A stretch of DNA of 64,000 bases from Bolinopsis microptera. Taxonomy: Eukaryota > Ctenophora > Tentaculata > Lobata > Bolinopsidae. The notes under the pieces are model-generated. The model was not told where the DNA came from and ran no database searches. It was given only the letters and a program-made list of their open reading frames with translations. A program made the translations under genes and the position numbers. Positions 1 through 64,000 of the stretch are shown piece after piece; position 1 is the stretch's first letter, and each line of letters opens with the position of its first letter. Where the stretch lies: NCBI RefSeq assembly GCF_026151205.1, contig NC_087083.1, forward strand, positions 4,752,460 to 4,816,459. The letters are read 5' to 3'.

Positions 1-735
1 TCTCATAGAATTGTAGAATTACAGAAAATACCATTAGTACTTCCAACCAGTCGAAACGGATTTTGTAAGTTAAAACATCGGTTTCAAGCTCTCTCCGCAC
101 TTTCAACGCGGAGTAGAACTACAAGAGACTGTTACGACTCTCTTAATTCACTCGGATCCAACAACACGCTAGATATACGATGGATTGCAGCACACATCGG
201 ATTGTGGGGGAACGAAAAAGCAGATGAGCTGGCCAAGCTTGGCACCATCAGTGAATCCACTTTGAAGTGTCCAATTCCACAATCCTACATCAAGCGTCAA
301 ATCGACACCAAAGTCAACAGACTGAATCAGGAAACTTGGTCAACTGACGGTCCCAGACACACCAAACTGACACTCGGCCACAAGCATGCCAAAATCATCA
401 AAAACCTCAACACTACACTCAGCAATAACAGACAAGATTACAGAACTGCAGTTCACCTCATCACGGGTCACTGCGGCCTAAATAAACACCTCCACACCAT
501 TTGCAAATCAAACACCAGTGCTTGTCCTATGTGCGGGGACGGAGAGAGAACTGTCTCACACTTCCTTGGACAGTGTCCGGCTATTGCCCAAATTAGAGGT
601 CAATATTTCCAGGACTACTACCTCTCTGTCAATGACATATTCGACAACCAACACATCACCACAATTGTCAATTTCACAAACCGCACCAAACGCTTAATTG
701 TGCCGGAAGAACTGGATCAGACCGGGGTGACTTAA
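1..735 (+). CDS. Non-LTR retrotransposon ORF2, C-terminal part (RNase H and zinc knuckle)
   Basis: The frame is open from the first base of the window to a TAA at 733, so the 5' part of the gene lies outside. The residues include an RNase H C-terminal motif (GNEKADELAK), followed about 110 residues later by a CCHC knuckle of the form C-x2-C-x7-H-x4-C (CPMCGDGERTVSHFLGQC). An RNase H domain followed by such a knuckle is typical of the reverse transcriptase ORF of I-clade-like LINEs. The catalytic RT domain is not in the window. No internal stop is seen in the visible part, so this may be a fairly young copy. An A-rich tail follows at about 945-1003. Confidence 0.8.
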   Translation, partial: SHRIVELQKIPLVLPTSRNGFCKLKHRFQALSALSTRSRTTRDCYDSLNSLGSNNTLDIRWIAAHIGLWGNEKADELAKLGTISESTLKCPIPQSYIKRQIDTKVNRLNQETWSTDGPRHTKLTLGHKHAKIIKNLNTTLSNNRQDYRTAVHLITGHCGLNKHLHTICKSNTSACPMCGDGERTVSHFLGQCPAIAQIRGQYFQDYYLSVNDIFDNQHITTIVNFTNRTKRLIVPEELDQTGVT

Positions 736-1003
736 AGTATTATCTCATATGCTGTCTCGTCTCGTTTTACTTTTCCAAACCCAGCTGGCATTTAAGCGTA
801 TCATTTTGACTCATATAACATCCTACACCACCCTCCACCAATCACTCTGATCTCACCGGCAACCTTCCCCAAGGTTGCCACACCCCAGAGGTAGGCAGAG
901 CATCTCAATGCTATCCTCTCGTGGGCTATCATGGCCCAGCCTCTCTAAAAAATAAAAATAATAAAAAAATAAAATAAAATAAAAAAAAATAAATAAAAAA
1001 AAT
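736..1003 (+). mobile_element. 3' UTR and A-rich tail of the LINE
   Basis: About 210 bases of C-rich non-coding sequence follow the ORF. They end in an A-rich tract with interspersed T, which looks like a LINE 3' tail. The insertion boundary is near 1000. The 5' target duplication cannot be checked because the element starts outside the window. Confidence 0.65.
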
Positions 1004-1751
1004 CGGTTTTATTCTTTCTTTACCGTTTGTACGTGAGTCTGTCATACTGTGAAACTGTGGGTGACTTCATGGTCACATGGTCACATGCCTATCTAGGGTA
1101 TTTGCTTATCAGGTGGGTCATCACATGCCCTCCATGATGGTTAAATAACATTCCTTCGATACTTGCTATCAGTATCACAGTTCACCTGGCTGTACGTGAC
1201 ACAAACAGCTGCAGAATCGTAGATGGTACGCCATTTTATTGTAATTTAATTCAACTTCCTTATTGGAGCTTGATGATTTTATTGTACTGTTATACCTTAC
1301 AAATTGCATTTGTTAATGTATTATGATTTTACCCGAATGGTACATTAACCAATACCTTGACCTGCTCTGATATTTCCAGAATAGTGTTTCACAGGGTCTC
1401 AAGTTTCATTCCCTTATACCGTGATAAGAACATGCGACTAGCTGTGACGTATTGTCGTATTATCTGGTATTCTGTTTCTTATCTTTATCTCGTTAAAATG
1501 GGACTGCTTGGGCAGGCTTATTGCATTTAGTGTATCTGTTCTTCCGTCTTCACAGCTATTATGCGTTCGAAAATAAGTGGGGAGCTTTGTTGGCAAATTC
1601 AAAATTTCGTGCGATTCTTCGATTAAAACGTTTGCTACATTGTTTGACTTGGTTATCATTTTCAAATACGTACACTTCCTATATATCAAGTATTTTAACT
1701 ATTTTCTTCACACAGCTAACAAAACACCAACAGAAAAAGGTTCGCATTCCC
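1004..1751. other. AT-rich stretch without recognised gene
   Basis: I see no convincing coding exon here. The short overlapping open frames on both strands have no recognisable motif. It separates the LINE tail from the palindrome-ended repeat. Confidence 0.5.
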
Positions 1752-3518
1752 ATCACAATGCTGGCAAGCATAACCGTTGCCCTTATATTCACAACACTAT
1801 TTACCCCCTATACTATTATATCCCCTTTATTGTTTTCCAGGCATTAAGACTCATCGAAAGTAGTTCAGCAGGTATATTTAAGTTTAAAACATTCTAATTC
1901 AATGTTAAAGATGACAGGAATAAGAAATAGTTATGTGGAGGTTTTTAAGAAATTTGCGCAAAATACGCGCCAGCATGTTATACGAAATTAGGTAAAAAAC
2001 CCAAAATCGCCATATTCAGGTGCCTTAAAAACCATGTTAAAGTTGAGTTAGAAATCTGAAACTTTGCAGGGCGTCTAGACCTTGTCCAAATCGACTGTAA
2101 AAAAAATTTCATGTTTCAGGAGTATCGGGAAATGGGTTTTCTGGAACCCCTGTTTTACAACAGATTGTCGTGAAGCATATATAATATATATAGACGCTTT
2201 TGGCAGTCAATTGTAGCCTACATTTAAGTGTCAGTTGATTCAAAAGTATAAAAGATACAGTCATTTCGAACCACAGGTTTTAAAGATAATTGTTTATACT
2301 TTAGTTTACATTATATCGAAAAATAATTTATCGTCATCATCATCACTTGATGACGTCATCAATTTAAGTGTTTTTTAAACTTGATTTTTGACAAAATAAC
2401 AATTTTTTAAATCGATTTAACACCATTAAGGAGTAATTTTATTCAAGAACTGAGGACATTTTCATCTTAGATAATTGTTCAAGTATTCTGAAAATCTACC
2501 GGAAAAGTTTCCTACCTTACTCCTTCAGATATTCGCTATTGAAGTTAGTGCTTTTTTGAAGAATAATTTTATAAAAACACAAAAGTTGTGAATTAGTATT
2601 CTCTGGTGTTGGACCATCCCTTGGGTTGCGGAGCTCAATTTTGCTTCTTAAAGGTCTAAATTGTGTTATAGGCTAGTTTTAAAGTTGAAAATATAAAAGT
2701 TGCACACGTGGGGACACGCCCAAATTGATTTAAAATAGCTAAAATCACTGAAAATCGTTATTTTCAGGATTTTTATCAACTTTGGAGTCCCGTTGTGATT
2801 CAAGTTCTTTTTGAAATCTTCTGAAACTTTGCATGCTTATCAGACTATATATTAAATACCACTATGCAAAAATTTACGGTGATTCAATATTGTTTGCGCA
2901 CGCAACGTCCGCTCAAAGTTTGCACGTGCGAAAGGTGAGAATTTTGCTCATTCGTGATTTCGAATATATTCTGCTTTCCCACGATATTTAAATGGCATTA
3001 TATATGAATTAAATGCCAACTTGAATGAGTAAAAAGTGCCATATTCAGTCGGTTATCGACAGATATACCTACCTAAACACAAGGAAATGTTTTCAAAAGT
3101 AAAATTTCGAAATCGTTGAAATTACCTCCTTATTAATGAAGTTTTGACTGTGTAAAAATTATCCTGACATTATAATCAAAAAGAGATGATATTTGACCAA
3201 AACCCATAATCATGGGTAGAGTGAACCGCTGCCAGTGTCTCTCTTTTCCAAACAAAAGGAAATGATATTAATTTGAGGAACCGTCCGCAAACGCAAATTG
3301 ATACCGAGAAAGAAATCGGTCGCTCACTTTTCCCATTCATTCACGGCTTACGAATTGTAATAAAGCTTATTGAATGGGAAAAGCGAGCGACCGATTTCAT
3401 TCTCGGTATCAATTTGCATTTGCGGACGGTTCCTCAAATTAATATCATTTCCTTTTGTTTGGAAAAGAGAGACACTGGCAGCGGTTCACTCTACCCATGA
3501 TTATGGGTTTTGGTCAAA
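1752..3518 (+). repeat. Palindrome-ended repeat, copy 1 (modules A-B-P)
   Basis: This 1.77-kb unit matches 13746-15518 in the same orientation with only scattered differences. Module A runs from the ATCACAATGCTGGC end to a TA-rich junction near 2178, module B continues to 3191, and module P is the palindrome at 3192-3518. It carries no open frame longer than about 100 codons. No target duplication is visible at its ends. It belongs to a repeat family I cannot place; a foldback or non-autonomous DNA element is my best guess. Its right end is only about 85 bases upstream of the gene 1 start codon, so it may contribute promoter or 5' UTR sequence. Confidence 0.75.
3192..3518. repeat. 327-bp near-perfect palindrome (module P, copy 1)
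   Basis: The left end TTTGACCAAAACCCATAATC returns as its reverse complement at the right end. The arms are about 135 bp with a short asymmetric centre around 3340-3370. Further copies are at 12400-12732 and 15192-15518. As RNA or single-stranded DNA it would form a long hairpin. The 75-76 residue open frames inside it are a by-product of the palindrome. Confidence 0.85.
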
Positions 3519-3603
3519 TTTGATTAACAGTAATAGTGTAAAATAAAGGTAATACACTAGTCACACAACTACCTTCTCATAGTTAGAGTTAGTGATCAGA
3601 AAC

Positions 3604-6600
3604 ATGAAAGTAGCACTCCTGCTCAGTCTAGCGCTGACTGGTAGTTTTGTACAGTCGTACAATCTGTGGGATCAACTTGAGAACATATTTGATGACTATG
3701 ATATGATCAAAAATGGAACAGGTATTTGGTTTGAATCACATTTTGTAAGATTTGGATTGATCAGGAATAGTGTTTGGGTTTTTATTTCAATGATTCAGAA
3801 CATATCTATCATCAGTTTGAACTCTTTTCAAATTCAATTTGTGACCAATTCTCAGTAGTAACCACCAGTGACCACCAGTGACCACTAGTGACCACTAGTG
3901 ACCGCTAGTGACCACCAGTGACCACTACTCAGTAGTGACTATTGAACACTAGTGACCACTACTAACCAACAGTGAACTCAAGTAAAGTGACACCATATTT
4001 CATCGTATCTATTTAATTTCAGTTTGGGATGTAGAGAAACAAAAGTACCAGTGTGATTCAGGTTACTTCGGTAAAGATGGGTTTCCTCCTTGTACTATCT
4101 GTGACTCTGGAACTTTCTGCGATATGGTATATATTTAACAAATTTAAGATATATTTAACAAATTTAACATATATCTAACAAATTTAACATATATTTAACA
4201 TATTTAACGTAAAACACGTAACGTAACGTAAAACATCAGACCTCTCACCCTCTCAAACTGCTCCAGAAAATTACTGTCAATGATTACCCTAAAACGTATC
4301 CAAGGCAAGCTAGATCAGTACACCGGTCCTACACAAAGTGCTTACAAGAGAGGTAGAAGTTGTGGCGATATAATTTGGTCTCAACGTATGCTAACCTCAG
4401 TGGTACTTAGAAAGCATTGGAGCTACCACAGAATGAGTATAGACATGTCAAGTGCCTTTGACACCATCAGCAGAGAAACAGTACTCAATGTTCTTGAAGA
4501 TGCTGGCTGTACTAGTGATGAAATTAGGATGGTACGGCTCCTACTATCAAACACAGTGTTGAAAGTAAAAGTCAATAATACTGTATCAATTGAGTTCCAA
4601 AGCACAACTGGAGCATTTCAAGGAGATGCACTATCAGGTAATCTATTTACTGTTGTTGAAGCCGCTGCACTTATTCACCTCAGATCTGTACTCTCCTAAG
4701 TATCATCAACACCTTACCCAGTGAATCATCCAATCCCTAATCCTCCTATCTCAGAAGAATTCATGCCACTCGAAACAGGATACTCTGATGATATTGACTT
4801 TAATAACACTGAACTTGCTCCACTCAAAGAAATGCTTCCTATCGCTAAAGATATATTCCAGCAGTGGGACCTTCATATCAATTCTTCCAAGACTGAATTT
4901 GTCCATTTTTATTTAGCAGATCCTAAACCCACTGTTAAACGCAAGGTGATTGTTGGAAAAGTGTATAGAGGTGATGAAGAGTGGCGCTCTAACAAAACTT
5001 TAGGATCGTTGATGTGCACTGTTAAGGACATCAAGAATCGAATATTCCTTGGTAATGTTGCCTTTAGGAAATTTCAGAAAGTTTGGATGAAGAGCAAGAT
5101 TTCAGTCCAAAGGAAGATCAAAATCTACGAGGCACAAGTAGTCTCTATTCTACTCTACAACTGCAACTCCTGGGCTGCACCACTAGCTTCGTTGAATGAA
5201 CTTGATATTGCTCATCGCAAACACCTCCGAAGAATCCTCAACATCAGATGGCCTACTGGGGTTATTTCTAATGAGGCACTCTATGCTCGTTGTTATGTCA
5301 CTCCCTTGTCTGTGAGAGTCTCTAAGTTTCGATGGAGAATGTTAGGACATATCTTAAGAGGACAGGAAGACTCACCAGCATACACCTCTATGTTATTTGC
5401 TATAAATTCTGATATTTTTATGGAAGGGAGACGGGGTAGACCATGTTTAAACTTATTAGATGTTATTAGAAAAGACTTGACTAGTAGAAATCTTGATATT
5501 AGACTTAAGAATTTGACTGATTTCGAAGACCTTAGATTTTTAGCTTTAGATAGGGAGGAGTGGAAGAAGTTAGAAGATGGTTGATGTTTTTGTTTTCTTT
5601 TTTATGCGTTTTGATATCTATAAGGTGCCTAGGATGCTCTTTTAAAGAGATATTTCGTACTTTGAAAGATTTACTACTATTTAACGTAATATGTTTAACA
5701 TATTTAACATATATTTACGAGATTGTTACTTGCTTTTCTTAGAGTTTGATGCTTGAACAGATGGGATAAGTACGTTAATGCTCTGAAAAGCATTTTAAGA
5801 CCTTTTTCATCAAAGTTAAACGTAAACTAAAGTTTATGATTTTAATTAGCCAGCGTTATATCTCTACACTTATTGTCAGCTTATGACAAAAGATACTACA
5901 GTGAAGTTTTGACTTTTATTTATTTATTTTAAGGATAGATTATACTTGGACGTTGTTTTTAAACATCCCTAGTTTAGAACTTTTAATTAATAATAATAAC
6001 ATGTTATTTTCAGCGTGGGTGTACGGAATGTACACCGTGTCCAGCGGGAGAATATGCCGACAAGAAGGGAAACTATCAATGTTTCAAATGTCAAACTGGA
6101 TATTACTCTGATAAAGAGGGTAAAATCATGAATTCTGATTTGTATAGATTGTAAAAAGCATAATACTCTTTCACAGGTTTGCAAAGATAAGCGAATTTGG
6201 AATTCACTGCCCTTACAGCTCTGTGCCATTTTAAGTCAAGTTTGATATTTCTCTTCAGGTGAAGCCCATTGTTCAAAGTGTCCCGGAGGTACCTTTTCCA
6301 GAAGGACAGGTTCTAAAAGTTGTGACGAGTGTCCCGCCGGAGAATTCAGGTTTTATTCTTCGATCCTTTAAGCGGGATTAATTTTATTCATGTTGCATTA
6401 ACTTTAAGTGCCATTTCCCCCTATGTTTTATAATCGGATTTTCAGCTATGATTATGATAACACAAACTTTCAGCGACTACGCGGAGGCGTCTTCTGGCTG
6501 TGGGAAATGCCCGACTGGGACCTACAATCCTAAACCTGGTCAAGCTGAGGAGACGTCGTGTCTGCTCTGTCCTGCAGGACAGTACCAGTAAGTCTGATTT

Positions 6601-9600
6601 ATGGAAATTATAACACTAACTCTTAAAATGTGCCCTGCTGAATCTATCGAAATTCCCTCTAAGAACTTAAATCGGGTCATTGAAATCTGTTATCAGGGGA
6701 TCAATCACCAGGTCCTAAACTCTTCAAATAATAAAAACTATGCAGGGACTCAGTCGGTGAAACGGACTGTAACGCATGTCCTGAGGGGCGTTACGGCGAC
6801 GAAGAGGGGCTCGGAGAATGTCACAACTGTACTGCTGGACACTTCCAGGTTAATTGTTGGGCATCTTACTTGAAATCTGGTTTGGTATCACGCTTGTTTT
6901 GCTCTGATCCGGTTTAGTGTTTGGCATATCATCCCGGCAGATTGCTCTGACTGCTGGTCTAATTAGTCCGGATATGAAAAGGCGATCCCTTATCAGTGCT
7001 AGTGATTAGATTCACCAAAAAAAATGGATTTCACAAAAAAAGTGTAGATGATTCAAAAAAAAATCGTAAATTTTCCTGAAAGATGATAATTGGTCAAGAC
7101 TAACTTGCCTAAGAGGAAACAGAATGTGTTCAGCTAATTAACATGTCGCCTACTGGCTACTTGTTGTTGTAAGCACTTCTCCTCAGGATGAGACAGGACA
7201 AACGGTATGTCAGGAATGCCCGATTGGTCAGTACACTGATTCAGAAGGATCTAAAGCCTGTTCGTCATGTGACGAGGGTCACTTTGCTGACACTACCGGT
7301 GAGAGACAGCTAGTTTACATGATAATTAGCTAGATGAGATTTGTATTTATTTGTTAGGGAGCGTGATGATATTAGGGAGCGATAAAGGATGATGGTAATA
7401 CATTTTAGTGATGCTTCGTGATATTAAAACTATCTGAGTATCTAGAAGGAAACATAATGTACCTGATCAGGTATAAAAGCTACTGATCAGTGATCAGTAG
7501 CTTTTATAAGATGGAGATCATCCACATCATCATCACAGATCCTCATCACAGATCATCATCACAGATCATCATCACAGATCATCATCACAGATCATCACCA
7601 CATATCATCATCACAGATCATCATCACAGATCATTACCACAGATCATCATCACAGATCATCAACACAGATCATCAACGTCACCAGTCACTACTGAGCTTA
7701 AATTAGAAATGACATTTGATAGCAACTCTTATAAGCTACTCAGCTACATTCTAGCTACTCAGCTACATAAAATGGTAATTAGATCCTTATGCAGGGACCA
7801 CCCGTATTTACATTCAGTATACGAGATCATGGGGACAGGTTCTATAGAAAAAAAGAGATCCTAATCTTATTTTACATCCAGGAACCATTGAGTGCAAATC
7901 ATGTCCGGCTGGAGAGCATCAGAAGGACACTGGTGCAAGCTCTTGTGATGCCTGTGAAATCGGTACGAATGATTCTCTTTATTTTCTCAAGAACTTTTTT
8001 TCGTATCGCTCTTTGCTCAGCTCAAATTAATATAACTCTGGAAGAAGTTTATTTCTCAGAATCAATTAAATTATGATGGGACTTCACAGGGGAATATCAA
8101 GACAAGACGGGTCAAGCCAGGTGTTACCAATGCAATCAAGGAACTTACCAGAACGAAACAGGACAAGCTAGTTGTGTGGAGTGTGCCCAGGGGACAGCTC
8201 AATCTGATGCCGGACAAGCTAAATGCACTGACTGTGGCCCTGGACAGTTTGGTGATCAATCTGGGCAGGTACAAATTACAATCACGGCACTTTTTTGTTT
8301 TGTTTTTTATCGACATCTCGCGGTTTCTTGCGGTTGATCAGACCACTTACGCTCTAGAAAAAGTCACTTTTTACGGTAATTGAAGAATGTGCTTACCATT
8401 TAACAACCATTTATTTGGAGCCTGTCTGGATTGGTCAGTGACTGTTCTTTAACAAGTATACAGTTTAGTTTTACAATCAACCATTGAAAACTATTAAAGT
8501 AGTTTTAAAGTAACTACTTTAAGATTATTAGCAATTACCTAGTATCTAATAGTTTCCAGCTCAAGAAGTTCTCCACTATTTTGGATTACATTAAACCAAA
8601 AACCAATTTACAGTCTCTCCTCTCAGCTGTACTGTGGAAACTGTGAAGCAGGTACCTTCTCTGACGGAACCCAAAACACAGGATGTACCAACTGTGCTGC
8701 CGGAACTGCTAACAACAATACTGCAGCTAGCTCGTGTTCTCTGTGTGAACCAGGTTTGTTTTATCAGCCACTCTTGTGCTACCAACAATACTGCAGCTAG
8801 CTCTTGTTCTTTGTGTGAACCAGGTTTGTTTTATCAGCCACTCTTGTGCTAACAACAATACTGCAGCCAGCTCTTGTTCTTTGTGTGAACCAGGTTTGTT
8901 TTATCAGCCACTCTTGTGCTACCAACAATACTGCAGCCAGCTCTTGTTCTTTGTGTGAACCAGGTTTGTTTTATCAGCCACTCTTGTGCTACCAATAATA
9001 CTGCAGCCAGCTCTTGTTCTTTGTGTGAACCAGGTTTGTTTTATCAGCCACTCTTGTGCTACCAACAATACTGCAGCCAGCTCGTGTTCTCTGTGTGAAC
9101 CAGGTTTGTTTTATCAGCCACTCTTGTGCTACCAACAATACTGCAGCCAGCTCGTGTTCTCTGTGTGAACCAGGTTTGTTTTATCAGCCACTCTTGTGCT
9201 ACCAACAATACTGCAGCCAGCTCTTGTTCTCTGTGTGAACCAGGTTTGTTTTATCAGCCACTCTTGTGCTACCAACAATACTGCAGCCAGCTCTTGTTCT
9301 TTGTGTGAACCAGGTTTGTTTTATCAGCCACTCTTGTGCTACCAACAATACTGCAGCCAGCTCTTGTTCTTTGTGTGAACCAGGTTTGTTTTATCAGCCA
9401 CTCTTGTGCTACCAACAATACTGCAGCCAGCTCTTGTTCTTTGTGTGAACCAGGTTTGTTTTATCAGCCACTCTTGTGCTAACAACAATACTACAGCCAG
9501 CTCTTGTTCTCTGTGTGAACCAGGTTTGTTTTATCAGCCACTCTTGTGCTACCAACAATACTGCAGCCAGCTCTTGTTCTTTGTGTGAACCAGGTTTGTT

Positions 9601-12600
9601 TTATCAGCCACTCTTGTGCTACCAACAATACTGCAGCCAGCTCTTGTTCTTTGTGTGAACCAGGTTTGTTTTATCAGCCACTCTTGTGCTACCAATAATA
9701 CTGCAGCCAGATCTTGTTCTTTGTGTGAACCAGGTTTGTTTTCATCAGCCACTCTTGTGCTACCAACAATACTGCAGCCAGCTCTTGTTCTTTGTGTGAA
9801 CCAGGTTTGTTTTATCAGCCACTCTTGTGCTACCAATAATACTGCAGCCAGATCTTGTTCTTTGTGTGAACCAGGTTTGTTTTCATCAGCCACTCTTGTG
9901 CTACCAACAATACTGCAGCCAGCTCTTGTTCTTTGTGTGAACCAGGTTTGTTTTATCAGCCACTCTTGTGCTACCAATAATACTGCAGCCAGATCTTGTT
10001 CTTTGTGTGAACCAGGTTTGTTTTATCAGCCACTCTTGTGCTACCAATAATACTGCAGCCAGCTCTTGTTCTTTGTGTGAACCAGGTTTGTTTTATCAGC
10101 CACTCTTGTGCTACCAACAATACTGCAGCCAGCTCGTGTTCTCTGTGTGAACCAGGTTTGTTTTCATCAGCCACTCTTGCTGTTGGGCGTTATCGCTGGT
10201 TATGTAATTTCCAAAGGTCATTTAACCGTAGACGTAGGAAAACATGCAAAATATGCAAGATATGCAAGCTATATGCAAAATATGCAAAATATGGACATCA
10301 GCCAAGAAAGATATTAGTATCAGTGGGGCCTCTGTTCCTACCTGATAACACTTTCTTATCAGGTGCCCACGCTAGTGATACCGGGTCCAAAGTTTGTGAT
10401 TTATGCTACGCTGGCGAGTACGCAGCTGAGAGTGGAACTGTCAACTGTAGTCCCTGTGACACTGGCCACTTCTCGAATTCTTCAGGTAATTTATCGGTAA
10501 AATTTGCAAAAGCACTGTAGAAAAATATGCGAAAATATGCAATAACATTATAGAAAAATATGCGAAAATATGCAATAACATTGTATGTCTATTCTAGCAG
10601 TACAGGAGTAAGATTTCATGATTCACTTGATTGTGATTGTGAAACTCCTGAAGATAGGGAAGATAGGGAAGATTAAAAGTTAGATTAAAACTCCGTATCA
10701 AACTATACAATTATTCCGAAACTAAGCCCAAAGTGTGTGGTACTCTTTAGCTACAACCCCCTCTTTTTCAGGCAGTTTATCCTGTTACAGCTGCACTCCG
10801 GGACACTATGCTGACACCGTCAACTCTACTTCATGCGCGTCTTGTGAGTCAGGATACGTTGCCCAGTACCCCGCTGCTGATATTTGTGATGCCTGTAATG
10901 CTGGTAAGTGCTTGTGATTCCTGTAATAGTGGTAGTGCTTGTGATGCCTGTGATAGTGGTAGTACTTGTGATGCCTGTAATGGTGGTAAGTGCTTGTGAT
11001 CCTAATTGAGTTTATTGCGAAAAGCGGTAGGAACCTGTTGTATCCAATGCCATTATGCCTGCATTTATAGTACAGCCATAAACCAAACCTGATAGTAAGC
11101 TTGCCTTGCGTCTTGTCACTATGACTAAGTTAGATTAATAACAACAATATGTTGTTCAAGATAAACAACATATTTCCTTTCTAATTTATCCATTCATAAT
11201 ACTTCAGGAACCTTCAGCAACGACAAAGCTACTAACTGTGTAGCTTGTCCTAGAGGAAAGTATAACGATCTGCCCCACCAAGCAGTTTGTAAGGATTGTG
11301 CGGCTGGCTCTTTTGCTAATATGGTACGTTAAAGTTGCGATGTAGGGGTTTCAGGGAGAAACTTTTTAAACTTTTTACTGTGTGGCTTTCTTAATTTCTT
11401 CGCTAAATTTTCGATTGCGTTTGTTAGTATAAGGTAACAAACGTTATTCGTACACTTCTATAGATCTATAGTGAATCACAAAATATAAACTTGTGTTTCA
11501 AAAAATAAGGTATCAGCGAGTAAGGTCTTCAATACATTAGTGTAATAACATAACAAATATTCAGACTGGACTGAAAATCTGTTACCCGTGCTCGGCGGGG
11601 ACCTACCAGGACGAGGAGAAAGCGAAGGAGTGTAAAGCCTGTAGCCCAGGAAGTTCCCAAGCAGATGAGGGGAAAAAGTCTTGTGATAGCTGTGATTTTG
11701 GTTTGTAATTGAGTAATTGGTTTGTAATTTGTTTATACCGGTTCAAAACTTTTGCGTGATCAGCAACTCGTGGTTTCTTTAATTGTAATTCAGTTAGTTT
11801 ACCAACCACAAAATTAAAAAACACATTTCCATGGCAATAAAAATTGTTGAGGTCAAACTTTCAACGAAGATCCTAGATCACTCAGAACTTGGAATATTAA
11901 CAGCTGAAAACACCACAGGACACGCCCAGAGCAAGTCAGCACAAAAGGAATGTGATGCTTGTGAAGTGGGACACTTCGCTAACGTAACTAGGTTAGAGGT
12001 TTGTTACGCTTGTGATGCAGGAAGCTTTGGAGCTTCACCTGGACTGTCAGGTAATTTAATCTGTCGTTTAACTGAAATGTTAATTTAAGTAAAAAGTATA
12101 TTCAAACTTTGAATAGTATCATTTGCATGATTTTTGTTGAAACAGTAACAAAATGAAATTGAGAAAATATTGAATTTAGCAGATATTTTATGCATTACGT
12201 TTATCTTATGCAGAGTGTACGCTGTGCGAAAAAGGAACTTACAATCCTGACGAAGCTCAAGCTTCTTGCTTAGACTGTGATGCTGGTACACAAGGAGGTA
12301 AATTAAAATTAAATTAAATAAATTGAAATAATTTAAAAAAAGCAAATTATGAATAAAATTTGGCTGTTTCACTGAGTATATTATTATGTATATAAATAAT
12401 TTGACCAAAACCCATAATCATGGGTAGAGTGAACCGCTGCCAGTGTCTCTGATCTTTTCCAAACAAAAGGAAATGATATTAATTTGAGGAACCGTCCGCA
12501 AATGCAAATTGATACCGAGAATGAAATCGGTCGCTCGCTTTTCCCATTCAATAAGCTTTATTACAATTCGTAAGCCGTGAATGAATGGGAAAAGCGAGCG

Positions 12601-15600
12601 ACCGATTTCATTATCGGTATCAATTTGCATTTGCGGACGGTTCCTCAAATTAATATCATTTCCTTTTGTTTGGAAAAGATCAGAGACACTGGCAGCGGTT
12701 CACTCTACCCATGATTATGGGTTTTGGTCAAATATCATCTCTTTTTGATTATAATGTCAGGATAATTTACAAAGTCGAAACTTCATTAATAAGGAGGTAA
12801 TTTCAACGATTTCGAAATTTTACCTTTGAAAACGTTTCCTTGTGTTTAGGTAGGTATATCTGTCGATAACAGACTGAATATGGCACTTTTTATTCATTCA
12901 AGTTGGCATTTAATTCATATATAATGCCATTTAAATATCGTGGGAAAGCAGAATATATTCGATATCACGAATGAGCAAAATTCTCACCTTTCGCACGTAC
13001 AAACTTTGAGCGGACGTTGCGTGCGCATACAATATTGAATCGCCGTAAAATTTTGCATAGTGGTATTTAATATATAGTTTAATAAGCATGCAAAGTTTCA
13101 GAAGATTTCAACAAGAACTTGAATCACAACGGGACTCCAAAGTTGATAAAAATCGTGAAAATAACAATTTTCAGTGATATAAGCTATTTTAAATCAATTT
13201 GGGCGTGTCCCCACGTGTGCAACTTTTCGATTTTTAACTTTAAAACTAGTCTATAACACAATTTAGACCTTTAGGAAGCAAAATTGAGCTCCACAACCCA
13301 AGGGATGGTCCAACACCAGAGAATACTAATTCACAACTTTTGTGTTTTTATAAAATTATTCTTCAAAAAAGCACTAACTTCAATAGCGAATATCTTTATG
13401 AAGGAGTAAGGTAGGAAACTTTTCCGGTAGATTTTCAGAATGCTTGAACAATTATCTAAGATGAAAATGTCCTCAGATTTTGAATAAAATTACTTTTTAA
13501 TGGTGTAATATCGATTTGAAAAGTTGTTACTTTGTCAAAAATCAAGTTTTAAAAACACTTAAATTGATGACGTCATCAAGTGATGATGATGACGATAAAT
13601 TATTTTTCAATATAGTGTAAACTAAAGTATAAACAATTATCTTTAAAACCTGTGGTTCGAAATGACTGTATCTTTTATACTTTTGAATCTACGGACACTT
13701 AAATGTAGGCTACAATTTACTGCAAAAGCGTCTATACATATATACATCACAATGCTGGCAAGCATAACCGTTGCCCTTATATTCACAACACTATGTACCC
13801 CCTATACTATTATATCCCCTTTATTGTTTTCCAGGCATTAAGACTCATCGAAAGTAGTTCAGCAGGTATATTTAAGTTCAAAACATTCTAATTCAATGTT
13901 AAAGATGACAGGAATAAGAAATAGTTATGTGGAGGTTTTTAGGAAATTTTCGCAAAATACGCGCCAGCATGTTATACGAAATTAGGTAAAAAACCCAAAA
14001 TCGCCATATTCAGGTGCCTTAAAAACCATGTTAGTTAGAGTTAGAGATCTGAAACTTTGCAGAGCGTCTAGACCTTGTCCAAATCGACTGTAAAAAAAAT
14101 TTCATGTTGCAGGAGTATCGGGAAGTGGGTTTTCTGGAACCCCTGTTTTACAACAGATTGTCGTGAAGCTATATATATATATATATATATGTATAGACGC
14201 TTTTGCAGTAAATTGTAGCCTACATTTAAGTGTCCGTAGATTCAAAAGTATAAAAGATACAGTCATTTCGAACCACAGGTTTTAAAGATAATTGTTTTTA
14301 CTTTAGTTTACATTATATCGAAAAATAATTTATCGTCATCATCATCACTTGATGACGTCATCAATTTAAGTGTTTTTAAAACTTGATTTTTGACAAAATA
14401 ACAACTTTTCAAATCGATTTTAAAGCATTAAGGAGTATTTTTATTCAAAATCTGAGGACATTTTCACCTTAGATAATTGTTCAAGCATTCTGAAAATCTA
14501 CCGGAAAGTTTTCCTACCTTGCTCCTTCATAAAGATATTCGCTATTGAAGTTTGTGCTTTTTTGAAGAATAATTTTATAAAAACACAAAAGTTGTGAATT
14601 AGTATTCTCTGGTGTTGGGCCATCCCTTGGGTTGTGGAGCTCAATTTTGCTTCCTAAAGGTCTAAATTGTGTTATAGGCTAGTTTTAAAGTTGAAAATCG
14701 AAAAGTTGCACACGTGGGGACACGCCCAAATTCATTTAAAATAGCTAAAATCACTAAAAATTGTTATTTTCACGATTTTTACCAACTTTGGAGTCCCGTT
14801 GTGATCCAAGTTCTTTTTGAAATCTTCTGAAACTTTTCATGCTTATCAAACTATATATTAAATAACACTATGCAAAAATTTATGGTGATTCAATATTTTA
14901 TGCGCACGCAACGTCCGCTCAAAGTTTGCACGTGCGAAAGGTGAGAATTTTGCTCATTCGTGATTTCGAATATATTCTGCTTTCCCACGATATTAAAATG
15001 GCATTATATATGAATTTAATGCCAACTTGAATGAGTAAAAAGTGCTATATTCAGTCTGTTATTGACAGATATGCCTACCTAAACACAAGGAAACGTTTTC
15101 AAAGGTAAAATTTCGAAATCGTTGAAATTACCTCCTTATTAAGTTTCGACTGTGTAAATTATCCTGACATTATAATCAAAAAGAGATGATATTTGACCAA
15201 AACCCATAATCATGGGTAGAGTGAACCGCTGCCAGTGTCTCTCTTTTCCAAACAAAAGAAAATGATATTAATTTGAGGAACCGTCCGCAAATGCAAATTG
15301 ATACCGAGAATGAAATCGGTCGCTCGCTTTTCCCATTCATTCACGGCTTACGTATTGTAATAAAGCTTATTGAATGGGAAAAGCGAGCGACCGATTTCAT
15401 TCTCGGTATCAATTTGCATTTGCGGACGGTTCCTCAAATTAATATCATTTTCTTTTGTTTGGAAAAGAGAGACACTGGCAGCGGTTCACTCTACCCATGA
15501 TTATGGGTTTTGGTCAAATATTATATACTATACTTCACGACAATCTGTTGTAAAACAGGGGTTCCAGAAAACCCACTTCCCGATACTCCTGCAACATGAA

Positions 15601-18600
15601 ATTTTTTTTACAGTCGATTTGGACAAGGTCTAGACGCTCTGCAAAGTTTCAGATCTCTAACTCAATTTTAACATGGTTTTTAAGGCACCTGAATATGGCG
15701 ATTTTGGGTTTTTTACCTAATTTCGTATAACATGCTGGCGCGTATTTTGCGCAAATTTCTTAAAAACCTCCACATAACTATTTCTTATTCCTGTCATCTT
15801 TAACATTGAATTAGAATGTTTTGAACTTAAATATACCTGCTGAACTACTTTCGATGAGTCTTAATGCCTGGAAAACAATAAAGGGGATATAATAGTATAG
15901 GGGGTACATAGTGAACTGTGAATATAAGGGCAACGGTTATGCTTGCCAGCATTGTGATTACGTTTTAAATAGCGCTAATCTTCATTGAATTTATTTCCAA
16001 GTTTTTCACAACCCTGATATTTTACGAGCCAAGAAATTTATTTCTATTGATTTTTGGAGCTGAAGATATTTTAGTTTTTACCGCATTGGCTTTTCACCGC
16101 AATTACGCCTACTCCTATTTAATATATTTTCAGAAAACAAAGGAATGCTAAAATGTGACAACTGTACGCCGGGATATTTCCAAGACCTACCAAGTAAATC
16201 AGTGTTTTAACAAAATATTTTACTTCATAATTTTTTGATGTGCAATTATGGGGAAGAGTTTATTGAACAAGAATGAGCACTTGTTAACGAAGCTGTTACT
16301 GCTCTAGCCACTCAATTTGTAAATTAATCTATTCATTGGTTAATTTAATGATATATAACAAATCTTATCTTTACAGAACAAACTGAGTGTAAGCCGTGTA
16401 GTAAGGGACATTTCAACAATGAAGATAAGGCGACCGAGTGTCAATCATGTAAAGCAGGCACATACGACAGTAAGTACAGTGGTCACAGTGGTCACAGTGG
16501 TCACAGTGGTCACAGTGGTCACAGTGGTCACAGTGGTCACAGTGGTCACAGTGGTCACAGTGGTCACAGAGAAACAAATTTTAAGTTCTATAAAAAATAA
16601 ATGATACCATCATTATTATAAGAATTATCAAACATAGTATTATAACATTTTGAAATTGCAGACGGAGTTGCTGCAACGGAATGTTTAGAATGCCCAACTG
16701 GTCATTTCAGCAACGTGGAAGGTAAACAGCACAATTAATTTTAAAACAAATCATGCTTTAGGACATAACTAATTAGTAATTAACGACTACTTTATCACTA
16801 GACACGAATAAGATGAATTCCACTTCTATCGTTGTACAAGTCACAAGACAGCTACTTTTAGTCATTTAACCGGCACCATATCTCACCACTAATTCCCACC
16901 TACTACAGCGGCCGCTACCTGCAAGTCATGCAGTGCGGGTTTGTACCAAAATGAAACTGGTCAGCAAACATGCAAAGACTGTCCTGTGGGACACTTTTCT
17001 GATAGCAACGGAGCCGCAGAATGTCAATCCTGTGCTGAAGGTAACTTTCCTCTGATAAATTTCAAAAAGTCAGAACAACCATAATTATTTGCTTTTCCTG
17101 TGATTCAATTGTAACAAAGTTACAGTTTTGATGAGGAATCAAACTGTTATAATACTCATCTCTATGTCCAACAACATAACCCCTCCCTCCCGTATCACAT
17201 GTACCCCCCTCCTCAGGTCAGTTCCAGCCAAGTGAAGGTATGACAGAGTGTTATAACTGTGCTAAGGGGAGGTACATCAACGAAACAGGCTCTACAGCCT
17301 GCAAGAAGTGCCCTACTGGCACCCATGGTATGATTACAAAATGTTTATTTTTGTGAAATTAACACAATTATCTGATCAAAATAATGCTTCTCTTAGTGCA
17401 GATGATAAAGTTACAGATTTTATCACACAACTTACAAGTTACATATCAAAGCTGCCTTTATGTTTTACGCTAGATCTGGATATCTATTAATCTATTACTT
17501 ATTCAGTTATCATTAATAAATTGATAAATTGATTGACTTATTCATTGATTGACTTATTAATTTATTGACTTATTAATTTATTGACTTATTAATCTCACCT
17601 AGCTCCCAAATCTGGAATGGCTAACTGTGATGATTGTCCCCCGGGAACGTTCGACGATGATCAAACTGGGTCAATAAACTGTGCTAGCTGTGCTAAGGGA
17701 CACTACAATGACAAGCCAAGTAGGTGTTGTTGTTGTGTAGTTTGGGATAGAAGGGTAGAATGTTCATTGTTCATCCATCAGTAAGCCATGTTATGCCTAT
17801 GGTCTTATATGCTTGAAATTATTGAAACCATTAACCATCTCAATAGGATTATTCCCACTGTGCGATTTTAGTATGATCAAGGGGATCCGAATTATAAATA
17901 CCTTGATTAAGATAATTCATCACGTGTCAACTCAGAGATTTATTGTCTCGCTTTCCCAGGACAAACAGAATGCAAGGAATGCTTAGCAGGAACATTTGCT
18001 AATGCCACAGGACAGGCCAACTGTTACGAATGTGAGCTGGGAACTGCTACTGACAAAACCGGCCAAGAGGATTGTCCAGCTTGTGACCCAGGTATTTAGT
18101 GATTGATCACGTGCCATTGATTGAGTATGTATTGGAATTCGAAATAGAGCCATAGCTATGCCAGAAAATATTACGTAAGCCTAAAATTTACAGCATAATG
18201 TAAATTTAAGATTCATCTAATTGCAGGTTATTTCGCCGGTACTAAAGCGTCCACAGTTTGTTCTGAGTGTGACACTGGCAGCTACAGGTTTGGTAACTAG
18301 TTCTATTTATTTTTCTCCTAATAATATTTTCTCCTAATGTAAACAGAATCTAGAGCTTATTATTTGTTTGCGACTGTATCGTCATACATCAACATGATGC
18401 TTTAAAGGGTAATATTGCGAAGGGATACAATCCCCATTTACAATTAATCACCCACATATCTTCACTGTTTGATTAAATTGTTCTTACAACATTTAGTTAA
18501 AGTTTCAACTGCCAAACTTTAAAACTAACAATTAAATGATTAATAATAATTAATTGATTAAATTATTCAGTGCTGAGAGTGGTAGTCCTACCTGCACTCC

Positions 18601-21600
18601 CTGCTCCCCGGGTTCCTCCAACGATAAGAAAGCTCAGAAGGAGTGTCAGGAGTGTGCGGGTGGTGCCCATTCTAGTGATCCTGGCGCTGTGAACTGTGAC
18701 CTGTGCCTTGCTGGAACTTTCTCTGTTAGTGTATTTTAGTTACTTATTTATTTAGTTATTTATTTATTTAGTCATTACTTAGTTAGAGTTGTGACGTGCA
18801 GATTGCTGGGAGTTTCGCTGTTTACCTAATAATAATTTTAATTTGTAAAGTTCGTAGATTCCTCTACAGGGTCATCGAATAGTTCGACCGCCCTTGTTTT
18901 ACAGTAAACTACATTGTAGATGTTCTGAAGGAGTATCATAAGATTCTTGATCTTTTGGCACAGGCACCCCTCCTCATTTAACCCTCAATCAAGTTTCCTA
19001 TCATTCGGCTGAGTCGACCGAGGAGATCGCATAGATCCAATGAATCCTTAGCTACTCCCTAGACTGGGTGATACTGGGATTCGAACCCTTAACCTTCTGT
19101 ACAGAAGGCGGAAGCTCTAACCACTTGGCCACCCACCTATTAGTTATTTTGTTAATTAATTATGAGCTATTTGAATAGTTAAATATGATTTACTGTAATA
19201 CTCTGTTTGTTATAATATACATGATTTAGTTAATAAGCTAAGTAGTCGTTTGTTCGTCAGAGACTTGATGTTTAGAGATTATTAATAAGTTAACAGTGAT
19301 AGTAGTGTTGAGCAAAATACTCTTGCTCAACTTCTTAAATTCCTCTGCTTATCATTGATAACGTATCTCCCAATGCAGGCTGAAGGAGCTCAGGATTGCA
19401 CAAACTGTCCTAAAGGAAAAGTCAACACGAAATCCGGAGAATCACAGTGCTACAACTGTTCCCATGGTAAATAACACAATACAAATGGTCGTTAATTCTG
19501 AATCCTACTTTCAAAGAAATAATTTTGTATTTGAAGAGGCGTTTCCTGGAAGAGGTGTTCCTCAATCATTTGAGTGCACTAGAGTAAGTCAAACAACTCT
19601 TGTCAGTAGTCAGGCCAGTTTAAGGCGTGGCATGTTTAACAAATGATGGCTCAGACAATTTCTATGGTAAGACCATTAGTTTAACACTTTTCAATCCATC
19701 GTAAGTCAGTCAGACTACCCTGACTGAATAGTAGTTAAGTTATTTCCATATGGAACGTTGCTCGCAGCCAGGAATTTATTATTAAACCGATTGATGGTGA
19801 TCATGTAGACATGAACACGACGTACCTCGAGGCGACCCGTTTGAGACTCGACTAGTTTAGGCTTTTTACGTCCATCCACAAGGGAGTATCACCTATAGCA
19901 GATTAAAATAATGTTAATAACTATATTTATAAATATATAATATATTAACATTATTTTAATCTGCTAGGTGATACTCCCTTGTGGAATCGTGGATGGCCGT
20001 AAAAGATACAAAAAGATACGTCGTTTTAATGTCTATACAAGATCACTATCAATCTTAACACTAGTTTATCTTCGGCGACTGTGGCTGAGTACAATCATCA
20101 CTAACTTAACCATTTCGTATAAAACGTCAGCTAGCGCTAATCATGTTTATCAGACTGACTTAAGTCAGCGTATATGATTTACTAATTGGTAGACCAACAT
20201 CTTTAAGTTTAATATCTAAGTGCCTGTCAAGGTGAACCCCCCGATATTATCCTCACTGCAAGTGTTAGTTTAACAGAGAATCTGGGAGAGGCGCTGGGAG
20301 AGGCGCTGTTCAGACTAACCTTGTGTCTGAATAAAATTTAATTATCATTCAAGGGCGACTGTTGAAGTAGTTACAGTTATATAACGTCCCATATCGAATT
20401 AGACAATATAGAATCCCAGTATGCATACTGAGACTGCAGACTATTTGGTTAAACTTTAAAGATGTCAACAAGCTCTCCATTTTAACATTTTTTTGTTTTT
20501 AATGACATGTATGTTAGGCCTTAGGCCTAGGCAATCACAAAACTCTCAAGTTTTCGCGATAGAATATGACTTATTTTCCTGGAGCAACATTATAGCTGAT
20601 AAACATGAAACTACTAGCACAAACTAGGCAAACGTCGAATTGTCATTGTGAGGTTTGCTATGACCGGTTGTAGAATTATGCCGATAAATTTAATCGTTTG
20701 CATAAATCAGTAAGCATAAACACTAGACAGCCATTTAATAGACCACGGTAACGTCGTTGTTCGTTAAAAATTACCTAAGATTTATTGATACGGATTGTTC
20801 AATTAATAGCCGGTTTGGTAGCTATAAATTCATCAAATTGTGAAAATACAGGTTACTTCTAAGTTATGACTACTAATTCACAACACCTCCAGGATTATTT
20901 AACGACCAAGAAGGACAGACCGCGTGTGAAGACTGTCCGTCCGGACTCGACACCGAGTACCCTGGAGCCACATCCGAGGACCTCTGTACCTTCCATTACT
21001 GTCTGGCCGGATACTCGGGGGAACCCTGGAACTGTGAACCTTGCCAACCAGGGAGTTACTCTGCTAAGGGTAACATGACCACGTGTGATAGGTGTGATTA
21101 CGGGGAGTACCAGGCTCAGGCACGGAGTACTGAGTGTGATAGTTGCACGTGAGTAAAGTGTTCAGTATTTACAGTATCTACAGTTGGATCTATTTTATCT
21201 GACCGGATATTGCGTGAACGTCCGTTCAAATAATGTCCGATAAGGTAGATACAATTTTATATAATGTAATGGTCAGTAAGTAGGGATCACAAGTGTTATA
21301 AGTTACGGGGTTATATTGTGTAGCATGTTTATTTGGTAGACTCCCATACCGAAGCTGCATGGCACACCTCGCTATTAGTCCTAAGAGTTACCTTTTAGGG
21401 CTAGGAGGGGTGATGTTTTCAACTGTGATTGGAAAATATCATGGATAAAGGAGTATATAATTTGGGAAACACGTTCGTGAGATGTTTAATCAATATTCAC
21501 TTTCTGTTGCTTATTTCTCTGCTGATAAAATTATTGCAGGCGCTTCTTCGACCGTCTCCATACCGATAAAGTTCCTTGATTAGCTTAATCCTTCGGTTAT

Positions 21601-24600
21601 AGTAACCACCCAGTTTCAATTGTATAATAAGTAGAGTATGAGACACACTTTGATACCAAATAAGTTGTTGTAATTCCCAAAAATTCTCAAAGAAAGTTTG
21701 AACTTTAACCCTAATACTTTAGTGCTACCCAAGTTCTCATTAAAAACAATCACGCTGCAATACCTGACCGTGGTGGCAGCTTTTTTTTGGAAACTGACTC
21801 AACCCCAACTATTCAACCCTTAGACGGTCGTTACATATACTGAAAGTATTCTTAGCTCCCACACCGTCTATTTAGTGATATACTATCCAGCAACTACTGC
21901 TTCATCCGACAAGACACCCTCCATTTCCGTCTATTCATAGCCTAGATGGGACAACCCTATAGCGATAAAAGTGGGACGAAATTAGAAGTCGTTAATTAGA
22001 GCTAATTAGAGCCGTCAAAAAAGCACACGGGGACCATGTTAACTTGTTAAGTAGACTGTGGCTGCCAATTATAATAAGGGTGGGGAGCGGTGTTTAACGT
22101 GCCCGGACTTGTTTAAACCTGCTTGCGGGTATGAGTTAGTTTGTCTCGGTCTGGGATAAGAGTTTTATAGACGCCGTTTATTTATGCCCTTATAAGGTAA
22201 TGGGAATGGAGGGGGGTAATGATGGATTATAGAATTTAATATGTGTTGGTGATGAGGAAATATATTTTTAGGTACCCTCAAACAACTTACGGGAGAGGAT
22301 CTAAGGAGGCTAGTGACTGTGAAGGGCCCGGTTTGGCTTTTACCCTTAACAAAGGTATATACCGCTGAATATTTTTCTTTGGTAATGTTTACGTCAGAAA
22401 GTGCGTTATTTACAGATTAAATATGTGAATGTTATTTATTCCCAAAGCAAAGTAGCGTTTCTCTTGAATATAAAAGGCTTTTAGTTTTAAATGTTTTTAA
22501 AGCACGACCATGCTTAATGCTTATAACTCCAAGTATCTAATAATATTCTTTAATTTTGTATGATTATTTACTGCAGCCACCAAGAAAAACGTCATCGATA
22601 GTAAGCCTACAGGCTTTAAAAAAGTGGTCAAAGTTGAAAACCAAAAGGGAGAATGGATATTTTACCCAGAGGAAAATTATCAAGGTTGGTACAAAATAAA
22701 TCATTTCATTATATAGATAGTGTAAACATGCAGATTGCAGAAATACTAAGACCTCAAAAAGACTAATAAGACAAAAAACTAATGATTATCTTCGTTCTGG
22801 ATCCTTTGATAGCAATAACAGCAATGATAATTAAATGAGCTGCTGTTTTGGTAGTGAATGAAGCTCTTTTAAAGAATATTTCACTTTCACCAGGTGATGC
22901 AGTGACTGTTCTCGAGGGAGAAAGTTTCACTAAAGGTGACGGTGGCAACAAGACTGAGCAGGTCTTAGCAGCCAAGTCTTACTACGCTGTATTCCCCAAC
23001 GTCTTTTGTTATCTACAGGTAATTAATTAATTAATTAAACAGGCTTAAATTAATCAATTAATTAAATAAGCTCCTGAAACGTTAGATTATCTTCAGACTG
23101 GAGTGTAAAATTCGCAAAGATTTGTTAGATGTAGGAGTAAACAACTCAATCCTGGATATAGTGTAATAACTAATAAGACCTTTTTCATCTTGTGATTTGA
23201 TTTTGTAATTATAATTTAGGATTACGCTCATGAGTACAAAGGTAGTCGGTCGAGGGATATGCTTGGAAACGAGTGTAAAAACTCCACAGGTATTGAAACA
23301 AACAAATAAAACATGTTTTTAACTATTTTAATCTAAAACACCCATCATCAATCACTCAAAACGATCTTTTCCAATTATTCCTCAAAACATTCCTTGAAAT
23401 GTTCCAAAAACCCCTAAACTCTTCCCCTCTAAAAACCCCCACTAAAAACACCTGTCGCTATCAAAAACCCTCACTGTTCAGGCGCTGGGGTTTGTTTCGC
23501 TGATGATGACTCTGAAGCTCCAAATTGCTACATTGCTGATGGTAAACTGTCACCTTGCGGTATCCCTAAATGTATCTGGGACTACGAGTGTTACTCTCAA
23601 AACGGTAATAAGTAGTATTTTCACTGATTATTTGTTATACAAATATTAAATAGTATGTTTCCAAACTACCCTGAAGACAGTCAGAGGTTAATAATTATGA
23701 TATTTTATTCTAACAAACACTTTTACCCTATAATGGAGGATCGAATTAATTAATTGTGATATCTTCTCTTTTAGGGGTCAATTACAGAGGAGACGAAACT
23801 ACAATAAACGCAACAAAATCGTCCTATATGATTTTTACGAAGCATTTTAACTGTACTTGCCAGGTAAGGATTTAATTTGTGGGTCATGATGTTGCAAGGA
23901 GAGTTTGTCCTAAAGTTAATATGAACCTTGCAAACACAGGTTTAAATTTATTTTCCAAGTTCTCTGTTTTTGGACACCAACTTTATCATGGACTTTAGAT
24001 ATAAACTAGAAGTAGCAAGAGTGTAATTATATAAGCTTTAATACACAGTTTACAATAATTTGCGATATTTGATATGATCTAGAATAAATGTAACATTTAA
24101 TTAATATTAATTGATAATAGCATTTTTTAATTAATGATATCTCGATCTTATTGAAATAAATTTGCAGTCATGGAACGATGACTTCCCGACTAAGCATCCT
24201 GGTACTCATCCACGAGATCCGGGGATGGAAAAATATGGACTTCGAAGTGTTTACTGCAGGTTTATTTATAAAATATTTTCTTTGATCATGTATTTACTAC
24301 CTTCGTGATTATTTTTATGTTCTAATTTGAGATATTTGAATACTATAAAATTCCAAAAGCAAAGTTGGTGGTCGAAATTTAGTTATTTCAATAGCCCTCT
24401 GTAAAAATTTATATTTTTTTAACTTCCATAAGTTAAAATTTATTTTTATTTTAGGAATCGATACCCAAACAAAATATTTTTTAACTTTGAGTTTTAACTT
24501 TAAGTTTAAACTATTTATATTTTAGGAATCCTGACCCCACCAAGATATTTTCTTTGGTCACGTGATCATGATCATTTCCATATTCTAATTTAAGATATTT

Positions 24601-24880
24601 GAGTACTATAACAATTCCAAAAGCTAAGTAGGAGGTCGAAATTTAAATATTTTAACAGCTTCCTCTAAACACTTTTATTTTTTAACTTTAAGTTAAAAAC
24701 TATCTTTATTTTAGGAATCCAGACCCCACCAAATACTCGAAGCCATGGTGTTACGTAGGTGTCGGTCAGAAACATGATGATTGTGAAACTTTCGCTAAAA
24801 CGACCCCAAGTGAAGTATGCCCGTATACGAAGAAATGCACAACAGAAAAATACTATACTCAAGCTGAAGGCAGAATCTGA
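3604..24880 (+). CDS. Secreted ephrin-receptor-like repeat protein with C-terminal kringle (35 exons)
   Basis: Joined coding exons: 3604-3721, 4023-4126, 6014-6119, 6259-6349, 6474-6587, 6746-6848, 7187-7298, 7882-7962, 8090-8268, 8627-8753, 10363-10485, 10772-10903, 11208-11323, 11565-11700, 11919-12050, 12214-12297, 16134-16193, 16377-16469, 16662-16721, 16909-17040, 17217-17327, 17603-17719, 17960-18091, 18227-18287, 18571-18724, 19379-19466, 20893-21148, 22272-22354, 22577-22684, 22894-23018, 23220-23289, 23482-23604, 23775-23863, 24168-24259, 24715-24880. All introns are GT-AG, all phases agree, and the sum is 3,978 nt (1,325 aa plus TGA). The start at 3604 gives a signal peptide (MKVALLLSLALTGSFVQS). 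Residues about 50-1040 hold some 58 CxxC pairs in ephrin-receptor-like/GCC2-GCC3 repeats; the usual ten residues between the repeat glycine and the next cysteine are kept across most exon joins, which supports them. Residues about 1085-1145 (GEWIFYPEENYQGDAV) resemble a beta/gamma-crystallin motif, a weak call. Residues about 1204-1313 form a kringle (CYSQNGVNYRG, CQSWNDDFP, YCRNPD, PWCY). There is no membrane segment, so the product is probably an extracellular matrix or mucus protein. Many exons are symmetric phase 1-1 and four are exactly 132 nt, which fits growth by exon duplication. Function is unknown. Confidence 0.85.
3860..3960. repeat. Short tandem repeat (GTGACCACTA-type, 10 bp)
   Basis: A degenerate 10-bp repeat lies in intron 1 of gene 1, with units varying between GTGACCACCA and GTGACCACTA. 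Confidence 0.7.
4213..5677 (+). mobile_element. 5'-truncated LINE inserted in intron 2 of gene 1
   Basis: The insertion lies between two copies of TATTTAACGTAA (4201-4212 and 5678-5689), a 12-bp target site duplication. The surrounding intron is a TTTAACATA-rich simple sequence, so part of the match could be chance, but it falls exactly at the edges of the RT homology. It is in the same orientation as the host gene. It is the same family as the copy at 38509-40559 and starts within the RT domain. Confidence 0.8.
4238..5584 (+). pseudogene. LINE reverse transcriptase fragment, interrupted by one stop
   Basis: This is one reading frame with a TAA at 4697-4699. The first part holds RT palm motifs (MSIDMSSAFDTI, GAFQGDALSGNLF). 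The second holds the catalytic box as YSDD rather than the usual YADD, then the thumb and C-terminal region (YEAQVVSILLYNCNSWA, RWRMLGHILRG). The intact parts align residue for residue with 39139-40455. The N-terminal RT and any endonuclease are missing through 5' truncation. The internal stop and altered catalytic box mark a dead copy. Confidence 0.85.
7505..7680. repeat. Short tandem repeat (CACAGATCATCAT-type)
   Basis: About a dozen copies of a 13-bp CATCATCACAGAT-like unit lie in intron 7 of gene 1. The open frame across it is a repeat artefact. Confidence 0.8.
8697..10180 (+). repeat. 70-bp minisatellite, 21 copies, carrying an exon end and 5' splice site in every unit
   Basis: The array begins inside exon 10 and continues through intron 10. 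Each unit holds the last ~40 bases of exon 10 (from AACAATACTGCAGC to TGTGAACCAG), the donor GTTTGTTTTATCAG, and a short linker. GT donors fall at 8754 and every 70 bp to 9734, then 9805, 9875, 9946, 10016, 10086 and 10156; three units are 71 bp with an extra C. Units near 9080, 9150 and 10133 keep the GTGTTCTC variant of the first unit, which suggests homogenisation by conversion or slippage. The numerous 60-residue open frames across it are by-products of the repeat. Confidence 0.95.
10230..10310. repeat. ATATGCAA-type short repeat
   Basis: This is a run of AAATATGCAA-like units in intron 10. A similar unit is duplicated in intron 11, with two 38-bp copies around 10505-10580. Confidence 0.6.
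10877..11000 (+). repeat. 27-28-bp tandem repeat spanning the exon 12 donor
   Basis: Four units of the form TGTGATGCCTGTAATGCTGG plus TAAGTGCT start in exon 12 and run into intron 12. The true donor GTAAGT is at 10904, and an identical GTAAGT recurs at 10986. Reading past the first donor meets a TGA within a few codons, so the later donor would give a truncated product. Confidence 0.85.
12400..15958. repeat. 3.56-kb composite inverted repeat in intron 16 of gene 1 (P-B'-A-B-P-A')
   Basis: The order is palindrome P (12400-12732), module B inverted (12733-~13738), module A forward (13746-~14170), module B forward (~14171-15191), P (15192-15518) and module A inverted (~15521-15958). The two B-P arms are therefore about 1.33-kb inverted repeats around a 425-bp A spacer, with a third partial copy attached. 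Junctions are TA-rich. I see no transposase frame and no clear target duplication. It is the same family as 1752-3518, and it enlarges intron 16 to 3.8 kb. Confidence 0.85.
16471..16568. repeat. 9-bp tandem repeat (ACAGTGGTC)
   Basis: About ten near-perfect units start directly after the exon 18 donor GTAAGTACAGTGG in intron 18. The open frame of repeated TVV residues across it is a repeat artefact. Confidence 0.9.
18990..19140 (-). mobile_element. tRNA-derived SINE head in intron 25
   Basis: On the minus strand a box A (TGGCCAAGTGG, 19131-19121) and a box B (GGTTCGAATCC, within 19088-19076) are spaced as in a tRNA gene. The acceptor stem pairs poorly and the anticodon stem-loop does not give a clean 7-base loop, so this is a tRNA-like pol III promoter rather than a working tRNA. 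The body probably continues leftwards to about 18860. I cannot name the SINE family. Confidence 0.65.
19695..20175. repeat. Foldback (long inverted repeat) element in intron 26
   Basis: Two arms of about 220 bp face each other around an AT-rich loop near 19925. The inner 45 bp is almost perfect (AAGGGAGTATCACC against GGTGATACTCCCTT). The outer parts (GACGTA against TACGTC, CAGTCAGACT against AGTCTGACTG) are diverged. No open frame. It is probably a MITE or foldback transposon. Confidence 0.75.
21190..21252. mobile_element. Mini-MITE with ACCTTATCGG-type ends in intron 27
   Basis: A 60-bp inverted repeat ends in sequence related to the TIRs of the element at 42381-43240 (TCCGTTCAAATAATGTCCGA then TAAGGT). 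It looks like two ends joined with no internal sequence. The rest of intron 27 shows no feature I can name. Confidence 0.55.
24265..24735. repeat. Tandemly duplicated 3' splice site region before the last exon of gene 1
   Basis: The segment with GATATTTGA(A/G)TACTATA...TTCCAAAAGC, the TTTTAG acceptor and the first bases of exon 35 is duplicated. Acceptor AGs followed by GAATC fall at 24454, 24525 and 24714. Only the last leads to the full kringle end. The middle copy would encode RNPDPTK and then a stop after about eight more codons, and the first diverges sooner. Confidence 0.8.
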
Positions 24881-26586
24881 GAGGATTATAAAATTGTTTA
24901 ATCGAGGTATTCTTCATTCGAACCTGACAGTATTTTTGAATTTTTTGAGCGACCTCACCCAGTTCCTCGGCTCAAATGTTTTTTGTTATTTATATAACTA
25001 TATATATATGCATGTTTTGTTTTAAAAATATAATTTTTGTTTTGAAATTTGAATATTGATTTTTGTAAATTTGTAATACCAAACGATGATAATTGAATTT
25101 TAATAAGAAAAATATTTTAATGGTTTATTCAAATATCAATTCTAAGATTATTAAAATGGAATAGATAAGTCAAATACGTGCTCATGCAACTATCCTACGA
25201 TATAAACTATATAAACTATATATATACAAAACTATATAAACTATCGGAGGGCCCATGCTTGTACAGGAGTTACATCTGCACTCGATATCTGTGTTTTGGT
25301 GAACCACGAGTCATTAATGATTACATAAATTTTAAGTATTTTGCATAGTAAACTAGCTTGCAAATCCACACTTTCTCTCAAGGTATATTTTGTAGCTTAT
25401 TCCATTGTGTAATTTGTATGTAATTGATTGATTTAAAAGATTTTAATTGAAAAAATATAAATATAACTATAGTATCACCTTACCAGCAAAATTAGGGTTT
25501 AAAGACGGAAGGAAAAATATTGGACGAAAACTCTTTTAAACGAAAAGTATGAGAACTTATGTTTTTTTAACACATAAATGCTGTCTGGATGATTGTCGAT
25601 AAGGTGAAAGGCTCCCATTTCTCACGGAAAAATAATTATAATTTATTTTTATCTACGAACTAACTGATATACACCATATATAAAAAGCTGTCTTTAAATT
25701 GCACGTGATGGTGGTATTTGTGAATTGCTACGGGAATTACAACGGTTCTGAACGGTTCAATGACTCATTAAAGAAGTTTATGTAAGATCACATCAAGTTT
25801 TCTTTTTCCGATGGTTGAACAAGATCATCCATGTTAGATACTATCACATTTTTTGTCACGCGCAATCTGGTTAAAAACTTTTCGCACAACTCTTGTGTTA
25901 TAAAAGTGAAATAGCATGTAAAAAGTGTGTTAAGTAGTAAAACTGTAGGACAATCACCAAAAAAAGATTATCCAATAACATATAATTTTTTTGAACTTTC
26001 GATTTTGTGTTATCACAATAACCTCCAAAATTTACATAATTTACACAAATTTTACTATTTCACTGTAAAATATCTTAAAAAACAAGTTACTAATACTATA
26101 CTACAAATAATTTAAGACAATTCAACAAACAAATATTGCGCTATCTGTAAACATGCAACTATCATATCTTTTACTGAATCTTTTACTGAATGTTTAAGCC
26201 GTCAGTTCATTATCACGTAACACTCATAATTCAACCATAATTAAAAATCATCCATACATGAACGAGAATAACAGAAACTAAGTTAATTATTCCAATTCCC
26301 CTGTGCTCTTATAGCTCAAATTTACAAAAAATGTTTTAAAATGAGTTCAGAACAAGTGCTATCACGATAAATCGACTAAGGGCAATGATTACTAAATTAT
26401 GACAATATAATCATAATTACAGTTTTATGCCCTCTAAGAGCACATCCGCCTCCTGATTTCTGGAGAAAGTGAAAAACTTTCATATTCCAACAGGTTTCAG
26501 CGGGATTGATAGAAAGTTTCTCGGCCAAAAAGTTTCTCGGCTAAAAAGTTTCTCGGCTAAAAAGTTTCTCGGCTACTGATATTTAA
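24881..26586. other. Intergenic region between convergent genes 1 and 2
   Basis: This AT-rich sequence follows the gene 1 stop codon and presumably starts with its 3' UTR. I see no AATAAA in the first 300 bases. A 17-bp repeat (AAAAGTTTCTCGGCTAA) occurs four times at about 26510-26580. No coding exon was recognised. Confidence 0.5.
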
Positions 26587-26592
26587 TTTATT
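26587..26592 (-). promoter_or_regulatory. Candidate polyadenylation signal of gene 2
   Basis: AATAAA on the minus strand, about 410 bases downstream of the gene 2 stop codon. It is a plausible 3' end signal, but hexamers of this kind are common in AT-rich DNA. Confidence 0.35.
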
Positions 26593-26999
26593 ACAAATAC
26601 GTGCGGGGTTACAGCTGTTTGTCCGAATGTCCGGCAAATTTGACACAACATACAAAAAAGTAATAAATAATGAAAAAGTCTAAATAAAATTCGTCGTTTG
26701 GATTTACTCGATGGTAAATGTTTGGCGTGTTACAGTTACTCCTGTCACGTGACGCTTGGCTGCCGAACAAGATGTTCAGCCGGCTCTGTTTACGTTGCCT
26801 GCGAGGGGAGGCGATATAGTTCTGTGTCCTCGGACGTGTGGCCCTAATTCAACGATGCAAAATCAGCTTTTAGACTTGATTGAGACGAAGTGGTGAGGCA
26901 GGCGGCGTATCTCTGAGGCGGAAGTATCCCTATGGAACTGGATTGTTGATTCAGTTGTAGAATAAGAGAACTAGACAGGATTGCAGTCAGGGTCTTATC

Positions 27000-29612
27000 C
27001 TAACGACATCCACATTTCGTTGCTATCAGGTTCTGATGGGGGGTACAATTCATGGAACCTTGTATTTGTAGTATTTGTAGTATTTGTAGTATTTGTAGTA
27101 TTTGTAGTATTTGCAGTTGCAAAATGTTAATGATTATAAAGAAGAAAAGTATCGTTTATCAATCATGAGCATAAAATGTATAACTCAAAATGTGATGATC
27201 TGCATACCTGAACTTCTTTTCTCCTGAGATCTTTTTCGAAAAACATGGATCTGAACTCCACTGGAACACAACAACTCGGTACGTGTGTCTCTCCGGGCCT
27301 TTTTACACCCAGGTGAGCCTGTAAGGATTGAATATTTGTTAGGGTTTGGAATGCAGAATTATTGTCTATAATAAGAAGCACGTTTTTAAGTTTAACGAGT
27401 GGAATGGTCGGTGAAGTGCTGAAACTTCCGTTTTTGGAAACAAACCTGCACTATAGTGTGACTGTTGGCTTCTTTTGAATGTCCAACGGAGCTACATGAG
27501 CCCACGCACTGGCGAACGTTTACGATTTCAGGGTGCATCCCTTTTGGAAAATCCATCCAAAGTTCTTCTCTGAAAAATGTCACTGGTGAAACTTCCAAAA
27601 GCTATAAATACCGCGTAAATGTTTAATTGCCCCACGATATGTTTATTTTGCTGTGCAAGCGGTAAAAATACACATCATGTGCCAATAAATTATTGAATGT
27701 GATGTTTTCAGGTTTTATTAATATTACACGCAATGTTTATTAACAACAAAGTGTAAATAACAGATTCCAATCCACAACTTACAGATGACACGGCGAATGG
27801 GCAACATCGTCAGGATCGACCATATTTGAAGTCACATCCCGTTTCACTCGGCTACTATCGTCAATATCATCTCCCAGAAACATTTGCAGGTCTACAACCT
27901 CGTGAGAGTTATCTCCATAAGCAACTAACATTGGAGTCGTACTGTCATCTGAAATTAAATCAGATTAATTACGAGGATTGATGAAGACGTGGGGTAGTTT
28001 AAGACGACTCTGTGAAGAAGTCCTTGGATTAGCCTGTACTAGATTATATCATGACTTATGGGCTTATGATGGGTTGGGCATATGCATATTACAGTATCCT
28101 TGGAGCTGCGGTCAGTTTCAACTTTCAGGGACACCATGGAATGTGCCTGTAATCTGTAAAGTATCACATATCCAAATAGTACCGTATAATTAAAACAAAG
28201 ACTACGTAAGCGGTAAGTACCGTCTAGATTGAGTTAAGCCCCGGTCTAAGTGAGCCCGGTTATCGATATCAATTAGCTTCAGGTCAACCATGTCTTTTCA
28301 GGAAGATTTCTGTTTTCTTTCATATTATAATGAATCACATACTGGTTAGAAAAATTGTTTTGACAAAAGTCAGTTACGTTTTCTAAGAAAAATACTTACG
28401 TATGTCGAGGTTGTTTCTTGTAACAATAAGATCTAATCCACGAGAAAGCCCGTAAACAACATCTCTGTTGAGAGATATGACCTGAATCATTCCATCTTGA
28501 AGATTTTGTTCTGTCCGGAGTTCGGTCAGGTGACTTCTGTTTCGATAATGCACAGACGGGACGTCCAGTGTAGAATCTGTGTGGATGGTTGTAATAATGT
28601 CATTGCATGGTTGTTTTAATTGCTAGGTAAAGGTTAGATTGAAGTTAAATTTGTTAGATTGAAGTCAAATTCGTTAACAGCTAAAAGTATAAGTTTCACA
28701 GAAAATTTCATACAATCTCTGCGATCACTTTAATCATAATGCTCAGATCAACGGAATTATAACTTAATTATAACTTCAAGTTAAAATAAACAGCGTACAA
28801 ATAAGAGCGGTAAGTTACCAATAATATTAAACTGAAGTTAAAATAACTTACCAAGAACTCGAATAAGAAGCTCGCATCTGTCAACCGTGGGACTGAGCAT
28901 GGCAGAGAGATTGCTAAACCTAATTGAAAATCTATTTCTCCTGGACACGTACGCACCTGTAAAGTTACTTTAGTGAGTGATGACAGTTGGTACAGAAATG
29001 AACATGTAAAATCGAAGGTTAATAATTTCGCACTACAAGTACGAATAAGTGGAACAAGAAATACTTTCGCTTTTGGGTGTGGAATGCGGTCATCGTGATG
29101 ACAGTATCACAGAAAATACGTAAACTGTATTTGTATCCACTAGAAATCAAACGATCATGCGAGAGCTGTGACGTTAATCCCTAAAATTAAATGAGTCTAC
29201 GAGGATGGTCACTACGTGATGGCTATGTCTCAGATCAAGATGCAGCATATCGCGTGATCCAAATAATTTGTAATTCACTGTATGCAGCTTCATAAGTGTC
29301 TATAAGTGTTGTCTGAGGTTAAGCGATCTTCAAATAATACGAGCAACAAAGTATGGCGTGATCAGAATTATCACTTTGACAAAAACAAATATCAAAGCTT
29401 TAAAGAATTAAACGTTTTTGAAAATATATTTGAAAATTGTTGATGATAATACATAATATTCCATCGACAAAACAGTTGTTCCTTTTATTACCTGACGTAG
29501 AGGAAGCGTAGAGTTCAGAGGGTAAACTGTTGCTAATCGTAGGGAGGGAATTCTGGTTTTGGGGAGTGGCCAGGACCACTGCGGTACACCAAACTATCGT
29601 TAAACCGATCAT
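27000..29612 (-). CDS. TGF-beta superfamily ligand precursor (7 exons, 278 aa)
   Basis: Exons on the minus strand: 29612-29492, 28956-28852, 28576-28400, 27948-27783, 27569-27446, 27318-27208, 27032-27000. All are GT-AG with matching phases, 837 nt including TAG. The product begins with a signal peptide (MIGLTIVWCTAVVLA). A short propeptide follows, and a furin-type site RVKR ends at residue 171. The 107-residue mature domain has seven cysteines at 188, 211, 215, 247, 248, 275 and 277. They form the family pattern: LWMDF after the first, CVGSC for the CxGxC knot, CCVP, and the terminal CGCR. TGF-beta ligands are secreted, disulfide-linked dimers that bind type I/II receptor kinases. Only 22 residues separate the first two cysteines, and the usual GW..WI..P.GY stretch is missing, so finger 1 is short and the subfamily is unclear. 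The gene converges on gene 1. Confidence 0.9.
27061..27115. repeat. 9-bp tandem repeat (GTATTTGTA)
   Basis: Six units lie within intron 6 of the TGF-beta-like gene, just upstream of its last exon on the minus strand. Confidence 0.85.
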
Positions 29613-32600
29613 CTTTCTTGTGACTTTAAAACTAGTATACCTATATCAAATAAACAGCTGTAAAGCCCTGGTATGGTAGCCAATAGTAGTAATCAAACTG
29701 AGAACTGAAGTAAATATGACAGGGTAATAACATATCAACATTACCCTGAGATAATGACGCAATATCTTTCAGAAAATAAAGGCGTAGGGAAGGAATTAAG
29801 AAATTCGGGATCAGGCACGCAACTCGGGGAGAGTGAGGAATGTGACCCGCCCGGCCGCGGCCGGTCTGCATTGCATTCCGATAGTGTGTCGGTCAGGGAA
29901 CTGATGATATATATCTTGCAGCTGGGAGTGGAGACCGAGAAGTTTCTAGCACGCGTAGTATAATAAGGTCAGCTGTTTTAAACATCCATGGGGAGTCTTG
30001 CTTGTAGTGGGATTGTGGGATTGTGGGAATCATGGCCGGGGTGTTAAGAGGTCGGCGCGTGAGGTTTGGGTATGTGAGGGTGTTTCCTTTTTGATGTTTC
30101 TCCAGAAATTTCAGTTAGATTCATTGCTTAGGGCTAGAAACTTATTGAGATGTAACACCGAAGAAATACCGTACGATTTTGCGCGACATTTTGAAAGTAA
30201 CAATTTGAAAACTTTCGGTGCTTCCCGATACCTTTCAGGAGTTTTTGTGTTCCCAAGCTCTTAAAAACTAAAAACAGCGTGATAAGTAAACTCTTTTTAA
30301 GCATATTTCTGACAAATTTAAATTATCACGTGATCAAATACATGGAAATATGGAGCCAGTACTAAGGCAAAACCAGTATCAATCCCAATCAAAGTAATTC
30401 GTGCAGCCCAATTTGACACCTAATGAACAAAAGGCCATTCTTTGAATAATTTGAAGGGACCTCGAAAATGTACAAATACCTTGTCAGCTCTATGACTATG
30501 ATACATAAATTACTTTGCGAGGTTTACTGTTGCTTGATGACTTGGTTACAAATATGGCCATCAAAATATTACTTATTACAATCGAGTTATGACAGTACAA
30601 GCCAACTAACATCAAAACAGCCATTACAGAACGCGAAATTTCTGAAATAAACGAAAGAAAAGTTCTACAACAGTCCCCCTCCCAACATTTTAACTAAACA
30701 CATCGACCAGGCAAACACGAAAAAACAAATACCTGGACACAGGACTAAAAATAGTTGTAAGGTAGCAACAATCACCTGAACAGTTTATTATTTATAACCG
30801 TTTTGTGGAGCAGGGTGGACGGAGAACAGTGACGCATGACTCAGTGCTTCTGACGCTCGTGTTGCAGCCGCAATTATTCTATTTTTTCGGTTAAATATAA
30901 ACTAAATGGACACATTAGGAAAATGCTAGAGTTCAAGGGTATATTCTGTGACGTATATTTTACGTCTTTGAGTGCCAATTAAGCTGGGAACAAAATATGA
31001 GAATCATGGTGGAAGGAATGGCAGAAGTGTTTAAGATGAAGACAAGCAAATTGGCCAATTGATACTTTTAGACTGAGCAATATATGTTGGGCTAGTTAGA
31101 GCTTATTATAATAGACCATAGGAAATCTTCCGATTCTCGAACTTTCTAATTTTATTTTCTGGTTTAAAATAGTGATGAACATTCGTCGGAAGCTGATGGT
31201 TGAGCATGGCGACAAAAATGAAAACGAAGATCATTAGCGAATCACTAGCTATGTACACAATCTGGAAGGAGCAACTGGCGAAGGTATGACGCAATCAACA
31301 GCATTGCAAATTTTATTACAATGCTACTAATCCTGGTAAGGAAACTTAAAAGAAAGCACTTTGATTGAATGACCGAAATGTGCCACTGGTTTGGAAATAA
31401 CGCAATCCCCAAATTCCTTTTTGGAATGTTTTCCGCTGTGTGCGATACCCGAGCCAAGATGAAAACTATTTTCACTTGATCTGAATACTTCTGGTTACGT
31501 TTGATGGTGACATTTTTAACATTTGGGTAAGCAAAGAACGTTAGTTTAATGCTCTTAAGTTAGTTCAGGGCAGGTGAACGTCTTTTACTTAACACCTTTC
31601 AGCTCGTAGAATTACTATTTTTATCAATGATTATGATGACTGATCGCACGTTGTAATATTTAAGATGTGATTATAATATCCTGTATGAAACCAGACATAA
31701 TTATTTAAGTTTGGTATGTGACAAAACGGTGATATACTATCTAAATTGTAGATTTAGGCCCTTATAAGGGTATTTTAATAAAAATGCTAACAACGAGTTT
31801 TACGAAGCTGGCTCTTAAAACGGATTTTGAAATACCGCACCCACCCCGTAGCTTGGCCCGGTTTCAATAAACTGTTATTATCGTTAATTATTATCTTAAA
31901 AGTAGGGATGAGAGCGTGATGTATCACTATATTTGTGTCTGGGTTTAGTACGTTTCAGCCTCCGCCCAAAATTTAAATATGCTTACTTGGAATTTCGGTA
32001 CCAAGTGGGGTTATAGATACCAGTTGCAGTGCGACAAATTGTGGTAATTATAGTAATACCATTAATTTCTGATGGAGAAGGAAACTGTGGACGAATAATT
32101 TGTCAACAGAAACGAACTGCGTTCGAGTTTGTATTTTTATCCGCTCTTATATCGATAAATATAGGACAAGCACATTGGTCCTGAATTCCTAATTTTGAGA
32201 AAAGTGTATTTTATTTACTATTTATATCACTTTCAACACTATAATATAACAAACAATTTGAGTATAGTTATTTAATGGGATGCTTTAACCAGGTACAGCT
32301 ATATAGTCCACACCCTGGCTCCATAATATGAAGGACATGCTTTAATTCCAAATGAAGTGCACGAATACCGGAGGAAGATCTCATTATCCCGTTCTTGTAA
32401 CTCATTTCTCCATCGGATAATACAAATATAGATTCTGATAAATTCTGTGGAAATTGAAGATATTTTATAAGTCAATTAAAACGCCTGACAGGAATGTAGG
32501 GTCTACTATTATAGTCCCACCAACAGTTCTTAACATAAGTATTCAGACATCCAACAACTGGGAGATGGTGGGCTTCAAAGTTCCAAAGGTATAATAATAA

Positions 32601-32974
32601 TCTATTGTTAGCATCTCCTTAAATACCATCTCTCGGGGCGTGTAGTAAAAACCGGGCCAAAACTTCCCGGTCATTATATGGGACTGCATTACGCAAAGTG
32701 AGCTCTCGACTTTAAGCAATGTACTTTTTGCTCCTTTTACTTCCATTTTGGAGCTGCGAACCCGGAAGTGTGGTAGTGAATATCGCCGCACTAAAATATG
32801 ACCCAGAATGGAAATATGGCGAGCAACCCTGCAACTTTAAGTATGTGCTGACAGGCCTTAAGAGAGGGGTGGATCACCCTAGACAGGGCACTACTGCTGC
32901 GCTATAATTAACCCCTGCAGCTGATGAATTGTTAATTGTTGGCCGCGGGCACAAAACAATGTTAAGTAGTTTGG

Positions 32975-33070
32975 GAGAGAGCGAGAGAGAGCGAGAGAGA
33001 GCGAGAGAGAGCGAGAGAGAGCGAAGAGTGCGAGAGAGAGCGAGAGAGAGAGCGAGAGAGAGCGAGAAAG
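32975..33070. repeat. (GAGAGAGC)n microsatellite
   Basis: This purine-rich 8-bp repeat has minor interruptions. The low-complexity Ser-Leu-Arg frames on the other strand are artefacts. Confidence 0.9.
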
Positions 33071-35044
33071 AAAGAGATGAGATAACATGAGTTGCTGAAA
33101 ACTCTCAGCACAACAAAGCCCTGAAAGGGCCTCAACCGACTAAATAAGATGTAATGACTACCCACCGAACGGGCTTCAACAATTCCAATTACAAAATTAT
33201 TGGCGCTAACACTACAGTGTTATTTTTGCAGAGCGAGCGGGGAAGGATAACTAGCTGGGATATTTTATTAGGGCTTTAATGACAACTAGAGCAGCAGAAC
33301 ACTCACCCCACCCAAGTCTTGTGATCTCTACAGCTCTTGTTATGTTGGAGCTAGAATGTGGGAATGTGGGAGTCTCGTTATCAAGTTGTGAGGATGGTGG
33401 AGTGGTAGGGGCAAGCATATTATATGCGGTAAATACCGGGATAGAGGTGGAACATAATGCACGGATTTAACGGAGGATTTGTTAACCAAATCTGTAGGGG
33501 AATCTTTGGTATGATCATTGATTTATGTATGGGTTTGGAACTTTCTTTACGCCCTAGAGCAGGACCTGCCCGAAATTTCAGAGTGTCTGCCGTTGTGGCA
33601 AATTTTTCTTGGTTTCCTCTAGTAGGTGCTCTTCACAGCACGATCTGGCACCGCGTTATGTGACAATAGTGTTGTTTTAGAGTCGGGAAATGAGAGGCAG
33701 GCGACGTTGGTTGAAACTTCAAAATTGTAACCTTGTCAAGAAGTGTTTAAAAGTTTTTCCGGTATATATCGTGTAGCCAATTGTCCTCGAATGGGCATGG
33801 CCACAATTAGGCTGGGAATCTTAGTTATTTGTCAATGTGTCAGGTAAACAGTGAACAACTTTTTTTTCGGAGAATTTTTCCTAGAATTTGGGTCGGGGTG
33901 GCAAAAGTTTTCGGCTAATTATTATACCGCAGAATGATAGTGATAATATAATTCATGTACAAATAAGGTAACGAAACATGCAAGGATCAGGATTAACTAG
34001 CTAATTATTTGCCCGGAAAGGAAGTTAGGACTGTGATAGCTCAACAGCCAATAAGAGAATAAGTATAAGTATTTGGAGACTTTACAGGTGGAATTTATTG
34101 TTTTTGGGTTGTTCAGTGCGTACCTATGCTGAATTTTATTATTATTATTTATTTTCCTTTCCATGCACCCAAATCGAATAAGCACAACAATACCTTATTC
34201 ATAATCATCGGCAATCTTAGACCACCCGTGAAACCGCGAATAGGACGAAATATCTGAGAATTCGAAATATTTGAATAATATTACAACGCTAAGCCAAAAA
34301 TTCTTTGGGTGGGCTAAGCCGGGAGTGTTCTCGTAAAATCGGATCGCTAGTTGAATTATTACAATCTTAAAAATATACAAATAACCCTCTTCCATTTTAT
34401 TTCAATATTATATTTTAATACAGTCTCGACTGAATTAAAATCATGCATCATATTATGTAAATAACTACTCTCCCGATAGTTCTCACTATTCTATACTTTC
34501 AGAAACAAAAGAATTGCCTAATTAAAAGGTGTTAAAGGTGTCAAAGGTGTTAAAGACAAAATATATACTGTCACTTTTTCCTATTTTCACACCGTTTCCA
34601 CCGTTTAGACTTAAACTGAAAAAGTAAACAACAAAACACTGCCCCAACACGAAACAACGCCAGAATAACCTCATGTGATGAAAGACCACGTGACCGAACA
34701 ATTCCGTGCTCCAACAATTCCGCAATTAACCACGACTAGAAACATCCACGTGACGTCATCAACAAATCTACCGATAATTGCATGATACCGGTAAAGATAG
34801 GCTATATATCGAAAGGAAGCTAGAACTATTTCATTTTATTGTTGCTCTCGGTTAATAAAGCAAAGAGGATGTCCAAACAAGCATGACAACCCGGTTATAC
34901 CTTGCTTTTCATGGCTTGGTCATTAACGCCAATTAACTGAAAATTGTCGCTAATTGCCAGCTGATGGAGCCACTACGTCTGAGTTTAGATTTTAAGGAAA
35001 TATCTCGTGTCAGTGCGGTCAAGGGCCCTGGTCACGTGCTATTG

Positions 35045-35118
35045 GTTTGGTCACGTGATATGGTCGAGTGTGGATCCGTATGTCACGTGATATGGTCGAG
35101 TGTGAGTCCGTATGTGAC
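35045..35118. promoter_or_regulatory. Tandem CACGTG E-box modules
   Basis: The segment CACGTGATATGGTCGAGTGT is present twice in tandem, followed each time by TCCGTATGT, and another CACGTG lies just upstream. CACGTG is the core site of bHLH-type factors such as MYC, USF and MITF. Whether this is an enhancer cannot be told from sequence. Confidence 0.35.
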
Positions 35119-35619
35119 GGTGCCTCAGCAGTGACGGTTATTCGTATTCTGCGGAATGATTTCAATATTCAAAATCAATCTTGGAGCTGGAAGTTCGAAT
35201 TTACTCAGTTTAACCAAATGTTTAAACGATCCTAATTACGGGTTAAATGGTTAATTTACGACAAAGTATATGCAGCAACCCGTGATAATGATCTCGAATA
35301 ACCTGTTTAATTGGTGGGCTGCAACGTCACAACAACATCGTCACACCTTTTAATCGCACATCCTGGATTTTAAATCTTGGACAAACACAATTAAGGAGGA
35401 GGATAAAAGAAGGTAAAAGAATTAAACGCCTGAAAGCATGTCCAGTGAATTGGGAAGTGATTATTTCGTATACAACATACACCCGCAAGAAACATCATAA
35501 AGTCTTAACCTTGGAAGGATTTTTTATAAATATATCGAGAAAGAAATCGAGAATTCGACCCTTTTATGACACATCTAAAGATTTAATTTTTTGATGAGAT
35601 AGTTATCATAATCATAACT

Positions 35620-35712
35620 GAGATATAGCTGAGATATAGCTGTGATATAGCTGAGATATAGCTGAGATATAGCTGAGATATAACTGAGATATAGTTGAGA
35701 TATAGCTGAGAA
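35620..35712. repeat. 12-bp tandem repeat (GATATAGCTGAG)
   Basis: About seven slightly degenerate units in otherwise featureless AT-rich DNA. Confidence 0.85.
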
Positions 35713-37456
35713 ACGTTAAAAGAAAGTGGCCCACTCGAACGCTCAATATAGCTAGCTCAAACCCGTTCATGAATCAACTTACGTTTGAATTATAACAGCA
35801 ATAGTCTGGATATGATCAGGTTTTCTGGGGATCATTTGTTTAATCATACTGAAGGAATGACAGATTAGGGCCCCGCCAATAATGCAAGTCTTTCAGTCTG
35901 AAATATCACTTTCGCTCCTTAATAAAATAAACATATGAAAGTGGAAAAGAAGGATTCGTAAATCGAAGAATTCCTTAATCGTTATATATGTCGTGACGAC
36001 GACCACGATGAGGGCTTTATAAATTTGCTTAAGTCCTTGGAATGTTTACGATTTATCGAGAACACGTACTCTAGAGTTCGACGCGTACAAGTTTGCAAAT
36101 TCTTCGTATTCCTCATATTCCTGATATGTCCCGTGCACCACCTAGGGACTGGAATATTATAGTATTATGCAGTGTTCAGCTGATGACAAATATAGCTGAC
36201 AAATGAAAGTAATACTAATAGGATGAACCATCTACAAGATTGAGATTTTACTTAGGCTTGTTTCCAATTCTATGAGTACATATATAACAATTAAAATAGT
36301 GTGCTGTCTCTCATATGTAAACGACACAACAATAAGAACTGGGCTAATTTATAACCTTGCTATGTGTACTATAATTAAGGCTTAATTGAGCACGACATTA
36401 TAGGTTACAATATGGCGCTAAATTTGATGATCAGCATATCCCAGTTGAAACTTTCCAACTCTATCAACGATATCTGCAAACAAACAAAAAATGGTCCATC
36501 TCCAATCAGAATCCAAATCTATAGTCTATTATAGCTGTCATGGTGGCCATGGCAACGTACAAAATTCAGAAGTCGCCACTACCAGCAACTTTTTTACAAA
36601 ATGATCAGTTGAGACAAATGGGTACAAAAGTTATTCAAAAGTAATCCTTGCAAGACCTTTGAAACACCCTGTATGTTATGTCATATTTTTTCCGAAAATA
36701 GTAATCTGAGGATGACAAATTATTCCGGAATAGAAAGTTATGGAATGCGGGTGTTAGGTGGATATAAACCTGTAGATGTTAGATTTTCCAAGAATAAAAG
36801 GGAAATGATGCTTGTTGGGCCCTAAAATAGATGCCCGAGAATTTTACAGTAAAACAAAGTAGTAAAACAAAGTATTTAGTAAAACAAAGTATTTTATTTA
36901 TTAGCAGTGCAATCAATTCATATGATATAATTATAAGAATATAATAGTATGTCACACCTATTTAACTGTTACGTTCGAGTAGTCGTGCCATGGCTAAATT
37001 TAACTAGGACCAGTGGTGTCGATTAACATTTTAAAAGGTGATTCTAAGTGACACAAATGGAAAATTTTAAGAAAAGACGGATCAAAACACAGATCCAAGG
37101 ACAAGGAGACCCCACTGCAGGACCATACATGCTATTGGCTTGTGCATGGCCCAAAAGGTTCCAGCTGTCCAGGAAACTGTACGTAGCTGGTCAACTAGTT
37201 TTGAATTCAGACTAGGCTTGATGAGTTCTGGGGTTTCTAGAGTAAGATTTGATGGTGCCAGGTTTGTTCAGGCGGACATGGAAATTATGCGAGGAATATA
37301 TAGGTATATAAAAATCATGTCAATATAAAAATAGGTCCAAAAATAGATCCAAAGATTCACACGGCAGTCAGGGAACTTCCAGACAGGATGCTTTTGAAAC
37401 AGGTATAATTAGCGCTTTTGTAATTAGTTGTATGCAAGGGATGGGATGCTGATTGA

Positions 37457-38419
37457 CTAAGCTGGTTCAATGCCCCAGCTATTTAGGGGGAGCCACTCAA
37501 TTTCACGCCCAGGTGTTGTCAATTGCTGGGTTTCAAGTAAGAGCTTTTTGATACGGCTCTTGATAATTGAGATGGGGGAGGAAAGGTCGGAAAATTTACT
37601 AGAGCCAGGGACCATGACATTGTTTTCATTAGGAGTGCATTTGTCGAATATTTTATCAACCAAACTTTTCCATATAGTCGTACCTTTGAAGACAAAATTG
37701 TGTTTAGAAATTTCAAGTTTGTGTCGGGGGACCCGCATAGTTTGGCTACATGCTCTGGAACTTGTTTGGAATAAACTTGTCAGAGAGATAGGTTGATGCA
37801 GTTTCAAGATTTTAAACAGTTCAGTGGATATATGTTGGGTGTACAGGTTGTGGATTGACATGATTTTCTCGGTATTGAATATTGGCTTAGTGTTTTCCAA
37901 AGCAAAGCTCCTTTTTGCGATGTGTTCACTGTATGGTCTTGCACGTGCACATGTTTCATAGTACTCTGCCCGGTCAAAGCTTGGTTTGCTTCCAAATAGA
38001 AGGCGTACACATCTTTTTTGGATGGAGAACAGTTTAGATAGTCTATAAGGTGTGACACCACCCCAGCTACTGATACAGTAGCTCATATGAGACTTGAATA
38101 AGGAGTCATACAGCTTATGGTACTCTGTTTCTGGAATAAACTTCATAATACGTTTAATTATAGCTATACTTGTAGTTAGTTTACTTTTTATGTTATCTAG
38201 TTGGGGTTCCCAGGATAGTTCATGGTCTATGATAACACCAAGGAATCTCACTTTATCTACTCGTGTAAGCGTGTTGCCTGATAACGTGAGTGAGTTCTCA
38301 GAGCCATATTCACGAGCACGTGCACAGGACGAGTACCGACAATATTCTAGAATAAAAACGCGTACGTTTTTATAGGACAGGTGGGTCTCTTCACTTAAGT
38401 AAACTCCCTTCATTACCAC
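37457..38419 (-). CDS. LINE reverse transcriptase, C-terminal fragment (CR1/L2-like)
   Basis: A 320-codon open frame holds the RT thumb and C-terminal region: VRFLGVIIDHELSWEPQLDN, LFKSHMSYCISSWGG and IQKRCVRLLFGS. These are characteristic of CR1/L2/Crack-type elements. The catalytic FADD box and endonuclease lie 5' of the break and are absent, so it is 5'-truncated at about 38430. No stop interrupts the remaining frame. It lies head to head with the plus-strand element at 38509. Confidence 0.85.
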   Translation of the reverse strand: MVMKGVYLSEETHLSYKNVRVFILEYCRYSSCARAREYGSENSLTLSGNTLTRVDKVRFLGVIIDHELSWEPQLDNIKSKLTTSIAIIKRIMKFIPETEYHKLYDSLFKSHMSYCISSWGGVTPYRLSKLFSIQKRCVRLLFGSKPSFDRAEYYETCARARPYSEHIAKRSFALENTKPIFNTEKIMSIHNLYTQHISTELFKILKLHQPISLTSLFQTSSRACSQTMRVPRHKLEISKHNFVFKGTTIWKSLVDKIFDKCTPNENNVMVPGSSKFSDLSSPISIIKSRIKKLLLETQQLTTPGREIEWLPLNSWGIEPA

Positions 38420-38508
38420 GCACGATTATAACTAAACAGGGTCTACCTATATTATAAAATTAACTACTAATTATATTATAACTATATTATATAATTTACT
38501 ACTATACC

Positions 38509-40559
38509 CTATGACACCACTCTTCTGATAGTGAAGTTGTTGAAATGTCAGAGGAAAGAAAACGATTGCTACAACTTCTGAATAATAATGAATACAGAGA
38601 CAGAAAGGACTTGAGATCAAAAATTAACAAACTCTCAAATGACATTAAGAAGCGACTGAATACTCTCAGAATAGAAGTTGCAAACAGTCTTGCAGACTTT
38701 ATCAATAATACAGACGACGGCCGTAAAATGTTTGAAGCTGTTCGGCAACTATCAGGTAACAAGAAATCAGACTCCATTTCTGTTTTTAATGACAAGAATC
38801 AACTGGTAGATAATGAGAGTGACAAAGCTGACATTATACGCAACTATTTTGAGCAACACTACACAGGACCAGACAGTGAACCTCCACTTGAGCCGTTCGT
38901 TGGCAGTCCTCAGCCACTAAACAATCCCATAACATCCTTTGAAGTGGAACAAGCTGCCAAAAAGCTAAGAAATGGTAAGGCTGTTGGTCCTGATGGTATA
39001 CCAAACGAATTCCTTAAACACTCCCCACCTATTTTCTATTCTACATTTGCACAGCTGACCAATCAATCTTTTGAACGTCATGAACATGTACCTTCATTCA
39101 CTGAAGGATTCCTTACCCCACTGCAAAAACCTGGTTAGCCACGTGGACCTTTAAAAAGTTTGCGCCCTCTTTGTCTTTTAAACGGCACCAGGAAAATATT
39201 GTCCATGATAGTCCTTAGACGCATTCAAAGACAAGTTTCTCAGTACACTGGACCTTGGCAAAATGCCTACAAGCCTGGCCATAGCTGTGCAAATATTGTT
39301 TGGACACAACGGATCCTAGTTTCAGTTGTGAAGGAGAAACGCTGGTCTCTACACAAAATGGGTATTGATATGTCATCTGCATTCGACACCATTAAGAGAT
39401 CAGTTTTGCTAGAACTTCTTGCTGATGCTGGTTGTAGTGAAGACGACATCCGACTGGTAAGGTACCTACTCTCATGTACCAAACTGAAGATTAAAGTGAG
39501 GTCTACCGTATCAGGGGAGTTCATTGTCACGATAGGTGCGTTCCAAGGTGATAGTTTGTCTGGAAACCTTTTCATCCTGTATTTGGCTGGCGCACTTTAC
39601 CACCTTCGTGCCTTTATGTCTTATCTAAGACCCAACCCTCCGTTTGCTGAAAACCTGCTACCTCTTGAGTGGGAGTACGCAGACGACGCAGACTTCACAG
39701 ACGAGGATAAAAAGAATTTGGAGTCCATGTTACCAATATGCAAGGAGATATTGGAGGAGTGGAATCTTTTTGTCAACGAATCAAAAACAGAGTTCACACA
39801 TATCTATCTGGCCGAGAAGAACGAAGTTGATGACAAAGGAGAGCCACTTCGAGGAAGAGAGCCCTGGAGATCATCTATCTCACTTGGTTCCAAATTGTGC
39901 AGCAACGAGGACATAAAAAGACGATGTATTCTGGCAAATCTTGCTTTCCAAACCTACAAGAAAGTTTGGGAACAAGGTAAACGCATACCTCTTAAGACCA
40001 GACTTAAGATCTACGAAGCCCAGGTGGTCTCCGTCTTAATGTATAATTGTAGCTGCTGGGCAGCTTCAAAGCAGCTACTGAGTAAACTGGATATTTGCCA
40101 CAGAAAGCATCTGAGGCAAATCATCAGAATGACTTACCCTAATATAATCAAAAACGACACCCTTTACAAGAGATGTGAAGTGGTTCCACTCAGTGAGCGT
40201 GTTGCATGTGCACGATGGAGGATGCTCGGACATGTCCTTCGCAGTGATAACAACTCACCTGCACAGCTTGCATTACACTTTGCAGTAGAGAGTCAGAGTA
40301 CTAAAAAGGGTAGAGTAGGTAGACACCAGTCGAACTTGCTTAAGACTATTAAATTTGATTTAGGTAGCAGGAACATTCCATTTGTAAATACAGACGATTT
40401 GTACAATTTAAGACTTTTAGCCTCTGATAGAGCGGGATGGAAGAAGTTGTTATAGCTTGTGTATCAGTATTTCTTTTTTTCTGGCTACTTATCAGATCTT
40501 TAAGATGTTCATTTATGTTCTATTTTTGATTTGAATAAAGTTATATAATAAATATAATA
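38509..40559 (+). mobile_element. 5'-truncated LINE flanked by an 11-bp target duplication
   Basis: ACTACTATACC occurs at 38498-38508 and again at 40560-40570, directly bordering the element. The 3' end has AATAAAG followed by a short AATATAATAA tail. It is the same family as the fragment in intron 2 of gene 1 (4213-5677) but extends further 5'. The endonuclease half is missing. Confidence 0.85.
38545..40455 (+). pseudogene. LINE reverse transcriptase with a single in-frame TAG
   Basis: One frame runs from 38545 to the TAA at 40453, interrupted only by TAG at 39136-39138, between RT motif 1 (LRNGKAVGPDGIPNEFLK) and the RPLCLLNGTRKIL motif. Downstream are MGIDMSSAFDTI, GAFQGDSLSGNLFILY, the catalytic YADD within LEWEYADDADF, and a C-terminal RWRMLGHVLRSD segment. 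It has no RNase H. The clade is uncertain; an RTE- or CR1-related group is possible. With only one stop, the copy is recent. Confidence 0.85.
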
Positions 40560-40570
40560 ACTACTATACC

Positions 40571-41400
40571 TACTATTATAACTATATTGATAAGTGAATC
40601 AAGTTGTATTTGTAGCTATGGTGGGGACTACAAACCACCGTCGGCAAATTTCAAGCTCATTACGATGATACCCGAGAATTTAGCTCAACTTTCGGTACCA
40701 TAGATTCATCCTAGCCTTCTAAGTTGAAATGTTTGCTGTTTGATTGATTGTTTACTGGTTAATGTTTACTCAAGAATTTATACATTCAATAATATACAAT
40801 AATTATATACCTAAATCTGCTAATATAAAACCAAAATAACTCTAAGAACATACACCGCACGAAATTATGGACCTGGAAGTAAAATTAAATACTTCAGCTT
40901 AATACACAAATCAAAACAAAATTCTAGAAGAAAAAAAACTAGACGGTACGTGCACAGATTAATCCAGAAGTAGAAGAATTGGAACCTTCGCGCGAAATTC
41001 TCAAATTTTTTTCTGCTTAAACAGTTGGCCTAAATAGTATTCATTCAGTGTTTTAAGTTCTTCGTCAATTTGTGAGACCAATTTTAGAGATTACAAGTAT
41101 ATTATGGACTAGCGTAGATTAAGATTGCGACCTGCAAGCTAGCTGAAAAGCTGGTGTTCGTATACAGATACTGCAACAAAAGGATGAAGCTTTGAGTTTA
41201 ACGATAATTACAAGTAGTAGTAGTGTAATATAACCGGTTAAGAGCGATCCGGTACACAAATTTTCCTCTTAAATCTTTTATTGTTTTAACCACTGTGTTT
41301 ATTTTCGACTTCTATTTCAAAATTATGATGATAATACTAATCAAAAATTGAAAGTAATTCACTGAAGTTGATTCTAAAAATTTGAAAAAAAAATTGTACT
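40571..41400. other. AT-rich stretch without recognised feature
   Basis: No exon, RNA gene or transposon end was recognised here. Confidence 0.45.
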
Positions 41401-41411
41401 TTACAGTGCCT

Positions 41412-41476
41412 GTACGGTACGTACCTTTAAAAGTAGCTGTACCGTACGTACTTAAAGCCCTGTACCGTACGTACTT
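41412..41476. repeat. Repeated GTACGGTACGTAC-type palindromes
   Basis: Three copies of a self-complementary GTAC(C/G)GTACGTAC motif lie within 65 bases, at spacings of 25-35 bp, next to the end of the degraded ORF on the minus strand. Confidence 0.7.
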
Positions 41477-41481
41477 GCCAT

Positions 41482-42027
41482 CTAAGAGTACAACCACGGA
41501 CTAGATTTCAAGTCATCAAGCTGCTTGTCCTTGGTAGCTAGCAGCTCTTTCTGCAATTCAACTATTGTAGGCCCCTGACTGTCAATCACATCGGAGTGTA
41601 ATTTCTGGTTGTATTTCTCCAGCTGATCAATGTACAACGATTGTCTATACATAATTTTTAACGCAGCATTAATTCTCTGAGCCATGACTTCCCTAGTGAT
41701 TTCTCTTTTACCACTGAAACTCTGAACTACACACGCGTTAACATAATCTGCTTTGCCTTTAGCAAGCCCGAGAGTTTTCCAAATTCATTCAGCTGCATCA
41801 TCTTTCACTTCATCAAGCTTATAAGCCACGTATTTTTCCGATTTATACATCATACAACCACAGCACTTGTAGCGCGATGCACTACTGGGTCGCGCGCGCA
41901 TCAAATAATTGATAATGCTTCTCGGCGAGATGCGAAGGTGGAAGGATTGACATCGTGAATCAACCACAGCACCGGTTAAACAAGCAAGTCTTATCAACGT
42001 AATGATAAGTAACTGATAAGCGAGCAC
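41482..42027 (-). pseudogene. Unrecognised ORF with one internal TGA, basic/coiled-coil C-terminus
   Basis: A single minus-strand frame runs from an ATG at 42027 to a stop just before 41482, with one TGA at 41787-41785. The N-terminal part is cysteine-bearing (YKCCGCMMYKSEKY). The C-terminal part is charged and helical (QLEKYNQKLHSDV, LQKELLATKDKQLDDLK), as in a coiled coil. Captive ORFs of DNA transposons can look like this, but I do not recognise the family. Local GC is higher than in the surroundings. Function unknown. Confidence 0.45.
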
Positions 42028-42380
42028 AAACGTATTGCAGTTCCTGTTCTACCAATAAAATCAACAACAGTGGAACTGGAACCTCCCGACTGATCTTAGC
42101 ATAGCCATAGCGTCGCTACTTTTATATCCATGCGCTGGTGTTTCGAAACTGCGCGCGGGGTGGTGTAATAAAAAGATTTCCGAATCTCGTGAAGTGAATA
42201 AATTTGAGAAAAAATCAACTCCGATCGTTTTACTTTTGGTTTTCATGACTTTCTGTATACAGAATTCGGTGTACATTGGCATGTACAGTGAATTTACATC
42301 GTTTTAAAACTCAGCGGCGGTGTGCCGTGTGGTCGGTAAATCCTCAGCGACGTTCGGTGCGGCGACGTGCTTTATATATA

Positions 42381-43240
42381 TATACCTTATCGGACCTTAT
42401 TTGGACGGACATTACTTGAACGCTGGAGGCACCTTAATGTCTGTAGCTGTTCAAATAAAGTCCGTTCAATTAATGTCCGTCCAAGTTAAAGTCCGTTGAA
42501 TTTTTTTCAAAAATTTTTCCGTTTCGAACTTTCTGTCCAGAATATGACAACTTTTTAATTTCAGTCAATTTCAATAGCTATCATTAAACTAAACTATATC
42601 GTTGAATCAATAAAAATGAAGTATTATAAAATTTTAACAATCTGAATTGTAAATATCACATTATTGCATGATCACTATCTTGAGGTTGATCTTCGGCTTC
42701 TTCTAGTTCTACCTCCACATTTTCTCTTACAACTGGTTGTCTGTCCAACTCGTAGTCGTACCGAGCAATGAACGATCCCAACTGCTCTACTAGAGAGAAT
42801 GAGGGATACTTGAATACCTAAAGCTTAAGCTGTATCTCTAGCTCCCCACTTGGTATAGGCGACCTACGGTGGCATATGTCAGCTACGAGTATATGATACC
42901 TTCCACAATACCATTACCACCCATCACCATAAAGTAAAAGACAAACCGAAAACCCATTTGATAAAGATGATATCTGATATTAGATAATGATCATGTACAC
43001 ATATTTTAACATTTTTACTGATTGAACTTAAAGACTGCTTTTCTTGCTTACTGTATATGAAAATGGATTTTAATCATTTGCTAAAAGTTTTAAAAAGTCA
43101 AAAAAAAAGATGAAAAAAATTCGGATATTTGATGGTTTTGGTTGCCTTCTAGTTCTAGCGTTCATAATCATATTAATGTACGTTCATAATTATGTCTGTT
43201 CAAGTAATGTCCGTCCAAATAAGGTCCGATAAGGTGTATA
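42381..43240. mobile_element. Non-autonomous DNA transposon (MITE) with ~43-bp TIRs
   Basis: The left end TATACCTTATCGGACCTTAT, continuing through TTGGACGGACATTACTTGAAC, returns inverted at 43198-43240 with one or two mismatches. Subterminal copies of GTCCGTTCAA and ATGTCCGTCCAA lie inside. The flanks are TA-rich, so a TA target duplication is possible but cannot be proven. No transposase frame. Confidence 0.85.
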
Positions 43241-44546
43241 TAATATACGCTATATAATAGTAATATACGCTATAAAGTGGTCGACTCACATACTACTCAA
43301 GCGATATTGACAGTTGAATTTACGAATTTTACGTGACCACCATTATTGGACAAGTTCCGTTAATGATAACGTAATGAGAAATTGAGAACAACATTATTGC
43401 AATATTCTCGTTTTGTCCATGACACTTTTTGAACGACTGGAGCCTATTTGCTTAGGTTTCTTCTTCAGAGCGTTTGTGGCAGAAGGGTTTGTAGTTAAAG
43501 GGCGCTTTTGTGATGTAGTAAAGTTTGCTTTATAAGGTGATGCAAGACACATTTTTTAACATCAGATTTTCAGGTTAGGTTGAGGCTTGAGGGCCTGCCT
43601 TGTTTTTAAAATCGTATTGACTACTATTTAACCACTTATACTATTGATTGAGTTTGTAGCGTATATATGACGCTTTGCCCTTGTACTTTGCCCTTATACT
43701 ATTACTTATAACGGCAGCTTAAATAGAATTCTATCGATTTTAATCGAACTGCATTGGTATTTGGTAAGCTACTGCAAATCTTCCCTGACGAGTTAAGAGC
43801 AAAACTGTTTTAATCACGTGTTTAAACTAATTACACACTACAAATCTATTACATTTATTGAGAATTATGTAATGTAACGCGATGGAAGTATTTTAAGCGG
43901 GCATATCCTGTCCAAACCCAGGATACATGTCATAAAGAATTTGGTTTAACTTGTTTGTATGAAAAGCATCAATACCTATATGGAAGTAGATCAACAATGT
44001 CGTTCAGCATTTGGGAGATTTAGATGTTTAGGTTTGGGTAATTAGGGTTAGCACTTAGCAAAGTAATACTAATGTGGTTTTGGATTATCCACCATAGTTA
44101 CCTAGAAAGCAAATTAAAGCTTTACACTTAAAGGTAGATGCAAGTATCAAAGACTATTATAGCTATAGAATGCTTCAAATAATTATGATATTTAAGAATA
44201 AAATGAATTAAAATCAGCATTGATAACTTTTTCACCTGAGCATTTGTTCTAAAAATAAAATTGAATGATCAAGCCCGCCATTGAACTTCGAGAGCTATAT
44301 CTCGACATGTCACACTGTGGTCTGTGACATGGTATTGGTAATCATTACCCCAATTAATGTGGAAACAATTTTAGTCCTCAAAACATACCAGTACTTAAGT
44401 ATTAATAAAGTAATAATAAGTTCTACGTAAAGAATACTTAATTATACCAAGTTCTGTAGATTAACAGCATAAATCTCTACAAGATACTATAAATAATTCT
44501 TCAAGGTAGTCGGACAGTGGTACCTATAAGTATAACAGACCGCGAG
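43241..44546. other. AT-rich stretch without recognised feature
   Basis: I see no supported exon or element here. Confidence 0.45.
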
Positions 44547-44619
44547 ATGTCTGCCGACAATCTGTGTCTCACCAGTTGTTATACTCAGTGGATATCCTGC
44601 TATGGAGCTGACCTTCTAG
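44547..44619 (+). CDS. Candidate upstream first exon (MSADNLCLTSCYTQW...)
   Basis: ATG at 44547 opens 24 codons and ends in phase 1 before GTTTGT at 44620, which is compatible with the common exon at 56118. It shares no sequence with the three related first exons downstream. Support is only the start, phase and donor, so this could be chance. Confidence 0.3.
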
Positions 44620-44679
44620 GTTTGTTCCTTTTTATTTTTTTCCACGTTATTATTTGTTCTAGGTTTGTTCCTTTTTATT
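44614..44679 (+). repeat. Duplicated donor-site segment (43-bp spacing)
   Basis: TTCTAGGTTTGTTCCTTTTT plus ATT occurs at 44614-44636 and again at 44657-44679. Both contain the GTTTGT donor of the candidate first exon. Confidence 0.75.
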
Positions 44680-45499
44680 GTTCTTGTGAAGAATAATTTC
44701 GACAGGGTTAAATGTTTCCACCTCACTAAACCTTAAAAACTGTTGGTACAAATGGATGATGTCCTGATTTATCAATTCCAGTCAGACCATTTTAGGCCTA
44801 GTAATTATTGACCCACCCGGATCACGACATTAAATTGAATTTTCAAAACTGTTATCAATTTATACAAATAGCAATATGATTATGAAGACATGTTATTCAA
44901 ATTTTTAACCTGGGTCAATAATACAACCCATACCACTCGGACATCGAACCGGGTCCGTACGTCATTAATAATCATCAGTCTCGTACTGTTCCTCCACCAT
45001 GCACATTGCTGATTGCACTATGCAGAAGGCAGCGAAACATTTCACTGCACACTTCACACACTCGTCGGTAGTCATGTTCTTGCAAAAACCGGTGGCTGAC
45101 CACTACTACGCCCTTTGAGATAATTTTCCGTAATATGGCCGGATGCATGTGAGTTTGGAAAGAGCTCCTTATTATACAATGGGCCAGTGGCGTGACGTTG
45201 TTTGTTTGGCGATTTCACCAGAAGTAAACTCGGCACTAACACCTTACACATTTTCTTTACATCAATCATAGAAAAATATAAAAAGTTACAAAAGACACAA
45301 ATATGACGTACGAAAATGGTAAGTGTGGACTATGGAGTACCCATGGTGAGTTCATGGTGGTTACATGTTGACGCCTCTACTTTGACCCCAACCCTAACCC
45401 TGGCCCAATTTCTAACTGAAGCATATATGCTAAAACCTCAACCATAACGAGAAACTATACTAACTTCCTTATTTAATATTTGGTCATGTGATCACGTGA

Positions 45500-45690
45500 T
45501 CGAGACAGTTTTTCGCCGATATCTCGCCAGGGGAGCATTTTAACCCTATGTCATGAGGGTGATTCGGAATCAGCGTTCCAAAAAACATCGATTTCAGTTG
45601 GTTTCAACTGTCAAGGGGCCTTTTAGAAAAGTTTCGAACTTCAAAAGTAAAGTGATTTAGCACGCTCGTACACAGTCCGGTGGCCGACCA
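45500..45690. repeat. Duplicated upstream block, copy 1
   Basis: Sequence around GTGATTCGGAATCAGCG and GGGGCCTTTTAGAAAA matches 51820-51990 at about 75-80 percent by eye. Each copy lies 260-280 bases upstream of one of the related first exons (45972 and 52250). It may be a duplicated promoter-proximal block. Confidence 0.7.
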
Positions 45691-45971
45691 ATTCTCCGTA
45701 TGGAATATACACTGAAACGTCATGACTTGTTATTCTAGGCCCTATAGGGACGAATAATGCTCTGCTGGGGACAAATGTATGCTCTTCCTATAGTTCCACT
45801 CTCAGTTATAGAACCTTGGTCTTGTTCAACTTTCCCGCTCATAATTACACATCCATTGTCTCAATTGGACGTTGCTTTTTACATTTGTTTCATATTACTA
45901 AATAGCTAAATTTAGTTGTTGCATAATATATCGCTCAATATTTATTTAGTTGTTCGTGCAACGTTGTAGCT

Positions 45972-46023
45972 ATGTCACCTACCATCAGAAATTTATCGGC
46001 TCTCAGCATCTCTCCACCCCCAG
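45972..46023 (+). CDS. Alternative first exon 1a of gene 3
   Basis: ATG at 45972 encodes MSPTIRNLSALSISPPP plus one base, ending at a GTAAAC donor (46024). Exons at 51565 and 52250 have a similar start, a Ser/Pro-rich body, a ...CC(C/T)CCAG- or TTCAG-type end and the same phase 1. It joins in frame to the exon at 56118. The upstream GTTCGTGCAACGTTGTAGCT also resembles the sequence before the other two. Confidence 0.6.
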
Positions 46024-46479
46024 GTAAACCATTATCAGCCACTTTCGTATTTTTTCATATTTCCTCATTCGGATAAATTCTACCTCCGAATTATTTGGAT
46101 TTAAATGTTAAAGCTAGTTCACGTTATTAACTGGGTCCATGAATTAGAAATATAATGTTTAGGACATGATACATTAAACTTAAATGCCTGATAAATTAAG
46201 GAAATGAAAGAAATTCCCAAATTGTTTAAGTAATTGAGTCCAGAAAAGGGTGACATTGGAGGGGGGAGTGGGTCCGACTCGATTTATTGGGATCCATGGC
46301 TAACTCTAGGGCGTGAAACTTTTATTTATGGCGTGAGACTCTATAGAGTATATTAGGGCGTCTGATTTTAGGGCGGCGTTAGGGTTGGGGTTAGTTAAGG
46401 TTTCGCGGATGAGCAATGAGACCGTTTCTTTCTGTTACAAAACGTGACAGATCACGCTGGCGAGTGAATTATTAAAAGC

Positions 46480-49400
46480 CTTGCTGGGACCTGGCTATGC
46501 CTATAACCAATAACCATCTCTGATCTCATCTGACAGGGTCGTTATGACGATCTGCTTTGTCGAATACTGCTGGGATAGGCCAGCTACCATGGGGTAAGAC
46601 CCATATGATAAGACAGATAGTATGCCTGGTTTTGGTCTTTAGGTTGGGTAGTGGTCGGAGCCTGCAGCGGATCTGCAATAGAGAAGTCAGACGGGGTCAT
46701 AAAAGTGGCTACCTCAGCCTACATCGGTACCACGCCTCCTGCTTCTCTAAGGCCCCGGGAGTCTTTATTTAGAGACGAGTTGCCCGGGTTAACAATAAAG
46801 GCTTTGTAGGCATCCCTCCACTTACCTGTACTCCGGAAAAGGACAAATTCAGGTAGTCGAGAGTCCTCGACGGTTGAAGCAGGAGAGGGACAGAGTTGTA
46901 TCTGTGTATGTGGACGTCGGTTTGACACAGTCAAAGGCAGGAATATCCATCGGGGTCGAATGAAGTGCATTTGGGAAGGGGAGTCGTCGGCTGGCAGTAT
47001 GCCTGTAACTTCGACGGAGGTATCTAGCCAGGAAAACAACTACAGTGCTAGAGATATCCGGGCTCTCCTTGACAAGAGAATTTCAGTCGAACCACCTGCT
47101 AGCAAAAGAGACAAGGTGAAGTGGCCGGCGTCCAATGATGGTCGATGGAATAAGTTTGATGAGTGTGTGGTAGAGAAGTTTGCAGTGGTTCTCAAGCGGA
47201 AACCATTTCAAGAGAAGATGGTGAGTCATTGTGATGTAGTGTACGACGAGGGTGTCAAGTTGTTTGGTATTGTTGAAGTAGGTGCTGGTAGTGGAAAGAA
47301 GTCCATGAGCTTTAAGAACAGGCGAAAGGAGGAGATCGACAGCCTGATTGAAAAGAGGAAGCAGTTGAGGAGGAAGAAAAGGAAGGCAAGGAGTGAGATA
47401 GAGAAGGATGGTTATGAGGCATTATTGAGAGTGTTGGCTGGTCGTTTGATGAAGTTGAGGAGGGCTGAGAAAAGGAGACAGAAGCAGAGAGAGATAAGGA
47501 GAGTTAGAGGGGATTTTGGACGCGACCCTTTCAAGACAGTCAAGGGAGTGCTAAATCCAGGTCCAGTGGGGGAGCTTAAGTGTTCAAAGGAGGAGCTAGA
47601 TGATCACTTGGCCAGAACGTACGGAAATCCAGCCCGGCAGCAGCCCCTTGGTATACTTGAGGGTCTGCCTGAGTGTGCTCCTGAACCCTCTGTTGCCTTT
47701 GACCTCACAACGGTATCCAAGAAGGAGTTTGAGGAGGTTGTAAAGAAGGCAAGGAGCAAGAGTGCCCCGGGTAACAACGGGATCCCGTACACAGTGTACA
47801 AGAGATGTCCTGGTATTGCCAAGAATCTCTGGGACCTGTTAAGAACTGGATATAAGTTAGAAGAATATCCTGACAATTGTAGGTATTTCGAGGGTGTCTA
47901 CATCCCAAAGGCGGATGGCGACTTTTCACCAAGTTCAGGACGGCCTATTTCCCTGGGTAACATTCAAGGGAAGATTTATTTGGCGATCCTGGCGAAGAGG
48001 TTGACCAGCTTTGTTGTCTCGAATGGATATGTAGACCTCTCTATACATAAGGGTGGTGTGCCAGGCGTCCGTGGGTGCACGGAGCATTTTGGTGCCATGT
48101 GGGAGGTACTTAAGGAAGCAAAGGTCAAGAAGAAGGATCTGAGTGTGGTATGGCTTGACCTGGCTAACGCTTACGGAGCGGTACCCCATGTTCTGATTGC
48201 CAGGGCCCTTCGTTTCTACAACGTCCCCGAGAAGGTTATCAATATTATCCTACGGTACTTCTCCGGGGTATTCGGAAGGTTCTCCTCAAGAACGGTGACA
48301 TCAGACTGGCAGCAGTTTGAGATAGGAATCTTCATGGGGTGTGTGATATCAGTCATCTTGTTTGTCTTGTGCATGAACCTTGGGCATGAACACCTAAAGT
48401 CTAAGGTTCCGAGAAGCATTGAGTACATCAAGGATGACACACCGATACCAACTCTGAAGCTGTTTATGGACGATAGCTGTCTGACGACCGCACGTGCAGA
48501 GGATATGCAAACGTTACTCAATGTGTTTCAGAAGTACGTGGACTGGTCCAGATTTAAGTTAAAGTCCTCCAAGTCCAGAGCACTGGTGTTGAAGAAGGGA
48601 GTGGCTGTGAGGTGGGTTGAGGAGGTAGTGGTAGGAGAGGAGGAGGTGGAGAGAGAAGAGGTGTGTTTGCAGTTGGGTGGTGAGGTGATTCCGAATGTGT
48701 CAGAGAAGCCGATAAAATTCCTTGGGAGATGGATAAGAGTGGAAGGAAATGACAAATCAGTCATCGACTCAACCAAGGTCGACCTTAACACTTTTCTTCG
48801 TAGACTCGATGAAAGTTCCCTTACTGGACCCCAGAAGTGCTGGGGATATCAGTACATGGTCCTTCCAAAACTGAAGTGGCCTCTTGCCATCTATGATATT
48901 CCGATCACAACAGTTACCAGATGGGAACAAAATACCAATAGTTTCCTCAGGAAGTGGTTAGGGGTGGGGCACACTCTGAGTGGTCTTTGTCTGTTCAGTC
49001 AATCATCCAGTGTGGCCTTACCGGTGAGCAGTTTGACAGATACATGGAAGATAGAGAAGTGTCGACTGTTGCAATCCTATCAGACATCTAAGGATGACCT
49101 GATTAAAGCAGTCCAGCCCCAAGTTCGTTCTGGTAGAGTTTGGAGGCCTGAGACAGAACTGGAAGAGGCCAGAAGAGATTTGGTCTGTGAATCGGTGCGA
49201 GGGATGGTGCAACCTCAAAAAAGAGTTGGCATCGGTTTTGGTGACTGGAAAAAACCTTGGGAGAGGATGGATGAACGGGAAAGAGAGAGGGAGGTTATGC
49301 TGAGAGTGAAGGAGAACATTGAAAGAGAGAGGGAGGTGCAAGTAGGTTCTCTGGAGATGCAGAGCAGGTGGGGTGAGTGGAGAGAGCTCGTAATGAAGAC

Positions 49401-50940
49401 GGATTTGAGCTGGCATACACTTTTTAAGTATGGTGACTCACTTATTGGGTTCATGCTAAGTGCTGTGTACGGTACCCTCTTAACCCCCTCTATGGTTTCC
49501 AAGTGGAGTGAAGATGAGGATGGGAAGTGCAAGTTATGTGAGGAGAGGATGGGCACCATTCAGCACATTTTGGCTGGGTGTAAGGTGGCCCTTAGTCAAG
49601 GAAGGTATAGATGGCGGCACGACAAGGTTCTGAAGCAGATCTCTGAACAGGTTGTCTTCCATTGTGATCGCCGAGTGAACACTTATAAGAACAAGGCCGG
49701 CGATGGAAGGCAGTTCATTGATTTTGTTCCTGCTGGGAAAAGAAAAGCAGGTACAGACGACCGGAAGGAGAGTCGTGGTTTTGGGATCCTGAGTGGGTAT
49801 CGGGATTGGATAGTGCTGTCAGACCTTGAGGGGCAGCTTAAGTTTCCCAGTGAGATTGTGGAAACACGGCTGAGGCCGGACCTTGTGATATTCTCAAGGT
49901 CGGCAAAGACAGTTATTTGGTGGGAGCTAACAGTACCATCTGAAGAGCGGATCGCTGAATCGCACGAGTACAAGCTCGACCGATACAGCGGTCTGCAGGC
50001 TGAGATTCAGGCTAAAGGTTGGTGCTGTTATAATGCCGCAGTCGAAGTTGGAGCTAGGGGAGTGGTTGCGCAGAGTTTGGAGAGAGCTGCAAGGAGGATT
50101 GGTTTTAGGGGAAGAGAGCTGAAGAAGCTGGTACGGGACAGTGGGAAAGAGGCAGCCCACTGTTCCAGATGGATCTACTTGTTATCGAGAAAGAGGGAGT
50201 GGGAGTTCAGGAAGGTTGGAGCTTGAGAGTTTACTATAACATCTAGAGGTACCATAAACGTTATCTCGTCGCCAATTGCGAGCTCTAACGGGTCTCCTCA
50301 AGTGACTCTCGGATCAGATGGTGGTTCAAGGGTGGACTGCTGGGGCGCCTGACAGGAAACCGTATTGCGATTAAAGCCCCGAAACGGTGTCAGGTTGGTA
50401 ACTGATGATTCTGATCCATGCTCCTGTGAGTTTGCTGTTGTATCTCAACTCGCTAAACTGAGGCATCTCCGCATCTTGGGTGAATATGCGTACATCTTCA
50501 TACTAAACCCAGGTGTGGCATGTGTCAGTGAATACGGGCGAGCGGATGCAATAGCGAAGGTGGTGTGACAAGGCCTAAAAGACACAGTCAGATAGTTGTC
50601 AGCTCGCTGACTGTAAGGGAGAAGGTATATCCGTATTTCGCTGCTACTGATGCAGTCCTTGATCTGGCAATCAAGGCTTCTCTGTTTTTCGTCTAACTAT
50701 GTACCGTTGGGCTTGTGGAACCCGTCAGGGGGACATACATAGGTTAGAATGGTTTTGTGCACCAAGAGGAGTGAGGGAATGAGGGTTGAAGAGAGAGAGC
50801 TAGAGAGTTGTTAGGGTGGTTAGGATCAGTAGGTGGAGTGTTTGGTTGGAGCGTTCTGTTTTTGCTGTATAGCATTTTAGTCACTCCGCAGTTTATTAAC
50901 TGTGTCTCAACTCTGTCGAATTTGGCTAATTTATCACGAT
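46480..50940 (+). mobile_element. RLE-type non-LTR retrotransposon (R2/NeSL/Hero-like)
   Basis: A GC-richer block in an AT-rich intron contains a 5' UTR of about 330 bases, one long ORF and a 3' UTR of about 700 bases. I see no poly(A) tail, as is usual for site-specific R2-type elements. The ends are approximate because no target duplication could be recognised. It lies between first exons 1a and 1b of gene 3. Confidence 0.75.
46810..50226 (+). CDS. RLE-type LINE polyprotein: zinc finger, reverse transcriptase, restriction-like endonuclease
   Basis: The frame is open from just after a TAG at 46807 to TGA at 50224, with no internal stop. The first ATG is at 46960, but it falls inside a C2HC-type finger coded from 46897 (CICVCGRRF, NIHRGRMKC), so translation may start at a non-AUG codon or further upstream by another route. 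Counting from 46960, a basic Lys/Arg-rich helix covers residues 120-185. RT motifs run from about 240 to 560 (SKSAPGNNGIPYTVYK, VVWLDLANAYGAVPH) with catalytic FMDD at 502-505. A CCHC knuckle (CKLCEERMGTIQHILAGC) lies near 855. A PD-(D/E)xK endonuclease near 970-1030 has RPDLVIF and WWELTVPSEE. This order is that of R2/NeSL/Hero-type elements, which nick a target and prime reverse transcription there. It appears intact. Confidence 0.88.
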   Translation, partial: ASLHLPVLRKRTNSGSRESSTVEAGEGQSCICVCGRRFDTVKGRNIHRGRMKCIWEGESSAGSMPVTSTEVSSQENNYSARDIRALLDKRISVEPPASKRDKVKWPASNDGRWNKFDECVVEKFAVVLKRKPFQEKMVSHCDVVYDEGVKLFGIVEVGAGSGKKSMSFKNRRKEEIDSLIEKRKQLRRKKRKARSEIEKDGYEALLRVLAGRLMKLRRAEKRRQKQREIRRVRGDFGRDPFKTVKGVLNPGPVGELKCSKEELDDHLARTYGNPARQQPLGILEGLPECAPEPSVAFDLTTVSKKEFEEVVKKARSKSAPGNNGIPYTVYKRCPGIAKNLWDLLRTGYKLEEYPDNCRYFEGVYIPKADGDFSPSSGRPISLGNIQGKIYLAILAKRLTSFVVSNGYVDLSIHKGGVPGVRGCTEHFGAMWEVLKEAKVKKKDLSVVWLDLANAYGAVPHVLIARALRFYNVPEKVINIILRYFSGVFGRFSSRTVTSDWQQFEIGIFMGCVISVILFVLCMNLGHEHLKSKVPRSIEYIKDDTPIPTLKLFMDDSCLTTARAEDMQTLLNVFQKYVDWSRFKLKSSKSRALVLKKGVAVRWVEEVVVGEEEVEREEVCLQLGGEVIPNVSEKPIKFLGRWIRVEGNDKSVIDSTKVDLNTFLRRLDESSLTGPQKCWGYQYMVLPKLKWPLAIYDIPITTVTRWEQNTNSFLRKWLGVGHTLSGLCLFSQSSSVALPVSSLTDTWKIEKCRLLQSYQTSKDDLIKAVQPQVRSGRVWRPETELEEARRDLVCESVRGMVQPQKRVGIGFGDWKKPWERMDEREREREVMLRVKENIEREREVQVGSLEMQSRWGEWRELVMKTDLSWHTLFKYGDSLIGFMLSAVYGTLLTPSMVSKWSEDEDGKCKLCEERMGTIQHILAGCKVALSQGRYRWRHDKVLKQISEQVVFHCDRRVNTYKNKAGDGRQFIDFVPAGKRKAGTDDRKESRGFGILSGYRDWIVLSDLEGQLKFPSEIVETRLRPDLVIFSRSAKTVIWWELTVPSEERIAESHEYKLDRYSGLQAEIQAKGWCCYNAAVEVGARGVVAQSLERAARRIGFRGRELKKLVRDSGKEAAHCSRWIYLLSRKREWEFRKVGA

Positions 50941-51564
50941 ATGATCAAGTGGCATTTAAATAGTGAGCACAGCTGTAGAATATCATTAGTCATACTCGCA
51001 CATCCTCGAACTTCTACGAGTACAGTAACAGATCAGTGATCACAGATGTCATGCAAAATTGCAGACCATGCGGACGAATTGACACAAAAGATGTTAGTTC
51101 AATTCTTAGCTCGTTTAGCTTTGGGGGTTTTTGAGACATCAACGTGATATGTTAATTAATAATTTGACGGCAACAGAAGCTTTTTTAAATATGTTTAAAT
51201 ATAGTCTTTAGCTGTGCGTGCAGTTCTTCTTAAGATCTTTAATTGTTGCAATAAGCACGTTTTCATGCTTCTCAGAGAGATGCATGAAATTGAAATATAA
51301 GCGGCTTATGCGGTAGTACAGAGTGCGGAAAATAAAGACAGGCGTGATTTTTGGAGTATGTGGACTCAAGACGAAATAAAGTCTAAAGTGTTGTATGGAT
51401 ATATTTTATGTGTTGCATGCATATAATATTAATTTGATTGATCCTGGTTTCTTAAGAAACCAAATTTCTTTCCATTGTCTTATTTTAAGTTTAACATCGC
51501 TGTGTTTCAGTATTTTTATTTCGTGCTGATTTCGTAGCAACGCTGATTTATAGCCGTTGAAGCT

Positions 51565-51610
51565 ATGTCACCAACTGTAAACATATCTTCTACTCTCACT
51601 CCACCTCCAG
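51565..51610 (+). CDS. Alternative first exon 1b of gene 3
   Basis: ATG at 51565 encodes MSPTVNISSTLTPPP plus one base, with a GTAACC donor at 51611. It is 46 nt, the same length as exon 1c, and ends in phase 1. The preceding TCGTAGCAACGCTGA is close to the sequence before 1c. It starts MSPT like exon 1a. It joins in frame to 56118. Confidence 0.6.
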
Positions 51611-51819
51611 GTAACCTAATAGTCAATGTTATTTTATTTCCATAGTAGGATTATAAAAAGTTAGATTATTTCCGCCAAAATCTGAGTTACAATATACGGA
51701 AAACTAACACTTTTATTAAACAATTTTATCAAAGCACCTGTAAATCAGCTCATGATGATGAATCATTCTACGCTGGAATATTGTACGTAACTTACACGAG
51801 TTTAACACGTTATTCGAAT

Positions 51820-51990
51820 GAGTTTTTCGCAGATAACTCTCTAGGGAAGTATTTTAACCATACGTCATCTGGGTGATTCGGAATCAGCGTCCAAACATAC
51901 ATCGATCTGAGTTGGTTGTACAACTGCCAGGGGCCTTTTAGAAAAATTTTGAAGTTCCAGTTTTCACAGTGATTCATCACGCTTGGCTCC
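51820..51990. repeat. Duplicated upstream block, copy 2
   Basis: This is the partner of 45500-45690, lying between first exons 1b and 1c. It contains the same GTGATTCGGAATCAGCG and GGGGCCTTTTAGAAAA cores. Confidence 0.7.
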
Positions 51991-52249
51991 ATATCGAAAT
52001 TCGAGGGTGAGCACATCCGATCACTATTATATGTTAATCGAGTTGTTGCCTGTTTCTCTGTACGGGAAAAGCTCTTTAATAGTAAACGACCATACCGTTA
52101 TATTAACTTTATATTAACTTTAAGTGTAATCGATCTAGCAAAAAACCAAAATTGTCCACTCTGCCTTCCCACAGTGTTGTATCAAATATTGTTGGATTTG
52201 GATTTTGTTGTACTGATATTTGTAGCAACCCTGAATTGCCGGTGAAGTT

Positions 52250-52295
52250 ATGCCTCCAACCATTCACTCATCATCACCCCTTTCTCTGCCTTCAG
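52250..52295 (+). CDS. Alternative first exon 1c of gene 3
   Basis: ATG at 52250 encodes MPPTIHSSSPLSLPS plus one base, with a GTAAAC donor at 52296. It shares length, phase and upstream TTTGTAGCAACCCTGAA context with exon 1b. It joins in frame to 56118. Confidence 0.6.
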
Positions 52296-54973
52296 GTAAA
52301 CAGTTAAATCAGTCAGTGGCTGTTTATATTCCGATCTAGGATTCAGATAATCTGTATCGTTATTTTCATATACTGAATCAGATGCTACAGGGTTACCATT
52401 TTGAATTGACCTATGATATCAGCATTGTTGATCAACAGAACTATGAATTAAAATACAAATTAGACTTACGAAGAGGGCGTCTAAATTAATTTTGGGGGCC
52501 AATCTAAAGTTTTAAACTGATTATGGTACAGTGGCGTAACGAAGGGCCCCGCTGACCCCGCTGTGTGGTAGGGCGCCATCTTAGAGTTATAGAGAGGTGC
52601 CAAATCGTTGATTGAATGTGGGACAATTTTGAAAAACTTAACTGCAGTACTCCGCGTTTTGCTCTAGAAGCACGTTCTTTTAGAGATTTTACCGGCGTGA
52701 CCTCTAAAATCACCTAATTTGTCTAATTTTACGGAGGGGCGCTAAAAGGGGAGGGGTGCTTTTTCGGCGGGGGGGGGGGTGGGGGCGCCGACATGCAACG
52801 TTATGCCACTGGGACCGATTTAAAGTTTTAAAATCTAAACTGACTTATATGGTATCCGAATTCCCATATACCTTACAGCCACATTACATTCTGAACCAAT
52901 TAAATCGTCAGCAATGAAATGAACTTTGGTTCATGGGTTGAAATTCTTCTTATTTAATTCTTTAAAATTCTTTTAAAGAATTACAATAAAAAATCCGACT
53001 ATTCCATAATTCCTTCTCATTACATGGTTATACATTCATTTGCGCTTAGTTAACTGCAGTGGAGTAAATAGAAAATCTTATGAATGAACCTTCAGTATTA
53101 ACGTATGTAGTGGAAATACCTGTTTATCACGCGTTGGAACTCTTGTAACAGCTGCATATAAAGACATTATAATGTAGCAGCTTTATAAGGGATAATCGTT
53201 TAAACGCGTGTTTCATGTAAGTCGTCAGGGAGAAATTGCGATTTTTCGTATACATTTGTATTGATCCGTATTCCGTATGTATTGATCCTCATTTGTGTGT
53301 ACGATCAGTGAACACTAATTTCTTTCTTTTCTTAATTCGAGTATAGTCGGTCTTTTGAGACATGATGTCGTTGTTGTTGTCATCTATTAATACATGCAAT
53401 TGTTACCCGACAGTTGGAACCAGTGATGATGTAAGTAATAATGTTTGTCAGACTTTTGGTGCTTCTGCTGAAGACGTAAATAAGTAATAATATCAAGGTT
53501 TTTAGAAATTCAGTACTTGAACTTCTGCTAAAGTCGTAAATTGGCCGTCTTGGAAGAGCAGAATAACCTGAAATATGTACGTCCTGTATTTGGTAGCTAA
53601 TTCTCAGATCGACAGCTAAAGTATAATATAAGCACAAAGATAATATATGTACCAGAGAAATTAGTGATAATTGACAAGTAAGCTGATATGCCAATAATAT
53701 TTTGAGGTTATCTGTGTATTTATGCACTTCAGCCTCTTGCTATTTAAGCTTATATGATTACGTCATGCACAGTTTATATCGAGTCTCGTTTGATGATTAT
53801 TTCAAGGAAATTTCTGATTTTTTTCTGAATAGACTCAGTGGTGACCATTTTAAAATGAAAGTTGTAACATTATCATCTCTAAGTCTACTTGTCTATTCAG
53901 AAAAACATCAGACATTTTATTAAAAGTATTGAGACAATATTACATATGAGTATTGCTGAAAGCACAGTGTAAGGCCTACACGGACCTACATATATAATAT
54001 ATATGATATATATTAAAATATGTGTGTGTGCTTGTCATTGACGAAATTTTTTGTTAGGTTGCACAATGCCGCAGATAGAAATGATCTATTAAGCTTAACA
54101 GTTACTGTGTATCGGTATTATATTTGTTAGTTAGATTACAAGTGCAAATGATTGAATTTTATCGCTATACGATCATTTGATCTGGAAGTTTATCTGCTGG
54201 ATCTATAAAATTTGAAAAACGTTATTTACTCCGAATTTCAAATCCCATCATTTAACCATGGCATAATCTCACAAAAAATGTTTTTTATAGTGGTGAACGG
54301 AAAGCGTGCATGATTTTAAACATACAGTTTTGACACTGTTTGAACCGCGTGAAATACCACCGCTTATATGTAGTTTTTTCTAGTTCAAGTTAGGAAATTG
54401 TGAGTCCCTGATAAAATGGTATTTCCCTCAATAGGTGATACCGAGATTTTGAGGTTTAGAAGACGTAAAACTCGTTTAAATGGGTTTACGAAATGCCATG
54501 GTAAAAAAACCGTACTACCATAAATATCCTCAGTACATGATAATAAAAGTAACAAACGGCGATCAATTCTACATAATATATATGTATAGTCTCATGTCTA
54601 TTGCCATTAGGGCCTCGCTCCTCGTGATCTCTCAGCTGCATCAACTTCCTCTTATCTCCTCTTATCTCCTCGTCATCGTTCCCGGTCCTTTCATACTCGC
54701 CGTCTCTCCATTGTCACATGGTTGTCGGTTGACAATACCCTACCATAGAAGTTGCTGTGTATCACCACCGGATCTTAACTCCATTATATGTGTTAAACTA
54801 ATTTCTTCCTTGGAAATCCAAGATAATTTACTGCAATACTGGGCAGCTGTTTGCAATGAGATTATGCTGTCTCTTATTTACTTTAGTTGTTGCCACGTAC
54901 TCGGCTTTGTAAATTTTAGTTTTGTGAAGACACACAAAGACCAATGAACGGCAGGAACATAGGAGATCTCAGC
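52296..54973. other. Intronic/intergenic stretch of gene 3
   Basis: No supported coding feature. A G-rich run lies at about 52770-52785. An ATG at 53361 followed by 23 codons and a strong GTAAGT donor (53430) ends in phase 0, so it does not join to the exon at 56118. The 155-codon frame at 54480 has no recognisable motif. Confidence 0.4.
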
Positions 54974-55013
54974 ATGAAATTGGTGGATGTGGATTGGTCA
55001 CTATCACCTGCAG
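54974..55013 (+). CDS. Candidate fourth first exon (MKLVDVDWSLSPA)
   Basis: ATG at 54974 gives 13 codons and ends in phase 1 at CCTGCAG before GTTCTT. It is compatible in frame with 56118, and the Ser-Pro-rich end is like the others, but the donor is weak and the start context is not shared. Speculative. Confidence 0.25.
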
Positions 55014-55828
55014 GTTCTTTTCACTTATCTCTCCTTAATTTAGTTTTTGACATTGATAATGATAAGTAATCCTTTGAGAGGCATAACGTGCGGTTATTGA
55101 TCCATATACTTGGTATTTAGTATAATAACTGTCTCTCTTATTTTTGAAACTATTGGCCATGGCAAATTTAATTAAGAGAGGAAAATATAGGGATGAATTT
55201 TTTCGCCAAGTTTTCTAAGCCTGTTCAATAAATTTATTTATTAATTCTCGTCTGACAGATCTCTACCGTTACAAAATTCACTATTATCAAGCTCTTCGTA
55301 ACGCATTTCTCCAGTGAATTTTGACTCGATTGTAATCGACCTCTAATTCTCTAATTCTTACTTTCTTAACGGTATAGCAATAACCACATTGAATATATTG
55401 AATATATTGAAAATTTCAACGACGATTTTATGTTATTTTTAGCCATGAATAATAAATATCTGTCTGAATATATGAGCATAATATATGATCAGTTTGAGAA
55501 AAATAGCCTTTTAAAATTAATGTAATTAAATGAAAAGTTAACTTTCTCATGGCCACATACAGAAAATTCAAAATTTTGAATTTCCTACGCAGACCAATAT
55601 TTCCTCCAAAATCCAAAAAAATTGTTCTCAGATTATCTGCGCTCCTGGCTCCCCTTATCAAGTGCTTCTTATCAGAATTCAGAGGTACATTGGATGACTA
55701 CCTACCGTGCTACTGTCATCAGTAATTGCATACTGAAAACCTCATGTACATGTCCCTATCCAATCGACGAGTCATTATCACTTTATCAAGCCATCATAAA
55801 GTAGTTGCCCTGAGGGAGGGTGTTGACT

Positions 55829-55870
55829 CACGTGACCTCACCGAGTGTCACGTGACCTCAACTTTATATA
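55829..55870 (+). promoter_or_regulatory. Promoter-like cluster: two CACGTG boxes and a TATA-like sequence
   Basis: TCACGTGACCTCA occurs twice, 20 bases apart, followed by TTTATATA at 55863. The common exon of gene 3 begins about 250 bases downstream. It could drive a transcript starting close to that exon, although the exon has no in-frame ATG. Confidence 0.3.
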
Positions 55871-56117
55871 CCAGGGTTCTGTATTATTAGAAGTCTTTTT
55901 AGTTCACCACCATTGATTACAGTTACCCTGTTGTTTTACTTGTCGAATCTAAGTCACGTTGGATGGTTAAAAATCAGAAATGTGGAGAATACGGCGAGTC
56001 ATAGTGAAACGAAGAATCAAAATTTTAAATTTCTGGAAGATGGAATATTTGTGACATCAATATTTGCATAAAATTGTAGACAATACTTTCTTATTTTATC
56101 CCTTAATTCCCTTGCAG

Positions 56118-59100
56118 CTTTGGACATAGAAGAAGGAAACCTGGACCATGGCGGCGGTGGAAACGCGGAAACAGTACTTTTTACAAACCCACTGACAGCG
56201 AACTCAAAGAACCCTGATCTTGAAGCAGCGGAGGATTTGAACGAGACAACGGTTATCAGTAACGGAGTACACGGAGGTAACGGAGTACACGCAGATAACG
56301 GGCCACAGTCTGACGTTGGGATCGTTCTTACGGTAAGTTATCAGCTAGTAGTTTGTTTGGAGTATATATGTACCATAATTCATACAACCGTACAAAATTT
56401 TTGGAAGTTCTGTCCTCTTGGTTGGGTTGAACCATTAACGTAGTATGGGATAGTTAGGAATCACACAATTCTATAATATATAATATGCAACAGCAATGAG
56501 TGATTGAGAGTTCTATTAGCTAATTGAAAAGTTTGAGGGCTGTAGAGTTAGTGATCTAGAGAGTTAGAGAGTTAGAGAGTTCCTAGTTGGTGAGTTAGAG
56601 ATCTAGAGAGTTAGGGAGTTAAGCAGTTTGATAGTGAAGCAGTTAGAGAGTTAAGCAGTTAGAGGGTTAAGCAGTTAGAGAATTAAGCAGTTAGAGAGTT
56701 AAACAGTTAGAGAGTTAATCAGTTAGAGAGTTAAGCAGTTAGCGAGTTAAGCAGTTGGAGAGTTAAGCAGTTAGAGAGTTAAGCAGTTAGAGAGTTAAGC
56801 AGTTCAGAGGGTTAGAGCACTCACTTCACACCACGTGGAAAGTAACATTACGTTTATTAGAAACTGCCCGGTCGATGCTAATTCATTAATTTCATAACAC
56901 TATTAAATGTATGTACAGTCTGGAAGTAAATATGTACCACACTATTAACTATTAAGTCTATATCCTTATATCTGACCTAACCTAATAGATTACTATACCT
57001 AAATTCAACTCTACCGTCCGTGGTTCAGTACAGCACAGCACTTATTTCATTCATAACATTTTCTTGCTCTCTTATCACTACGCTATCTTGCTCTTTTGAA
57101 AAATAAGTGATTTGTGCATCATCACCGTGTTACTTGACCATGCCCGGCCGGGATATACTGATACAAGATGTGCAAGTTCTAGAAGACTGAAGAAGTGAGA
57201 AAACTTTTTTTGTTGTTCGTATCTGGTCTCTTCAAGACTTCAGTTCGCCTCTACTCGTGATCGTGCTATAGTATACTTTCTTTCTTACGAACGAATGATT
57301 TATTAATGGTTCCCTTTGTGCTGATAAGTGCCCTAAATTATAAGTTCCTATAACTCCCTTTCTTCCTAGGATGAGATATTATCAGAAGCCCTGTTTTTCT
57401 ATATTAAAGGCCTCTTGCTAGAGGATGAGATATTATCAGAAGCCCTGTTTTTCTATATTAAAGGCTTCTGACTAGAGGATGAGATATTATCAGAAACCCT
57501 GTTTTCTGTATTAAAGGCCTCTTGCTAGAGGATGAATTATTATCAGAAACCCTGTTTTCTATACTAAAGGTCTCTTGCTAGAGGATGAATTATTATCAGA
57601 AACCCTGTTTTCTATACTAAAGGTCTATTGCTAGAGGATGAATTATTATCAGAAACCCTGATTTCTATTTAAAAGGCCTCTTATACTAGAGGATGAGATA
57701 TTATCAGAAACCCTGATTTCTATATTAAAGGTCTATTGCTAGAGGATGAGATATTATCAGAAACCCTGTTTTCTGTATTAAAGGCCTCTTACTAGAGGAT
57801 GAATTATTATCAGAAACCCTTATTTCTATTTAAAAGGCCTCTTATACTAGAGGATGAGATATTATCAGAAACCCTGATTTCTATATTAAAGGACTCTGAC
57901 TAGATGATGAGATATTATCAGAAACCCTGTTTTCTATATTAAAGGCCTTTTGCTAGAGGATGAGATATTATCAGAAACCCTGATTTCTATTTAAAAGGCC
58001 TCTTATACTAGAGGATGAGATATTATCGGAAATCCTTTTTTCTATTTAAAAGGCCTCTTACTAGAGGATGAGATATTATCAGAAACCCTGATTTCTATAT
58101 TAAAGGCCTCTTGCTAGAGGATGAGATATTATCAGAAACCCTGATTTCTATTTAAAAGGCCTCTTATACTAGAGGATGAGATATTATCGGAAATCTTTTT
58201 TTCTATTTAAAAGGCCTCTTACTAGAGGATGAGATATTATCAGAAACCCTGATTTCTATTTAAAAGGCCTCTTATACTAGAGGATGAGATATTATAAGAA
58301 ACCCTGATTTCTATATTAAAGGCTTCTGACTAGAGGATGAGATATTATCAGAAACCCTGATTTCTATTTAAAAGGCCTCTTATACTAGAGGATGAGATAT
58401 TATCAGAAACCCTGATTTCTATATTAAAGGCCTCTTACTAGAGGATGAATTATTATCAGAAACCCTGATTTCTATTTAAAAGGCCTCTTATACTAGAGGA
58501 TGAGATATTATCAGAAACCCTGATTTCTATTTAAAAGGCCTCTTACTAGAGGATGAGATATTATCAGAAACCCTGATTTCTATTTAAAAGGCCTCTTATA
58601 CTAGAGGATGAGATATTATCGGAAATCTTTTTTTCTATTTAAAAGGCCTCTTACTAGAGGATTAGATATTATCAGAAACCCTGATTTCTATTTAAAAGGC
58701 CTCTTATACTAGAGGATGAGATATTATCAGAAATCCTTTTTTCTATTCAAAAGGCCTCTGACTAGAGGATGAGATATTATCAGAAACCCTGTTTTCTATT
58801 TAAAAGGCCAATTCTGAAAGCCTGTTTTCTATTTAAAAGGTCAAGATTCTGAAAGTTAGAATAGAACCAAAACTTAATTCATGTGCCTTTTCTCAAACAT
58901 GAGTTCCATTAAAAAATCCTGGATTTTATTTTTGGCCGATTAAGCCGCTAAGCTAGTTGAAATTCTTAGCTAGCTAGTGGCGCAGGACAGGTAAGCGGCT
59001 GAAACCTCTAGAGCTTACCAATCGCTAACTCCTTCATTTATTAAATATATTATTTTATTTGAGATCTGAATAAAGTTACTGTAATATTCCAAATTATATT

Positions 59101-59531
59101 TAAATGTTCAAATGTTTATTCTAACTATACATACATATTACATATATGTATTTACTCATGCAAATACCACTTTCACAGGAGAAATACCCTGACTATTCAG
59201 AAAAGTCCCCTGAAAAGCAACAAGAAACTTATCAGAACACTTCCATTCAGTAAGTTTTTATTTCATAGCAGATAATTTGTTAATTTTTATACTTATTAGG
59301 ATTAATTGTTTTAATTCCCTGCGCTTTTGTCTTTTATTTTTTCCAAAAAACTGCGAAAAAGCATGGTAAATTGAACAGCTCTTTATCTTGCGAATTAACT
59401 ATTTTAATAATGTTCTGTTTCTCAAACTTTATCAAATAATTTACAATCTTTTCATTTCAGCGTTTGGTCACCTTCATCAGAGATCGCCATCAACAAATCC
59501 ACCGTGAATCTGATCGAAAAATCTAAAACAG
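56118..59531 (+). CDS. Gene 3, common N-terminal exons of an unrecognised protein (partial)
   Basis: Exons 56118-56332, 59179-59249 and 59461-59531 join with GT-AG introns and phases 1-0-2-1. The first accepts any of the phase-1 first exons upstream. The encoded stretch of about 120 residues is acidic, low in hydrophobics and rich in Asn, Gly, Ser and Glu (DIEEGNLDHGGGGNAETV, NGVHGGNGVHADNG, EKYPDYSEKSPEKQQE). No signal peptide, membrane segment or known domain is visible, which suggests a disordered cytoplasmic N-terminus, for example of a channel, transporter or scaffold protein. The last exon ends in phase 1, so the gene continues, probably beyond the window. I do not recognise the product. 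Confidence 0.6.
56540..56815. repeat. 16-bp tandem repeat (AGTTAGAGAGTTAAGC)
   Basis: About sixteen units, degenerate at the left end and regular towards the right, lie within the first common intron of gene 3. Confidence 0.9.
57366..58800. repeat. 52-57-bp minisatellite, about 27 copies
   Basis: The unit core is GAGGATGAGATATTATCAGA, followed by AACCCTGATTTCTATTTAAAAGG. It ends in a small inverted repeat (CCTCTTATACTAGAGG). Units vary in length around the CTTATACTAG/CTTGCTAG junction and decay after 58800. There is no reading frame across it. It forms about half of the intron between exons ending at 56332 and starting at 59179. Confidence 0.92.
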
Positions 59532-60507
59532 GTACCTATAGTTATATGCAATATGCATGTGGTTGTACTTTAATTACATATTACATGCACTCTGTTGAGA
59601 TTATATTACACATTTTTCACACCCCTATGTCACGAAATTTGCACTTTCGGTCCGTCGTGACTGTATGCTGTCACGATTTGTTATCAGGTTGAAACAGAAA
59701 TGAAGTTGGTACTTGGTTGATTAATTTCAGCCCACATAAGATTTTCGCAATATTTTGAAACAGTCTGAAACTTCACACGAAACCCGTGTTAATAAAATTC
59801 TTTTGCCTTGTTTATTTAAGTTTAACTTGTTCCTCTAACGACCAGAACTGTCAACTTAATGATCGCTGACACGTGCCAAACACGTGCCAAACATTTGTGC
59901 CATTTTCTAATACTAATTTATTTAATCTTAATTCCTAGACCCTGCATAAATTGGTTGCAGCAAAACGATTTCTTCGAATAATACCTGTGTGTAGATATTA
60001 ATTCACCGGAGGGCCTTTTAGTTGACATTATGTTATCTTTAGTAATTGCATATTGATAACTCCATTTATAACGTTCCCCCTTTCAGTTGACGTATCATGC
60101 TATCATTGCGTGTTCTTGTATTTCCCTTTAGGGAGGATATTTGTGAAGGCCTTTATCACGCGAACTGAATTATATAAACCTGAATTATATAACCCCCCCC
60201 CCCCCCCCCAACCTGTGCTATAAGTAAGTTCTATTCGGGCTTTCGTCCGTTCTCCACAATTGACATTGATTACTTTCTTACTTTAACTGGTTATTTCATT
60301 TGTACCCACCTAATTTATCTGGAGGCCACGGTTTTGAACTTTAAATGTTACTTTTTAACACTCCCGACCTAATATGTGCTCAACTCTGGATTCAGAGGCA
60401 ACATATAAGTGCGATGGGTGCGGAATCGCACTATTGACCTAAATATACTGCACTTTTTCGCACTATGGGCCGTTATTCGTTTAATAATTGTATTATATAT
60501 AAATTAT

Positions 60508-60640
60508 GAGGCAAGAGAAACGCCATCTCAGAACACGCGAGGAGGATTAGGACCCCCGTACAACATTAAATCAATTCATTCTGTAACGTCCTCAATAAAT
60601 GTAAAAGATTTCTTAGTGTTTTAATTAGTTTACGCTGTCC
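60508..60640. repeat. Dispersed repeat, copy 1
   Basis: CAAGAGAAACGCCAT...ATTAAATCAATTC...TCTGTAACGTCCTCAATAAA matches 61722-61850 in the same orientation with moderate divergence. It is flanked by two copies of the palindrome GTGCGGAATCGCAC (60417 and 60751). Family unknown. Confidence 0.65.
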
Positions 60641-60962
60641 AATCTAACGTGAGAGTACCTACCTAAAGGCTAAAAATTAGGCAAATTGTTCAGCTTAATT
60701 TTTTCTTCTCTAAATTTGCCGCACATAGAACAGTTTTATTGTTAAGGAAGGTGCGGAATCGCACTATTTGCAAAATATTACTATTATTATTTGGTTAATA
60801 TCACCGCTGTTGGATCAACTGCAGTCAGCACGTGATTGTGTCTGTAAACTCTGGATTGGAGTAACTTTATTTTTAGTTTGATAGCTTCTAGTAATATGGA
60901 ACCTACTGCAAAAATCTGTTAACGCTATCGAAGATCTCTCAGCATATCCAAGCCATCTTTAG

Positions 60963-61121
60963 GACTGTTTCTCGACAAATTTCCTGAAAATCCCCCAATG
61001 ACAGGCTACACTGCTGTCTGCAGCAACCCTCGTATAATAAACCGGAGCCTCCAGTGGAGAGAGGTATACGTGATGTATGATCATAATTGCCCTGATCACC
61101 TTCCAGCTAAACCTCATCAAG
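60963..61121 (+). CDS. Candidate further exon of gene 3
   Basis: After CCATCTTTAG, 53 codons are open in the phase left by the exon ending at 59531, and they end in phase 1 at CATCAAG before GTATCA. The residues (FPENPPMTGYTAVCSNPRI, MYDHNCPDHLPAKP) look less random than the surroundings, but no domain is recognised. Confidence 0.25.
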
Positions 61122-61194
61122 GTATCAAATTAAGTAAGTTAGTAATCTTATTAACCGGAAATAGGGGGTAAAATGTTTATGGAGTAAGAAGGGG

Positions 61195-61597
61195 TATTAC
61201 CTTACCAGAAATAATTGTCACGGACAACTAGTCTTTCATGGACTAAATTTTTCACGGACATAATTATTCACGCTCATGACCGCCCAAAAATGTACAAAAA
61301 ATTGTGAAACTTTGGTGATTTTTTAATAAATGTTTTACTCTTTTTCTGAACTCTAGAATGTGACTGAGGAGTGATTATATTTGTACTAGTATACTAATAA
61401 ACTAATATAGTAATCGGCTACACACATATCTACGCATATGGAGGGACACACTCACTAAAATTAATGGAAATAATTACCGGACTTTATTATTCACGGACCT
61501 TGATGCCACAGACAGTATTTTCACGGCCTTAATTATTCACGCTAAGGTCTTCAGCGTGAAAGTAATGTCCGTGATAATTATGACCGATAAGGTATAT
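61195..61597. mobile_element. MITE related to the element at 42381-43240
   Basis: The ends TATTACCTTACCAGAAATAA and, inverted, TATACCTTATCGGTCATAAT enclose 400 bp rich in TCACGGAC motifs. The terminal TATACCTTATCGG is shared with the 42.4-kb element, while the internal motif differs (CACGGACA instead of GGACGGACA). It has no transposase. Confidence 0.7.
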
Positions 61598-61721
61598 AAT
61601 ATTATATACATATTTATATTATATAGATATTATATAATCTGGTGGGGTTCTGACTTCTGATGGGATTCCAATTGATTCCAATTTTCCCGAGATTGGGCGT
61701 TTCAGTTTGATTCATATTTGA

Positions 61722-61850
61722 TACAAGAGAAACGCCATTTTCGGACGTGAGGAGAGTTAGGACTCCTCCAACTACATTAAATCAATTCCTTCTGTAACGT
61801 CCTCAATAAATGTAATAGATTTTCGATGTTGTAATTTATAGTTTAAAACT
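61722..61850. repeat. Dispersed repeat, copy 2
   Basis: This is the partner of 60508-60640. It shares ACAAGAGAAACGCCAT and CTTCTGTAACGTCCTCAATA. Confidence 0.65.
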
Positions 61851-61919
61851 AATCGTACCGTATCCCCTCGAGAATTTGAGAAGATGTTTTAAAACTTCAA
61901 AACCATCATCTACTCAGAT

Positions 61920-62106
61920 TAACATCTCAATATATTAACATTATGTTCAAATCAGAAACCTCACGTAGTCTCACAACCAATATTTCAATTGTTGCTGCAT
62001 CATCACTCCATACTCCAACATCTCAACATATTAACATTATGTTAAAATTAGAACCTAACCTGACGTAGTCTTACAACCAATATTTCAATTGTTGCTGCAT
62101 CATCCA
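61920..62106. repeat. ~95-bp tandem duplication
   Basis: Two copies share AACATCTCAA(T/C)ATATTAACATTATGTT and ACAACCAATATTTCAATTGTTGCTGCATCATC with a few changes between them. Confidence 0.85.
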
Positions 62107-62367
62107 AACTCTAACTTATTCGTTGTCATGAAGGATGATGCAACCACTGCTGTACCATTACAGTTCACGCTTTAGAAATATAACGTCAGATAAATTACTG
62201 ATTTACATTTTGTTTTAAGTCAGTGTGTAGGCGTTGAATTCATTATGAATCTATTTCCCTTTTTCTAACCATTCTTGTACTTTCGTCTTTTACTGTGCTT
62301 GAAAATTATCTCTTTTGCTAATTGAATTGAGTCCTATCTTCTATCTGCACAAAATTTAATATTGCCG

Positions 62368-62405
62368 TATTTTACAGCAGAGGCGTACGCCTCTGCTGTA
62401 AAATA
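62368..62405. repeat. Perfect 38-bp palindrome without spacer
   Basis: Every base pairs around a centre between 62386 and 62387 (half site GCAGAGGCGT then ACGCCTCTGC). No mismatch and no loop. It would extrude as a cruciform or form a hairpin. Confidence 0.95.
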
Positions 62406-62435
62406 TTTCACCCTCCGGTTTGTTCTCCCTCCGGG

Positions 62436-62470
62436 TGTGACGTCATGTCTGTGTGACGTCATGTCTGTGC
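62436..62470. promoter_or_regulatory. Pair of CRE (TGACGTCA) motifs
   Basis: GTGTGACGTCATGTCT is present twice in tandem, giving full palindromic CREB/ATF sites at 62438-62445 and 62454-62461. It lies about 30 bases from the 38-bp palindrome in a GC-richer island. It is a candidate enhancer or promoter element; no transcript start is identified. Confidence 0.45.
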
Positions 62471-64000
62471 TCCCGCCACAATTGGCTCGGTAGTGTGATA
62501 ATACAGTACATATTTGCACGGCATATGAACATTTCTTGATACTTCTTGCATTTCTATTTTATTGCCAATATGCATTATGCATTGTAACAATTTAACAAAC
62601 GTTGCTATAGCTTTGCTAATTAAAATTGTATTATTGTATTGCTGCTTAATAAACATTTTATATCACTTATATGTTTTAAACAACCCCTCCACTCTCCAGG
62701 CTTGTCCTGCTTTTTTTTAGTTATCAGTGTAATTCTCAGCTCTTTATGATCATCATGCTTTCTAGTCAATAATTTGAAGTGTCTGCCTGGTGGTAGCTGC
62801 GCCCCTGACCCTGGTCCCTGGCCACTTATCGTACATCAAATTAGATATGAAAATTATCATCAACTTGCACGAATGAATAACGGCTTGATCACCAAAGCGT
62901 TTTAGAAATAAACGAGTGGTTACCAAACTGTTATCAGCAAAGTTTAATTAGTTAATTAGTCACACAAGCCTCTGGAGTCTGGAATGCGGTCAACGCAATT
63001 TTCCCGCGCCTTTTTCAAACCAATTTTCATGGGAGGAGCTCCAGTCTTGAAACTCTGGACCCATCTTCACCTTAAGTTAACAGCATCCTATTACGGCCCT
63101 GAGAAGATTTTAAAACTAGCCACTGGAACTGGAACTTCCGACGTCATGAACTATTACATTATTCCCCAGCCGTTGCGCATATAACATGTTTCCATGAAAA
63201 ACTAATTACCTTAAAGCAGGATATTCATGCATATACTGTTATTTCATATCTGTATATACTGTATATTCATATACTGTTATTTACAGGATATTATAATTCA
63301 TATACTGATGGGACAGATTTTAGCCTTTGGATTTAATTTGAAGGGGAGTTCGGGCTGTAAAATTGTAATGGAAGTACGTGATCATTATATGTGACGTAAA
63401 AAATAACATAATATTATTATATATCATACCATGGGGTGGCAAGTCCCCATACATCGTGGTCCGATAGTTTCATTGCGTCTTAATATATTCGCATATATTT
63501 GTATATTGCTATTTTTATCAGAATAATCTCGCATATTTTTGAGGATCTCTTTCCTCTTTTATCGTTTTCGTTTTAGAGTTTTGCGGCTGATCACTGATCA
63601 TACCTGTTTGTCCTTTCTTGGAATGTGATTTTAACATATTATATCATAAAATATATTATATTATAATACCTTACAAGACATATTTATAACGTACGAAATG
63701 TGGCGGTTTTCCGAAAATTTCGCCATATTTTCGGACCGCCAAAATTTCGGTCGTCGTAATAGAATCCGTCGCATTATCTTTAAGCTTATTTCAATGACTG
63801 TGCCTTCACTGCTTTATTTTGTTTCTAAAAAGTAATATCAAGTAAAATAAATAAATAAATTCTGGCATCTTGGGACAAATTATCACCACACCAATGACGA
63901 ATTGAATGTCACGCAATACAGTTTAAATTTGCATTAAAATACATGTATGTGCTAACATGAAAGTCTTACAGTCTTAATACAGACTAAGTTTGAACATGAT

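Follow-up and report, generated by a model that had tools for sequence, protein, structure and literature searches.

A 70-bp minisatellite repeats a 5′ splice site 21 times in an Ephrin_rec_like gene

The window, that is, the whole 64,000-nucleotide stretch of DNA that was analysed, contains a gene (Table 1) for which we obtained a 25-exon model that runs without a stop when the donor at 8754 is joined to the exon at 10363. The host protein matched Ephrin_rec_like (PF07699) with an E value of 9.2e-67, and its first 473 residues scored 221 bits against a curated cut-off of 23.1. The gene model is thus sound and encodes a cysteine-rich Ephrin_rec_like repeat protein. Tandem arrays lie at or shortly beyond several exon ends of this gene, including a second array that itself spans a donor, the copies of which read GTAAGT, GTAGTG, GTAGTA and GTAAGT. 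A scan of the window against Rfam at gathering scores gave no match.

Table 1. Positions of the host gene, its splice sites and its tandem arrays in the window
Feature	Position	Strand	Remarks
Host gene	6014..21148 (modelled part; gene ends outside model)	+	25 modelled exons; Ephrin_rec_like
Coding exon carrying the first unit's 47 nt	8627..8753	+	Exon 8 here, exon 10 in the model of the sequence-only reading
Minisatellite	8707..10179	+	70-bp unit, 21 copies, exon end (47 nt) + intron start (23 nt)
First donor GTTTGT, presumably used	8754..8759	+	Sole frame-keeper to 10363 among 21
20 further identical donors, presumably unused	8824..10161	+	8824, 8894, 8964 ... 10086, 10156; 20/20 lead to an in-frame stop
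Next coding exon	10363..10485	+	25-exon model; acceptor 8.25 bits
Tandem array	10499..10582	+	Begins 13 nt past first intron base 10486
Second donor-spanning array	10884..11000	+	27-28 bp, 4 copies, exon end 10903
Tandem array	12299..12341	+	Begins at donor 12298
9-bp array	16476..16569	+	Begins 6 nt past first intron base 16470
Tandem array	18735..18776	+	Begins 10 nt past first intron base 18725

TRF reported the main array as a tandem repeat with a period of 70 bp, 21.0 copies and 97% matches, which is beyond chance, and each unit joins 47 nt from the end of the exon at 8627-8753 to 23 nt from the start of its intron. The sequence-only reading had described a minisatellite that repeats a 5′ splice site 21 times, and this was confirmed, as the donor CAG/GTTTGT is identical over positions -3 to +6 in 21/21 copies. 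The same reading had placed the possible acceptor TTTTATCAG in every unit; it is present 18 times, while the remaining 3/21 copies carry TTTTCATCAG, which is one base longer, and the donor-to-donor spacing is 70 in 18/20 cases and 71 in 2/20. Nine distinct unit types occur among 20 units, and the consensus unit differs from the exon copy at 4/47 sites. All substitutions among the units (20/20) fall inside the exon-derived part, although the difference in variable columns, 0/23 intron-derived versus 7/47 exon-derived, was not significant (P 0.09). When the assembly was searched with the unit, all 21 matches lay in this array. Its flanks are clean, and the region is not strongly folded, with 100/100 shuffles folding at least as well.

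We then scored the splice sites of the host gene. The array donor is strong, with 9.23 bits, a score reached by only 1/576 intronic GT sites elsewhere in the gene; since all 21 donors are identical, donor strength cannot explain the choice of the first. The units' acceptor-like site is ordinary: its 5.53 bits (the three longer copies have 6.23) are reached by 24/561 other intronic AG sites; it outscores 5/25 real acceptors and is therefore inside their range. The acceptor at 10363 scored 8.25 bits when left out of its own matrix. The unit length of 70 is not divisible by 3, and the donor at 8754 alone keeps the frame to 10363, in support of the earlier proposal that it is the expected site, whereas the 20 downstream donors all run into the same in-frame stop codon, 44 nt beyond the junction.

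Donor-multiplying arrays recur at several genes of this minisatellite-rich genome. The genes L032 and L033 on C12, with 19 and 2 donors, respectively, at the same exon, are a recent paralogue pair and a natural copy-number contrast: 1208/1254 bases are identical over 9 exon pairs (limited to pairs of the same length with >85% identity; the L033 model comprises 10 exons), the exons flanking the array are kept (229/234 and 151/156 identical), and the array-bearing intron measures 1,382 nt in L032 and 269 nt in L033. In L012, a homeobox gene, a 35-bp unit present in about 20 copies lies between ..AQIQVQ and VWFQNRR.., and joining across the array yielded a homeodomain covering 57/57 profile positions (E 3e-23). 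L037/L038 carry a 43-bp array, and both the frame and the family match persist when its first donor is connected to the exon at 5263. A further 43-bp array with 47 donors begins at an ORF-supported exon end in L024, which gave no Pfam match. We also fetched 13 loci found by sequence pattern (L005-L017). At four of them (L006, L011, L013 and L016) an open frame runs up to the first donor, with no Pfam match for L006, L011 and L016; L007 showed a WD40-like match up to the exon end, below curated cut-offs (E 2.7e-5 and 0.0011); by eye, L005 begins at a likely donor and L009 resembles an acceptor array; and no exon was visible at 5/13 (L008, L010, L014, L015 and L017).

Taken from sequence and its analysis, the 70-bp array is probably a donor-spanning intronic minisatellite of which only the 5′-most donor is used, with no coding role. 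As read from the sequence, a tandem duplication over the exon/intron border would have copied the 47 nt of exon end together with the 23 nt of intron start, and the copies would have grown to 21 with partial homogenisation. The spliceosome would pick the 5′-most of the identical donors and join it to 10363, as suggested by the reading frame and by the precedent of human coagulation factor VII (F7), and all sequence past the first donor would be removed as an intron of 1,609 nt. Being intronic, the array beyond the first donor would be tolerated and its copy number would be free to drift; it would mainly lengthen the intron and create some risk of mis-splicing into stop-containing frames.

In the AGGT model of intron gain, tandem copying of a segment holding AG/GT yields an intron of unit length whose acceptor is the duplicated AG. 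The 70-bp array likewise is a tandem copy of such a segment, but it does not fit an intron gained by AGGT duplication (compare PMC4974935), because the 1,609-nt intron ends at 10362, outside the array, and is unlike the unit in length; the CCAG of the unit, as the acceptor of this model, scored -1.85 to -2.75 bits in 4/4 units scored. Internal tandem repeats at the exon-intron borders of human duplicated genes, with 27 intron modifications reported (PMC2812944), similarly change gene structure, but there the repeats can create new introns, whereas the copies here appear confined to one existing intron. The closest parallel is F7 intron 7, described in a review as a variable number of highly similar 37-bp repeats, with the real 5′ splice site in the first repeat and the most upstream donor alone in use (PMC6627357). 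Here, too, a tandem repeat spans the donor and supplies a near-identical donor per unit (21/21). The array differs in that F7 is one human gene with a shorter unit, whereas here a 70-bp unit occurs 21 times, the same gene has a second array, and others lie in unrelated genes.

We next asked whether donors are preferred sites of such arrays. Three tandem copies of GGTAAGT gave 5,057 matches genome-wide versus 46 for the reversed word, but the latter is a flattering control, as four further words of the same composition were far commoner (1,228 and 2,092; 1,069 and 648), and the idea of an overwhelming genome-wide donor excess in arrays was dropped. Among the matches listed (the first 100 per word search), a few long arrays give most. 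The 9-letter CAGGTAAGT gave 446 matches versus 0 for its control, representing at least 9 distinct arrays among the 100 of 446 matches listed; its single sites are themselves twice as common as those of the control (2,463 versus 1,212), and the resulting P of 0.015 depends on an estimated denominator of 1,900. The acceptor word TTTTCAG gave 741 versus 192. In a random sample of 14 stretches of 9 kb, with positions picked blind, no donor excess was detected in arrays of at least 3 copies (13/23 scored higher than the reversed unit and 8 lower, P 0.45) or in 82 arrays with a period of at least 9 (43 above, 34 below, P 0.63). The one array at an ORF-supported exon end in the 126 kb sampled, that of L024, corresponds to a genome total of 53 to 11,700 (Poisson), too few for an estimate.

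Placement within genes was analysed by sliding the arrays, with the P values referring to one gene family and to a test that was altered after results had been seen. In the window gene, with 10 arrays entered by hand and the TRF row 20282-20308 omitted, whole-array sliding placed 6 near a donor versus 1.6 expected (P 0.001), and 5/9 versus 0.86 without the 70-bp array (P 0.0005). Pooled over six genes, 10/27 were near a donor versus 6.8 (P 0.065) and 5 versus 6.0 were donor-spanning. Since long arrays inflate this null, single units (at least 30% intronic) were instead slid over collapsed genes, for six genes of the one family; L033, as a near copy of L032, and the first L035 exon, a proline run, were dropped, and exons derived from the arrays in L036 and L037 were removed by hand beforehand. 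As a result, donor-adjacent arrays numbered 10/27 versus 3.8 expected (P 0.0015), or 9/26 versus 3.6 without the 70-bp array (P 0.004). Donor-spanning arrays numbered 5/27 versus 2.4 (P 0.07), or 4/26 versus 2.3 (P 0.17), and acceptors yielded 6 adjacent versus 3.8 (P 0.16) and 1 spanning versus 2.4.

A certain level of use of the downstream donors, with the premature-stop transcripts degraded and copy number thereby tuning the amount of protein, would agree with 21 identical and strong donors, with a region that is not strongly folded, and with all 20 alternatives reaching the same stop codon; we regard it as unlikely, because F7 uses its first donor only and the paralogues L032 and L033 both retain their exons with 19 and 2 donors. 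Pairs of units might instead be spliced in as 126-nt exons, from one unit's acceptor to the next unit's donor, and thus lengthen the protein, as had been proposed. The arithmetic of this cassette holds, since 17/17 are open, the printed translation ends in SLCEP plus a split glycine, and the acceptor-like site scores within the range of real acceptors. However, an identical donor inside each of them has to be bypassed, the 56-nt version, which takes the nearest donor, is closed in 20/20, other intronic AGs score equally well, and the first-unit residues ATLVLPTILQ... are, by eye, off the cysteine spacing. When all 190 acceptor/donor pairs whose first intron is 60 nt or longer were counted, 19 were open (126 nt long in 16 cases, 267 in 2 and 408 in 1), each skipping at least one identical donor, and such lengthening is very improbable. 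The sequence-only reading hence stands as to the repeated donor, the first donor and the cassette arithmetic, but its suggestion that copy number could alter the protein is weak at this locus, given the stops behind all 20 later donors and the closed 56-nt cassettes.

It is equally hard to credit that the array is retained because it serves a function, for example as a series of U1 snRNA binding sites by which the exon is strengthened or early polyadenylation suppressed. The unchanged donor, the restriction of substitutions to the exon-derived part and the donor-adjacent excess in the six family genes would fit such a role, but the contrast in variable columns and the donor-spanning counts are not significant, units in the random sample favour donors no more than reversed sequence does, and L033 manages with 2 copies. 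An assembly artefact with an unreal copy number is scarcely believable in view of the nine unit types, the clean flanks and the arrays of the same kind at unrelated loci.

The way in which the spliceosome selects one of a set of identical donors is usually examined in engineered constructs. Natural counterparts occur here in several genes, including L032/L033 and the homeobox gene, and could show if it is the most upstream donor that prevails in a lineage possibly remote from mammals. Minisatellites in which 5′ splice sites are multiplied may even be a standing and common feature of gene structure in this lineage, arising preferentially at donors with copy number free, and offering many natural constructs of 2 to about 47 identical tandem donors, some frame-preserving and able to give length isoforms, a generalisation that we consider doubtful and put forward only tentatively. 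In keeping with use of the first donor alone, a frame read on beyond that donor reaches a stop ahead of the next ones in 8/12 donor-spanning arrays tested, and the unit is nominally a multiple of 3 in 3/12 (27, 36 and 27 bp); these are not 12 independent tests, since L032/L033 represent a single event and the phases of L006, L007, L011, L013 and L024 were picked from the open or family-supported frame. Later donors preserve the frame in L013 and L036. The latter paralogue, the exon of which the finder had ended at the last donor and which we shifted by hand to the first, has a 36-bp unit and 5 donors, with the frame preserved by 4/4 downstream donors, and it suits the idea of an effect of copy number better than the 70-bp array does.

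The gene carrying the reported array was modelled with 25 exons (6014 to 21148), read from exon borders and cysteine spacing; joined together, they are open in one frame, and the other two contain 13 and 106 stops. The first 473 residues of the encoded protein match Ephrin_rec_like (E 9.2e-67), and the first 400 gave a single solved-structure match, the mastigoneme-like protein 8tx1 (E 1.2e-38). With 150 of 426 candidates scored, a 187-residue query over the host exons returned at least 117 matches in the genome, and only the host locus reached 94-96% identity, the others lying at or below 51%.

The unit of the reported array combines the final 47 nt of exon 8627-8753 with the initial 23 nt of its intron. 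The donor CAG|GTTTGT is present in all 21 units, at a donor-to-donor spacing of 70 in 18 of 20 cases and 71 in two, and nine distinct units occur among 20. All 20 substitutions fall within the exon-derived part, spread over seven columns, and the sole change in the intron-derived part is a one-base insertion in some copies; the difference in variable columns (0 of 23 versus 7 of 47) is not significant (P 0.09). The exon copy and the unit consensus disagree at 4 of 47 sites, from which we infer that derived bases spread from copy to copy. As read from the sequence, the array originated by duplication across the exon/intron border, followed by multiplication of the copies.

We then scored the splice sites with a matrix built from the host gene's own exons. 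The array donor obtained 9.23 bits; 22 of the 25 real donors, counting the array's first, score no higher. Among 576 other intronic GTs of the gene, a single one reaches this value. The acceptor-like site in the units, which outscores 5 of the 25 real acceptors, obtained 5.53 bits (three copies: 6.23); 24 of 561 other AGs reach 5.53. Splicing from any of the 20 later donors would bring an in-frame stop 44 nt beyond the junction, within unit 1. The sequence-only reading had proposed that 126-nt cassettes made from pairs of units could lengthen the protein, and its arithmetic was indeed correct, as such cassettes are open in 17 of 17 cases, but the spliceosome must pass over an identical donor that each cassette contains. 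The 56-nt cassettes are closed in 20 of 20. When the first intron is required to measure 60 nt or more, 190 acceptor/donor combinations result, of which 19 are open. Compared with shuffled sequences, of which 100 of 100 are at least as stable, the exon together with its first units shows no excess folding, and hidden donors are therefore not indicated. Among 12 arrays tested, not all independent, eight run into a stop upstream of every later donor, two extend to a single later donor but in another frame, and two stay in frame. In human F7, with 37-bp repeats, the most upstream donor alone is used, according to a review (PMC6627357). Because of the reading frame, both at the reported locus and in these 12 arrays, and of the F7 precedent, splicing would be expected from the 5'-most donor only.

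Six paralogous multi-exon loci, hand-picked from the matches of the 187-residue query and then fetched, were modelled with a simple exon finder, which recovers 25 of 25 window exons, its own training set. Donor-spanning arrays were found among them (see table) and are absent from L034 and L035. L032 and L033 are recent copies of each other, with 1208 of 1254 bases identical over nine paired exons and 259 nt of intron at 95% identity. Their introns measure 1,382 and 269 nt and hold 19 and 2 donors, respectively, with the exons on either side kept in both; these sister genes keep intact exons at very different copy numbers. In L036, all four later donors preserve the frame (CDKCPAGYFQ-VM), and copy number or donor choice could add steps of 12 residues. 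The same locus also has an array whose unit copies an acceptor (CCCTCCCCCTCAG) together with the beginning of the following exon.

Repeat arrays and other elements in the window and in fetched B. microptera loci
Locus	Position	Element
Host gene (window)	8707-10179	Reported donor-spanning array; period 70 bp, 21.0 copies, 97% matches (TRF)
Host gene (window)	10884-11000	Second donor-spanning array; four copies, 27-28 bp
L032 (paralogue)		Donor-spanning array; 65 bp x 19
L033 (paralogue)		Donor-spanning array; L032's 65-bp unit x 2
L036 (paralogue; G000:C9:334500-339500)	1445-1624	Donor-spanning array; 36 bp x 5
L036	2399-3115	Acceptor-spanning array; unit about 64 bp by eye, TRF period 129
L037 (paralogue)		Donor-spanning array; 43 bp, 43.9 copies by TRF, 22 with intact motif
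L016 (pattern locus)	G000:C1:36000-39500	32-bp unit x 36; reads CAG|GTACTT, on the strand complementary to the search word
Window	57368-58809	Tandem array, the next in size within the window; 53-bp unit, about 27 copies
Window, 3.8-kb intron 14	12418-12699 (-); 15225-15500 (+)	Near-same 91-93-residue open frame
Window	3225-3500 (+)	Recurrence of this open frame
Window	4232-5584	Reverse-transcriptase-like open frames (by eye, ORF list)

Whether the donor is a preferred site for arrays is not settled. Of 27 arrays in six family genes, 10 cross a donor or begin within 15 nt of one, against 3.8 expected (P 0.0015), in a placement test that was altered after results had been seen, its earlier forms giving P 0.001 for the window gene and 0.065 pooled. 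Counting donor-spanning arrays only, there are 5 against 2.4 expected (P 0.07, or 0.17 without the reported array). In genome word counts, an apparent more than hundredfold excess of the donor word fell to 2.4-fold when set against the second most frequent of six equally composed words. A 126-kb sample, in which 93 arrays cover 13,797 bases, showed no preference of repeat units for donors, and one array apparently crosses a donor (L024, the blind-sample locus). With tandem repeats making up about 11% of this sample, arrays may simply land on donors often.

Outside the family, a homeobox gene (L012) carries a 35-bp unit, repeated about 20 times, in its homeodomain-splitting intron, and the end of what is probably a WD40 exon, a match under the curated cut-offs, is repeated 8 times at L007. 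The L016 array adjoins a 70-codon open frame, 60 residues of which have no Pfam match. Donor-spanning arrays are already known as a kind from F7 and from PMC2812944; the present array therefore adds a member, with several examples within one genome. Among the titles and abstracts listed by literature searches on ctenophores, none dealt with minisatellites at splice sites.

Elsewhere in the window, the 12418-15500 pair looks by eye like a foldback transposon, and the reverse-transcriptase-like frames, which precede the modelled exons, probably belong to a retroelement.
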